A stretch of 64,000 bases of DNA, from contig JAQOOI010000019.1 of NCBI GenBank assembly GCA_028554645.1, forward strand, positions 1,240,001 through 1,304,000. Reading direction: 5' to 3'. Positions 1 to 64,000 of the stretch are shown in pieces. Under the pieces are notes generated by a model that did no database searches, was not told the origin of the DNA, and was given only the letters and a program-made list of their open reading frames with translations. The DNA comes from Omphalotus guepiniiformis. Taxonomy: Eukaryota; Basidiomycota; Agaricomycetes; Agaricales; Omphalotaceae. Numbering within the stretch: the stretch's first letter is position 1; each line of letters starts with the position of its first letter. The position numbers and the translations under genes are program-made.

Positions 1-618
1 CTTCCCTTCTTCTAGGATTATCTGGATTAGCTATATAAGTCTTTTCCAGTCTATCCTTTACTTTATCCCAGAAAGCAGGTTCTAAGAATCTGCAAACAGA
101 GTTACTGCCTCTAAATTAGAGATAACAGCAGGTGGCTTTGCAGCTTTCTTATACTCATATTCAAACAGCCTTCTAAACTTAAAGAACTTATCAAAGTTCT
201 TCAATGAAATATACACATACTCTGAATTTAACTTTCTTAACTTAGTCAGAGAACCTCCTTCTTCTAGAGAAGACTCTGGAAAGTTTTGCTTCAAAGCATC
301 TTTGAATGTTCCCCACTTTCTAGGGTAAGCTTCAACCCTTTTCTTTGTATCATGAGTCATCCAGTCTATAGCTAAGTAAATCTTTGCTGCATCATCTTTA
401 ATTCCCATTTTCAGGAATATTTCTTCCACTTGTTCCAACCAGCTTATCAAACTGCCAGGATCTACATGGTCAAAGATAGGTGCCATTTTTAATTTCTTAG
501 GAAGCTTATCATTCTGGATTTTCTTCAATGCTTCTGGGAAAAGTTCATGAACTCCCACAAAAGTTGTCCTTGTATTTGTAACAGACTGATCCCATAGCCA
601 TGTTAACCGTTGTGCCAA
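1..618 (-). pseudogene. Ty3/gypsy-like gag remnant
   Basis: A 178-codon reading frame (82-618) looks like the retrotransposon gag capsid domain: it has a tryptophan-rich stretch 'SLISWLEQVEEIF' followed by 'WGTFKDALKQNFPE', the usual order in gypsy gag. The frame stops at 82-84. The sense continues in another frame to the window edge ('AFWDKVKDRLEKTY', 'NPDNPRRR'), so the copy has a frameshift and is cut by the window boundary. No zinc knuckle, protease or LTR is visible nearby. No ATG heads the frame at 618, so the true start is unknown. It is not a copy of either chromovirus gag in this window. Confidence is good for gag, low for the lineage. Confidence 0.6.
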
Positions 619-627
619 AAGGCCGGC

Positions 628-650
628 AATGCTAGATTCATTCTAGCATT
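628..650. repeat. perfect 9-bp inverted repeat, 5-nt loop
   Basis: Arms AATGCTAGA and TCTAGCATT flank TTCAT just upstream of the gag remnant. It could be a small transposon terminus or a chance hairpin; no duplicated partner was seen. Confidence 0.5.
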
Positions 651-1062
651 GTGGGATCTACTATATAAGCAGTATTTGGACCTTGCTCACATTGCTGCGA
701 GTTGGGCACATGCCATTTTATGACATGTCACTTTTTTGTGACACTGTCCCAGGAGAAGCTGAGAGCTATTCTAAACAAGAAATATAACCTGAGTACAAAT
801 CTGACCAAAAAGAGATGTATAGGGGTAAAACTTGAAATAAACAGCTACTGTACCTTACTGTGGATGATAGAAATGATGAAGCATGGTCTAGATAAGCTCT
901 AGAGCTTCTACACAACTCCTAATGCTGCCCTAGTAGAGGAGAATGTGCCAATTTTGGAGAAACTTATAGGGGACCAGATTTGCAATGCACTGAGGAGAAT
1001 GTCAACTGTCATGATACTGGTTGCTATTTACATGTTCTGGACCTTTATTTAGACTAACACAC
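651..1062. other. gene-free stretch
   Basis: AT-rich sequence with only short unconvincing frames. No domain, repeat partner or RNA gene was recognised. Confidence 0.5.
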
Positions 1063-1775
1063 CTAGAACGCGGACAAAGCGATATATTTCTGTTTTTATA
1101 CCAACCTATACCCAAAGTTCCTACTTTTTGACTATCTAACTGGAAAATTACCTAGAAAACTACCTAAAAAGAATCCAATCTCTGCTCAATTGATACTTAC
1201 TTACTTTTGACTCATTTACTGTTCAGATTACTCTTTTAATTTCAAGATATATGTTTGATTTTATGATTTAGTATATATAGCTTACAGAGTATCTATTTAG
1301 ATTTTCTTAAGCAAGTACTGCCCAAAGCTACAAGCCAAAGCAGGAAACCCTTCTTAGACAAAATATAGCCTGGCTCTTTAGAGTTCAGTTTGAGAAATAT
1401 CCAGTTGTGAAAACTTCTGTAAAGTCCCTTGTGGCAGATAAATTGAAAGAGATACTGAATCTTTGCTGAAACTGCTATTCTGTCTGTGCTGAAACTGCCT
1501 GCTGAAACTGTCTGTGCTGTATCTGAAACTGTTCCCTGCATTGTCTGACCATTGGATCGAGTTTAACTTTGAGATTGATTGTCCTGAATCCCTCCTGAAC
1601 CCTGAAAACCACCCTTACCTTCTGTCTGAATCTTGTGTTTTGAGATACCTTCTGCCATTTTTCGCCCAGATTGAGATAAAGACATCTGTAACTCTGCAGA
1701 ATCGAAGTTCAATTGTTGCGTCTAACTGTGCGGAATCTCTGACAACGCCAGTCACACCTCACCCTACATCATTTT
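1063..1775 (-). repeat. dispersed repeat, inverted copy of 26296-26958
   Basis: The reverse complement of this block matches 26296-26958 with many substitutions. Shared landmarks are 'GCCACAAGGGACTTTACAGA', 'CAGTATCTCT', runs of ACAGT/CAGCA, and 'TGGCGTTG'. Its end also matches 32260-32312 ('TTGGGTATA', 'GCTTTGTCC'), where the tyrosine-recombinase element has split the other copy. It has no coding potential. The size (about 0.7 kb) and dispersion suggest a solo LTR or a non-autonomous element; the exact ends were not resolved. Confidence 0.6.
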
Positions 1776-1789
1776 TGATTTGAGTTGGA

Positions 1790-2193
1790 TTGTGCTCATT
1801 TGAGTATCTCTCTCGTTCATTTCATAGTCACAACAACGGTACCCTCCGCTTATCAGACATGTGGTTTAAAAACTTCATGCTCCTTTGTACTGTTTCCGAC
1901 AGGCCAAAAGCGCATCACAAAGACAATATAGTTTCATGGGTCAAAAACATAAAGTCATTGAATGAACTAAAAATGATACAAAAATTTCTTATTTCTCTGA
2001 ACTTTTTGTAGACAAAGAAACCTAATACAAACAATAAACTCATTGACATAGAAAATTTCACAAAAACATTAGGTTTTAGGTATGTTTTTGGTAATGGAGA
2101 AACTTAAAAGTTTTCAAAACCCGAAAACCCTTTCCAAAAATGAGTACTTTTTTATTTACGTTTTTACCCCCCAAAAACTCACGGGCCGCAGCC
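1790..2193. other. gene-free stretch
   Basis: AT-rich spacer preceding the 2194 reading frame. Nothing recognisable beyond homopolymer runs. Confidence 0.4.
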
Positions 2194-3874
2194 ATGACTG
2201 TGACTATTCAACGAGGTAGTCAGGCTCCCGCTTATGTGGTGTACTGTGGTTTGAACTCTGCACATGGTCTCTTCAATGCCTGGTAAGTCTGATATTCATT
2301 TACATTATTTGAAATGGTAACATGATCATATCCTCAGGTCCACCGTCAATGGTGCTCAAGGAGCTTCTAAGCTCTGTGACACACATCAACATTAACATTT
2401 ATTCAAGTTGTTGATGAGAATGAAACTGGGAAATGATCTGCTAAAGGGCTAATGAACAAAAACCCAAAAACAACCAAAACAACCAAGTCACTCGAAAGGT
2501 GCGAGTCTGAGGGGGTGTTGTCAAAGGTTCTGCACGACCAAACTTATGGCTTCTTTATTAGAACTTTATATCTTTATCACAAGGACTTTATAGTTGAGCT
2601 TTTAAAATGCACTAAGGCAAAAAGTAGCACAAGATGGTTTTGAACAAGACAGGTGTTCACTGCACAATCACAACCAATTGACCACAAGATCAAACAACCA
2701 ATTCCAATAACACAACCAGTTCAATTCAACCAACAATGATCTTTATACAATATCACAATAAACACCGGACTATAAACAGACCAGGGCAACTTTATGTTTT
2801 TGGTAGGATTTCCCTTCACAGGCACGATTCACATTATAAAGACGATCCCCAGTGACCCTGTGACTCTATGGTACTCTCCTGGATTTTCTCTCTCCAGGTT
2901 ACTGCCCTTTTATACATACTGCCAGTCCAAAATTAATAAAAACGGAAATTATAGCTAAACTGTCCTGTTTTATATATATACCTATATTTGTGTATGTAGG
3001 TTGTAAGTATCTGTGTCAAGTATGTCCATTATTACTTGTTATAGATCTCTTTTATGAGGCAAACCTCAAAAATGTGTTTTAATTCCATTATTTTTATTGT
3101 GGGCAATATTCAGCCTCTTTATTTCATTTTTACGGATTTCCTTGACATTTCTAGGGCATCCGTATTCCATAGGATTAATCACCTGATAGAAATTATACCC
3201 CTCAAAGTATCACATTGTTCCGTCAAAGGAACTCCTTCAATTCAGTAGTATTCCGAGAAATTTTACTAATCGAGTTTTTACACCTCCTAACCGGTTTCTT
3301 GTCAAGCAATTTTCACCGGACAATTAATCGAAGCAAATTTCCTCGATCAACTTTTGTTCCTGGCGATTAATCAAGGAGTAAATACCCCAAAACTATTCTA
3401 GAACCTTGATACACATGTTGTACCGTAGGTAATAGAACATGCTTTATTACTCAAATCACAACACATTTTGATTGACAAGGCGGGCACCTTTCAACCCTCT
3501 ATACCCCTCACTGCAAATGCCTAAAATGATTAATCACCTGGCTTTTAATGCAGGTGCCGAAAATCGGCACATCATCGTTCAGCACTGTTGAGCTTGCTCT
3601 ACAGTTCTACTCCGAGTTCATTGAGTCTGGAGCCTCAGAGGTCTTGACCGGCCCTCCTTCCACCAACGAACACTTCATTGTGTGTGAAGGTGTTAAACCC
3701 AGCGTGTACTCTACCCATAAATCCTTTATTATTGATGGCTTGCAAAACCGTGGGTGAGTGGTTCGTAGATTTAAGGGTGGGAGAGGAGATGCATTAAAGA
3801 TTTTTGCTGAGTGGCTCGGAGCAGGCTCTGGTTCGAAAAATTCATGCTGTTCGAGAAAGGTCTTGATTCTTTAC
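2194..3874 (+). pseudogene. broken gene with RNase H1 N-terminal (viroplasmin-like) domains
   Basis: Exon 1 (ATG 2194 to 2282) reads 'AYVVYCGLNSAHGLFNAW'. A good intron (GTAAGT 2283 to CAG 2337) leads to 'STVNGAQGASKL'. Sense resumes only at 3546 after an AG with 'SSFSTVELALQFYSEF', then a second domain copy 'FIVCEGVKPSVYSTHKSF' and 'VRRFKGG...ALKIFAEWL'. This Y-V-V, G-x-x-x-G-[IVL]-[FY], G-A pattern is that of the RNase H1 hybrid-binding N-terminal domain, which is known from fungal proteins of unknown role. An in-frame TGA (3755-3757) splits the second domain. About 1.15 kb of noncoding DNA interrupts the first domain without a matching splice phase. I read it as a pseudogene; the family call is tentative. 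Confidence 0.4.
2385..3545. other. noncoding insert inside the RNase H1N-like gene
   Basis: Sequence with no protein sense between the two halves of a domain. It contains a polypurine-like 'GAGGGGGTGTTG' at 2509-2520, resembling the 3' end of a copia element and the start of an LTR, but no paired end or target duplication was found. Confidence 0.35.
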
Positions 3875-4178
3875 TTGTCTATTACCTGTAGTATGTATAT
3901 GCTTATCTCAATGAAAGTGTTTGTGTTGTACTCTCACTGGCATGCATTGAAACAAGGGCAATTGATTATTTCCTGATCATACATTAAAAAAAGACCTATA
4001 GTGACAAGTTTTTGTAGTCTATAGTACTGCCTGATTGATCAGCCTCTTCTTTCCGAAAAGCTTGCACAAGTGATTTTCGAAGGTCAACATTTCGGTGAGG
4101 ATAATTATTCCGATATTCATTTTCTCCATGCTTCGAAATATATTCTCTAGATTGATTGTATAGTCAGTGAAACTGAAT
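3875..4178. other. gene-free stretch
   Basis: Spacer up to the GACAT target-site copy of the first chromovirus; nothing recognised. Confidence 0.4.
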
Positions 4179-4183
4179 GACAT

Positions 4184-4595
4184 TGTCAGCGACTCGAGTT
4201 ATCAAGCTCAAATAACCAAACACAAAATCTTAGTTTCACACGAGTAAGAGAAGAGCAGAAAATAGAATTTGAGAGAAGAGACAATACAGAGAATATGCTA
4301 AGTACAAGTCTAAACTCGAGGAGTTATTGACTATATACATGAATAAAACCCTAAACCCTGGGCTATAACCCTTGACTAATCCACCGTGTGTCTACTATGA
4401 GTTCGATCACCTCAAGTGTTTCATTAATGATTGTGATCGCCTTGAGGTCTATATGCTTGATCTCGATCATCATGCTACCTACGTGTGTATTTAATATAAC
4501 CCTAGATCTATAGTTTAAGATGCTATCTACTGATAATAAAAGTGTCTATATGTACAAACAATGAGATAAGATGAAAAAAGAAAGTGTTCGTAACA
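4184..4595 (-). repeat. chromovirus 1 3' LTR (412 bp)
   Basis: Matches 9958-10409 almost base for base, except for a 40-bp deletion after 'GAGTTATTGAC'. The deleted segment contains the putative transcript start of the 5' LTR. A G-rich purine tract lies just inside at about 4597-4610 (minus strand). Confidence 0.92.
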
Positions 4596-4702
4596 TGACC
4601 CCCTCCTTAGGGACGATGTCCCCATCGTCCTAACTTCACTGCTAATGCTTCTGTCAGCATCTTCTTCATTTCTACTACTTCCGTACATGCTTCAGGGATA
4701 GG

Positions 4703-7700
4703 TCATAACAATGATGTCAGGAATAAGGAAATTGGGACCTCAATCTTTCTTAACTGAGGTGGTCGTGGTTTAGTGGGGAATTTTTTATGAAACTCTTCAA
4801 TTGCTTCTTTTGCGTTTGCAAGGTTTGCTAATGGTTTCCATGTTTGTTCGTGCCGCAAGTATCCCTTCCATTGGACTTTGTATCCAAATCTCCCTCCCCT
4901 ATATTTCCCTGAATCTACTATCTCTTCCACTTCGAACTCCGGTTCTTCTCCTTCTATCATTGGTGGCGGATTATCATTCTTAGGCTGCTCAGGGAATTCA
5001 GGCGGATGATAGGGTGACAGTAGAACTTCGTTAAAGACTGGATGTATTCTCTTCCAAGTCTTCGGAATCTACAGCTGGTATGATGTCGTTCCAATTTTCT
5101 TTACAACTTCGAAAGGACCAAATTGTTTATCATCCAACTTCTTCATTGGTCGATCAGAAGTCAGATTTGTCGCTTCAAGCCATACTTTGTCATTAGGCTT
5201 GTATTCGACTGATGGTTTCCTTTTCTTGTCGTAATACCAAGTCATGTCTTCCTTTGCCTTTTTGAGTGCTGCTCCTACTTCGTCCCTGATCTTGACCATC
5301 TTATCGGCAAATTCCTGTGCTGTGGGGTTTGCCGACGGAGTTTTTGGAGCTGTTCCCTTATACGGATGTCGTCCCATATCCGCATAGAACGGAGTGACAC
5401 CCATAGCTGAGTGTATCCTATCATTTAACACGAACTCTGCTGTTGGTAACCATTCATGCCAGTTGTTCTGATGTTGATTGATGAATAACCAGAGATAATG
5501 TTCAATCTCCTGGTTCATCCGTTCCGTCTGTTCATTCGTTTGTGGATGATATGCCGTTGTGAAACTTCCTTGAATGCCTAATAACCGGTATAGTTCCTTC
5601 ATAAATCGGGAATGATATTGGGGTCCCTGATCATGAATAATCTTTCTCGGTAATCTGTGTATAGGAAAGATTTTGTCCCTATAGATTCTGGCCATTCCTT
5701 CAGACGTTAACGACATGTGTGTGGGTATCAGACATGTTTGTTTTGTGAAATGGTCCACAGTCACACTTATGGCATTAAAACCTCCAGCTTCCGGTAGTTC
5801 TCCGATCAGATCTGTTCCTATGATTTCCCAGGGGCCTTGTGGAACATTATTCGTGACTAGTGTTCCCATTGGTTTGGTTTGATGGATCTTAGTGGCCTGG
5901 CACTTTTCACATCCTCTAACGTATTCCCGTACATCCTGAGTGATTCCTGGCCACCAATAGTTTCTCATCACCAATTCCATGGTTTTAAACTGCCCTGGAT
6001 GTCCCGTCAGAACCGTATCATGATGCAATCGAATGATCTTTCCTCGTAACCTATTATCAATAGGCACGTAAATCCTATCCTGCCATGTCACAATTCCTTC
6101 CTCTGACTCAACCCAATCCTTCTCTTTTCCTTCTAAAGCCTTATTCACTAGATTATCCCGTACTTTCGACTTCTTCTTTATAAGATCTAAGATCTCGTCC
6201 TCGGGCATCTCTAATCTGTTGATCGAAAAAAGTTCTGGCTTTAAAAGTACCACATCCTCATTGTCATTCTCCCCCGTCTCATGATTGGCCATCCTGGACA
6301 ATGCATCTGGCTTTCCCATCGACTTTCCAGGTTTATGAATCAATGTAAAGTCGTATTCTGATAATTCAGTGATCCATCGGGCTTGTCGACGATTCAAATT
6401 CTGAGGCTTTTTGAAATACTGAAGATTTTGATGATCTGTATAGATCTCAAATGACTCTTCTGCGCCCATCAGATACTGTCTCCAATCTGCTAGGGAATCC
6501 ATAATGGCCATCATTTCCTTATCATAGATCTCGTAATTACGTTCTGTTTCATTTAGAGATCTAGATCTGAATGCAATAGGCCACCATTTTTCATCTATCT
6601 TTTGCAATAAGACAGCTCCGTTCGCATAATCTGATGAATCTGCCTCGACTCTGAATTGTCCATGATCACGGGGTATGGTTAAAACAACTTCTTCAGCAAT
6701 TCTACTTTTGAGTTCCTCCAATGCCTGCTGTTATTGATCTGTCCATTCCCACTTTGAATTCCCAGTCAGTGATGACAATGGTTTAGCCACTTGGCTGAAT
6801 CCTCGGATAAATCATTGGTAGAGGTTACAGAAACCCAAGAAGGACTGTACTTCCTTCTTGTTTCCTGGTATTTTCCATTCTTTTACTGCTTTGACTTTCT
6901 TTGGATCCATCCGCACTTGTCCATTTCCTACAAATACTCCAAGGTACTCGACATTACTGGTCTCGAATTCGCACTTTTCAGGTCTAAGATACAACTTGTG
7001 TTGTTGTAATATATCTAACACCTGTTTTACAATTGACTCGTGCTCTTCAATTGTATTTGTGAAAACCAAAATATTGTCTAAGTATACCATGACATGACCT
7101 TCGTTGATCAAATCCCTTAAGATATGATTCATGAACGCCTGGAAAGTTGCCGGAGAATTTGTAAGACCAAAGAACATAACCGTTGGTTTAAAGAGCCCCC
7201 GATTAGTCCTAAATGCTGCCTTCCACTCATCACCCTCTTTGATCCGGATATTATTGTATCCCTATCAAACATCCATTTTCGAAAATACTTTTGAATCCTT
7301 CAGCTTATCAATGAGTTCTTGAATGAGCGGCAACGGATACTTGTTCTTTATCGTTGCTTCATTCAACTTCCGATAATCCTGAACAGGTCGAAGTTTCCCA
7401 TCTTTCTTTGCGACAAAGAAGAATGGTGAGGCCATCGGTGATTTTGATGGTCTAATTTGTCCAGATTTCAGATTTTCCTTGATGAACTCATCTAAAACTT
7501 TCTGTTCCGAAGGATTTAATGGATAGACCTTGCAATCTACTGGTGTAAAGTCTGGTTTTAGTTCAATTGCATGGTCCCAGGGTCTTCATTCAGGTAAATT
7601 TTGGAAATCGGCTTCATCAAAAACATCCTTGTACTCATTGACGTACTTGTCTGCTTTTGACTCAGTCTTTTTGCCTTTTCCAAAGTCCATACTCCGAAGA

Positions 7701-8533
7701 TATCCATCCCAATTCAGGTAAAACAACCGATCCCCTTCTTCCAGTTCTCGGACTTCAGCATCAGATTCAGGTTTTAGGTAATACGGTATGTAACCACACT
7801 TCTTAGGACATCGGTCAAACTTTAAAGTCGAGTCATTCCAATCTATATTGGGGTTATGACGTCTTAACCAATCGAGTCCTAAGAAAATGTCTGTTTTGCC
7901 TAAATTTGTAACAACAAGTTCAATGCGTTCTGCATGATCTCCCATTACCAATCTGACTTCTATGAATCCTTCAATTGAACCATCTTCATTTAAGGTACCA
8001 TCAGCATTGTATACCGGCATCTTTACTGGTAATTTCTTAACAGTTAAGCCATGTCGTTCTACGAATTCTTTATTGACGCAAGAATCTGTTGCTCCACTGT
8101 CAAGTAATGCTGATGTCTCTATCTGCTTGCCACTCTCGATGTCTTCGATTGTAACAGACAGCTTGAGATCTCTTCCTTTAGTACCTTTTACGAACCGCAA
8201 GTTTTTCTTAAGTGACTTTACAGCTGTGACGGCTTCGCTGATGTCCAATGACTGGATCTGGGCAACCATTTCTTCTGATGCTTCCCTGGCCCAACAGGTT
8301 GGCATCCATGCTCTCAGAATTCCCACCGCTCATTCTGACTCATCCTCCCTTACTCTCTGCGCTATCCATTCTGGTGAATTCGGCGGATAACGTTCTCTCA
8401 CAGGTTTTGAATCGGACTTTGTAGATACTGACGCAAATTTATTCTCAGGATGATTAAATACAAAGTGAAAATTGCTGTCCTTGTGATCTACACTAGACTG
8501 TTCCAATTCTAACTCAGAAGGACCTGTATTCAC
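4703..8533 (-). pseudogene. chromovirus 1 pol: protease-RT-RNase H-integrase-chromodomain
   Basis: One frame with in-frame stops. Protease motif 'ALLDSGATDSC' lies near 8090, then 'GLDWLRRHNP'. The RT block spans about 7550-6810 and its catalytic box reads YLDN instead of YLDD (near 7080), so the polymerase would be dead. RNase H ('EADSSDYANGAVL') follows from 6721. Integrase has an H-H-C-C finger ('HHDT...GHPG...CEKC') and D, D, E residues ('GTDLIG', 'DQGPQY', 'TNEQTERMNQ'). The C-terminus (4960-4703) is a chromodomain: 'EVEEIVDSGKYRG', 'YKVQWKGY', 'TWKPLANL'. Stops lie near 8327, 7583, 7265, 6812, 6730 and 5069; four are TGA at positions where arginine is expected. Confidence 0.88.
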
Positions 8534-9420
8534 TTCTGAGCTCTGACAAAACCCGTATCCGATTTCAACCAGTTCGAGAACCAGCTCGGTGGCTGTTCTT
8601 CTTTCTTCTCTTCCTCCTGCATGTTCAGCTGTCTAACTCTCTGACCCCGCTTCACTGGACAATCTTGCGAGATATGCCCCTTCTGTCCACAATTGAAACA
8701 CTGCCCATTCCTTCGGGCCGCGTCAATGTCCATGGGTTTACCTGTACCCCCAAAGGTCGTTCCTGTGGCGTCTCTCCGATCACCACTTCCTGCTGCTTGT
8801 TGCGGACTTTGTTCCCTTCTTGGTGTAAACACCGGTCTGTTCTGGTTCTTGCGCCATTCCTGACGCCTTCTCCATAGCTGATCAATCTTGATCACTATGT
8901 CTTTCCATTTGTCGTACACTTTGGGTAACTCATTCCTCGTGTAAATGGCATCAATAGTCTTCTCATTAATGCCCTTCTCGATGAGCTGCACCACGTATGG
9001 GTCATCCTTCTTGTACTCCACCTCTGTCAACAGTATCTCCAGCTCCTGGAAATACTCCTCCGCTGTTCCTGCTCCTTGCTTCAACAGCTCCACTTTCTCC
9101 TGTGCCGTTCTCTGCAGACCGGAATCTAGGAACACCTTGTTCAAGGCTTGCTTGAAGTGCACTTAGTCCTTCTGCCACTTCTCGTTGTCTTGGTCGAAAT
9201 GGGTATTGTAGTAATTATTGACCCATCCGTCTACAAGCTTCCCATTCATGAAGGAGATTGCAACATCGATCCTTTCATCATCCGTCGTGATACCATTTTT
9301 CTTATCATGGATATAGGTAAAGAGTCTCCGTCGCCAATTCTTGAACTCAGATTTGACGCCGGTGAAGTTGTCGGGTTTGTTGAGGGGTGATTTTCCTTGC
9401 GAGGTTTCGGTTTCAGACAT
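8530..9420 (-). pseudogene. chromovirus 1 gag
   Basis: ATG at 9420. N-terminal capsid region 'PDNFTGVKSEFKNWRRRL', then a TAG (9160-9162) where tryptophan is likely ('QKD*VHFKQAL'). The rest (8530-9159) carries a basic linker and a zinc knuckle 'CFNCGQKGHISQDC' near 8690-8650, the RNA-binding nucleocapsid motif. The frame ends at 8530 and the protease frame begins in the overlapping -1 frame. About 295 residues without the stop, normal for gypsy gag. Confidence 0.85.
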
Positions 9421-9957
9421 TCTGATAGGGGTAGAAGGTCGGGTAGAATATGGAGATGATGTAAGAGATTTGTATGAAGGTGTGACAGGTGATGGGATAG
9501 TGGTTTCTTCGAAGAGACTGCTAAAGTTCCCCCAAGATTCCGTAATGGTAGAGTTTACTTCGGTCCGTCAGTAACCTCACGAAGAGATTTCGGGACCTTT
9601 TCTGCCTCTAATAAACAAGTTCCTAAATCTGTGCTCACTTGCTGAGTAAACCTGGGCGTGCCTTTCTAGGAGTGCACCTCGTTCCCCAAGCGCAAAGTCC
9701 CTTCTCTGAAGGTCAGTTATCAGACGATGCTTTCTGCTGCCAGTACAGAGTCGGACTCAACGTTACTCTTTTGTACTATAGGCACAATTACTCTATTAGA
9801 GCACAGATTCCTAATTCGGACGGAAACCCGAATATCAAAGGGAGAAAAATGAAGTAAGCGTGTGAAGGGTCAAGAGAAACTTACTTGCTACTGAAATAGC
9901 AACAAGAAGGCGATTTGAATTTGTGTTGGTCGGGTGAGTTGTGTAGCTTTGATCTTA
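9421..9957 (-). other. chromovirus 1 5' untranslated leader
   Basis: About 540 bp between the 5' LTR and the gag ATG, without coding sense. It holds the primer site next to the LTR. Confidence 0.6.
9945..9956 (-). promoter_or_regulatory. putative self-priming primer-binding site
   Basis: Directly inside the 5' LTR the element reads AAGATCAAAGCT rather than a tRNA-type TGG start. It pairs at 11 of 12 positions with AGCTTCGATCTT in the 5' LTR (10106-10117), as in Tf1 self-priming. Confidence 0.55.
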
Positions 9958-10409
9958 TGTCAGCGACTTGAGTTATCAAACTCAAATAACCAAACACAAA
10001 ATCTTAGTTTCACACGAGTAAGAGAAGAGCAGAAAATAGAATTTGAGAGAAGAGACAATACAGAGAATATGCTAAGTACAAGTCTAAACTCGAGGAGTTA
10101 TTGACAAGATCGAAGCTAAAGAAATATCTACCTAAACGGACTTGTTACATACATGAATAAAACCCTAAACCCTGAGCTATAACCCTTGACTAATCCACCG
10201 TGTGTCTACCATGAGTTCGATCACCTCAAGTGTTTCATTAATGATTGTGATCGCCTTGAGGTCTACATGCTTGATCTCGATCATCATGCTACCTACGTGT
10301 GTATTTAATATAATCCTAGATCTATAATTTAAGATGCTATCTACTGATAATAAAAGTGTCTATATGTACAAACAATGAGATAAGATGAAAAAAGAAAGTG
10401 TTCGTAACA
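9958..10409 (-). repeat. chromovirus 1 5' LTR (452 bp)
   Basis: Full-length LTR. A weak TATA-like TATGTAA (10145-10151) lies 34 nt upstream of AGCTTCGATCTT (10106-10117), the candidate transcript start and self-primer. Confidence 0.9.
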
Positions 10410-10479
10410 GACATTAGATAAAACACATTGCATTTGAGAGAATTGAGTTGTGATTTCTGTGGTATCTCTTTGAGTGAGT

Positions 10480-10780
10480 ATAGGAGAAATTATTGAAGAC
10501 TACATACTTATAGTAATAGTTCGCACTATACTGTTGCTGCCTTTTCTTGGCAGCAGCTTTCTCTTCCTTGGTCATAGCTGCTCACTTTTTCACTATTCGT
10601 TCTCGAGCCTTCTCCGGTGCTTCACGTTTGAGCCTAGAATGAATGTGATTAGTTAGTGAACTAGAATGTACTTCAGGATAGAGAAATTGGAGAAAAACTT
10701 AAGATTGCACGATAGAGAGAACGTACTTGCGGCGATAGCGCCGATCTGCCAAATGACATCTATACTGCTTTTCCTCTTCT
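10480..10780 (-). pseudogene. remnant of a small basic fungal protein
   Basis: The minus strand reads a basic segment 'CHLADRRYRRK' (about 10745-10725). A well-formed intron follows (GTACGT to CTAG), then 'LKREAPEKARERIVKK', a stop (TGA), and 'MTKEEKAAAKKRQQQY'. This arginine/lysine/glutamate pattern is common in uncharacterised mushroom proteins near transposons. No function can be assigned; the internal stop argues for a relic. Confidence 0.25.
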
Positions 10781-10783
10781 TTG

Positions 10784-11080
10784 TTTCAAAAGGTACATGT
10801 AGATGTGTTTAAAGTGTCACCACCTAGTAATGGCTGTTTAAATGTTGTTCATGGTAGATGTGCATTGTCTTCTTGGTTAGAAGGAAGAGCATTGAAATTA
10901 GAATTAGCAAGGCTAATGGGTGAATGGTTCTTTGAAGACATTATCTGTAGATGGGGTTGCCCTGATGAGGTTATTACTGATAATGCCCCAGCTATGAGAG
11001 CAATGCTGAGATGGTTGGAAGAGAAGTATGGTATAAAGGGTATTACTATATCTCCATACAATTCTCCTCAAGTGTCTCTT
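10784..11080 (+). pseudogene. Ty3/gypsy integrase core fragment
   Basis: About 95 codons of integrase core: 'VHVDVFKVSP' (first catalytic Asp), 'VVHGRCALSSWLEGRAL', 'FEDIICRWGCPDEVITDNA' (second Asp) and 'YGIKGITISPYNS'. The frame loses sense just before the expected catalytic Glu. No LTR, RT or gag is attached. It differs from both chromoviruses here and is a truncated scrap of a separate gypsy lineage. Confidence 0.75.
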
Positions 11081-11109
11081 CCGCTGTACAATTTGCCTTG
11101 TCAATAGCA

Positions 11110-11598
11110 GAAGCTGTACATTTTTGAGGTATGCTGTGGCAATCAATGAAGAGATGCCAGTGATGATGGTTGAAGCAAGAGGCAGAGCCTAGGTAGAGTT
11201 ATATGTGATATTTGAATTAAAGTCTCAGTTGTGTTCTTGAGTTCGTTACATCAAGGTCTAATTTTTGGGTTCACTTGCCACCACACTTTTTGTCCAGAAC
11301 AAAAGTGCGTAATAGATTCAGAAAGCTAATCGTAACATAGCTGGATAGTTTTTTTATGTAAACTCTATTGTGATCCACTGCAATGGCATGGTGAAGACAA
11401 GGCATATCAGAATCTTGTTTTATGAGTTCACAATATTCATGTACCAGGTCAAATTCATCAATATATTCAAGGTTACTTTTCCTTTTCCTTAATATATACA
11501 AGGCAGTCTACATAGATTACAGTTTCAAAAGCTCTAAACCTTCCTTCCATAAATTACTATGATACTTGTTCCAACTCTTCAACATTTTCTTTGGCGCT
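11110..11598. other. gene-free stretch
   Basis: Only short, unconvincing frames between the integrase scrap and the 3' end of the dioxygenase remnant. Confidence 0.4.
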
Positions 11599-14060
11599 CT
11601 AGACTTGAACTCCTTGTCTGACATCCACACCATTATGACACCAGTGAAACAAACCAGCAGCGGAATAAAAAATGAGGGAAGAGCGTGTTTCGTCAGAGCC
11701 TATTGCCACATTTGAATGTTCAAGCAACGCGGAAGGGAGTAGAATTACAGTACCAGGGGAAAGCTCTAGTACCAGGCTCAGGTCCCAGTGAACAAGATGT
11801 CCTCCTTGTTGATGGCTGTAGGTTCCTGTGGGAAAGACGGTGTTGCGCTGAAAACACATACACATCTGAAATACCTGAAATTAAACGATTTCTACTGTGA
11901 ATATGATGGGAATAAAGGGCTAGACTATGTCCCATAGTGCTAGCTAAAACATAGAACAAGAATAGTTAAAGGCTCGAAGTGAAAGGACTACAATGTACGA
12001 GTATGTATCAAGACCTTATGGCTGATATGCCTCTAGACCTTTGACAAAGTAACTACCTGCTGCGAGACTGTACAGTATGGTCAGATCTACCCTGCCTGGC
12101 AAAAAGCCCTTCGTCTGGAAGTTGCTATTCAAGTATCTGTGTAATCCACGGGACTTAGGAAGGAAGAAACTACACACACACGGGCATAATAGCCTCATGA
12201 GCCTGAATAACGGTGAAAGGACAAAGCTAGAGGTATCGCCAAGCCATCAAAATGGTTTGTTTGAAATTAGCCGACCTCCTAGAACCTGCAGATTGATGAT
12301 ATACTGGAGATAACACTTTATGATCGGGAATATATGATGGACGATTCCGTTCCGAGATACCAGATGGTCAAAGCTATGAAAATGATCGGTCTCGATGACT
12401 GTGTAATAATTTGTTAGTAAAGTAATGACAGAATTGACCTTCAAGCGCTGGATATTTGCATATCTACGAGGTGCTATGGGGTCTAGATGTCAAGATAGGA
12501 GAATATACGGAAGCCCGACGGGATAAACAACTGGAAAATGCCCTCGGTGCCCCTATAAGTACACTGTAAAACAGTTACAAAGATGAATAATAACAAAATG
12601 CATAGGAGTAGTTCGTTTAGAATGGCTTGAGCACATGATAAGAAGGGTCTAGATGTACCAAAAACATCACTAAAACATAATACTTACACATATATACCCA
12701 AGAACTGCACATAATTACCCTCTAGATGTGCCTACCTACCCAACTCAGTCATATTGTTTCTGTTTATATCCATTTTATACTCAATTTTATCCCTCTGTTT
12801 CTTTTACTTACTCCACTCAGTTTTCTATCTATTTATGAAATACTTACAAGCAGTAGAGTACATATACTGTCATGTATAGGGTCGAGCACCCCAGGTTACG
12901 ACTGCCTGCCAAATTGGAGAACTTCACATATCTTCTAGAGTGTTAAATTGCAGAAGGCCTCTTGATTGTGAACGTCAGGCCCCGATTCTTCGAGCTGGTA
13001 GAGGCAGACTACTAGGAATTGCAGTGCTTTAATAGAGTGCTAAATATCTGAACATCTGTTGTGTTTGAACTGTCTGTCTGTCTGTCTGTCTGTGTCTGTC
13101 TGTCTGTGTCTGTCTGTCTGTGTCTGTCTGTTTTGCTGTTTCTGGTACTCGTCGAAGGGTCTAGACGGTGATCTTTCAGTTCAGTTAGTCTTTCCAACAG
13201 TCTAGCTCGACTTAGTCAGTTTTTCTGCGTACAGAATCTTTGCCAATGCCAGACTACACTTGCTATTACAAGGCAACCTTTGAGTCTAGACGAGTTCTTA
13301 CATCTTAGAGTGCTCAATTCGCTGCTATTAACAGCACACATGCCAAAGATGAGATTCAAGAAATCTCGGTGCAGTCGAGTCACCGCACGTTGGAAGTTGA
13401 TGTTAGCAGCGGCAAAAACAGAGTTGGCGAAGTTTGGTTCGAAATGCGGATCATTGTGGTGAATTCGGGTGAGGACGTTGCAATATAAGTTGTGTAGTTT
13501 GGGGAAATATGATTCAAAGTAACCTAAGAAGCCATGAGAGACTGAGCAAAGGAATTGTTAACTTATGATCAACAAGTCCAGCGACGCGAGACATGGTGAG
13601 ATCCGCGCGCACATCTTTCAGAACAGCAGCATTGTGTTGATCATGGGCAAACATTGCAGGCCGTATCTGGTCCCCACCAAAACTTTCACCTGTGGGTACA
13701 GAGAGGTATGTGCCACAAACATTGAGCTTGACCTTGAAGGGTGCATGGTGAAGACAGTTGTGCGTGTGATTGAACACTCGGTCAACATGTAGGACGACTT
13801 GATTCCAATCTTCACTACGGGGACGTGCTCCCATAACGATCAGAGATAGGCCAGTGGCATCTTGAATGAGTTTCGTTTCACTAGAGCATTCAGTCAGGAT
13901 CTAGTATAGCACAATCAAGAAAAGGAGACGTACCTGCCAGCCCACATAATGAGATGCAATCCCATGTCCAATACCCGTTGCAAAGTGTACTCCTGCTCAT
14001 CTTGTATAGCCTTCTTGCCAATCCAGAGATCCTGTGGAGGGCAAGTGTAGTTGGTTTGAA
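11599..14060 (-). pseudogene. 2OG-Fe(II) dioxygenase-like gene (fungal Tet/JBP type), split by a solo LTR
   Basis: The minus strand carries consecutive exons. One (to 13934) reads 'DLWIGKKAIQDEQEYTL...GLHLIMWAG'. An intron (13881-13933, GTACGT...CTAG) leads to 'LIQDATGLSLIVMGARPR', 'TGESFGGDQIRPAM' and 'SRVAGLVDH'. Another exon reads 'YFPKLHNLY', 'PNFANSVFAAANINFQ', 'TRLHRDFLNLIFGMCAV'. A 1490 bp LTR follows, then 'FPTGTYSHQQGGHLVHWDL', 'ILLPSALLEHSNVAI' and 'ETRSSLIFYSAAGLF'. H-x-D (HRD), a distal H (EHSN) and a following R fit a double-stranded beta-helix dioxygenase. This pattern belongs to an expanded mushroom family that I associate with Tet/JBP 5-methylcytosine oxidases. The frame is continuous when the LTR is skipped. 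The N-terminus and one exon junction (about 13500-13560) are unresolved. Confidence 0.55.
11841..13330 (+). repeat. solo LTR A (1490 bp)
   Basis: Starts TGTTGCGCTGAAAAC and ends CTGCTATTA. Flanked by ACGG (11837-11840) and ACAG (13331-13334), a 4-bp target duplication with one transition. It has no internal region and matches LTRs B and C over their whole length. It contains a TCTG/GACA microsatellite at about 13070-13130. Confidence 0.8.
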
Positions 14061-14917
14061 TAGTATGAAGTCATGCACGTGCAATGTTAGAGACCACGCA
14101 AGCTTTGAGAGAGTTGTGGGAAGCCCACTGCATTTTCCGTCGCTGCTGGTCTCAAAGTGAGTGAGATCAATGATGTGATTTTGCAGATTTGCGCTTTCGA
14201 GGAGAGAGATCCATTCATGGAAGGTACGGTCCACGTTCCAGAGATGGTGGAAGGCGGAAGGTTAGTGGTTGGGCTAGATGTTCAAGGGACATGAAGTTAG
14301 GTGGAGATGGATGTTGTTGATACGGATGAATGGCCACAGGTATTATGTTGTCAGTGTCCTCTCTGTGGTGCTCTTGATAGTCCAATTGTTGAAGGTACAT
14401 GTCTTCAAGTATTGACTTCAGGTCCAGGTCAACCTTGAGAAACTTGACATCTGGCTTCGATAGACCACCATATCCCTTATTGTTTTGAAGAACATGTTGT
14501 AGACCTAAGCAAAGAATGAATGAAGATCCGATAAGGTAGGTGGTATCATTAGGTAAGACCTGCGACATGTGAACGTGAAGTCTGCCACCAGCTTTCCGCT
14601 GCCCCAGGGCCGGGTCTGCATACTCACGGCTTGGACACGAAGTGAATAGTATTTACTGAGACACTTACCCAGTGAAGAGGAATCCATTTGTGGAGGCAGA
14701 CAGAATGTGCTGCAAGTCAAGGGGTATGTATATTCTGAAGAGGATTTATCAGGTGATCCAGACAAGTCTATTGTCAACAAGTGGCTGAGTGGGTCAGTCT
14801 CAGCTAACAATGGGAGTCATCTGCCAGAGGGACACTGTGCATGGCCCTACACGTGCTCTTACCAGACATGTGGACTCTCAACTGCGCTCGTCTATCAATT
14901 TGTACTCCCATATCTAG
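14061..14917. other. unresolved stretch, possibly dioxygenase 5' exons
   Basis: The minus strand has open stretches of about 100 codons (14215-14568, 14505-14810) without a recognised domain. By position they could be N-terminal exons of the dioxygenase-like gene. No reliable splice model was found. Confidence 0.3.
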
Positions 14918-15465
14918 GTGCTTAAGTATAAATGCAAGCTTGAAGAAGCTAGAGCTAAGGAAGCAGTGAAACAGTCTCAATCCAGCAACAACTCCATTGT
15001 TGACTTTGGTGCATACCTCGACATGTACTGCAACGACTATGAGGACAATCTAGGAGCAGCCTCCTCTCCACCGGTGGACAATAGAGCGTCCCTTGATGAA
15101 GCCCAAGGATGTATGCAAGATCAAGTGGAGGATTGGGAAGACATAGAAGATAAGGAGACTTGGTTGTTCCAGGAGGCCAAGTTACACTATATAAAATTGC
15201 AAGTCCTTCAATTTGGGCTCATTGATCATTGATGACTACTGGAAATGCTAGATACTACAAGGAGTATCAAAGCAGGAGAGACAAAATCTTAGTGGATCAA
15301 CAATGTTGGGCAGTGCAGATTCAGGAAATGGCGGATGCATATATAGACTATTGCTACCGAAGGCAGACTGGAACTAAGTATAAAGATGAGGTGGTGCTAC
15401 TGGAGACATCCCAGGTCACAGACGTCTTCGGTACGAAGGCAAACAGCTGGCCGCGAGTATTTTGA
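14918..15465 (+). pseudogene. unrecognised acidic reading frames
   Basis: Two open frames (14918-15232 and 15229-15465) touch at an ATGA overlap. The first is acidic with an alpha-helical start ('KLEEARAKEAVKQSQSS') and 'LDMYCNDYEDNLGAA'. Nothing identifies a function. A purine-rich 'TTTGGGGGAGA' precedes LTR B at 15653-15663, so this may be leftover internal sequence of that LTR family. It could also be part of an unrelated gene. Confidence 0.25.
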
Positions 15466-15663
15466 TCGGACTTTGAAATTTGATGATCGGCATAGTCCAG
15501 CAAAAGCAATGAACAGTGTACCACTGCTTCGGCGAACTCTGAAATGTGTGTGAATAAGTATTATATAATCAACAGGCTGTCTGCAAAGCTTTAGAATGTA
15601 TCTTTGGCTGTATGACTGACTGATCACCAGACCAGGGACAGTCTAGATTTGGTTTGGGGGAGA

Positions 15664-17133
15664 TGTTGCGCTGAAAACGCATACACACCTGAAATGCCTG
15701 AAATTAAATGATTTCTACTGTGAATATGATGAAAATAAAGGGCTAGACTATGTTCCATAGTGCTAGCTAAAACATAGAACAAGAATAGTTAAGGCTCAAA
15801 GTGAAAGGACTACGGTGTACGGGTATACATCAAGACCTTATGGCTGATATGCCTCTAGACCTTTGACGAAGTAACTACCTGCTGCGAGACTATACAGTAT
15901 GGTCAGATCCACCCTGCCTGGCAAAGAGCCCTTCGTCTGGAAGTTGCTATTCAAGTATCTGTGTAATTCACGGGACTTAGGAAGGAAGAAAATGTACACA
16001 CACTGGCGTAATAGCCTCATGAGCCTGAATAACATCGAAAGGACAAAGCTAGAAGTATTGCTGAACCATCAAAATGGTTTGTTTGAACTTAGCCGACCTC
16101 CTAGAACCTGCAGATTGATGATATACTGGAGATAACACTTTATGATCGGAAATATATGATCGACAATTCAGTTCCGAGATACCAGATGGTCAAAGCTATG
16201 AAAATGATCAGTCTTGATGACTGTATAATGACTTGTTAGTAAAGTAATGACAGAATTGGCCTTCGAGCGCTAGATATTGCATATCTATGAGGTGCTATGG
16301 GGTCTAGATGTCGGAATAGGGGGACATATGGAAGCCTGACAGGATAAATGACTAGAAAATGCCCTTGGCACCCCTATAAGTACACTGTAAAACAGTTACA
16401 AAGATGAATAATAACGAAATGCATAGGAGTAGTTAGTTTAGAACAGCTTGAGCGCATGATAAGAAGGGTCTAGATGTACCAAAACATCACTAAAATATAA
16501 TACCTACACACATATATACCCAAGAACTGCATATAATTACCCTCTAGACATGCCTACCTACCCAACTCAGTCATATTGTTTCTGTTTATATCCATTTTAT
16601 ACTCAATTTTATCCCTGTTTCTTTTACTTACTCCACTCAGTTTTCTATCTATTTATGAAATACTTACAAGCAGTAGAGTACATATACTGTCATGTATAGG
16701 GTCGAGCACCCCAGGTTACGACTGCCTGCCAAATTGGAGAACTTTACATATCTTCTAGAGTGTTAAATTGCAGAAGGCCTCTTGATTGTGAACGTCAGGC
16801 CCCGATTCTTCGAGCTGGTAGAGGCAGACTACTAGGAATTGCAGTGCTTTAATAGAGTGCTAAATATCTGAACATCTGTTGTGTTTGAACTGTCTGTCTG
16901 TCTGTTCTGTGTCTGTCGGTCTGTTTCTGTCTGTTTTGCTGTTTCTGGTACTCATCGAAGGATCTAGACAGTGATCTTCTAGTTCAGTTAGTCTTCCCTA
17001 CAGTCTAGCTCGACTTTAGTCAGTTTTTTGCATGCAGAATCTTTGCCAATGCCAGACTACACTCGCTTTTACAAGGCAACCTTTGAGTCTAGACGAGTTC
17101 CTATGTCTTAGAGTGCTCATTTCACTGCTATTA
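15664..17133 (+). repeat. LTR B (1470 bp), same family as A and C
   Basis: TGTTGCGC...CTGCTATTA, direct orientation relative to A. The left flank ends in a purine tract (as for a 3' LTR). The right flank runs straight into a copia LTR lacking its first ~50 bp. No target duplication (GAGA versus TCAA), so the copy is rearranged. Confidence 0.75.
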
Positions 17134-17433
17134 TCAACATCACATTACTATGCAAGTATGATTACACTAAATTCCCAAGAGGAATTATAGCTATTGGACA
17201 GGATTATAGATACTAGTACTTCTTAATCATACACTACTTTACATACATGAGCACAGACCATGTATTTTACATATAAAAGTAGTAGGCTGTCCAGCAAGGA
17301 CGACAAGTCAATACTTAACCAAGTTCAACCTCTACTGCCTATCTGTCTCAAGTGACAATCAGCTACTGGTAAGTAGATGATTACCGTCTTGTAGCTGACC
17401 TGTTCTTGGTAGTCCACTGTGACTGTTTCAACA
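17134..17433 (+). repeat. copia 5' LTR, 5'-truncated
   Basis: Aligns with 3' LTR positions from about 26008 onward and ends ...GACTGTTTCAACA. The first ~50 bp are missing at the junction with LTR B. It contains a TATA-like 'ATATAAAAG'. Confidence 0.85.
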
Positions 17434-17444
17434 GGTTATGGGCC
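17434..17444 (+). promoter_or_regulatory. copia primer-binding site, half-tRNA iMet type
   Basis: GGTTATGGGCC directly follows the LTR end CAACA. It is complementary to the anticodon stem-loop of eukaryotic initiator tRNA-Met (GGCCCATAACC), the internal-fragment primer used by Drosophila copia, rather than a tRNA 3' end. Confidence 0.7.
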
Positions 17445-18103
17445 TTGGCCATCGTTCTCATAGACAATTCATCACCGACTAACGCTCCACTTCATTATTG
17501 TTGATGTCTACTATGATGTCCGGCTTGAGGGTAATGACTAACGACGATCATGTAGCAGAAAGGTAACATCGGTTTCACCCATTTGAACATCTCAGTTGTC
17601 ACATGTGCTTCTCATTCCATGTATATTATGGGTTCCACCTTTCACTTTCTTCTTAACCCAGTGTCTGGGCCGGGCCATACAATGCCTCTGCCAGACAGCT
17701 AAAGAGGAGTTTGTAAAACTCGCAAGAGTTTCCTATCTCAGACAACTGCTCAGACCCAAGATTATGATACCATCTTTTATACCTAGTATGGAACAATTTT
17801 TACTAGAAATAGACGTAGATAGTAGATTGACTCCGCATAAGTCCCTTCTACGATCACAAGATCTTTTGAAGGTGTAGATCAATTCTTTTACATATACTTT
17901 GCAGGGGTGATGAGACCCTGGAAGTTGAAGGAAACATGATCCTCATTAGAACCTCAGTTACCTCATAGTTCCAGAAAGCTCCCGAAATCTCTTTGTGAGG
18001 TTACCGACGGAGTTAGTACAGAACTAGTGTTTTGCCCATTGCCAAAGCAATAGTCACATGGATGTCCATTACTAATGGCCTCCTTTCCAGAACCTTCTCA
18101 AAT

Positions 18104-20590
18104 ATGTCTTCTAACCAAACCAACATCTTCTCTCTTATTCCTCTTCTCAAAATGAACAATTGGTTCACCTGGTCTACTTTTATGCAATCTTTCTTGGAAT
18201 CTAAAAACTTGTTTTTCACTGTTTTGGAAATTCAAGAAAAAGAAATCACTACCACCACTGCTGGTGTGACTGGTAGTACTACTTCGACTAAGTCAAACAT
18301 TGAATACAAAGACTGGAAAGATGCTGATACCCAATGCATTGGCTATATCAAAATGAAATTGCCTATCAAATATCACTCTTATGTTGGCAAAAACTCTAAA
18401 GAAACCTAGGCAGCTCTCAAAGCAGCTTTTGATACCCCCACTGATATGACCCTGTTTCTTGAATTTGGAGCTATCAAGGATTTCAAAATCTGCGACTCCC
18501 ACAATATTCTAAAGAGTCTTGACCGCTTCACCACCATGTGTGAACATCTCAAGAATCATAAGAAAATTGAATTCAATGAAAGTTTACAGGTCATGACATT
18601 CCTCACTGCTTTACTGTCCTCTTGGAGTACCTGGAGGACAACTATGCTGCACTCCCAGGAATTCACATTCTCTAATATTTGTCCACATGTTGTCTCTGAA
18701 ATCATGCTTTGCAAACATCAACACGGAGAAACCTTCTCCGCTTTCCCTTCTAAAATGTCCAGACTTCACTGCTGGAACAAACAACCAGCACAGTGGAAGA
18801 ACCAGAAATCTGGTAAACCCACCAATCAGTCTGAACACCTTCCTTCCTCTTCCCAGAACAAAGGGAAGAAGCACAAGAACAAGCGCACAGGAAAGAAAGG
18901 ACAATCCAAAAAGGGAAAAGGCAAGGAACGTGCAAACCTTGCTGATGTCATGATGAAAGACATTTTATTCTACAATGATGCTACCGCGGAGTTTGCCTAT
19001 CTAGCAAACACTGAATCACCAGATCACACAGATACAGAGGAGGAAGAAGAAGAGTCTTCTGAAGCCACTCTCCTCAACACTGAGGAGGAGATCGTTTCCG
19101 AATGAGTCAATGCTGAAGCATCGGCACTTTATCAGATGCCACCACCGGAAGATCCTGCCTTACCAGTAAGAGTATCTATTGATCACCCAATTCAAAGCCC
19201 TTACGGGCCAGGGCACCCATACTGGTTTGAAGAAGGTCTCCAAGATGCAATCCATGACTATTGCAGAACAGGAGAATGTTCCATCCAGGACCACGAGGAA
19301 GAAAAAATTGATATCACAAACTTCCACCCTGAATTTGGTCCAATGCCAAGACACAACTTTGTGGACCTCGCAGATGCAGAAATCCACTATGCATACATCT
19401 GGTATTACTGGAACAGAAAGTTTGATCCAGAAAGAAACAACCCCTATCTCTACAACCAACACATCATTGAAGAAGGGGAAGAACCCGTTATACCTGAAGA
19501 ACGTGAACTTCTTGCGCTTGCTTGCGGACCAAGAAGTGATCAATCCGGGACTAGCGGCTACTTCCTCGAACACATCTTACCACTCAGCTACAGAACCTGG
19601 TCCAAATGGGACCAATGCAGAAATAAACTCGGTTTCGGCCTCCAACCTCTCACAGACCAAAGTATTGGTACTACCTCCAAGCAACCCGAGACTGATCAAC
19701 TGCACGAACAAATCATCAGTTCCTCTGCCGATTCTGAGTTCGAGACCCTTCCTCACGCAGAGGATGAGGGATGCAGAAACAATGACAACTCTGATCCCTA
19801 GGCAGACACCTCTCCCTGGGACAACGACAAATCTTCCATCAAATATCCAGTCGCAAGCCAACATTACTATGGAGTCTACTATCCTGCCAGAACTGCTCCA
19901 TCTCCCGGCTCAGGAATTGGAATTGCAAATCCGAGTCCAGAGCTCTCGCCATTCTCTGATCACGGAGAACGAACCTCCTATGTACCATCAGATATATCCA
20001 GGGAGGAACCCAATGACGAGGAACAAGCTGTCGCACTCCAAGAACAATACCAACATTGGAGAAGCTCCCAGCTTGAATCAGACTCAGACAACACAGAGAT
20101 TGAGATTCAGGTCACAGAGATCAGACCTTCTGCCACAATCATCGCCATATCGTCAACAGAACCATCACCAGAACCAGAGAACCAAGCACCTGGCTCCTCA
20201 TCAAACCCCATACATATCTTGTCGCAATTACCTGAACCAGAGACCTACAATATCGAGGAGATCTTTGATTTATCTGCATTCACAACCGACAACTCAGCGT
20301 CTGCCAATTCCAGCAGACCTAGTGCACTGTTTTCCATGCCAACCGCCGTCTGAGAATCGCAAAATTGAGACAATCAATCTTCTAATTCAGGAACACCACA
20401 ACTATCAGAGCAGCTCAGAGAAGCCCAGGAGCTAGCAAATCAGCAAGCCGAGACAGCGCATCAGTTCAGAGAAGACATGCAGGACGAACGACAAGAACAT
20501 CAGCTTCTCCAGCAGATCCTGAACAACTCTCTCCGCCAAACATATGCTCCAGGAGCTCCTCCCCAACATCCAGACATGCGACCACTGGTA
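18104..20590 (+). pseudogene. copia gag with long acidic extension
   Basis: From ATG 18104 one frame runs to about 20590 with stops at 18407, 19103, 19799 and 20351-20365. The first 330 codons resemble copia gag ('LKMNNWFTWSTFMQSFLE', 'RFTTMCEHLKNHKKIEF', then a lysine-rich tail). A classical CCHC knuckle was not found. From 19106 to 20590 comes about 490 codons of unusual acidic, Tyr/Trp- and Pro/Ser-rich sequence ending in a coiled-coil-like Gln/Glu segment ('QFREDMQDERQEHQLLQQ'). That extension is not part of an ordinary copia gag. The protease frame is offset by one base. Confidence 0.7.
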
Positions 20591-23500
20591 TTTATATTTA
20601 TATAGTATCACAGACACATATCATGCACTCAAATCAATGTTGACTGCACATCATGTAACTCTCTCACCTGTTAATTCATTCAGTGATCTACAAGTGTATT
20701 CATCTAAGCAGCAATCTAAGTCGGTCATTGAAAAATCTTCTCTTTCCCATGTCAACGGTGCAATTGAATGGATTCTTGATTCAGCTGCCGCGGTTCATAT
20801 AATCGGAGATAAATCTGATTTTACAGACTTCGAATATTTTGATGTTCCTAAAGTTCTGATGTCTTCTGGAAAGACTGATAAGCAAACACACCTGCTTACG
20901 GGCATAGGCACTGTTCATATTCGTGTACGTGATTTGAATGAAAACACTTGAGTTCTTAAACTCAATGAGGTTCATTATCTTCAAGGGACAGACAGGCTTT
21001 TCTTGTTGAATAAATATCAACAATATCTTCGCAAAGAAGACCACTTATCTGTATATGATACCAATGGTAATATGCTGCTCATAGGATTTCCCAGTGAGAA
21101 CCACAATGGGTTATTCACTGTTGAGACCAAAATTATACATCCTGAGCATGCTTATGTCATTAAACCACAACAAACTCATTCCTTTACCATTTGGCACAAC
21201 AGATTTGCCCATGCGTCATCAGATGTATTGAGACATCTGCCTAATTCAGTTTAAGGTTTTCCAGGCTCATTGAAGCCAATCAATCTTTCCATGTGTGATG
21301 GTTGTAATACAAGGAAGAAGCCTGCAAAGTCTTATCCCTCAACGGAGAAGCCACGCAAATCGGAACCTCTACATCTTGTACATGCAGATCTCATGGAGTT
21401 CCCTGTATGTTCCTATTTTGGCTTCAAGTATGTTGTCACTTTTCTTGATGATCATTCCTCCTATGCACACCCAATCCTTCTAAAGAACAAGTCTCCTGAC
21501 ACGTTGCAAGCCTTTAAACACTATAAAGTGCTGCATGAGAAGGAAACAGGAAAGAAGATCAAGATCTTTCGAGTAGATCAAGGGACCAAATTCCTAAACA
21601 AACCATTCCGTACTTACCTTAAAGAGGAAGGAATCCAAATTTAGTTCTCCACTGCTTATATCCATCAGCAAAATGGACGAGCCAAGCACGTGAATAGAAG
21701 TTTGGAAGACAAATTGGAAGCAATGTGACAACATGCTTGCATCCCTGATTTTTGATGGGAATTTTCTGTACTTGCGGCTTCTCATGTCTGTAACCACAGT
21801 CCCTCTCATATTATTAATTGGAAAACACCCGTAAAACTTTTCTATAACAAGAAACCTGATGTTTCTTACTTCTGCACCTTTGGGTCAGCTGCCTATGTTC
21901 ATATTACAAGAGACAAACATAACCATCGTAAACTGACAGCTAAGGCGGTAATAGCAGTGAAATGAGCACTCTAAGACGTAGGAACTTGTCTAAACTCAAA
22001 GGTTGCCTTGTAAAAGCGGGTGTAGTCTGGCGTTGGCAAAGATTCCGCACGCAGAAAACTGACTAAAGTCGAGCTAGACTGTTGGAAAGACTAACTGAAC
22101 TGAAAGATCACCGTCTAGACCCTTCGACAAGTACCAGAAACAGCAAAACAGACAGACACAGACAGACAGACACAGACAGACAGACACAGACAGACAGATA
22201 CAGACAGACAGACACAGACAGACAGACAGACAGACAGACAGTTCAAACACAACAGATGTTCAGATATTTAGCACTCTATTAAAGCACTGCAATCTCTAAT
22301 AGTCCGCCTCTACCAGCTCGAACAACCAGGGCCTGACATTCACAATCAAGAGGCCTTCTGTGATTTAACACTCTAGAAGATACGTAAAGTTCTCCAATTT
22401 GGCAGGCAGTCGTAACCTGGGGTGCTCGACCCTATACATGACAGTATATGTACTCTACTGCTTGTAAGTATTTCATAAATAGATAGAAAACTGAGTGGAG
22501 TAATTAAAAGGAACAGAGGAATAACATCGAGTATAAAATGGATATAAACAGAAACAATATGACTGAGTTGGGTAAGTAGGCACGTCTAGAGGATAATTAT
22601 GTGCAGTTCTTGGGTATATATGTGTAAGTATTATGTTTTAGTGATGTTTTTGGTACATCTAGACCCTTCTTATCATGCGCTCGAGCCATTCTAAACGAAC
22701 TACTCCTATGCATTTCGTTATTATTCATCTTTGTAACTGTTTTACAGTGTACTTATAGGGGCGCCGAGGGCAGTTTCTAGTCATTTATCCCGTCGGGCTT
22801 CCGTATTTTCTCCTATTTCGACATCTAGACCCCATAGCACCTCGTAGATATACCAATATTCAGCGCTCAAAGGCCAATTCTGTCATTACTTTACTAACAA
22901 GTTATTATACAGTCAGCGAGACCGATAATTTTCATAGCTTTGACCATCTAGTATCTCGGAACGGAATCGTCGATCATATATTTCCGATCATAAAGTGTTA
23001 TCTCCAGTATATCATCAATCTGCAGGTTCTAGGAGGTCGGCTAAGTTCAAACAAACCATTTTGATGGCTCGGCAATACCTCTAGCTTTGTCCTTTCGACG
23101 TTATTTTAGGCTCATGAGGCTATTACGCCTGTGTGTGTGTAGTTTCTTCCTTCCTAAGTCCCGTGGATTACACAGATACTTGAATAGCAACTTCCAGACG
23201 AAGGGCTTTTTGCCAGGCAGGGTGGGTCTGACCATACTGTACAGTCTCGCAGCAGGTAGTTACTTCACCGAAGGTCTAGACCGGGCATATCAGCCATAAG
23301 GTCTTGATGCATACTCGTACATTGTAGTCCTTTCACTTCGAGCCTTTAACTATTCTTGTTCTATGTTTTAGCTAGCACTATGGGACATAGTCTAGCCCGT
23401 TATTCCCATCATATTCACAGTAGAAATTGCTTAATTTCAGGTATTTCAGGTGTGTATGCGTTTTCAGCGCAACAGCGGAATTGATGACCATGATTGGATA

Positions 23501-25780
23501 CTCTGATCATTCTAAAGCATGCATTTTTATGACGAAAGATAACAAAGTGAAGGTCTCACCAGATGCTTCCTTTGATGAAACACAGTTCCCATGTTGTAAA
23601 TGTGAACCTAAAAATGTAACTACTCACGAGAACATCCCTGATCTAACGACATTCAGATGGTACTCCTGAATTTGATGATGACTTCAATCCTACCAGACCC
23701 TCATCAGGTCGTCCCAATTGTCCAAGAAGTAGAAGTTCTTCTCCAATCAAGGATTTAGAGTATGTGGATTCTACAGATCCCAACTCACATGGTAGTTCTT
23801 CTAAACCTAAAAAGGAAGTAAAGACAGAGCTTCCACCAAGTAGCAAGGTACCTCTATTATGAGAACGTTGTACATGTCGAGGAGTTACATCACCTCCTCT
23901 ACCGACTGTACCCCCTCGTTCTCCATTACGGTCTCCTCGAGAGACTCTACCTGCTCCTCCTATAGAACCTACTGCTCCACCAGTGCATCTCCATTCTCGA
24001 CATGCTCTAAGGCCTCCTCTACATGAAGGTAACATATATGGTGAACATAGTAACCCTATTCAGTCTGAACAAATGACTGAGCAACAATATCATCAGTGTA
24101 CACATGCCATTGACACCTTATGGTGTCAAGAAAATTGGAAATTTGGATTCATGTACTACACCGGATCCTTCTCAATCTGAACCATTGGATGAGACTGCTC
24201 GAGAAGCCTCTCTATCCAGATGTGCTCAGGAAGGGGGAGTTGCTTATGTTGCACACCTTATGAACCAATTGGAAATCCCTGAAAGTGATGTAATTAAAGA
24301 ATGGGATTATAAAGATATATTACGTCTTCCGAGATCAGAACAAAAACCATGGTTCCAGGGTTGTCACAAAGAGATAGAAGCTTTAAAGAAGCGGAACGTT
24401 TATGAAGAAGTCGATTTACTGGCAGATTGGAAAGCAATCAAATGTAGATGGGTTTTCAATAAGAAGAAAGACGGCTGATATCACGCACGTCTTGGTGCTA
24501 AGGGATTTTCTCAAGTGGACGGAATAGATTACAATGAACTGTTTTCCCCTGTCGTTTGATACAAAACAGTTTGTCTCCTTTTGGCAATAGCAGCTCTCAA
24601 AGATTGGGACATCGAGGCGCTAGATGTTAAAACTGCCTTCTTGTATGGCAAGCTAGACAAGAAGATATATATGGAACAGCCTGAGGGCTTCTGTAAGGGA
24701 AACAAAGTTTGGAGACTGAAACGCGCTTTATATGGACTTAAACAGGCATCATTGGCCTGGTGGCGCGAATGTGAACAGTCAATGAAGGCATTAGGCTTTA
24801 AACATAGCCAAGTTGATGCTGGATTATTCATCTTTTGACAAGGCAAGCAATTGGTGATTGCTCTAGTCTATGTAGATGATGCAATGTTCATGGGTCCAGA
24901 TAAGAAGCTGATGAGAGAACTCAAACAGCACTTTATAGATACCTGGGAATGCCGAGACCTAGGCAAACCCGAAGAATTCTTGTCAATGTGCATAACCTGT
25001 GACCAAAGGAATCAAAGATTATATCGAGATCAAACTGCGTACCTTGAAAAGATCGTGAGATGCTTCAGCATGTGGGATGCAAAGGTCACTTCTACTCCTC
25101 TTCCCACAAACTTCAAATAAGGGAAGAATACACAGGATGTTGATCTGAAACTTCGCACTCAATATCAACATGTTATCAGATCTTTGCTCTACTTAATGCT
25201 TGGCACGAGACCAGACATTGCTTATGCTGTCACAAAGCTATTGCAGTACTCTATAAATTATTCACAACAACATTACCAATGGGTAATGTATGTTTTATGG
25301 TACCTGCGAGGCGCAAATAATTATAGGATGGTTTATGATGGAAAAGAAGGATTGGGTCTAATGGCTTTCTCTGATAGTGACTATGCACAATGTCCTGATA
25401 CGCGACACTCCCAAACAGGAAATATCATATTCCTTGCTGACGTGCCTATCACATGGAAGTCACAATTACAGAAGGTCATTACCGCTTCCAGCACCGAAGC
25501 AGAATACATCTCGCTTAGTGAAGCTGGGAAGCAGATCATTTGGCTAAAGTCTATTCTACTCGAGTTAGGCTTTGATGTCACGTATGTTGCCTTATTAGGT
25601 GACAATCAAGGGTCACTGTTTATCGCATCAAAACCTGTTGCCGACAAACATATGAAACACATTGATGTTTGATATCATCAAATCTGAGAATGGGTCAAAT
25701 CAAAACAAATTGAACTTCTTTACATACCTACTGATCAGCAGACCGCAGATCTACTTACAAAGAACTTAGGAGCTACTTTA
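20591..25780 (+). pseudogene. copia pol: protease, integrase, RT, RNase H
   Basis: Protease 'WILDSAAAVHII' (20770-20805). Integrase zinc finger 'HNRFAH...MCDGCNTRKK' (21196-21318). Integrase core has 'HADLMEFP' and 'VDQGTKF', but the usual NGxAERxNR reads 'NGRAKHVNR', so the third catalytic residue is lysine instead of glutamate. A solo LTR at 21949-23474 splits 'KLTAKA' from 'ELMTMIGYSD'. RT runs from about 24330 ('QGCHKEIEALKKRNV', 'DVKTAFLYGKLDKKIYM') and has 'YVDDAMFMG' intact (24870-24896). RNase H shows 'ASSTEAEYISLSEAGK' near 25490. Stops at 20949, 21252, 21642, 21726, 24476, 24556, 24836 and 25670. Confidence 0.88.
21949..23474 (-). repeat. solo LTR C (1526 bp) inside copia integrase
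   Basis: Inverted copy of LTRs A and B, flanked by a perfect 4-bp duplication GCGG (21945-21948 and 23475-23478). Removing LTR plus one duplication restores the copia frame. It carries the longest GACA/GACACA microsatellite of the three copies (22147-22242). Confidence 0.88.
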
Positions 25781-25879
25781 TTTTGGCAACATGTCTCCTA
25801 CTTTATTTTGGCAACACGTCTCCTACTTTATTTTGGCAACACGTCTCCTACTTTATTTTGGCAACACGTCTCCTACTTA
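25773..25879 (+). repeat. four tandem copies of a 25-bp unit
   Basis: Unit CTACTTTATTTTGGCAACAC plus GTCTC, repeated four times with one T/C difference in the first copy, and a partial fifth. It expands the copia 3' coding end ('LFWQH...' reading). Confidence 0.9.
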
Positions 25880-25950
25880 CAGATTGAGTTCTTCAAGTAA
25901 TTATGCTTTATGCTTATGCTTTCAAACATTATGATATACATGTTCTCAGC

Positions 25951-25959
25951 AAGGGGGAG
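25951..25959 (+). promoter_or_regulatory. copia polypurine tract
   Basis: AAGGGGGAG immediately before the 3' LTR start TGTTGG; primes plus-strand DNA synthesis in this class. Confidence 0.8.
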
Positions 25960-26295
25960 TGTTGGAATATCTGCTTAGTGTAGATGTACATGTACAGTAG
26001 TCCAACATTGCATTACTATGCAAGTATGATTACACTAAATTCCCAAGAGGAGTTATAGCTATTGGACAGGATTATAGATACTAGTACTTCTTAATCATAC
26101 GCTACTTTACATACATGAGCATGGACCATGTATTTTACATATAAAAGTAGTAGGCCGTCTAGCAAGGACGACAAGTCAATACTTAACCAAGTTCGACCTC
26201 TACTGCCTATCTGTCTCAAGTAACAATCAGCTACTGGCAAGTAGATGATTACCATCTTGTAGCTGACCTGTCCCCGGTAGTCCACTGTGACTGTT
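25960..26295 (+). repeat. copia 3' LTR (336 bp, end lost)
   Basis: TGTTGGAATATC...GTGACTGTT. The expected terminal TCAACA is missing because a dispersed repeat joins here. Confidence 0.85.
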
Positions 26296-26958
26296 AATGT
26301 GCAAGAATTAGACTGAGAGGGGGTTTGTGGAGGTGTGGCTGGCGTTGGCAAAGGTTCCACACAGTTAAACTCGACAATCGAACTCAATACTGAGCTAGCA
26401 AGTGTCTGCAGTCTGCTCTGAACAGGGTATAAGTGACAGGGCAACTCAAAAACACAAGTTCAAGACAGAGGGCAACTAGTTTCTCAGGGGTTCAGGGGAT
26501 GGTTCAGGGCAATAATCAGAGTGAACAACTCGATTCAATAGTCCAAACAGTGACAGTATCAATCAGAACAGTAGCAGCAACAGTTTTAGCAGGCAGAACA
26601 GCACAGACAGAACAGCAGGGACAGCAACAGTTTCAGTATCTCTCTCAAAGTTTGCCACAAGGGACTTTACAGAAGTTTGCACAACTGGTATATTTCTCTA
26701 TAACTGAACTCCTAAGAGCCAGGCAATTTTCATCTAGAAGAAGTTCCGCTTTGGTAGTGAGCCTAGGCAGTCCTAACTTAAGGAAAAATATCTACAAGTA
26801 GGTAGTTCTTATATACAGGTCAGAAAATAAATATAGTAAATCTCAAAAATGTAAGGGAATCTGAGCAGAGTAAATAGAAAAGATAACAGAAAGACTAATT
26901 GAGCAGGGATTGGTGTCTTTTTAGGTATTTTTGTAGGTATTTTTCAGTTAGATACTGT
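26296..26958 (+). repeat. dispersed repeat copy split by the tyrosine-recombinase element
   Basis: Inverted relative to 1063-1775. Its distal ~50 bp continue at 32260-32312 on the other side of the element ('TTGGGTATAAAAA', 'GCTTTGTCC'), showing that the tyrosine-recombinase retrotransposon inserted into it. Confidence 0.65.
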
Positions 26959-27033
26959 CCAATCGCTTCGCAACTCTGAGATTCGCACGCATATAGCCAG
27001 GAAGCATCACCACACAGTGGTGACCATGCATTT
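26959..27033 (-). repeat. split repeat B2
   Basis: 75 bp, identical by eye to 27454-27528. Contains the palindrome-like CACCACACAGTGGTG. Confidence 0.85.
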
Positions 27034-27048
27034 AGTGGGAGGGACGGG

Positions 27049-27453
27049 TAGATGCGAATAAGCTATGTACTACGACGAATGAGTTCGAAACTTGTACTAA
27101 GAAAAAACCCGACATACCTAGCAGACGACGAATGAGTTTGAAAGGAGTGAAGAGCTCCTATCCACTCGCCGTCTGCTTTTCTCTTCGACAAACAAACATA
27201 CACATAAAATTTTTTTAAATGTAAAGTAATGCACGGCCGAAAATGCCATGACTTCGCGGGCCACGGGCCATGATCAGAGACACACGGTGTCAAAGAACGC
27301 GGGCACACGGTGCCAGTATTGCAGGCATACGATGCCAATGAAACACGGCCCTCGGTTGGGCGAAAAACCTGAGCACGGCCAGGTGTGTGTGAAAAGAGGT
27401 GCTGTAGCGCTTTACTTGCGATTGAACTAGTGTAAAGAAATCTTTAAACCCGA
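27049..27453 (-). repeat. split repeat A2 (405 bp)
   Basis: Near-identical to 31854-32259, with differences such as CGGTTGGGC versus CGGTCGGGC. Directly abuts B1. Confidence 0.88.
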
Positions 27454-27528
27454 CCAATCGCTTCGCAACTCTGAGATTCGCACGCATATAGCCAGGAAGC
27501 ATCACCACACAGTGGTGACCATGCATTT
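27454..27528 (-). repeat. split repeat B1
   Basis: 75 bp copy of 26959-27033, sitting between the recombinase gene and A2. Confidence 0.85.
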
Positions 27529-27621
27529 TTAGAGGGCGCAGCGTGTATGTGCGCCGTAATGGCTAATAAAAAGAGAGGAGATGGAGTTGAGAGTGAAGAT
27601 GGGAACAGAGACGCAGCGCCG

Positions 27622-28629
27622 TCAGACAGTGGAGGGAGCATCCCGGAAGAGGAAAGCCTGCAGTAGAACAGGGTTCTTCCGGATGTAAATCTTGAAAGCC
27701 TCCGACGACCAGCGACCAGCAGCTTGGATCAGATGAGGCAGAACACCCAGCTCAGCAAGGGCAGTCGCACCGCCAGCGCGCATGGACTGCCCTGCAATAC
27801 AGGTATCAGGAAAGAAATGGCGTAACCGTGACATGAACCAAGAACGAGTGGGGACTCTGCCATTGGATCGCAACCACAAGTGAGGATGGAGGCGAAACAG
27901 CTTATCCCTAGACCGTAGATAAGCCACGAAGGGAGCATAAGGGTCGATAGATGCAGGAAAGGCAGGGTGCCGCCGGATTACAGGACGATTTCCTTCGAAG
28001 ACAGGGTCTGCCTTATGTGCCGGCAACTCGAAAGAGTATGCGTGGTCGTACCACTGAACAGAGGACCGAGGCGTGAGCTTTCGCAGGTTACGAATTTTCT
28101 TGTTGTCCGGCATACTCAACTCAGCCAACCGCAATAGGCCGTGAAAGCCAGTGAGCAACATTGCACGAAAGAGAAGGTCATCATGGCTAGATGAACCACG
28201 GAGAGCAGACGTCACCGATGCCAGGTCGTCAACACTCAGAGGCAGTTTACGTTTCACGGGATTACTATAAAGACGCTTACAGCCCTTGAGGGTACGCGAG
28301 ACGAGGAGGCTCTTGCGCAAGGCACGGATGTGGGGGAAATGTGGCTCGAGCTGGTTGCAGATTCCAGACAGATACGAGTCGACGGTGCGGGGTTCGACGT
28401 GACGAGACATGTAGACGGTGTAGAAACTGAGCGTGTCCACCGTTGGATCAATAGGGAGATGGTGTAAACTGCAGAAAGTGATGTAGGAATTGAGTGCAGA
28501 GGTATACGTCGCACGAGTGGATGTGTCAATGGCGAAACCCAAAGCCACGGAGCGTTCATGTATTAAACGCTCTAGAGTCCACGGCTCCCGCCGAGGTTGC
28601 CGTGAACCCGAAGACACCGCAAAACTCAT
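27622..28629 (-). CDS. tyrosine recombinase (integrase) of the Ngaro-type element
   Basis: 335 residues, open, ATG at 28629 overlapping the RT stop as ATGA. It would join the circular retrotransposon DNA to the chromosome in the nucleus. Residues ~15-125 look like the helical core-binding domain ('RATYTSALNSYITFC'). The catalytic domain shows R167 ('FHGLLRLAELS'), a box-II S-x-R ('QSMRAGGATALAELG', R284), 'GRW' at 305-307 and the nucleophile Y315 ('AFKIYIRKNP'). Histidine, usual before box-II Arg, is replaced by Ser. The length fits this family. Confidence 0.88.
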   Translation of the reverse strand: MSFAVSSGSRQPRREPWTLERLIHERSVALGFAIDTSTRATYTSALNSYITFCSLHHLPIDPTVDTLSFYTVYMSRHVEPRTVDSYLSGICNQLEPHFPHIRALRKSLLVSRTLKGCKRLYSNPVKRKLPLSVDDLASVTSALRGSSSHDDLLFRAMLLTGFHGLLRLAELSMPDNKKIRNLRKLTPRSSVQWYDHAYSFELPAHKADPVFEGNRPVIRRHPAFPASIDPYAPFVAYLRSRDKLFRLHPHLWLRSNGRVPTRSWFMSRLRHFFPDTCIAGQSMRAGGATALAELGVLPHLIQAAGRWSSEAFKIYIRKNPVLLQAFLFRDAPSTV

Positions 28630-31600
28630 TTTTTGGCTGCCCCCAGCGCCTCATGAGGGGGTTGAAAAGATGATAGAGAGATGCGCGGTTCCAACTCCCG
28701 CACACGCGCGAAGTCAAAACGCGAGAGAGCATCAGCGACCTGATTGTCCACACCTGGAACGTGCAAGACACGGAGGTCGACATTGTCCTGCATGAGAATG
28801 TCGACCGCGTACTTCAAGAGGTGGTTGTACTCTGGGAGAGCACGCAGCGAGTTGAAAATCTGTACTGAGTTCATGCTATCTGAAAAGATAACGACTCGGC
28901 GAATCGGAGTGCGAGAATAGCACTCGTCACGAACGACATGGTGTAGAGCCGAAACCACGCACAGAGCCTCGAAGAAAAAGATCCTGCTAGAAGAAGTGGA
29001 TGGTGGGCAAGCACTCCAAAAACCCAGCTGGCGCTCGGGAATCCAGAACCCTAGACCCTCCAGGCATGCATCACAGAAGATGACTAAATCTGCTTCTTTC
29101 TCGGACCATAGCAACGAGTCGAAAAGGAAGATGCCGTTAGACGCCTCAAGCCTGTCCGCAAGCCACCCGAGGTCGTCTCTAACACCCTTGCTAACCGCCA
29201 CCTCAGCGTGGGGCTTCGACTTTCCCTTCATCTTCTCGTATACATGGCAAAGGCCTGGTTTCAACAAGGGGTGAACATTGAAAGACCAGTTAGACCATCC
29301 GGCAATCTGCTGAAAACAGTGGAGGGTCCGTCGCCTGGCTTTGACGAATTCACGTAGAGCTACGACTAACTCGCCCTTAGACTCTGAGGACATAGTAGCC
29401 GACATCTCGTTGGGGTCGACGTCGAACCCTATAATGGGAAGAACTAACCCGTGCACCTGCTTCGGCATGTCATGAGGAATCCCGAGACGATCCCACAACA
29501 GCAAGAGTTTCGTTTGGTTTGACGGGTACGACTCATTATACGGCGCGTAGTGCATGAACTCTTGGTCTGGTTGGAAACCATAGTCATCGTCAACGTAGGT
29601 GAACAGGTCTGGTATGTTCTCTACATTCCTCGCAATCCACGTTACTAATGCGTTGAACGATATGAAGATACGTCCCCCGCTCCTGTTCCCAAAGGCGTTA
29701 TTTCGGTCGACGTTTCGCGCCAACGTGAACGTTTCTCCTCTGTCCACTTCGTCGACAGTGGGTAGGTTCGTCGTTATAACCTGCTTGATCTGCCACAAAG
29801 GGTGCATAGGGCACAGCCGATATGCTCCTGATACGTCCGACTTATACATGCGCAGCTTCACGCTCGCGCCATGTCGTTGCCGGTAGGCTAGCAAAGCCGC
29901 ACCTAAGAGCTGAATGGTGTCGAGAGGTGCACCCATTATGCTCTCACGAGCGATCATCGAGTTTGGCGAGAAACGACCAGCGCTCTGATTCACCACAAGC
30001 CTGAACTTGTCAGACCTCGGCTTAGGGACAGCATGAATTGGCGAACTGTACATGCCAGGCAGTAAGCCAGGCCCGAACGATGGTGAGAAATATCCCTTTG
30101 ACATTTCCACGTCTCTCTGACTATGTAGAAAATTACGCTCGTCGCTGGACCTGGGAGGCATCCAAGAATTATCCCAGGTCTCGGGGTAGCCATCTTGATG
30201 ACCCGTGATGGCCCATGGCCAGAAACCCTTTCGGAATCCCTCGCACACGGATCTGACGAACGGCTGATTGGGATGCGATGCACACAACTGCTTTAGCACT
30301 TCGTGCTTGACCGGCGAAACAATCTTGAATAGCTCAGGGTGTTCTTTAATGGTTTTAACCGCCGCTTCGTTCATAAATTCGTCCCTTCCCGGACCAGGAA
30401 GGGGAGGCTCCTTCTCTGTCCAACTGACAGTTTTACTTCCACACCTATCCTCATCACCTTGGAACCAGCCCATACCCCTCCGGTATTTTGGCAACTCCAA
30501 TGTGCCCACCCCCACTCCGATCTCTTCCGCATTCTGATGACACATGTCCTGGTTGTAAACACCTGGCGCAAACGTGCGGGTATTTACATTTTCCTCCATA
30601 GTTGCATAGATTGGCATTCCATTTACGGCAAGCGTCAACCTCGCTAACCTTTCGCATTCTCTTCGCCGCGTAGCCGTCACCTCCTTGGACTCCAATCCCG
30701 TAGGTGTCGATGTGCGCGGTCTTGAGATGGAGGGTACATTGGACGTCAGCGAGGGACAAGTCTCGTCGACTCCCAATGTACTTTCGGGCGGCTTTGTCAT
30801 ACGAAATGACTCTCCCATGGACCGAAGGGCTGATGGCTGAGAAAAGAGAGGTGATGTGTTCGTGCCATGTCTCGAGTTCCTCCCCCCGATGTGGGAATGC
30901 AAACAGCACTGCTCGCCGGTACATGCCGAAAGCGTTGATCCAGTCGCCCTGGGTCTTGACACTTTTACTGATGTCGGGTTCGCCAGTGACTCTGAGCTCG
31001 AGTTTGTCCCCGAGTTTTTCGACGCGATCTTTACTGATGATGGCTGAGTGTAGACTGCTGATGAGAACGTCGAAATTGGCGGCCCTTCCCTCGAGGAGGG
31101 ATCCCCACTCTGAATCCGGGTAGCTTGGGCAGGTGAGTGCACTAGTGACCTGCTGTTTGCTGAACTTAAGGTTTTTGGTGTAGTTCTGCACAAGCTCGAG
31201 GGTGCGCAACTTATGGGGGGACAAGATAGCCGTTCGGATAAGGTCTTCTGCAACCCAAGGGAAGAGTTTCTCATCGACACGTTGTCGCTTAGCCTCAGGA
31301 GAAGAGTCTTCCGGAGTGGACGAACGTGAGCGCCTCGATTTGCGTGCTTCACGCCCTCGCCGCTGAGACGACTCGCCAGCGATGGCTTCAGCATCCTCGT
31401 CATCTCCGCTGGGCTGTTGCTCATTTTCATTCGCTTGTCCTCCCGACGGGTTGACTCCCATTCGTCCTCCATGCTCGCCCGCTTCTCGCCTTGCGTCGGT
31501 GATGCTATCGATGAGCTCCATGTAGGTCTCGATGACTTGTTCGCTCTCGTCCTGGCCCATGTTTTGTTCCAGGACTTTAGCGGTGATGTCTCGCATTGCG

Positions 31601-31802
31601 GCAGATTTTCTGACCCTCCCCTGTCTGAAATTCTCGACAACAGACTTGATTGCAGAGACGACCCCCGCGTCGAATTCAAGACCGGTGGGTTGCTGTCCAC
31701 CCGATCCAGTAGGCTGATGTTCACTTGCCTGGGTGCTCTGTTGTCCGGATGCTTGGGTGTTTCCACCTCCATTCGTTGAATCAGGTTGGGTTTGGGAGAC
31801 AT
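28626..31802 (-). CDS. reverse transcriptase-RNase H of the Ngaro-type element
   Basis: 1058 residues from ATG 31802. The first ~450 codons lie over gag in another frame and carry repeated S/T-L-x-x-R-[LIV]-[SD] motifs. RT proper runs from about residue 590 ('FRLVVNQSAGRFSPNS', 'MYKSDVSGAYRLCPMHP') to the catalytic box YVDDD at residue 736. RNase H follows ('VIFCDACLEGLGFWI', 'FFFEALCVVSALHHV', 'VVIFSDSMNSVQIFNSL', 'HVPGVDNQVADALSR'), giving the D-E-D-D set. It ends TGA overlapping the recombinase ATG, suggesting termination-reinitiation. A gag-RT fusion by frameshift is an alternative start. Confidence 0.85.
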   Translation of the reverse strand: MSPKPNLIQRMEVETPKHPDNRAPRQVNISLLDRVDSNPPVLNSTRGSSLQSSLLSRISDRGGSENLPQCETSPLKSWNKTWARTRANKSSRPTWSSSIASPTQGEKRASMEDEWESTRREDKRMKMSNSPAEMTRMLKPSLASRLSGEGVKHANRGAHVRPLRKTLLLRLSDNVSMRNSSLGLQKTLSERLSCPPISCAPSSLCRTTPKTLSSANSRSLVHSPAQATRIQSGDPSSREGPPISTFSSAVYTQPSSVKIASKNSGTNSSSESLANPTSVKVSRPRATGSTLSACTGEQCCLHSHIGGRNSRHGTNTSPLFSQPSALRSMGESFRMTKPPESTLGVDETCPSLTSNVPSISRPRTSTPTGLESKEVTATRRRECERLARLTLAVNGMPIYATMEENVNTRTFAPGVYNQDMCHQNAEEIGVGVGTLELPKYRRGMGWFQGDEDRCGSKTVSWTEKEPPLPGPGRDEFMNEAAVKTIKEHPELFKIVSPVKHEVLKQLCASHPNQPFVRSVCEGFRKGFWPWAITGHQDGYPETWDNSWMPPRSSDERNFLHSQRDVEMSKGYFSPSFGPGLLPGMYSSPIHAVPKPRSDKFRLVVNQSAGRFSPNSMIARESIMGAPLDTIQLLGAALLAYRQRHGASVKLRMYKSDVSGAYRLCPMHPLWQIKQVITTNLPTVDEVDRGETFTLARNVDRNNAFGNRSGGRIFISFNALVTWIARNVENIPDLFTYVDDDYGFQPDQEFMHYAPYNESYPSNQTKLLLLWDRLGIPHDMPKQVHGLVLPIIGFDVDPNEMSATMSSESKGELVVALREFVKARRRTLHCFQQIAGWSNWSFNVHPLLKPGLCHVYEKMKGKSKPHAEVAVSKGVRDDLGWLADRLEASNGIFLFDSLLWSEKEADLVIFCDACLEGLGFWIPERQLGFWSACPPSTSSSRIFFFEALCVVSALHHVVRDECYSRTPIRRVVIFSDSMNSVQIFNSLRALPEYNHLLKYAVDILMQDNVDLRVLHVPGVDNQVADALSRFDFARVRELEPRISLSSFQPPHEALGAAKK

Positions 31803-31809
31803 CAGTCAT
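30454..31809 (-). CDS. gag-like protein of the Ngaro-type element
   Basis: 451 residues from ATG 31809 (-3 is A, good context). The frame stays open upstream to 31920 inside repeat A1, but that part lacks sense. The N-terminus is Gln/Ser/Gly-rich; residues ~150-200 are basic and Ser-rich ('RRGREARKSRRSRSS'). The central helical region ('LFPWVAEDLIRTAI', 'WINAFGMYRRAVLFAFP', 'SLADVQCTLHLK') resembles gag-like proteins of mushroom transposons. Cysteine clusters near the end ('CRKWNANLCNYGGKCKY', 'HVCARCLQPGHVSSEC') look like a C3H finger followed by a knuckle. It should bind and package the RNA. Confidence 0.82.
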   Translation of the reverse strand: MTDVSQTQPDSTNGGGNTQASGQQSTQASEHQPTGSGGQQPTGLEFDAGVVSAIKSVVENFRQGRVRKSAAMRDITAKVLEQNMGQDESEQVIETYMELIDSITDARREAGEHGGRMGVNPSGGQANENEQQPSGDDEDAEAIAGESSQRRGREARKSRRSRSSTPEDSSPEAKRQRVDEKLFPWVAEDLIRTAILSPHKLRTLELVQNYTKNLKFSKQQVTSALTCPSYPDSEWGSLLEGRAANFDVLISSLHSAIISKDRVEKLGDKLELRVTGEPDISKSVKTQGDWINAFGMYRRAVLFAFPHRGEELETWHEHITSLFSAISPSVHGRVISYDKAARKYIGSRRDLSLADVQCTLHLKTAHIDTYGIGVQGGDGYAAKRMRKVSEVDACRKWNANLCNYGGKCKYPHVCARCLQPGHVSSECGRDRSGGGHIGVAKIPEGYGLVPR

Positions 31810-31853
31810 GCTCGACTTTGAAATACGAAGTGTTGATGGAATGTAATTCGATA

Positions 31854-32259
31854 TAGATGCGAATAAGCTATGTACTACGACGAATGAGTTCGAAACTTGT
31901 ACTAAGAAAAAACCCGACATACCTAGCAGACGACGAATGAGTTTGAAAGGAGTGAAGAGCTCCTATCCACTCGCCGTCTGCTTTTCTCTTCGACAAACAA
32001 ACATACACATAAAATTTTTTTAAATGTAAAGTAATGCACGGCCGAAAATGCCATGACTTCGCGGGCCACGGGCCATGATCAGAGACACACGGTGTCAAAG
32101 AACGCGGGCACACGGTGCCAGTATTGCAGGCATACGATGCCAATGAAACACGGCCCTCGGTCGGGCGAAAAACCTGAGCACGGCCAGGTGTGTGTGAAAA
32201 GAGGTGCTGTAGCGCTTTACTTGCGATTGAACTAGTGTAAAGAAATCTTTAAACCCGAC
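31854..32259 (-). repeat. split repeat A1 (406 bp)
   Basis: 5' terminal repeat in element sense, likely promoter-bearing; matches A2. Confidence 0.88.
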
Positions 32260-32312
32260 ATGTATAGGTATCTTGGGTATAAAAATCGTTATAACAATTG
32301 CTTTGTCCATAT

Positions 32313-33662
32313 AGTGGCTTGGCAATCAAGTCCAGCGTATCTAACCAGGGTGTACAGCACGCAATATCAGTCCAGAATGGTGCCATATGACAACATCTTT
32401 TGTGATTTTGAAATTTGCAACTCTTTTGATTTTCCTAACTGGGGGTTGCTGGTGAGGTTCCTAGCATACCCAGTGGTTATTCCTTTGTCTCAGAGGTCAT
32501 CTAGACCCTACTCCATTGTTACTATCATCCACAAGCTGTACAGTAGCACATGTGTCTATCTGGTCAAATCTTGCATCTGATTTGTCTCCAGGAGGTACTT
32601 CTCCTTTTAGCTGGTTCTAACAACAAGCTATGGGCAGTATTATGTCCCAATAATCGTTTATTCTTCCCTATTTGGGTGTCTGGGTCCAGGGTATCACTCA
32701 GTTAGATGTTACATTTCAGAGGGATACTCCAGAATCAACATCTATCTCCATGGTAGGATAGCTTGAGTATCTAACTCCATTCTTCAGAAATGACTTAGAG
32801 GATTTTTCCTCTTCAGCCAACAGACAAAGGTGGTTCACAAGTTGTAACACCATCCTAAGCATAGTACCAAATGTACAACATATTTCTCTGGTCAGAACAA
32901 TACAAGATTGTCTGCATTCTCAGCATTAAGTCTTTACAGCCAACCTGAGTTAGCAAGACCAGCTGGAGTTAGATAGTTCAGTGGACTTAGATGTTTCTCA
33001 GATTGAATTGTAACTTCCATCATTCCCTTGGATTACAATCAAACAACACTCATGAGAGTCTCTAGTCTTTAGAGGGTGGGTCTGACCAACTCAACTTAGC
33101 ATGGAACATTGGTACTCCAATACAAAATGAGAGGCAAAACTAGTATCCCTCTCCATAATCCCATTGGTCACAGTTGCTAAGTACCATATCATGCACTGTA
33201 GCTAACTCTACACTCAGGCTTGAGTGACTAAGTGTGTTCTCATGTTTCAACTAGCAGTCTGGGTGAACTCTAGTCCTCATTGTTCAGTTTCCAATGTTTG
33301 AACAACCAAAATCTTTCTCAATCTGCATGATTTCAAGCCTAGACCGCTTTTAGTCGCAACACCGTTTCAACAGGCTTTTCTTGCAGGCTCATCAACAACA
33401 GCACAGTTGGGACTTACTTGGCATGGCTCTAACTTCTGCTGAAATGCTCCACATCATCATTACACCAAGGGCACAATTCATACTTACAAGTTATGTTATG
33501 CGCCTACATGGGATGTGTATGAAGTGTTTGACAGGTTGAGAATCTATCACAGATTGAATATGTGATGAAAAAGATCTTTGGCCTCCCTTTCTTTAATGTG
33601 TCTTGATGCTGATGATCACCTACAGGCCATGTTTGTGATGATGAACGATGGCAGAAAGATTC
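32313..33662. other. gene-free stretch between two retrotransposons
   Basis: 1.35 kb of unique-looking, AT-rich sequence with only short frames. No domain, LTR pair or RNA gene was recognised. It may be an eroded transposon. Confidence 0.4.
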
Positions 33663-33667
33663 TCAAG

Positions 33668-33933
33668 TGTTATGAACCGAAGACTTAAGGGCGTGAGAAC
33701 GAGGCTTTGGAGGAATAACTTGAGTTGATTCAACGACTGAACTATACGGAAATACAAAGCTTTTATAATACAAGTAGATAGAAAAGGAGTCAAATAATAA
33801 GTATCAAATGAAAAACTAAACTAAAATGTCCTTGGTGTATCTAAGATGTCCGAGACTACATGTAACAACTAAACACAGTCCGAAATGTCCATATGGTCCG
33901 ATTTGAGTCCGAATCAGGAGGGAAATCATTACA
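33668..33933 (-). repeat. chromovirus 2 3' LTR (266 bp)
   Basis: Paired with 39405-39704; lacks a 34 bp partially duplicated segment ('GGTCCGAGACTACATG' region). The inside flank on the minus strand is the purine tract AAAAAGGAGGACAA. Confidence 0.9.
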
Positions 33934-33956
33934 TTGTCCTCCTTTTTAAGCGAGGT

Positions 33957-36900
33957 TCATAGGTTTAATTTCTGTGCGGGTTTGGATATTCGCCCGGAGC
34001 AGGTGGTGGTGTGAGTGGGTGGTTCATAATTTGCACGAAGGTTCTGATGTACAGGTGTAGGTGAAGGAGTGCGGGATGTCGGATGATGTATCGTTGGAGA
34101 GTATTCGTTTGATGATTCAGGAATGAGTGTAGTAGGTATTGTTGGTAATGAATGATTTTTGTCGATCATTATGTTTGGTGGCTTTATGGAACGTGGATGT
34201 CGTCGATGGAAATGATGTATTATTTCGTTTTGATGAGTCGGTATGTCAGAGAGTGGAATCCATGAATTTTCTGAGGAAGGCTGATCTTTCCACGAGACAA
34301 GGTAGTCATAGCGTTTTCCGATCTTTCTGGAGTCCAAAATAGAATGTATGATTGTAGAATTGTCAGCATCAAGGGTAAGAGGAATTGGGGTGGTATGTGG
34401 ATGAAATTCAGATGGATCATTGTAAGGTTCGAGTAGTGATGCGTGGAAAACAGGATGTAGCCGTTGTAGATATGCTGGTAAATCTAGAACGTATGAATCG
34501 GAGTTTTGGACACGTATCTTAACGGGGTAAGGTCCTAATCTTCGATGATCAAGTTTTGCCGAGAGACGAGTTGTTTTGATATTTTTTCGTAGTAACCATA
34601 CGAGTTGGCCAGGAATATATTGGAGAGCCGATAGGTGGTGTTTGTTGTAGAAATAAGTCTGTTGTTCTTGAGCGTGAACGAGTTCCGCTTTTAATTCGTC
34701 ATGGATGAGGAGAAGTCGTTTGGCTAATTCATCGGCTGCTGGTACTGTTGTACGTTCTGATATTTTTGGTTCGAAGGTGGGATTGAATCCGATATTTGCA
34801 AAGAAAGGGGTTTGCCGAGTGGAAGTATTTTCGAGACTGTTAAATGTGAATTCGGCAAGAGGAAGATAATCTACCCAGTCGTCCTGTTGATATGAAGTAT
34901 AGGCACAAAGATAAGTTTCGAGAGTTTGATTTGTGCGTTCTGTAAGACCGTCGGTTTGTGGATGATATGCAGTAGAGGTTTTGACCTTGATGTCAAGTAG
35001 ATTTGTCAATTCTTTCCAGAAATTTGACACGAAAATAGATCCGCGGTCGGAAATGATGTGGGAAGGGAGTCCATGTAGACGGAATATTCTATCTAAAAAC
35101 AGCCAAGCGAGATCTTTCGCTGTGATGGTTTCATTACACGGAATGAAGTGTGCTGCACGGGTGAGTCTGTCGCAAATGACTAGAATTGAATCATACTGAT
35201 GTGATAATGGTAGCTTGACTATAAAATCCATGGAGATTGATTGCCAAGGACGGGATGGAATATCGAGGGGTTGTAAGAGTCCATAGGGTTTATGTCGAGC
35301 GTCTTTGATACGTGGGCAGATATCACAAGCGTCAACATAGTTGTGAATATATCGAGACATGCCTGGCCAAGAGTAGTCGGACGATACAGCTTGTTCTGTT
35401 CGACGCCTGCCAGGATGACCTCCAATGACTTTGTCGTGACGGGAGTAAACAATCTGAGATCTGAGAGATTCCGGAACGTAGATTCTTCCGTGGTGAGTGA
35501 CAATATCTTGATCTAATTTGAAATCTTTGCTTCCGTTGGCTATGGCGTCACGCCATTGAGTGTCGTGTTGGTATGCGTTTTTAAATTGTTGAATGAGTTC
35601 TGAATTGTCCATTGATAAGGTAGTGAGTGCTGGAATTGGAATAGGAATAGGTGTAGAGCTTGAAATGGGAATAGATGGAGAGTTTGGGGTGAAAATGGAT
35701 GATAATTTTTTAATATGCGAGGATGTTAAGATAGTATGGTATTGAATTTCTAGATGTTCATCTCCCTTTTTAGGGATAAAGTCCGAACGACGAGAAGCGG
35801 TGTCAGCAACGTTTTGAGAACCCGGAGCCCATTGAAGCGAGAAGTCATATTCAGAAAGGAACATGGCCCACCGTGCTTGGCGACGATTGAGTAATTGTGG
35901 TTTCATGAAATATGTAAGATTTTTGTGGTCGGCAATAACAGAAATGGGATATTTGGAGCCTATAAGCCAGTGGCGATTCTCGCGGAAAGTTTCTATGATT
36001 GCGAGTAACTCTTTATCATGGACGTCGTAGTTAATTTCAGCAGGAGTGAGTTTCCGAGAGAAAAAAGCGACCGGATGAAGAAGTTTGTTGGAATCCGGTT
36101 GTTGAATGACACCAGCAATAGCGAAATCTGATGCGTCGGTAGATATAGTGATGGGAAGTGATGGATTGAAATGTTGTAATATGGGAGCTTTGAGAAAATG
36201 ATGTTTGAGGCTGTTGAAGGCGGTTTTGCATGAGGAGGAGAATTCGAAAGGGGTATTTTTATGAGTTAGGTTAGTGAGAGGAGTGACGAGTTTGGAATAG
36301 TTATGAATGAAACGGCGGTAAAAATTTGAAAAACCTAGAAAGCCTTGAAGATCTTTGAGTTTTGTCGGTTCTGGCCAATTGGAGATAGTGTCGAGTTTGG
36401 TAGGATTCATTTTGAGCCCGTCAGGATTAATGATGTATCCAAGGAATTCTACTTCTTCTTTGTCAAAGTTACACTTGGCGGCATTGGCAGATAAATTAGC
36501 GGAACGAAGACGATCAAGTACGAGTTTGACATGACCATCATGCTCTTCTTGAGTCTTGGAAAATATTAGAATATCGTCCAGGTAGACGACACAGACAACA
36601 TCAAGTAGATCTCTGAGAACATCCTGGATGAAAGCCTGCCAAGCGGCAGGGGCGTTCGTTAGACCATAAGGGACGATGAGATGTTCGAATAAACCTAAAT
36701 GGGTCCGAAATGCGGTTTTCCATTCGTCCCCTTCCCGAATACGTAGATGACTATATGCACTTTTGAGATCAATCAACGTGAAGATTTTGCAGCCCTGGAC
36801 ACGGTCAAGAAGATCATCAACAAGAGGGAGTGGAAAACGATTTTTACGGGTAATGTTATTGAGTCCCCGAAAATCAACGCAGAGTCTAATCTCTCCAGTT

Positions 36901-37025
36901 TTCTTCCGCGTAAAAAGTACAGGTGCTCCGGCGGATGAAGTTGACTGACAAATGTGACCGCGTTTGAGATTTGAATGTACATATTCCCCTACGGCTTCTC
37001 GTTCAGTGTCTGTGAGTCGATACAT
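33957..37025 (-). CDS. chromovirus 2 pol: RT-RNase H-integrase-chromodomain
   Basis: 1022 codons from the first ATG; the frame stays open upstream of it through 'EKLPQHRPFDIEI', so the natural product is a polyprotein and the ATG is arbitrary. RT: 'TLIDLKSAYSHLRI', 'VVYLDDILIFS' (36573-36584 encode YLDD). RNase H: 'ISTDASDFAIAGVI', 'DKELLAIIETF'. Integrase: H-H-C-C finger ('GGHPG...CDIC') and core residues in 'SMDFIVKLP', 'SDRGSIFVSNFW', 'TDGLTERTNQTL'. Chromodomain near the end: 'IIHSILDSRKIGKRYDYLVSWK', read as 'ILDSRKIG', 'YLVSWKDQ', 'NSWIPLSDIP'. All catalytic residues appear present. It copies the element RNA and inserts the DNA. Confidence 0.92.
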   Translation of the reverse strand: MYRLTDTEREAVGEYVHSNLKRGHICQSTSSAGAPVLFTRKKTGEIRLCVDFRGLNNITRKNRFPLPLVDDLLDRVQGCKIFTLIDLKSAYSHLRIREGDEWKTAFRTHLGLFEHLIVPYGLTNAPAAWQAFIQDVLRDLLDVVCVVYLDDILIFSKTQEEHDGHVKLVLDRLRSANLSANAAKCNFDKEEVEFLGYIINPDGLKMNPTKLDTISNWPEPTKLKDLQGFLGFSNFYRRFIHNYSKLVTPLTNLTHKNTPFEFSSSCKTAFNSLKHHFLKAPILQHFNPSLPITISTDASDFAIAGVIQQPDSNKLLHPVAFFSRKLTPAEINYDVHDKELLAIIETFRENRHWLIGSKYPISVIADHKNLTYFMKPQLLNRRQARWAMFLSEYDFSLQWAPGSQNVADTASRRSDFIPKKGDEHLEIQYHTILTSSHIKKLSSIFTPNSPSIPISSSTPIPIPIPALTTLSMDNSELIQQFKNAYQHDTQWRDAIANGSKDFKLDQDIVTHHGRIYVPESLRSQIVYSRHDKVIGGHPGRRRTEQAVSSDYSWPGMSRYIHNYVDACDICPRIKDARHKPYGLLQPLDIPSRPWQSISMDFIVKLPLSHQYDSILVICDRLTRAAHFIPCNETITAKDLAWLFLDRIFRLHGLPSHIISDRGSIFVSNFWKELTNLLDIKVKTSTAYHPQTDGLTERTNQTLETYLCAYTSYQQDDWVDYLPLAEFTFNSLENTSTRQTPFFANIGFNPTFEPKISERTTVPAADELAKRLLLIHDELKAELVHAQEQQTYFYNKHHLSALQYIPGQLVWLLRKNIKTTRLSAKLDHRRLGPYPVKIRVQNSDSYVLDLPAYLQRLHPVFHASLLEPYNDPSEFHPHTTPIPLTLDADNSTIIHSILDSRKIGKRYDYLVSWKDQPSSENSWIPLSDIPTHQNEIIHHFHRRHPRSIKPPNIMIDKNHSLPTIPTTLIPESSNEYSPTIHHPTSRTPSPTPVHQNLRANYEPPTHTTTCSGRISKPAQKLNL

Positions 37026-38137
37026 ACGGCTAAATGGGGGTGATTTCCCTTCTTCAATCTCGATTTCTATATCAAAGGGGCGATGTTGCGGTAATTTTTC
37101 AAATTCCGCGGGATTAAAAACTGTGTCGGCATAGTGGAGGTATTTTTCTGGAACAAAGGTTCTGTAGTCGGGTTTGGGAGGTGGTTCAGGAATTGGTGGT
37201 TCAGGAATTGGATCGTCGGGAGGTAGTTCAGAAGGTATTGGCGTTTTGAAAGAATTGATGTAATGAAGAGAGGATTTGTCGAAAAACCTAAGGATAGAAA
37301 TATTTTCGGAAGTATTTTTTGAGATTTTTGCAAACTTTTTTGGGCTAATAATTTTGATGTTAATCGGAGTTGGTGTTTGATCGGAGTTTATTGAAGTGGA
37401 AGTGGATGAATATGGTGGAACCGTTGAACGTGGGTAGGGGCGTGACTGGGGAATTGGAAATGGATCAGGGATGGAACGGCCATAGCCATTGTAATGCGTA
37501 AAAGCGGATAGAAAGGAGATATGTGAAGATGGTGGAGGTGTAGGCGGTATATGGAAATGATTGGATTTTGGAAAAACAGAAGTAAACCAGGATTGATTGG
37601 ATGAAAGTCCGAGTTGCGAGATTGATATCGGGGTTGATTGATTCGGACTAAGGCCCGTTTTAGCCAGTCGAGACCTAAAATGATAGGATAGCCGACGGAA
37701 ACAACGGAAAGAGATATGAGTTCGGAGTGTGTTGAAATAAGGAGTTGCGTGATAACATCTTGGGTGATCAGTCCAGATGCAATAGGGCGATCATCAACAG
37801 CTGTGACAGGTACGGGTAAGGATTTCAGTTTACGGGGGAGGTTATGTCGAGTTGCGAATCTTTCGGAGATGCATGATGTGGAGGCGCCGCTGTCAAGCAG
37901 CGCGTGAGTCAAGATGGTTTGATTATTGGGTAAACGAAGTGTAACAGCGATGATAAACTGCTGGTCGGTATTGAGAGAATGAATGAATGCTGGAGGAAAT
38001 TTCGGAGGTGCGAGGGTGTATATGCCATTAGATTTGCAAAGGTATGTTGGTTCTGGTGTGTTAGATTTGTTTATTGGACGTGTCCCTTCGTCTACCGGAA
38101 GCCCTGGGACTTGAGAACAACCGGTTAGACTTTTCCC
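37026..38137 (-). CDS. chromovirus 2 pol N-terminal part: aspartic protease and linker
   Basis: Entered by -1 frameshift from gag ('SLTGCSQVPGLPVDEGTR'). Protease active site 'HALLDSGASTSC' near 37890, and 'PIILGLDWLK' near 37675. There the frame must shift by one: adding one base to the AAAA run at 37665-37672 reads 'LKTGLSPNQS' and stays open for over 200 codons of Pro/Ser-rich linker into RT. So this piece is either a single-indel lesion, a sequencing error in a homopolymer, or a second recoding site. Protease cleaves the polyprotein. Confidence 0.75.
38080..38137 (-). promoter_or_regulatory. putative -1 ribosomal frameshift signal between gag and pol
   Basis: In element sense the gag codons are TTG GGA AAA GTC TAA. 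GGGAAAA (38131-38137) is a canonical X-XXY-YYZ heptamer. Downstream TCTAACCGG pairs with CCGGTAGA (one bulged A), and loop GTCCC pairs with a later GGGAC, allowing a pseudoknot. The pol frame is -1 relative to gag. Confidence 0.7.
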
Positions 38138-39324
38138 AAAGTGGTGGTCTTGGATGCTGTCTTCTTATTTGGGCATTTATTGGCGTAATGTCCTGAGCCG
38201 CCACAATAACTACAAAGATTATTGTCGCGACGACATTGTTTCTCCTCTACTGTGAGAGGTCCTCGGGGTCCTGCAGGTTTGGTAGTTGTGATGGTGTCGA
38301 CCTGCATAGGTCCACCAGGAGGGAGTGTAACCGGAGTGGAAGTGGAAGGGGTAGGAATATTGACGGGAGCAGATTTGGCTGAATAATGGTTCTTATGTCC
38401 AGAATCGCGATTACGTTCACGTTTGCGTTCTTCATTACGCTCGTGAAGTCGATTGTCCACAGCTATAACCCAATCAGTATAAGCTTTGAGAGAATTTTTA
38501 GGCGCATCAGTTCTATGAGCAACAGCATCTTTAATCTCAGTTTTCAGGTTTCTGTAAAAGTAATGAATCTTCGAAGTTCCCGTGAGTTCAAGATGAATAA
38601 TCCATTCAAGGAATCGAGCCGAATAGTGGGCTACAGAACCTGTTTGATAGAGATCCTCGATCTTCGACATGGCAGTTTGAGTAATGTTCGGATCTCCAAA
38701 GTGTCTTTTGAAGTCATCGGTAAAGGAAGAGAAGTCGTATATTAATTTTTGATGGTTCGGAAGGGCTTTGTCGTTAATGAGAACAGATTTATACCATTCC
38801 TTCGGAGTTCCACTACCAAGATAAGTCGCTAGATAGATGCATTTGTCGTGATCAGTAGTGTATGTGGCACGGAGAAGATGGAGAGTATCTTTGATTTCTT
38901 GCAGAAAACCTTCGACGTGAATAGCTTTACCGCTGAATGTTGTAGGCTCTTTGAATTTGAGTGAACCGGTTGAACGGATCGGAGGCTGGACCGGATGTAA
39001 AATTTCGATCAGTGGTTGATGCGGGGGATTTGGTTCCGGTATGTGTGGCTGTGTATTGATGCTTTGAGTAAGTCCATTAATTTGGTTCATAAATCCGCCG
39101 AGAATTCGTTCCATATTAGCGAATCCTGAAAGGAATTCTCCATAAGTTACAGGTCTGTTAGGATCTTCAGAAGTGGTCGAAGTTGTTGGATCAGAGGTTG
39201 AGGGAATAGATTCAATGATGGGAGTTGCCGGGTTAATAGGTTGAGAAATTTCGGTTAGAGGTACAAAAGGTAATTGTGCTCCAGGGGCTCCAGAGATTTG
39301 ACTAGGGTCGGGGTAGGTTGACAT
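38125..39324 (-). CDS. chromovirus 2 gag
   Basis: 399 residues from ATG 39324, 80 bp inside the 5' LTR. A Pro/Thr/Ser-rich N-terminus is followed by the capsid-like region from about residue 120 ('LKFKEPTTFSGKAIHVEGF', 'KEWYKSVLIND', 'FSSFTDDFKRHFGD', 'TGSVAHYSARFLEW'), a basic segment ('NEERKRERNRDSG') and one zinc knuckle 'CSYCGGSGHYANKC' near residues 375-388. It forms the particle and binds RNA. The stop TAA (38125-38127) lies two codons after the slippery site. Confidence 0.9.
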   Translation of the reverse strand: MSTYPDPSQISGAPGAQLPFVPLTEISQPINPATPIIESIPSTSDPTTSTTSEDPNRPVTYGEFLSGFANMERILGGFMNQINGLTQSINTQPHIPEPNPPHQPLIEILHPVQPPIRSTGSLKFKEPTTFSGKAIHVEGFLQEIKDTLHLLRATYTTDHDKCIYLATYLGSGTPKEWYKSVLINDKALPNHQKLIYDFSSFTDDFKRHFGDPNITQTAMSKIEDLYQTGSVAHYSARFLEWIIHLELTGTSKIHYFYRNLKTEIKDAVAHRTDAPKNSLKAYTDWVIAVDNRLHERNEERKRERNRDSGHKNHYSAKSAPVNIPTPSTSTPVTLPPGGPMQVDTITTTKPAGPRGPLTVEEKQCRRDNNLCSYCGGSGHYANKCPNKKTASKTTTLGKV

Positions 39325-39392
39325 TGTTGAAAACGAGAAAAGACGGGAGAGCGAGGCAGTTCGAGATCAGGAAGATCAACCTTATTGTAAGG

Positions 39393-39402
39393 TCGAATCA
39401 AA
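39393..39402 (-). promoter_or_regulatory. putative self-priming primer-binding site
   Basis: TTGATTCGAC, two bases from the 5' LTR, is perfectly complementary to GTCGAATCAA in the 5' LTR (39461-39470). No tRNA-like TGG start is present. Confidence 0.6.
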
Positions 39403-39404
39403 CT

Positions 39405-39704
39405 GTTATGAACCGAAGACTTAAGGGTGTGAGAACGAGGCTTTGGAGGAATAACTTGAGTTGATTCGACGACTGAACTATACGAAAATACAAAGCTTTT
39501 ATAATACAAGTAGATAGAAAAGGAGTCAAATAATAAGTATCAAATGAAAAACTAAACTAAAATGTCCTTGGTGTATCTAAGATGTCCGAGACTACATGAA
39601 ACAAAGCAAGTAAATACGGTCCGAGACTACATGTAACAAGTAAACACGGTCCGAAATGTCCATATGGTCCGATTTGAGTCCGAATCAGGAGGGAAATCAT
39701 TACA
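39405..39704 (-). repeat. chromovirus 2 5' LTR (300 bp)
   Basis: Contains TATAAAA (39503-39497) 33 nt upstream of GTCGAATCAA (39470-39461), which fits a transcript starting with the self-primer. Confidence 0.9.
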
Positions 39705-39709
39705 TCAAG

Positions 39710-40134
39710 CTTGTTTTGCTGTTCCAAAAGCTCTTAATTCTGGGACATAATTCAATCTCCACTATACCTCTATAGTTATGCTTCCTCTGTGTATGTAGTC
39801 CCTGACAATACAGGTGTTTCTCTATCATGTCAAGCTTCCTATGATTATTCAAACCATTGTATTTATATTGGAAACAGCAAAGCCTTTCCCATACATTGTT
39901 ATCTAAGGGAATATATGCTCTCTGCTAGCAGTGCACGAAGAAAGAGCTGGGTCAACAGCATTCAATAGAGTTGAGTGTGATTATGTATTCTGCACCAGAC
40001 CATCCGTTTTTCTCGAATGGTGATAGATAGTATGTACATCACGCAGTTTTCCAAACTTCACACTTTATACCGACGGCCAGTCCTTGTGAAAAACGTCTGC
40101 AAAACGTATACTTGAAACCTATGTGAAAAAACTG
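39710..40134. other. gene-free stretch
   Basis: Continues the 33,600 sequence interrupted by chromovirus 2 and ends at the 3' side of the p24 gene. Nothing recognised. Confidence 0.4.
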
Positions 40135-40965
40135 TTAAGCAATGGGGTGCAAGAAGCACTGAAGGACAAGAACTGACACCGCCATAGCAACAACAGCTAG
40201 ACTTTCAAGAATGGCGTACCAAAACAGGCGACTAAATTTTGCGTAAGCAGAGTGTATTGCAATAGAGGTGAGGAATAAATACTTTTGAGTCGACTTCACA
40301 ATCGAGAATCCTCGGTTCTCTTTCGTATGAAAACTAGATTGCTCTTTCAGTATTATGATAACCGCCCTCTGCAATAGAAATTTACGCACTGTTTCTGTGT
40401 CCTCTTTATGTTCATCAACATGCCGTTCAACCGGAAGATACTCTCCTCCAAAGCGCTAGTCTGCTCTGATATCTGACCTGGCTTCGCAGGCGCATCTCGC
40501 CTCGGCTCACTCTCGACCATGATATCAAAGTCAATCAACTTTTCGGTTAACGTCGACATATCGTTTTCAAAGCAGAAAGCGTATTCCCCGACAGTGTTGG
40601 CAGTGAGGACGTAGTCGCCCTGTCGTTCGCGTTCTCCATCCAGAATGACTTTCTCGTTCGGATCCTTGATGTCAAAATCGATATCGAATGAACCACCGGA
40701 TTGAACCTGTTATACGTTAGTAGAGTGAATCGATGTCCAGCACCAAAAAAGCACACGGCAAAGTAGAACTAATTGGAAAGTCAGATTCATGACGCGTAGT
40801 CACGTTAAGAGCACTTGCACCAATCTTCTCCCCAGCCTTGTCAACATCAGCATAAAAACATAATCTCTCGTTTGCTGAGATTGCGGTTGTAAGCGCGGAC
40901 CCTCGAGAAAGCAAAGCAAGCCGAAAGAAGAATAGAGAGAGGAATACTATACGGTGAATCATCAA
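40135..40965 (-). CDS. p24/emp24 family cargo receptor
   Basis: Type I membrane protein of early secretory vesicles that helps load cargo into COPII/COPI coats. Signal peptide ('IVFLSLFFFRLALLS'), then a GOLD domain with 'RLCFYADVDKAGEKIG', 'FYFA|VQSGGSFDIDFDI', 'GEYAFCFEND' (two conserved Cys), a coiled coil ('SALEESIFRLNGMLMNIK') and 'NRLFWYAILESLAVVAMA', the conserved start of the transmembrane helix. Model: exons 40965-40804, 40768-40757, 40706-40390, 40333-40283, 40231-40135; 212 residues. The second exon is only 12 nt and the first intron 35 nt, leaving an unusual ASALN insertion. The tail (QCFLHPIA) lacks the usual dibasic COPI signal. Paralogue not assigned. Confidence 0.85.
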
Positions 40966-41222
40966 GACTCGAGAGTTTGGTTTGAGCGCTGGTTGTGCGT
41001 GGAAGCGTGGATGTTTTCGGAGTCTAAATTCCCAGTCAAGCGCTCGAGCCTCAAATAAGCGCCTCAGCTGCTACCTGGCTACTACTGCACTGCTGCTACA
41101 GTATGGATATAGTTGTACCTAAGATCTAAAACTGCTGCAGCCGGATTTCTGAGTATCACTTGATAACGTGAGCACGATACTACTTAGTATACATTGTTAC
41201 TTTTGAATTACCCTTATTTTTC

Positions 41223-42428
41223 TTACCATGGTACTTTCTGCGTTAGACCTGCCCCTTCGCTTCCTGGTCTGCCCCAAACAAGTTCTGCTGTTGGATTCTT
41301 GCCTATCTCAAATCTCATGACAATGCAAAACAGCGTCATACTCCTCGTTTCTATCGGGCGACTTGAATTCTCCTGACGGCAGATGGAGCCCGGAGCATTG
41401 AAAGTATCGGAAAAGATGCGGCAGCGTAAAAGCTCGCCATCCATAGACTGCTTAGCATCAGCAAGTGACTTGACAAGCGCATTGGCACGTTCCAGCCTAA
41501 CCGGTGAGTCAGTGAGCCAAGGTGGCTCCTCGACGAAGCGATTAGAAAGGAAATGATTGGTGTGGGTTATCACACCAGTGTCGGAAGGATGCAAAAAGGC
41601 ATTGCCTACAGGTGAAAGCTCGAGGCCAAGTGGACCAGAAGAGTCAGCGATCAAGATATGCTGAGAGGAGGCGACGCCTCCTAACGAATTCAACTTCGCA
41701 ACGGCCCCTTGAACTGAAGTAGCTTCTAGACAAAGGCGTAGCGCAATGTGGATGGGAACCTTCTTACTATCAGTCGGCCGTGCGCGGATGGCATTGAGGC
41801 AGGTGCCAACCGACGACGAGTTGAATCCAATCTTGCCTACTACGCCTGCCTATTTGACAAGGATCATGATCTCTGGAGCGGAACTTCAGTTGGCTTAACG
41901 TACCTCAGTGACCATGTAGATTTTCGGTTTACCAGGTTGCTCAATAGACATCAGCACCAAATTTTCTTTCACTCGAGCAGTCCAGTCCCAATTCTGGCCC
42001 AGAAAAACTTCACGTTCGGAAGTTTTCCATCCCAAAGCGGTGCATCCATCGGAAAATAACCCAAGAGCTATTTCCGACCGAGCATTAAGCGCAACGATGT
42101 CAAGCACATCCAACCCAGCGCCCTCTGCGATGCCGATAATCTCGTCTAGGATTTCAGGCGTAAGACGCTCTAGGGTGTCTTTATAGTCCCTCGCTACGTT
42201 TCGTACCGCCGCCCAATCCATCTTTGAGGTCTGCTGGAACATGGCATTATATACGGCAATCTGAGCCCGAATCTGGTCAGACAAGTGTTGTCCGTGCGCA
42301 CGACCAATCTATATAATGCATTAGCCACCAGTACTGCCGCTTTTCGCTATGAGAGTTACATCTCGGGGAGTCCCTGAAAGCTCAACGGTTCTGGGCGTTT
42401 GAGACACTTCATCTGCATTTCGATTCAT
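41223..42428 (-). CDS. peptidase C45 / isopenicillin N acyltransferase-like hydrolase
   Basis: Ntn-hydrolase that would self-cleave before a Cys and then hydrolyse or transfer acyl-amides; the fungal prototype is acyl-CoA:isopenicillin N acyltransferase. Exons 42428-42360, 42308-41904, 41849-41223 give 366 residues. 'SGTPRD|IGRAHGQHLSDQIR' opens the family pattern. 'DGCTALGWKT' holds the likely nucleophile after cleavage between G and C, followed by 'FLGQNWDW', 'AGVVGKIGFNSSSVG', 'CLNAIRARPTDSKKVP' and 'THTNHFLSNRF'. The substrate is unknown, and no penicillin genes are nearby, so a penicillin role is unlikely. It is divergent with the mannosyltransferase gene across 300 bp. Confidence 0.82.
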
Positions 42429-42728
42429 CGTTGATTGAGACAAAGAGTAACACGCAGCCTGAGAAGGAACTCCGTCAAACTGGACTGAGAAAATCAAAGA
42501 TGTTACCATTTTAGCCCAGGACCACCCACAGTCATGGTCGCAGGTATTGCACAGTCTCAAATAAACGTTAATTAGCTACTGTCTTGAACATTGCCACAGA
42601 CATGAATGCGGTCTGTCGCAGAGAGCTATGAATGTACTTACGTAACACGCAGGATCATAGAGGGGCCCTTTTGACCAGAACATCGAAGGGTTGCCCTTCT
42701 ACCTCCTCTCTCTCTTGTCACTTCAAAT
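42429..42728. promoter_or_regulatory. shared divergent promoter region
   Basis: 300 bp between the two start codons of the C45-type and mannosyltransferase genes, so both promoters must lie here or overlap the neighbours. No specific site was identified. Confidence 0.45.
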
Positions 42729-44695
42729 ATGGCGCTCTCCCTTCGTCGACGAAGTTTATCTCGTCTCATGTTTGGACTTGGAGCTATTCTTCTTGTTCGA
42801 ACACTTTTCTTCTCTTCCGGCGACTCTTCGTCCTCACACTCCTTCGCGACCCCTCGCTCTAATCAAATCGAGGAACACAATTTCATTGAACGTGCAACGA
42901 GACCAGACAAGTCTCTTAATGTCCAAAAACACAAATTTTTGCAAGCGAGAATAGGGAGGGACGAAAGAGATGAGATTCTGGGGGACGTAATAAGGAATGG
43001 CATTAATGACTACTGGGACCGTTTTCAGCTGCCCTAGTGAGTACAGTTCGATATGCTCGATGAAGTGTCAAAGCGTTCTAATATAGTCTTAGCATTGTGA
43101 GCTCAGAAACCTCCTCTATGGACGCTCAGCATGTTCTGAGCGCCATAGACCAGCTTTTATCTCTCAACGGGTGGGTGGCTGCCCTCTGTCCTACCCTGGC
43201 TCGTCCTTTTGGTCAGAATAAACATGACGATGCTTGGGATGACATAGCTCGACAGGATCGTCTTTACTTCTTCGCCATAGTCATCCACTCTGCCGACCAT
43301 TTCCTTGTTGATCAGCTTGCTGTCATCGTTCAAATGGCCAAACGTTTGGGCACGCATAACATGTTCGTTTCCATGCTCGACTACGACTCGACAGATTCTA
43401 CTGAAACCCTGATTGATCTCTGCGAGGCCGTCTTGACATTACTTGGTGTACCTTTCAGAATTCGAAGAGTACCTGGAATGACGGAGGATCCCAATACTGC
43501 CTACTACCCCCTCGAGGAGGCACACATGAGGAACCTGGCATTGGAGCCACTTTTAGAGCTGCAACAAAGACGGCAGATTAAATTCCACCGTGTCATCTGG
43601 CTCAAAGGTTTCACATGTCCCAACGATATTTTGGAGACAATTAAAGTAAGCTTCGCCAATGAAGCTGCCATGGTCTGTGGTATGGACTGGGCCGAACACA
43701 ACGGATTCTTTATCTTTTCTGACCGGTGTGTAATATGTCGTAATTTCTTTTCCACTGGCACTCAAATTGGATACATTGTTAATAGGTGGCGTACTCGCGA
43801 TATCGAGGGTGACCAATTCCGTCAATCTAAATCATCCTCGAAACCAGACGCGGTGCCCCCACGAGACAAGGTTGGCGCTGCTCGTTACGCTCAGCATCTT
43901 CCCTTCCAAGTGTTTTGCTGTGAATCTGGTACACACGTCGTCGATCCCGAGCAATCTTACTACAAGGGAATTTCCTATCGAGCCGGAACCGATTTCCACA
44001 ATGTTAGCAAGGCTGAGGGTGTTACTGAGCGCGACCCGGATGCGCCATGCTTGGACAGTAGTCAGGCCTGGTTTTGCCGAGATCTCTGGGTTCGTAGTGC
44101 TCGTGACGCGATGGAAGAAGTGGACAAAGCCAACGGTGGAAACCCTGGTGTCAGAAAACGAGATGTCAACCTCATTGACGTTGCCGCGAGGGATCCCCTG
44201 ATGGAGAATATCGGGAATACGGAGGAGACCGATGAAACTCCTGCGAAGCGAGAGGCTGCAGGAGCAGTGGTTGACCCAGATGCAAATGCTGGTTCGGATT
44301 ACGATGCCATGTCAGATGAGGAAGGAGGGGAGGTCGTACCTCCACCTGAAGAACCCGGAAAATTGTCAATACCCAACTCTGTCTTCCGACCTGCAAGAAT
44401 CTTGGTCAACCCCCGTTGTCCTACGACATATGCGGGTGTCAGTCATACGCAGCTTGCTCTCGACTTATTCGGCGATGGGGATGATAATGCAGAAGGCGTT
44501 GGGAAATATGTATTGGAAGACTGGGAGGGCGCACCAGAAAGTTTTGTCTGTCAAGAACAGAGGTACGTTTTCTCGTTTTTCACCGAGGTAAATTGCTGAA
44601 ACCTTTTTCTTAGACAAACGGGCGGTCGCAAGGCAACGAAAACGCAGCGACGGCTTGGGTTCTCAATCCATGATGAGTTGCAAAAGCTGCAGTAA
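42729..44695 (+). CDS. CAP59/CMT1-type alpha-1,3-mannosyltransferase-like protein
   Basis: Golgi type II glycosyltransferase of the cryptococcal mannosyltransferase family, which builds capsule or wall mannans in relatives. Exons 42729-43036, 43093-43725, 43786-44562, 44614-44695; 599 residues. A short basic N-terminus and signal anchor ('RLMFGLGAILLVRTLFF') precede the catalytic region: 'FAIVIHSADHFLVDQL', 'FVSMLDYDSTDSTETL' (family DSTD motif), 'VIWLKGFTCPNDIL', 'GMDWAEHNGFFIFSDR|WRTRDIEGDQF' and 'FQVFCCESGTHVVDP'. The C-terminal part holds an acidic insert before 'NPRCPTTYAGVSHTQLALD'. The second intron is 60 nt without a stop, so retention would add 20 residues. Confidence 0.85.
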
Positions 44696-44922
44696 TAATC
44701 ACATAGATGGGTAATTGATCACCATGATATAGCGTAGTCCATGTATAATATTCAGTTATGGGTCCTACTCTTATTTCGCGTATTTTGCATTTTGAGGGAA
44801 GCACCGCAGTATGGATTGCTCATGATCACGTGGGCGTGTCAGTATGTAGGCTTTGGAATTTTGTATCCGAGTCTGACTCGGTACTTGGACTTCACGTCGT
44901 TCATCGCTCCCTCGTCACAAAA

Positions 44923-46272
44923 ATGTCGGCAGCTCCAGTAGCTAAACTAGTGCCTCCGCGTCTCATGACGCTCGCAGACCTTTCTGTTCCTCAGATACAA
45001 CGTCTCCTTTCGCATTCATCGTTTTGCAAGCAAATAACGAGACCATGGTTGGAGCCCCAGAGGCCAAGCCTACAGAAGAAAGGCCAGCTTAAAATGCCTT
45101 CTCAGTCTCTGTTTAACAAGACTATTGCTTTGATTTTCTCAAAGCGTAGCACTCGGACACGTTTAGCATCCGAGACGAGCGCGTCTTTGCTGGGCGGAAG
45201 AGCTCTGTTCTTGGGAAAGGAAGATATCCAGCTCGGCGTCAATGAAACCCCTCGAGATACCGCTAGGGTCGTTGGAGGTATGTGCGAAGGTATCTTTGCA
45301 CGGGTCGGGGATCACGAAGAGATTGAGGCGAGTATCTTGTTTCGATTAGAATGATTTAACATCTCACTTTCGTGATATAGGAATTGGCCAAATACTCCCC
45401 TGTCCCAGTAATAAACGCATTGTCATCGCTTTGGCATCCCACTCAAGTCCTCGCAGACCTCCTTACTTTACATGAGCATGCGGAGCTATTTGCGATTCCT
45501 GATCCTTCAGCTCCAAAAGAAGACTTCAGTCAGTTGAAAACTTCAGTGAAATCGCGCAGGCAGAAGAAGATTGTATCACTCTCCGAGCTTCGACCGTTGA
45601 CCGTGGCTTACGTCGGAGACAGTGCTAATGTTCTGCACGATATGTTGGTTACGTATCCTCGGCTCGGTCACTCGTTGAGAGTAGCCAGCCCAGCCAAGTA
45701 TCGAGCACCCAAGGAGGTGTGGAGCCGTGTGGAAGAGCTTGGATGTGACAAGGGCATATGGTGGGGCGAAGATCCTAAGGAGGCCGTAAAGGGTGCAGAC
45801 GTCGTTGTTACGGATACTTGGTAAGTGCACAAGGGTTCTTCCGCTGTTAGTGCTCGTAATAGACCCATCTCTTTCAGGATTTCTATGGGTCAGGAGGCGG
45901 AGAAGGCTCAGAGGCTGCAGGATTTCCAGGGTTATCAAGTAACAGAGGAACTCTGCCGAGAAGGTGGTGCAAACCCTGACTGGAAGTTTCTACATTGTCT
46001 TCCAAGGAAGCAGGATGAAGTCGATGACGAAGTCTGTTGCCCGCTTCGCTTCTAGATGATAGAACTAATCCACTGCTCAGGTGTTCTACGGCCCTCGTTC
46101 GTTAGTCTTCCCGGAGGCTGATAATCGTCGATGGACAACCATGGCAGTCTTTGAGTAAGTATATGCTGTTCGTCGTAATTTCTACTAACATTGCTCCTTC
46201 TTCAGCTTGGTCTTTGGGAAGTGGCAGATTGATGTGCCCGAGTCTGCGGCTAAAAAACCGGAAGTGAACTGA
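44923..46272 (+). CDS. ARG3: ornithine carbamoyltransferase
   Basis: Condenses carbamoyl phosphate with ornithine to citrulline in arginine synthesis. Exons 44923-45327, 45381-45820, 45878-46031, 46081-46154, 46206-46272; 379 residues. Carbamoyl-phosphate site 'FSKRSTRTR', then '[13 protein letters not shown]' (HPxQ), '[15 protein letters not shown]' (ornithine side), 'VVVTDTW|ISMGQE' and '[11 protein letters not shown]' (catalytic HCLP). A ~30-residue Lys/Ser insert precedes '[10 protein letters not shown]'. The first intron begins GC (GAG|GCGAGT). Start: ATG 44923 is favoured because conserved sequence follows soon; the frame is open upstream to 44758, which could supply a mitochondrial presequence. 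Confidence 0.93.
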
Positions 46273-46520
46273 GCTAGTAAGCCCGTTCGCAGTGCCGTGG
46301 CTTGAAAAGGAGCAGTACTGTAACTTTAACCATGCCTCGAATAAAATTGTCTTCGTCTGCTGACACTGATCAATGATAAAAGTTTTGAGTCTGGTTCGGT
46401 TGTGTACATATGAGAGGTCGATTGAAATTCCCACGAAATGACGTCAGAGCTTTTCCCCAGTGTTCAACCAGAAACGGTCCGAGGAAGTTAAATACCCTTG
46501 ACTCTCTACCACCATCATCT

Positions 46521-49140
46521 ATGGCCACTGATAAGCGCGATGTCCATAACCCTCTGCTCTTTGAATGCGCCTGGGAGGTCGCCAATAAGGTCGGCGGTAT
46601 CTACACTGTCATAAAAACCAAAGTTCCCGTCACAGTCTCCGAATATGGCGACCGCTATTGCCTCATCGGTCCCCTCAGCTACAAAACTGCACCCATGGAG
46701 GTCGAACAGCAGGAACCCTCAGACCCATATCTCGCTGCTACCCTTGACTCAATGCGAGCTCAAGGCGTGAAAGCGCTTTACGGTCGATGGCTTATTGAAG
46801 GCGCTCCGAAGGTTTTATTATTCGACACAGGCAGCATGTATCACAGGTTGGACGAGTGGAAAGGCGATCTCTGGAACTTGGCGGGCATCCCGAGTCCTCC
46901 CAATGATCATGAAACAAACGAGACGATTGTATTTGGTTATCTCGTCGCTTGGTTCCTTGGAGACGTACGTATTCGCTGGCACCGCCTATTGCTAGGCGTC
47001 TGCGCATCAGTAACTGATCCCTGCTCTGCAGTACCTGTCTCGCCAACTCACGACTGCTGTTGTTGCTCACTTCCACGAATGGCAAGCTGGTCTCGCCATC
47101 CCGCTCTGCAGAAAGAGACACATCGACGTCACAACTGTTTTCACCACCCACGCTACCCTTCTCGGACGTTACCTGTGCGCGGGCTCAGTCGATTTCTACA
47201 ATAACCTGCAATACTTCGATGTTGACCACGAAGCAGGCAAGCGTGGCATCTACCACCGTTACTGCATCGAGCGGAGTGCTACCCATTGCGCCGATGTCTT
47301 CACCACTGTCTCTCATATCACTGCATACGAATCGGAGCACTTGCTGAAGAGGAAACCTGACGGTGTATTACCGAATGGCCTCAACGTAGTCAAGTTCCAG
47401 GCTATGCACGAGTTTCAAAATTTGCATTCGACGAGCAAAGCTAAGATCAACGAGTTTGTGAGGGGTCATTTCTACGGCCATTATGACTTTGATCTAGACA
47501 ATACACTTTACGTGAGTGTCCGCACTTTAGCTTCCGTGTGGGTATTGCTTATTCCCCTATACTTGTTTACCGCCGGGCGTTATGAGTATCGGAACAAGGG
47601 CGTTGACATGTTCATCGAGTCCTTAGCCCGTGCGTTTTTGTCCGTTACTTCGTGCGGATGCATTGCTGAAGAAGGTTCATACAGGACTGAACTACCGCCT
47701 ACAAAAGGCTGGATCGAATATCACCGTCGTCGCTTTTATCATCATGCCTGCAGCCACCAACTCCTACACCATTGAGGCGCTCAAAGGTCAAGCCGTCACG
47801 AAACAGCTACGAGATACTGTTACTGAGATACAAAACCGTATCGGCGCACGTTTGTTCGACCACGCAGCACGGTTTCATGGGTTAGTAAGTTTCGAAGTAA
47901 GGTCATGATAGGACGCCTTACACATGATTTCAACAGAGATCAAAAGGCCGTCCCTACACCGGAAGAACTTCTCTCATCCGAGGATATAGTACTGCTGAAA
48001 CGCCGAATTTTCGCCTTAAAACGCAATTCGCTTCCTCCTGTCGTTACACATAATATGGCCGATGACGCGAATGATCCCATCCTGAATCAGATCCGGAGGG
48101 TGAAGTTGTTCAACGATACTCATGACCGAGTCAAAGTGATTTTCCACCCGGACTTCTTGAATTCCAACAATCCGATCTTAGGGCTGGACTATGAGGAATT
48201 CGTGCGTGGTTGTCATCTGGGTGTCTTCCCAAGTTATTACGAGCCTTGGGGGTATACGCCAGCCGAATGCACCGTGGTCAGTGTTCCTTTTATACCAGGT
48301 GCGACGGGATGAAGACGGTCATTTACAGATGGGTATCCCGAGTATAACAACGAACCTGTCTGGTTTCGGCTGCTTCATGCAAGATCTGATTGAGCGACCG
48401 CAAGACGAGGGTTGTTACATCGTCGACAGGCGTATGAAATCTGTGGAGGATTCTGTCAATCAGCTCACCGATTACATGTTCGCGTTCTGCAATAAGACAC
48501 GGCGCCAGCGCATAAATCAACGAAACCGAGTGGAGCGACTGAGTCCCTTGCTAGACTGGAAGAACCTGGGAATCGAGTACAGCAAAAGTCGGCAATTGGC
48601 TCTGAGGAGAGCATACCCTGATCAATTTTACGGCCCTGATGGAGAACCTTACGCCGAGGTGGAAGGGGAAGACTTCGATTACTTTGGTGGTGGAGTGGGA
48701 AGGATGCCTCCTATGAGCGTTCCTGCTAGTCCAAGACTGAGAGGTGCTGCGACACCTGGCGATATTGGAACGTTAACAGAGGAGGTGAGCGTTTTAATCT
48801 TCCACCTTCTTCCGTCTTGCAGTAACTGATACAATGTGCATTCTAGATGCAGGCGCTTCATACGAGCGACTATCGAGGCTATGGCTGGCCCTCGTCTGCA
48901 GAAGACGAGGAGGACTCCTATCCATTGTACGTCATCCAACGAGATGAATTAAATAGTTATACTGATGCCATCTTCAGCCCACTGGTCATGAAGGTTCGCT
49001 CTCGTTCTGGGTCTGTCATGAGCGGTGCCAGTACTCCCGGAGGTGGAACATTCAAAAGCCTCAGTGAACGCGACCTTCAACAGGCTGATGAAGCTCTTAG
49101 TCAAGTCAAAGGGGAGAATGGTGTCAATGGCACACATTAG
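46521..49140 (+). CDS. GSY1: glycogen synthase
   Basis: GT3 glycosyltransferase that extends glycogen from UDP-glucose in the cytosol. Exons 46521-46964, 47032-47629, 47685-47880, 47937-48276, 48329-48784, 48847-48926, 48978-49140, about 758 residues (yeast Gsy2 705). N-terminus '[19 protein letters not shown]'. '[15 protein letters not shown]', '[14 protein letters not shown]', '[19 protein letters not shown]', 'VVAFIIMPA' and '[21 protein letters not shown]' carry the E-x7-E catalytic motif. An Arg/Ser-rich tail with '[18 protein letters not shown]' suits phosphorylation control. Positions 47512-47562 look like an intron (GTGAGT) but lack an AG; if retained they add 17 residues inside 'NTLY...FTAGRY'. 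Confidence 0.93.
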
Positions 49141-49631
49141 GTCGTTGTGCCCCTTGGATTCTCCGCAATCCGCACCAGTATGGATATGCAGACGGAGGAA
49201 GGTAACCCAGCTTTCTCTATACTGGTCTGAATCTTAATATGAAAACGCTTTCGTGTCTTACTGAAGTAGAGCTTTTTGCTCGATCCCAAGTATATACATA
49301 TGTGCTCTCTTACCAATACTCAGAGTTGTTGTAATCACCATCGAAATATGGAAGCAAACTGTACAGTTGCATTTTAGGAAATACCAATGCCTGAAAAGGT
49401 AAGTGCTCGATGAATCCGGCGATTGCCGTGACTCACGTGCCTTGTGGCGTATACGGTTACACTGGCATGAGCCATGCCTGCCCTCACGCTCTCAGTAACC
49501 CAGCCCAACTCGAGTCTCGAAGCCTGTGCAGCCTTTGAACCCAAGTTCACAGTTCTTCAGTATCTTCTTGCTCTTGCCTCTTCATTCCGCCTCGATGAAG
49601 CATATCTATTCTCCTAACGATTCAAATATTC
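49141..49631. other. intergenic region with one short frame
   Basis: A 47-codon frame starting ATG near 49470 ('PALTLSVTQPNSSLEAC') ends just before the doubtful gene at 49632. It could be an upstream exon or uORF, but no supporting splice pair was found. Confidence 0.35.
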
Positions 49632-50056
49632 ATGTTTTACTCTCTGCTCGGGTCTGCCCTCGAGGGTAGTGCAACTGAAGAGGCTTCGGAGGCAAAATCC
49701 CCATCGAGCTGGCTAGACTGTTGCCGTGCAATGGTTGTGATTTTTTTTTTCTTTTGGTTCTCCATAGGATTGGAATTGCGTTGTAGTGGATGCTGGATAT
49801 GTTTCACTTCTCAATACAGCCTATCCTCCAGCGTTGTCCAGACTCCGAACCATATTCTTTTTCCTATCCTGCAGCGCTGTCGGGCATGATGAAGGATCGT
49901 GCATCTGGAAGCTGTTCATAAGCATTCATCCGGTGCGTTCAGTACATGTTTTTACACCTTCATTTTTCATCTTATACCTCGCTAGGACCTGATGAGCTTC
50001 CTCGTCATACACAATGGCATATTTGTCCTGATATATGCTACTCGATAGGGACACCC
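49632..50056 (+). CDS. doubtful small spliced gene, unknown product
   Basis: Not recognised. A spliced reading of 49632-49733, 49768-49923 or so, and about 49986-50056 gives ~108 residues: 'MFYSLLGSALEGSA', 'CCRAM|DWNCVVVDAGYVSLL', 'TIFFFLSCSAVG', 'SIHP|DLMSFLVIHNGIFVLI', with two hydrophobic segments that could be membrane helices. The second intron has a good GTGCGT...GCTAG pair; the first is only 34 nt with a weak donor (GTTGTG). A different frame from ATG 50035 ('GNAIVVLLLIGDYNF') extends to about 50210 and is an alternative end. Expression evidence would decide. Confidence 0.25.
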
Positions 50057-50210
50057 GCACGAACGGGAACGCAATCGTCGTACTCCTTCTCATCGGAGAT
50101 TACAACTTTCTCACTGAACGAGACTCAACTGCAGGGATCGCTGTCATTAATTTGGATCGTTTCCCTCTTTCTATCCAAAACAGAGTTTATCACACTCACA
50201 AGCATGTCTA

Positions 50211-50500
50211 GTTGGTTTAGAAGGTGCGATAACGTTCCTCTACTCAAGACAGCCCGAACTCACATATAGCCCAGGGCTGAGGTCATAGAATTACCCATGT
50301 TTGTGCTTACGTAATTTATTTTCTTAACGCCCAATTGTTTGCCGGTTTCGGCAATTTTTTTTCGATCGCCTTGGCCCCGACACGACAAACGGTATTCGAG
50401 TGCCAGCACAGAAGTGCAACCAGCTTGCTGCTCGAGTTTCCGCTCCTCAACTCTCCGTCTGTCTTCTCCGCCCCCTTCTTCTATTCCAACGCCCTATCAT
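50211..50500. other. EPL1 upstream region
   Basis: Noncoding by eye; holds CT-rich tracts near 50430-50490 typical of fungal core promoters. Confidence 0.35.
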
Positions 50501-53465
50501 ATGCCACGACCCGGTCAACCGGCTGCATCTACGCTGAGGAATCGCAACCGGATTACGAATAAAAGCCGTCTTAAAATCGTTCGCGGAAATCTCGATGTTG
50601 AACCAATTATTCCTGACGAGGACGAGGAGAAGAACCGTTTACTGCAGAGCGTCGCTGGCGTCGACCAGGAGGATGCCAATGTAATGACTCTTCTTTGTCG
50701 ATGTGGCTATGCGTTCCGCGGATTGGCTGACTAATCATACTATTATAGGAACACCATTTGCAAGCTGTTCTTTCACAGGCTGCAGTGGGTCGTCCTGGGG
50801 ATAAGGATGACGCTACAGCTTCCGCGGCGTTTATTCCTATACCTGACCATGCTGGTGTTGCTGATGATTATGAGAAATTGTATCCTCCTAGACGATGGAA
50901 GGATCCAGTGTCGTATGTGCAAGCCACGTCTGGTGTCGAGGAGCTGTGTACAGGCGCACTTGCCGATGGCTGCACTTATTACATGGACGAGCGAGACAAG
51001 GATTGGCTTGATAGAAACAACGAAGAGGCCCGAGGCGAAGGAACAAGTGCGCAGGGTTGCGTTTCTCCCTCGGGTATCAGAGTATCTGGTGGTCGCAGCG
51101 CGAAAGCCAAAGGGAAAGAACCAGAAGAGCAACCAACTGTCATATCTGAAGACGAGTTTGAACTCGTAATGGGATTGTATGAGAAAATTACTCATGACAA
51201 GACCGAGTTTTTACATCATGTTTGTACTAACTAGCCCGTGTAGTTTTCTTTGATGTCGAAACTAACATGGAGTGTCTGTTTTACAGGGACTCGAAAATGG
51301 GATGAGTTTTCCTGAATTCTTAGAGTATCAAGAAACGTTTTCCAATCCTCTACCGCCTGCTACTTTTGCTGCGTACAAAGCACCAAGCTGGATTCCCGAG
51401 TGTTCTCGGTTGCTTTGCCTCGCCCGTATAGTTTACCCGTACTGGAAAGAACGGCGACTAGAACGAGCGGGGCATAGAATCATCCCTGTGCTCAATGTGC
51501 GTTTCCGTTTATCTTTTCCTGAGCGATCGACTGATGACCCCAACAGCTCGATGACTCTGATACTCTTAACGAATCCTACGTATGCTTCCGTAGACGAGAA
51601 ACCAAAGCGATCCGGAAGACGCGTGCTGCGCAAGTGACATCGTCGGACAAGCTCGCACGACTAGAAGCCGAGTTTCATTTTCCTGTTCAGCTTGCCCAAA
51701 GTGTACTTGGTCGTGAGCAAGTCAAGAGAGACCTTGCTCGACAGTCACAAGCAGTGTGGGAACAACGCATGAAACTTGTTGAACTTAGAGTCAAGTATCC
51801 TGCTCTTGGGGAGAAGACAGACGAGGAGTTGCTTGTGGAGAAAGAACGACCTGGGAAGAAATCTGATGTTTCGTACGTGTTTCCTGTGTTTTGGCTAGCA
51901 TGCTTAATGACATGTTCCCCTCTAGGCGAGTCCGGCTTGCTTCAAAACACGATTCTGCCCAGGCTCACGCGGCAGCGCGCTTGGAAGTGCCTGGGCCAAG
52001 AGAGCGTTCTGCGATATACCAAACCAAGATTGAAACTGTCCTCGGGAAACAAAAGGAACTGGATCAACATTGGGAAGATCATATCGACGTAGGTTCTTAT
52101 TCAGCTGCTCAACTCTACAATTCCTTCATAAATTTAACAGGCCGGCTACGTAACGCCACTATCCGTGCACTCTTCAAGACTGTTCAAATACATCAACCCA
52201 GCGTCAAAGCCACCTTCACCAAGACGACCTATTCGGTTACGCTATGGGCGTGGTGGACGCGCGTTTATTGACCGACGGCACTCGGTTGAGCATCATGTAC
52301 CAAAACGACGCCGGAGGTTACCTCTCTCCGAGTCGGATGAGGATGAGGACGAAGTTGTACCGATGGAGGTTGATGAAGAATCTGATCGACGAGTGGAAGA
52401 ACGATGGCGGTTCGACGCGGACGACGGGCCTCATTACGGGCCTGGAGGCTCGGACGAACAAGATCGGATTCTAGTCGATGATTACGATGCGAAGTACTGT
52501 CATTCCATTCTATTCTGCTATCCCTTGCTGATATGTCTGGCTATAGCTACCTTCGTCACGCTGTATCCCTCCTCAACGAATCAGACATTACGGCCGTTCT
52601 AAACGATCCCACGATACCGCGTATTACGCCAGACGGGAAGAAGGAAGGTTTCGTTCCGTTCCGGTTGGGCGTGTTACCGCCTATCCTGAGCGGGAGGACG
52701 TTACCCCCTTCGCCTGTTAAAGGTGTTGCTCCGTCGACATCACCAGTAGTGCAGAAACTCACAACGAACGATCCTCTGCTCGCGACGCAGCAAGTACCGG
52801 TTGCGGTGGCTGCGACTCGGGTGATGCCATCACCTCAAGTGACACAGAATGGACGAGCGGCGATGACGATGCCTCATATTGACATGAACAAGATTGGTTA
52901 TCAGTCAGGAGCAGCAGTCGCTGCTGTAGCTGAATCATCTCAAGAAGCAAAACGTGTCGTTTCTGTGCAGAAGCCGGCAGAAAACGTTGGGGGTAAACAT
53001 TACATCAACGGGTACAACGGGGTGGTGGGTAATACTGCTTCGTTGGCTCATTCACAATACGCACACGCATATCCGACACTCGATGCCCAACAACAGCAGA
53101 TACAGAATGTGAAGATTGGTACAACAAATGGCATTAACGGGTTTGCGTCAAACGGTAGCAGCGCAAGCAGTGGTACTCCGGTGATGAACAATCGACTCCC
53201 AGCGAGTAATGCTACCACGAGCCCAAATCTCAAACTGTCCCCCAGTCAACACGGATTAGCTGGACGTACACCACCTAGTGCGAATGGGAATAGAGTTGTG
53301 AGTGGTAGAGCAGCGCATTCTCCTGTTGGTGGGCAACAGCAGGCGCCTGGGGGTATGACTGTGGGTATAGGTGTAGGCGTAGGCGTGAATGTGGGTGTTG
53401 GGTCACCACTTTTACAGCATCAACAGCAGCAGCAAGCTGTTGGGAATTCGCAGGGGGTTTATTGA
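50501..53465 (+). CDS. EPL1: Epl1, enhancer of polycomb-like subunit of NuA4
   Basis: Scaffold of the NuA4/Piccolo histone H4/H2A acetyltransferase, bridging Esa1 to the nucleosome. Exons 50501-50680, 50749-51219, 51287-51496, 51547-51872, 51926-52088, 52141-52493, 52547-53465; 873 residues. EPcA region: 'TLRNRNRITNKSRLKIVRG', 'GVDQEDAN|EHHLQAVL', 'FIPIPDH', 'YYMDERDKDWLDRNNEEA', 'ISEDEFELVMGLYEK', 'TFSNPLPPATFAAYKAPSW' and 'YWKERRLERAGHRIIPVLN'. Then 'SYVCFRRRETKAIRKTRA', the EPcB-like part. The C-terminal 300 residues are low complexity with a GVGVGVNVG tract and polyQ, poorly conserved in this family. All six introns have GT-AG ends and conserve phase. Confidence 0.93.
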
Positions 53466-53699
53466 GGAAGAGAGAATTATTATTAGATTATCAAGACTTT
53501 GACATTGCTGTTCATTGGACATTCGCATTTATTGTATATACTTCATGAATATGATCATCATCACTCAATGGAATGTGTGGTTCCGGTTAGTTGGGCTTAA
53601 ATGGCGAATTTCACCAAGTCATGAACATTGCTTACATCAGCGGGTCCGTGAAACTTTCAACTTCAAGTGGTCTGCTCGCGACCTCCACCCACGACGACG

Positions 53700-56600
53700 A
53701 TGTCCGGTAAAAAGCAGGACCTTTCTCAGTACAATTATGGCGCTATCTCTTCTCTCGTCCTCACTGCTGACCGGTCAGTCCTCCCTCGACGAGATAAGGA
53801 ACCAGATGGCGCGCCCACTTCCTTAGCTGGGCGAATTGACCCTCGCGAGATGGGTTCTCGAGTCGTTCGACAAGCGCCAAAGGATCTCGAAAAGAAGAAG
53901 AAAAAGGCTTCAGACCGTCAAGAACCTTCAGAAAAACAGCCTAAACGCAAGGCTGACACTGCCAACACCTTTGGGTACGCGGATATCATCGAGGCAACGC
54001 AGGATGTCGAAGGGTTGACGTATCGTCCTCGGACAGCTGAGACCCGTGAAGTTTACGAGCTCATTCTATCTGCTGTTCATACTGCGCTTGGTGGGCAGGC
54101 TCAGGATATCGTTCGGAGTGCAGCCGACACTGTGCTGGAAACATTGAAAAACGAGGGGATGAAGGATTTCGACAAGAAGAAGGAGATTGAGGAGGTTATT
54201 GGACCCTTATTGAGCGAGGATTTCTCTCAGCTCGTTAGTTTGTCGAAGAAGATTACCGACTACGGCGCTGAGGATGAGACAATGGTTGACCCGGACATGG
54301 AGCGGAAGGATGCTGAGATTGACGACGAGGTCGGGGTTGCAGTGGTTTTCGATGAAGAGGAAGAGGAGGAGGAAGATGAAGAAGGCTTTGAAGTGAGAGA
54401 AGAGTCTGACGAAGAGGAAGATGAAGAAGCTGCCGCTGAGGATGGTCACGCAGGTGGAGAAATTGGGGAAGAGGAGCTCGTCATAGGCGGCGAATCTTCA
54501 CAGAGCAAGAAGGAAAAGGCGGATAAAGACATAGTCTCTCCTCATGCGATAGATGGTTTCTGGGTTCAGCGTCAGATATCCGAAGTGTACCCCGACCCTG
54601 TTACCGCTGCCGACAAGGCCGCTTCCGTCCTCTCTATATTGGGCTCCGAGTCTAGTCTCCGTGACTGCGAGAATCAACTCATGGAGCTGTTCGACTACCA
54701 GTCCTTCCATATTACTACCAAATTTCTCAAGAACCGTGACGTTATTGTTTGGTGTACGAAGCTTATGCGGAGCGATGCTGATGAGCGGGTGAATGTCGAA
54801 GTTGCCATGCGCGAGAAGGGCGTTGGTTGGATCTTGAGGGAACTAGCTGGCGACCGACAAACGAAGGCGCGCCCTGGTGATGCGATGGATGTTGACGAAC
54901 CTGCACCAGCTCAGGTTTCCAAGAAAGCGACGCTCGCACCGGGGTCAACCGTGCAGCCTAAACGGACAGTAGACTTGGAGAGCATGGCTTTCAGTCAAGG
55001 CGGTCACCTAATGTCGAACAAAAAGTGTAAGCTTCCGGAGGGTTCGTTTAAGCGAGCCAAAAAGGGATACGAAGAGATTCATGTCCCTGCTCCGAAGTCA
55101 AAACCTGTAACGGAAGGAGAAATTGTGCCCGTCACGGATCTTCCTGCTTGGGCTAGGGACGCCTTCACAGTCCCAAAGCTCAATCGTGTTCAGAGCAAAC
55201 TATTTCCGATTGCCTTCGGAACCGACGAACCCATCCTTCTTTGCGCACCCACTGGGGCTGGAAAGGTATACCTTCGAGTTTTTCGTCTCATGTTTCAGAA
55301 CGCTCACATTTCTTCGATTGACAGACTAACGTTGCGCTGCTTACTATTCTCAATGAGCTGTCGAAGTGGCGCGACGAAGAAACCGGCGCTTTTTCGCTCG
55401 ACTCCTTCAAGATAATATACATAGCGCCAATGAAAGCTCTCGTCCAGGAAATGGTTGGGAATTTCACATCTCGACTTTCTTCCTATGGTATCAAAGTCGG
55501 TGAACTCACTGGAGACTCTCAAATGACGAAAGCGCAGATTTCGGAAACTCAGATTATCGTCACGACGCCGGAAAAGTGGGATGTCGTCACCCGCAAGAGT
55601 ACGGACACCAGTTACACAAATCTCGTACGACTAATTATCATTGATGAAATCCATCTGCTTCACGATGATCGAGGGCCAGTGTTGGAAAGTGTTATTGCTC
55701 GTACGATTCGGAGAATGGAGCAGACTGGAGAATACGTTCGTCTTGTCGGTTTGTCTGCCACTTTGCCAAACTATCAGGATGTCGCTACGTTCCTTCGTGT
55801 CGACGAGTCGAAAGGCCTCTTCTATTTCGATGCATCCTACCGGCCGTGTGGTCTGCAGCAGCAGTTCATCGGCATTACCGAGAAAAAGGCTATCAAGCGG
55901 TACCAGGTGACAAACGAGGTCTGCTACGAGAAGGTCCTTGACCAGGCGGGAAAGAACCAAACGCTCGTCTTTGTGCACTCTCGGAAGGAGACGGCGAAGA
56001 CGGCAAAGTATCTAAGGGACACAGCCATGGAGAAGGAAACCATCACGCAGTTTGTGAAACCTGACGGAGCAACGAGGGAGATTTTGACGGAGGAGGCAAA
56101 CAATGTCAAGGATCCCAATCTTCGTGACCTACTTCCTTTTGGATTCGCCATTCATCATGCTGGTATGTCGAGGGAGGATCGTGGGCTCGTGGAGGAGCTC
56201 TTTGCAGATGGTTCTGTCCAGGTGCTCGTTTGTACGGCCACTTTGGCATGGGGTGTCAACCTGCCCGCGCATACTGTCATCATCAAGGGTACACAAATAT
56301 ATAATCCAGAGAAGGGTCGGTGGGTGGAGCTGTCCTCGCAGGATGTGCTTCAGATGCTCGGTCGTGCGGGGCGGCCTCAGTATGATACATTCGGCGAGGG
56401 GATCATCATCACGAACCACTCAGAGCTGCAATACTACCTGAGTCTGCTGAATCAGCAACTACCCATAGAGTCGCAGTTTGTTGCGAGGCTCGCAGATAAC
56501 CTCAATGCTGAAATTGTCCTTGGAACGATCCGGAATAGGGACGAGGCTGTTCAGTGGCTTGGATATACCTATCTGTAAGTCTTTCATCTAATACATGAGT

Positions 56601-59600
56601 ATGACTTGATATTTATCTCTTTCGTAAACAGTTATGTGCGGATGCTGAAGTCTCCAGGATTGTACGGTGTCGGGGTTGACTATCAGGAAGACGACGTCGG
56701 ACTGGTTCAAAAACGCGCAGACATCATCCACTCGGCAGCAGTCCTACTGGAGAAATGCCAATTGCTCAAGTATGAACGTTCGTCTGGTCGATTCCAGAGC
56801 ACAGAGCTAGGCAGAATTGCGTCGCATTATTATGTGACGTATAATTCTATGATGGTATACAATCAGCACCTGAGGCCGACGATGTCAATGCTGGAGCTCT
56901 TCCGAGTGTTCGCGCTCTCCAACGAGTTTAAACTCATACCGGTTGGTGTAAATTTATCCCAGTCGTTCGGTGTACTGACACTCTTGTTCAGGTGCGTCAA
57001 GAGGAGAAGCTTGAGCTTGGGAAGCTGCTCGAGAGAGTCCCCATTCCGGTCAAGGAAAGCGTGGAGGAGCCAGCTGCCAAGATCAACGTCCTTCTACAAG
57101 CATACGTGTCGCAGCTGAAACTGGATGGTGAGTTGAGATTATGCGTGATCTTGAGCTGTCTGATGACCTATCTCAATTATAGGGTTTGTTCTCGTAGCAG
57201 ACATGGTCTTCGTGCAGCAGTCGGCTGGACGGTGAGCGATCCTTTCCTTATTATCTTCCTTTATCTGACGTGCGCCTGCAGTATCATCCGCGCCATGTTT
57301 GAGATCTGCTTGAAGCGAGGATGGGCCGTTCCCGCCAAGGCTGCTCTCGAGCTTTGCAAGATGGTGGAGAAACGAATGTAAGTTCAGATCACATGCTTTA
57401 TCGACCTTATGTGACGTTCATGCGCTTTAGGTGGGGTTCCATGACACCTCTGCGTCAGTTCAAGGGTGTACCTGCGGAAGTTGTCCGAAAAGCCGAAGGA
57501 AAACAATTCGTGCGTATTGTCTACCCCTCTCTCGTGGTGGTCAACTCATTGATCGTGCCTTTAGCCTTGGTATCGCTACTTCGATTTGGTGAGCCGTCTT
57601 CAAACGAGAGATTTTCACTTTTCACTGACTTAATCTTTCAGAGTCCCCCCGAAATTGGAGAACTGATTGGTATGCCGAACGCTGGTCGCCTAGTTCATCG
57701 GCTGGTACACAACTTCCCTAAGCTTCAGTTAGTATCACTTCTATATCTTTCTCGCTGTTGCTGACCAACCAACTAGATTGACTGCCCAAGTTCAGCCTAT
57801 CACTCGGTCGCTACTACGTATCGAGCTTTCGATTGTCCCCGACTTCCGATGGGATGAAAAAATCCACGGCGGAGCGGAAACCTTCTGGATCATGGTCGAA
57901 GACGTCGACGGCGAGATAGTTCTCTTCCACGACAGCTTTGTGCTCCTTCAGCGTTACGCGGAAGACGAGCACATCGTCACGTTCACAGTACCAATGTTCG
58001 AGCCCGTCCCACCGAACTACTTTATCTCCGTCATTTCCGATCGTTGGCTGCACGCTGAAACTCGATTACCGATATCCTTCAAACATCTCATTCTTCCCGA
58101 GAAATTCCCGCCTCCTACCCCTCTTCTCGAATTACAGCCACTTCCTCTCTCCGCACTGCACAATAAGGATTTCGAGAGTATATACTCTTCTACTATTCAG
58201 ACGTTCAACAAGATCCAGACACAGGTTTTCCAGGCTCTTTACACCTCGGACGAGAACGTTGTCATCGGTGCGCCTACTGGGAGTGGCAAGACTATTTGCG
58301 CGGAATTCGCACTTTTGAGGTTGTGGAGCAAGCGCGAGCAGCCACGTGCTGTTTGTATTGAGCCGTACCAAGAGATGGTTGATATGAGAGTGAAGGAATG
58401 GCAAGAGAAGTTCTCGGGTCTTCAGGGTGGGAAGGAGATTGTGAGCTTTACTGGGGAGACTACTGCCGATCTTCGATTGCTTGAGAAGGGAGATGTTATT
58501 GTTTGCACACCGTCACAGGTATGTCGGAATTTCGTTATGCCTTCCTCAGCCGACTGACTGACGTCTTGACGTAGTGGGATGTCATCTCCAGGAGGTGGAG
58601 GCAGCGGAAGAATGTCCAGAATATAGGACTGTTGATTGCAGATGAGGTTCATCTCGTTGGTGGCGAGGTTGGACCAACGTATGAAGTCATTTTATCCCGT
58701 ACACGATATGTCTCGGCGCAGACGGAGATCAAGACCCGTATAGTCGCTTGTGGTGTCTCTTTAGCCAACGCACGAGATCTCGGGGAATGGATAGGTGCAC
58801 CTTCACATGCTATATTCAATTTCTCTCCTAGGTACGTATTGTCTACTCCCCTACCTTCATTGCCTCTAATTCTCCCTACAGTGCCCGCCCATTAGACATG
58901 GACATCCATCTCCAATCCTTCACAATCCCCCACTTCCCCTCACTCATGATTGCAATGTCCAAACCCGCTTACCTCGCAATAAACGAATACGCGCCACACA
59001 AACCAGTCATCATCTTCGTTCCTTCGCGGAAACAATGCCGACTTACCGTCGACGACCTGCTTATACATTGCGCTGCGGATGAAGATCCTGATAGGTTCCT
59101 TAATGTCGATGTGAAGGATCTCGAGGTGCATTTAGATCATCTTAGTGATGAGGGATTGAAGGAAACTCTTCGGCATGGGATTGGTTATTACCACGAAGCG
59201 CTGGATAAGCAGGATAAGAGGATCGTGCAAAGGTTGTTTGAGAGTGGAGCTGTACAGGTGTTGGTCGCTTCGAAGGTACGTTTATTCCATCGGAAATCCA
59301 CTGGGTAACATAACTGACTAGTTTTTCGTATAGGACACAGCATGGTCACTCCCCGTCGCGAGTTACATGGTGATAATAATGGGTGTTCAATTCTACGAAG
59401 GCAAAGAACATCGATACATTGATTACCCCGTCATGGATGTCCTTCAAATGATGGGGAGAGCATGTCGACCTAGGGAAGACGAGCGTAGTCGTTGTGTGTT
59501 GATGTGTCAACAGACAAAAAAGGAGTTTTACAAAAAGTTTTTGGCGGAGGGGTTGCCGATTGAGAGTCATCTTCCGACTACGTTGCATGATTATTTCTTA

Positions 59601-61162
59601 GCGGAGATTGCTGTGAAGACGATTGAAAATAAGCAGGATGCTATGGTGTGTTTTTCTTATCCCTCCCCACCTCCCTCCTCTGTTAGACGTTAAGTTACTG
59701 ATTTGGTGATTTTTGGTGTAGGATATCTTGACGTGGACCTACTTCTACCGAAGGATGACTCAAAACCCGAACTATTACAATCTGCATAATGTTAGCCATC
59801 AACATTTGTCGGATCATCTTTCGGAGCTTGTGGAGAATACATTGAACGACCTCGTCAATTCGAAATGTATAGCTATCGGTGAGTTGTTTGCTTTCCTAGT
59901 CCTATGATGTTATGCTTATATTGTTTTTTAAGAGGACGAAATGGACGTCAGCCCGTTGAATTTGGGTATGATTGCAGCATACTACAATATTTCTTGTGAG
60001 TAAAAAAGGTTTATTTCCATGTTTCGTAACGTATCTGATGGACAATTTTTCCAGACGTCACAGTCGAAGTGTACACCCTCTCTCTCAAAGAACGCACGAA
60101 ACTCAAAGGTCTCCTCGAAGTAATATCCTCCTCCGCCGAATTCGAAATAGTCCCAATCCGTCGACACGAAGATAATCTCTTAAAACGTCTCTACGACCGA
60201 CTACCCGTTAAACTCGAAGCAGCATCAGTAAACTTTGAAGCGCCTCATTTCAAGACATTCCTCCTACTTCAAGCGCACTTTAGTCGTATTCACCTTCCTG
60301 CTGATTTAGTTGCTGATCAGAGGGTCGTGTTGGAGAAGGTGTTGAACTTGCTTTCGGCTTGTGTGGATGTTATGAGTAGTAATGCTTGGTTGAATGCGCT
60401 TGGGGCAATGGATTTGGCGCAGATGTGTGTTCAGGCTGTTTGGGATAGGGATTCGCCGTTGAAACAGATTCCGCACTTTGAACCGGATGTGAGTGTTGGG
60501 TTTTTGGATTTATGGGGGGTTTACTGATGAGACTTCGGTTTCTTTTGCGCAGGTCATCAAAAGATGTACGGAAGCTGGTATCGAGTCTGTGTATGATATC
60601 ATGGAGATGGAGGATGATAAGAGGACGGAGCTCTTACAGATGACTTCTGCTCAGATGTACGTCTTTGTTTTTTTGCAAAGACATCGACTAATCATACTCC
60701 TAATCCTCCAGGCAAGACGTCGCAACCTTCGTGAACTCCTACCCAACCCTCGACGTCTCCCACGAACTAGTCAAAGGAACCTACACTGCCGGTTCCCCAA
60801 TCTACCTCCAAGTCTCACTCTCCCGCGATACCGACGACGACGACGAATCAACACCCGACTCCGACTCCTCCCAAACCGTCATCGCACCATTCTACCCTTC
60901 AAAAAAGATGGCGAATTGGTGGCTAGTCGTCGGTGAACCCTCTACGAAACAATTACTCGTTATCAAGAGAGTAACGGTATCGAGGACTCTGGGTGTTAAA
61001 CTTGAGTTTACGTTACCGAAAGGGAAACATTCTCTGAAACTCTATGTTATTTGTGATTCGTATGTTGGTGCTGATCATGATATTGGGATTGGGGAGGTCG
61101 AGGTCGAGGAAGGTGAGGAGAGTAGTGATGAGGAGGAAAGTGATGATGCTATGGAGGAGTAA
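53700..61162 (+). CDS. BRR2: Brr2, U5 snRNP ATP-dependent RNA helicase
   Basis: Ski2-like helicase that unwinds U4/U6 to activate the spliceosome. 18 exons, 2169 residues (yeast 2163). Introns: 55266-55324, 56575-56631, 56942-56991, 57128-57182, 57232-57281, 57378-57430, 57510-57564, 57589-57641, 57728-57776, 58519-58574, 58832-58881, 59276-59333, 59646-59721, 59879-59932, 59996-60054, 60489-60552, 60657-60711. Start motif '[17 protein letters not shown]'; acidic plug region near residues 200-280. Active cassette: '[11 protein letters not shown]', '[13 protein letters not shown]', '[17 protein letters not shown]', '[12 protein letters not shown]'. Second cassette degenerate as in Brr2: '[10 protein letters not shown]', '[12 protein letters not shown]', 'QMMGRACRP'. 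Two Sec63 domains; acidic C-terminus. Exon 8 is only 24 nt. Slh1-like paralogues are the alternative. Confidence 0.94.
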
Positions 61163-61397
61163 GAGATAGATGTATATAAACTGCTACATATTGTACCTAT
61201 AGATTTTCGTGTAATCTCAGAGGTTTTTGAAAAATATCTCCTTGGATTGGATGGTAACGCAAGGCCCATGATTTGACGATGAATCTGATGTGAAGTGATC
61301 GGATATTAAGCGGACAGTAAACACGTGATCGGGTGAGACCGGGGGAATGAGAAAGCGGGGAAGGATACTTTTAGCTCTTTGGAGTTGAACGACAACG

Positions 61398-63604
61398 ATG
61401 AGCAGCGTCAATTTCAAGTCCATGACGATGCGCGCGATACCCCGCGTCGTCATCTCGCCGTTGTACACATCCGCCTCATCACCCAAATTGCTCTTCTTCG
61501 ACGTCCCACCCCCACCACCTCCTCCTCAGTACCACCACTCAAGGCAACCCAATACACCGAATCTTCGTGTCCTCGAGCTTACTGAAGCTCAGTCTCATTC
61601 ACAGTCTCACAGCCAGGGAAAGGGCGAAGGAAGCCAGTCTTCTTCCTCGTCGTCCTCGTCGTCGAGCAATGGTCCTTCAGCCTCTCTCGCTCTCACCTAC
61701 AACTCCACCCCTGCATCTCTCTCTTCCTCATCTCTTTCATCATCTCCGTATGCTTCTTTTCTTCCCAATTCTCCCTCATCAAGCGCCCCTTCTTCATCTC
61801 GTGCAGAAGGTACGACCAGATCAGCCAGCCGTGAAAGGACCAGACAGTCAAAGGACTGTTCCAGCAGGAAATCCAGAGCCAAGTATCAGCTCGATGTAGG
61901 CGCGTATGGTATTCCAAAACGATGTCGTCCAATCCACACCTCATCCTACGACCCCAACTCCTCTCTCTCGGTCGGTGTAGGCGAAGATGCTTATTTTGTC
62001 CGTAACAACGCCATGGGTGTTGCTGACGGCGTAGGTGGTTGGTCAAGGAAATGTCGTTCATCAACACCTGCTGCTTCACCCAGCGCCCTTTTCGCTCGTC
62101 ATCTCATGCATTTTTGCTCTGCAGAGCTGGAAGCTGCTACGACGTCGACTTATCCACCTCGTCCGTATCCAACAACTACAACTACAGAAACTACAAAAGA
62201 ACAAGTTCCTCTGTATTCCTCCTCACGAAATCCTCCCCCTTCTTCTATTCTCTCCGCAGCTTCAGGCTTTGGTCCCTGCGTGCCCTACACGCCTTTCTCT
62301 CCCCCTCCCCCTCCTTCTACTTCGCCGCAGACACAAATAGATCTAGACCCTGGCATTTCCGAAATTTACCCACCTTACGAGTCATACGCGGACGTAGACC
62401 TCGAAGATCAACTTACAGATGAGCTAGAAGAGCTTGAAGATGGGATTGACGTCTTGATGATTCTTGAGAGGGCGTATCAGCAGACGCTCGGTGCCCACGT
62501 TGTTACTGAGGACCCAAAGCCAGAAAGACTCTTTTCGTCACCGCTAACATCACCATTTCCTCCACCATTGCCTCCGCCGGCATTGGAAGCGTCCACATGT
62601 CGATACCCACCCCCTGACCAATCTCATTCCAATACGACCACTGTACCTCTCCTTTCTGGTTCTTCGACTGTACTCTTAGCTGTGCTCGATCACGTTCCGA
62701 AAGCGTGGAAAGAGGACGAGAATTCCGAGTCTAATTCTGAGCCGTCATCATCCGACGAAGCACAGGAAACCAACACCGAGACTGAATACGAAGCTGTCGT
62801 CAAAGTAGCGCATGTAGGCGACTGCATGGGTATGCTCATCCGAGGGGAACAAGTAGTTTGGAGGAGTGAGGAGATGTGGTGGAGTGTAAGTCTTTTTTCC
62901 CGCCTCTTTATTGTTCCCCTCCCTAACGCTTCATGCAGTTCAACACCCCAGTTCAACTCGGTCCTTCATCACCCGCAACACCTTCAACTTCCGCACACGT
63001 GTTTACCCTCCCTGTCCAACAAGGTGACGTGCTCATCCTCGCCAGCGACGGCCTAAGCGACAATCTCTGGGACGAGGACGTCGTAGACGTTATCAAAGGT
63101 GTCCGGAAGAGCTTTTCCTCTGTCTCCCCTGAACCCGACACAAAAGTCCTTGCGGCGCAGCTGTCCGAGGCGCTATGTTCACGCGCGAGGAGGGTATCAG
63201 AACGCCGAGGGAACAGCGTCGTCGTTGGACGCGTGGAGGCGATGAGGCGGCTTGGGGTCATCCCGAAGGACGAGGATGTCGATATTAGCGACAAAGCTGC
63301 ATCGATGAAGAGTACGATCGCACAGGCTGCGGCCGGAGCATTCAAGTCGCAAGTGCAGGCTGATAAAGTTGAGATTGAAGATGAGGTACCGTTTGCTAGG
63401 CGAGCGAGGGAAGCAGGGAGGGTATTTAGAGGTGGTAAGACTGATGGTGAGTTGTTCTGTTTGGTTGCTTGTGTTCGACTCAGTGAGGCTGATGTGGGTG
63501 TAGATATATCGGTCATTGTAGCTGTTATTTCACCTGTTTCGGAAGCTTCTGTTCCTGCTACTGCGAAGGTGTCAGAGGAAGAGGTACAGGGTGTGGGTAG
63601 ATAG
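61398..63604 (+). CDS. PTC7: Ptc7/azr1-type PP2C phosphatase
   Basis: Metal-dependent Ser/Thr phosphatase; yeast Ptc7 is mitochondrial and activates coenzyme Q synthesis. Exons 61398-62885, 62939-63446, 63504-63604; 698 residues, about twice yeast Ptc7. The N-terminus 'MRAIPRVVISPLYTSA' could be a targeting sequence. It is followed by poly-Pro and poly-Ser tracts. Catalytic motifs: 'VGVGEDAYFVRNNAMGVADGVGG' read as 'GEDAYFV' and 'GVADGVGGWS' (metal Asp), 'KVAHVGDCMGMLIRG', 'VLILASDGLSDNLWDED' and 'TD|DISVIVAVIS' (last metal Asp). Low-complexity and acidic inserts separate the blocks (about residues 245-480). Located 235 bp after BRR2, same strand. Confidence 0.9.
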
Positions 63605-64000
63605 AGCTTTGTGTGAGTGGTTTTCTTCACTGTTCCTACATTCTTTTTTGTTCATTTGTGGTGGCAGATAACATCATTCGGGATATAATTTCTTCTCTGC
63701 ATATACATACACCTACATATACACATGTTTTCTCGATTCCTGTTTCACGTATCATTATTCTAGGACTCCCCTACTCGTCGGCGTCGTTTGATGTTCATTG
63801 TCAATGTTCGTTAATTCTTCCTCTTCCTCTTTCTTATTGATTGCAATTGCTTTGGCTCGTAAAACATACTATTCATACCTACATCTATCATTTCATGGTC
63901 TGCATGATCAAAGTCATTTACTTCCTGCTTGTACATACCTACACCCCTCCGCAAAGCGCATGTATATACAATAATAATGTACAACTGCTCACTCACTCAC
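63605..64000. other. downstream of PTC7, no gene seen
   Basis: T-rich and CATATACATACA-type sequence typical of a 3' end, no convincing frame to the window edge. Confidence 0.4.

What the first reader, a model, noticed from the sequence alone, without database searches (positions are those of the whole stretch)
30454..31809. Gag and RT frames overprint each other for 1.35 kb, with start codons 7 nt apart
Seen: gag starts ATG 31809 and the 1058-codon RT frame starts ATG 31802 (ATGACTGATGTC). Both stay open for ~450 codons on the same DNA. Gag has cysteine fingers; the RT frame over the same DNA has its own repeated motif. So long an open overlap is unlikely by chance and implies dual coding. 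Inference: leaky scanning, frameshift or separate mRNAs set the gag to RT ratio. The first ATG has a good -3 A and the second a poor -3 C, which argues against simple leaky scanning.
Basis: partly seen in the sequence, partly recalled or inferred. Interest (0 to 1): 0.78.

Follow-up and report, generated by a model that had tools for sequence, protein, structure and literature searches.

The report
Mushroom jumping gene overprints its gag
In a fungal mobile element, one 1.35-kilobase stretch of DNA is read in two frames to make two proteins, the coat-like Gag and a floppy tail of the reverse transcriptase, from start signals only 7 bases apart, and related elements in other fungi appear to do the same.

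Summary
Gag (31809-30454, 451 aa) and the RT/RNase H frame (ATG 31802, 1058 aa) overlap for 449 codons, with ATGs 7 nt apart, in a recent-looking Ngaro-type retrotransposon. The overlap is very probably real dual coding. Ten of ten paralogues with a readable gag start keep ATG-N4-ATG. Three divergent copies keep both frames open; synonymous shuffles of gag did so in 1 of 20,000. Of 20 long N-extended RT homologues, 15 imply a Gag in exactly the -1 frame.

The frames are unequally constrained. Gag dominates: its 4-fold sites diverge nearly as fast as single-coding ones. The RT-frame extension evolves fast, is S/T/P-rich and predicted disordered (weak model), yet keeps an open frame and repeated [ST]LLxR[LMI] motifs: 20 in 15 homologues against 0.2 in shuffles.

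Most likely RT is a free protein, not a Gag-Pol fusion, made by coupled initiation at two adjacent AUGs, the geometry of turnip yellow mosaic virus p69/p206 and of a yeast reporter. YR follows through an ATGA stop-start overlap. The mechanism is inferred, not shown.

The parts
31854..32259 (-). A1 repeat, 5' end of the element
   Evidence: 405 of 406 nt identical to A2
30454..31809 (-). gag ORF, 451 aa plus stop; CCCH finger then CCHC knuckle near the C-terminus
   Evidence: relatives
31800..31809 (-). ATG-N4-ATG double start: gag ATG 31809, RT ATG 31802
   Evidence: kept in 10 of 10 copies with a readable gag start
28626..31802 (-). RT/RNase H ORF, 1058 aa plus stop
   Evidence: Pfam weak, 4 of 10 alignment members match RVT_thumb, best E 9.3e-4
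30454..31802 (-). dual-coded stretch: RT-frame N-terminal extension over gag, with repeated [ST]L-x-x-R-[LMI] motifs
27622..28629 (-). tyrosine recombinase ORF, 335 aa plus stop
28626..28629 (-). ATGA: YR start overlapping RT stop, after a run of six A
   Evidence: same junction found in 5 of 6 copies examined (E0-E4; not found in the disrupted E5)
27454..27528 (-). B1 repeat
   Evidence: 75 of 75 nt identical to B2
27049..27454 (-). A2 repeat
26959..27033 (-). B2 repeat, 3' end of the element

Best explanation
This is a Ngaro-type retrotransposon whose RT ORF runs upstream through the whole of gag in the +1 frame. Ribosomes reaching the 5' end of the mRNA dwell over two adjacent AUGs (ATG-N4-ATG) and initiate at either one: AUG1 gives Gag, AUG2 gives a free RT/RNase H protein with a ~450-aa disordered tail. 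The fixed short spacing, not a frameshift, would set the Gag:RT ratio. The tail must stay free of stops over gag and carries repeated short [ST]LLxR[LMI] motifs, which may tether RT to Gag or to a host factor in place of a Gag-Pol fusion. YR is probably reached by termination-reinitiation at ATGA. Shown by sequence: open dual frames, constant spacing, recurrent motifs. Inferred: translation itself, coupled initiation, free RT, reinitiation. Speculative: the tether.
For: Spacing kept in 10 of 10 readable copies although gag residues 2-4 vary. Both frames open in E0-E2 against shuffles and a pairwise null (0 of 1000 draws as low, in each of six pairs). 15 of 20 N-extended homologues imply Gag in the -1 frame, z 21-258, third frame -1.9 to 4.7. 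Motif [ST]LLxR[LMI]: 20 in 15 homologues' extensions against 0.2 in shuffles, 0 in their 8,714 RT/RH residues. A start-proximal L[LISEHG]x[RQ][LMI] in 11 of 15 homologues and 8 of 10 paralogues. Precedents: TYMV, 7 nt (PMC5382211 passage); yeast AUG competition within ~17 nt and a dual-frame reporter with the second AUG at +8 (PMC9743702 abstract and passages).
Against: Weak amino-acid constraint in the RT frame: gag 4-fold divergence equals or only modestly undercuts controls. No transcript, ribosome or protein data. Transcription start unknown; an in-frame upstream ATG lies at 31920. AUG2 has a poor -3 base in most copies. 82 of 121 placed homologues have under 100 extra residues and 3 of the 15 confirmed ones lack the strict motif. 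Kozak 1995, as cited in PMC9743702, found exclusive first-AUG use with a close second AUG. Motif patterns were chosen after seeing E0, the start-proximal one after seeing the homologues.
Confidence: 0.68

Rival explanations
1. Plain context-dependent leaky scanning: some ribosomes miss AUG1 and use AUG2; the close spacing has no role of its own.
For: AUG1 never has G at +4 and lacks A at -3 in 3 of 10 copies.
Against: AUG2 is usually the poorer context (C at -3 in 8 of 10), and exact spacing is not needed for leaky scanning, yet it is constant; shared ancestry may explain part of that.
Confidence: 0.17
2. Two 5' ends: some transcripts start between or just before the AUGs, so that RT is read from its own mRNA.
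For: No transcription start is known; leaders and upstream ATG numbers differ between copies (0-4 in 200 nt).
Against: Does not by itself call for a constant 7-nt spacing; no direct test was possible.
Confidence: 0.08
3. RT is made as a Gag-RT fusion by a +1 frameshift near the gag stop or by splicing; the upstream open frame is not used.
For: Four of 20 long homologues are annotated as same-frame Gag plus RT proteins.
Against: No shared shift site was seen by eye near the gag stop in E0-E3. In the four fused models the Gag match ends at Gag residues 342-374, before the zinc fingers, which looks like bridging by predicted introns, though their DNA was not seen. It leaves the open frame, the motifs and the constant AUG2 unexplained.
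Confidence: 0.05
4. The overlap is open by composition or chance and is not translated in the RT frame.
For: Gag wobble positions diverge almost freely.
Against: Stop and motif counts against several nulls and the -1-frame Gag implied by 15 of 20 independent homologues.
Confidence: 0.02

Closest known systems
Ngaro retrotransposons of fungi (PMC3783388, passages and one section seen)
   Same: Split direct repeats A1-ORFs-B1-A2-B2; gag, RT/RNase H and tyrosine recombinase ORFs in that order; relatives in Agaricomycetes.
   Different: PMC3266345 says Ngaro elements do not usually harbour ORF overlaps (passage). Here RT overlaps the whole of gag, with a double start.
Ngaro-like elements of Xenopus (PMC9210276, passages seen)
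   Same: Reported to have reading frames that all overlap.
   Different: Extent, frame and start spacing of the gag/RT overlap are not given in the passages; an extra hydrolase ORF is present there.
DIRS-1 and DIRS1-like elements (PMC3266345, PMC5633606, passages seen)
   Same: Tyrosine-recombinase retrotransposons with long ORF overlaps.
   Different: There RT/RNase H/MT overlaps YR, with inverted repeats; here RT overlaps gag, and RT/YR share only ATGA.
Turnip yellow mosaic virus p69/p206 (PMC5382211, passage seen)
   Same: Two overlapping ORFs from AUGs 7 nt apart; the replication protein uses the second AUG.
   Different: A plant RNA virus with unrelated proteins; coupling there was tested by experiment, here it is inferred.
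Seadornavirus segment 7 VP7/ORFX (PMC2832772, passage seen)
   Same: Second AUG separated from the first by 4 nt; +1 overlapping frame.
   Different: Unrelated genes; there the second AUG has the stronger context, here usually the weaker.

Membership tests
Ngaro retrotransposons | Split direct repeats in A1-ORFs-B1-A2-B2 order | tested here: met
   A1 32259-31854, B1 27528-27454, A2 27454-27049, B2 27033-26959 on the minus strand
Ngaro retrotransposons | RT/RNase H ORF | tested here: met
   YVDD and RNase H-like blocks read by eye; homologues include fungal proteins named reverse transcriptase or DNA/RNA polymerase; Pfam only weak
Ngaro retrotransposons | Tyrosine recombinase ORF, not a DDE integrase | tested here: met
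   335-aa ORF with R...GGAT...AGRWSS...Y-like blocks, recognised from recall in the sequence; Pfam only a weak integrase SAM-like match, E 0.18
Ngaro retrotransposons | HxxR motif in YR (reported for Cafeteria Ngaros, PMC8547959 passage) | tested here: inconclusive
   E0, E1 and E2 read QSMR where His would be expected; Arg kept; assigned by eye without alignment to a solved recombinase
Ngaro retrotransposons | No methyltransferase domain | tested here: inconclusive
   No such Pfam match at E up to 1 in the three proteins, but Pfam barely recognised the RT either
Ngaro retrotransposons | Placement in an RT/RH or YR tree with named Ngaro elements | not tested
   No tree was built
DIRS elements (sensu stricto) | Inverted terminal repeats | tested here: not met
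   The only inverted pair reported in 24000-36000 lies outside the element, 74% complementary
Coupled-initiation bicistronic mRNAs (works like) | Two out-of-frame AUGs a few nt apart, both ORFs open | tested here: met
Coupled-initiation bicistronic mRNAs (works like) | Second-ORF output depends on AUG proximity | not testable with these tools
   Needs a reporter assay
Gag-Pol frameshift retroelements | Shared shift site near the gag stop | tested here: not met
   Gag-stop regions of E0-E3 compared by eye share no evident site

The most novel reading that the evidence does not exclude
A lineage of mushroom Ngaro elements dispenses with the Gag-Pol fusion. RT is made as a free protein from the second of two coupled AUGs and is brought into particles by a disordered tail overprinted on gag, whose repeated [ST]LLxR[LMI] motifs bind Gag. 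Gag, the RT tail that binds it and the Gag:RT ratio would then all be set by the same 1.35 kb.
Probability: 0.3. Interest if true: 0.8.

Novelty: new variant of a known kind. Interest (0 to 1): 0.66.

Why it matters
Retroelements generally need more Gag than RT and must still package RT; many do it with a Gag-Pol fusion (established knowledge, recalled). A retrotransposon that overprints its entire gag with an RT tail and sets the ratio with two AUGs 7 nt apart would be another solution, testable directly in yeast. It would also be a ~450-codon overprinted, motif-bearing region that annotation tends to hide: many database versions of the RT lack it (82 of 121 have under 100 extra residues, cause not verified), and four gene models bridge the frames.

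Tried and rejected
Chance openness: disfavoured by three nulls and a pairwise null. In one search the single stop counted in E0 and in E2 is the TGA inside ATGA, upstream of the RT start codon (sequence); E3's is a true stop.

Frameshift at the gag end: no shared site seen by eye in E0-E3.

Strong amino-acid constraint on the RT frame: looked for, not found.

Gag fold: mean pLDDT 51.2 and no PDB match at E <= 0.001; nothing concluded. RT model: mean pLDDT 44.9 on a 10-row alignment, used only for the lack of predicted order in the tail. Solved structures by sequence: none for RT (single sequence, alignment); for Gag seven matches, all at E 0.19 or worse. DNA relatives of P0001 in viral contigs: none. 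Whether the 82 short homologues are shortened by gene callers could not be tested. P0002 (Gag) does not allow an ATG at +7 by its residues; +4 or +16 would be possible, so the 7-nt spacing need not hold in every relative.

Paper searches listed no account of this overlap in Ngaro elements, as far as titles and abstracts and the passages I opened show. Poulter and Butler 2015 and the Goodwin and Poulter papers were not looked up; Matsuda and Dreher 2006 is not held.

A first count of start-proximal motifs in homologues (10 of 15) was wrong because the script had loaded gapped alignment rows; redone (11 of 15).
Full report
What is there. The window lies in a 42.5-Mb genome in 80 contigs; the closest named RT homologues are from Agaricomycetes such as Armillaria, Lentinula and Mycena, so it is probably a mushroom. 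On the minus strand, 32259-26959, sits a Ngaro-type element: A1, gag, RT/RNase H, YR, B1, A2, B2. A1 and A2 match at 405 of 406 nt, B1 and B2 at 75 of 75, so the insertion looks recent. Gag is 451 aa with a CCCH finger and a CCHC knuckle, both below Pfam cut-offs. The RT ORF begins at 31802, 7 nt after the gag ATG, and runs 1058 codons; its first 449 lie over gag in the +1 frame. RT stop and YR start share ATGA, a junction found in 5 of 6 copies examined.

Is the open frame chance? Gag in this copy has 0 stops in the +1 frame and 26 in the other alternative frame. Shuffling codons among same-amino-acid positions gives a mean of 5.7 +1-frame stops and 1 stop-free sequence in 20,000. Redrawing from RT-core and YR codon usage gives 13.4 and none in 20,000. 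The difference between 5.7 and 13.4 suggests that gag's codon choice is itself shifted away from +1 stops.

Paralogues. The same genome holds diverged copies (the tool calls its counts lower bounds). I took E0 (this one) to E10, one locus per gag-bearing copy; E6 lacks the gag start. In 10 of 10 copies whose gag start could be read, a second ATG lies exactly 7 nt on, although gag residues 2-4 read TDV, PDE, SNE, PNE, SDA or SDV. E0, E1 and E2 have complete gag, RT and YR frames. E1's A repeats are identical over the 279 nt held and E2's are 98% identical over 300 nt, so these look like three separate fairly recent insertions; E1 and E2 share 60-61% of Gag with E0. E3 and E4 have one RT-frame stop each in the overlap and further stops elsewhere; E5 is disrupted early and was not countable from its start. 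E6-E10 were not counted for stops over the whole overlap.

How strong is selection on the RT frame? In this arrangement gag's wobble base is the middle base of the RT codon. If the RT tail were tightly constrained, gag wobble sites should be slow. They are not: across six pairs of E0-E3, gag 4-fold sites differ at 0.47-0.64, against 0.55-0.73 in RT core and YR; within a pair the gag value equals or modestly undercuts the controls. RT-frame identity in the overlap is 36-52%, gag 58-79%, RT core 70-84%. Gag is the dominant, probably older frame. Against a null that keeps both gag proteins and redraws codon pairs from single-coding regions where the pool allows (267-347 of 426-434 positions) and otherwise from gag itself, the RT-frame similarity score is higher in six of six pairs (z 2.1-5.3), mostly in the first quarter and over the gag end, with no excess in the middle. 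Stops are 0-1 where the null has 11-14 on average, and 0 of 1000 draws were as low in any pair. The pairs share sequences and are not independent.

Short motifs. The tail repeats [ST]L-x-x-R-[LMI]. For [ST]L[LIAVSE]xR[LMI], E0-E3 have 4, 2, 3 and 3 copies against 0.05-0.08 after synonymous shuffling; the stricter [ST]LLxR[LMI] gives 2, 1, 1 and 0 against 0.01 or less. The motif was chosen from E0, so the other-source test matters more: 15 N-extended homologues hold 20 copies of [ST]LLxR[LMI] in 12 of them, against 0.2 in residue shuffles, which do not allow for the gag constraint; their 8,714 RT/RH residues hold none. L[LISEHG]x[RQ][LMI] lies within the first 25 residues in 11 of 15 homologues, against 0.7 in shuffles and 554 of 5,505 other 25-residue windows, and in 8 of 10 paralogues; this pattern was fitted after seeing them. 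Examples: MSPKPNLIQRM here, MYHKPNLETRL in E10, MYLKPSLLSRM in P0029. A similar N-terminus directly after AUG2 is what a real start predicts.

Other sources. Searching with the RT core gave 665 proteins, of which the best 120 were listed. Of 122 proteins held, 121 could be placed on the RT core: 16 have 400 or more extra N-terminal residues, 3 have 300-399, 20 have 100-299 and 82 have under 100. I had no DNA for them, so I asked which residues the -1 frame of each tail could encode and aligned that to two Gags. I tested the 20 with tails of 295 or more. Fifteen match Gag in the -1 frame (z 21-258, either Gag); their third-frame scores lie between -1.9 and 4.7 and the RT-core controls between -1.2 and 3.4 (25 shuffles each). 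Four match Gag directly in the same frame (P0085, P0036, P0064, P0084), and P0097 matches neither. The 15 include annotated Lentinula raphanica and Mycena latifolia proteins (P0010, P0013). The other 101 were not tested. A distant, decayed Ngaro-like copy in the same genome (contig C20) keeps the same relative frames over its gag finger region.

Mechanism. A review of plant RNA viruses describes TYMV p69/p206, where the 7-nt proximity of two AUGs is needed for full output of the second ORF ('initiation coupling'; PMC5382211, passage). A yeast study found competition between AUGs up to about 17 nt apart, explained by back-and-forth scanning (PMC9743702, abstract), and used a dual-frame reporter with the second AUG at +8 in frame +1, the spacing seen here; it had to remove six +1-frame stops from GFP, the constraint gag shows here (passages). 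The same paper cites Kozak 1995 for exclusive first-AUG use with a close second AUG, so the effect is not universal. In the element AUG1 has A at -3 in 7 of 10 copies and never G at +4; AUG2 has C at -3 in 8 of 10 (read). This favours coupled initiation over plain leaky scanning, but only an assay can decide. The transcription start is unknown, and an in-frame upstream ATG at 31920 is a caveat.

The RT tail. AlphaFold on a 10-sequence alignment gives residues 1-450 no secondary structure, with 10-residue means of 23-34 pLDDT. With so thin an alignment this is weak evidence, but it agrees with composition: S+T+P is 31-35% in E0-E3 and 33% in the homologues. That the motifs bind Gag is speculation.

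Known or new. PMC3266345 (passages) says Ngaro elements do not usually have ORF overlaps. The parts of PMC3783388 I saw speak of YR frames only. PMC9210276 (passages) reports overlapping ORFs in Xenopus Ngaro-like elements. I found no account of a full gag/RT overlap with a double start in searches, but the founding Ngaro papers were not read. I rate it a new variant of a known kind.

Noticed in passing
window 27622-28629 (YR): The recombinase reads QSMR where HxxR would be expected, also in E1 and E2, while the distant C20 copy reads HSVR; read by eye.
   Followed up: no
window 26959-32259: Near-identical terminal repeats, yet the next best DNA match in the same genome is only 70% identical: an apparently recent insertion with no close sister found in that search.
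   Followed up: no
window 33957-37790, minus strand: A 1277-aa open frame with RT, RNase H and integrase-like sequence, by eye a Ty3/Gypsy-type polyprotein, lies just upstream of the Ngaro element.
   Followed up: no
window 25773-25872: Tandem copies of a 25-nt unit (CTACTTTATTTTGGCAACACGTCTC).
   Followed up: no
P0085, P0036, P0064, P0084: Annotated fungal proteins fuse the N-terminal part of Gag to RT and lack the Gag zinc fingers, probably intron-bridged gene models hiding the overlap.
   Followed up: partly
window 31920, minus strand: An upstream ATG in frame with gag inside the A1 repeat would add 37 residues to Gag if it is transcribed.
   Followed up: no
L058 (contig C20): A distant, decayed Ngaro-like copy with RT, YR and a gag finger region in the same relative frames.
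   Followed up: partly
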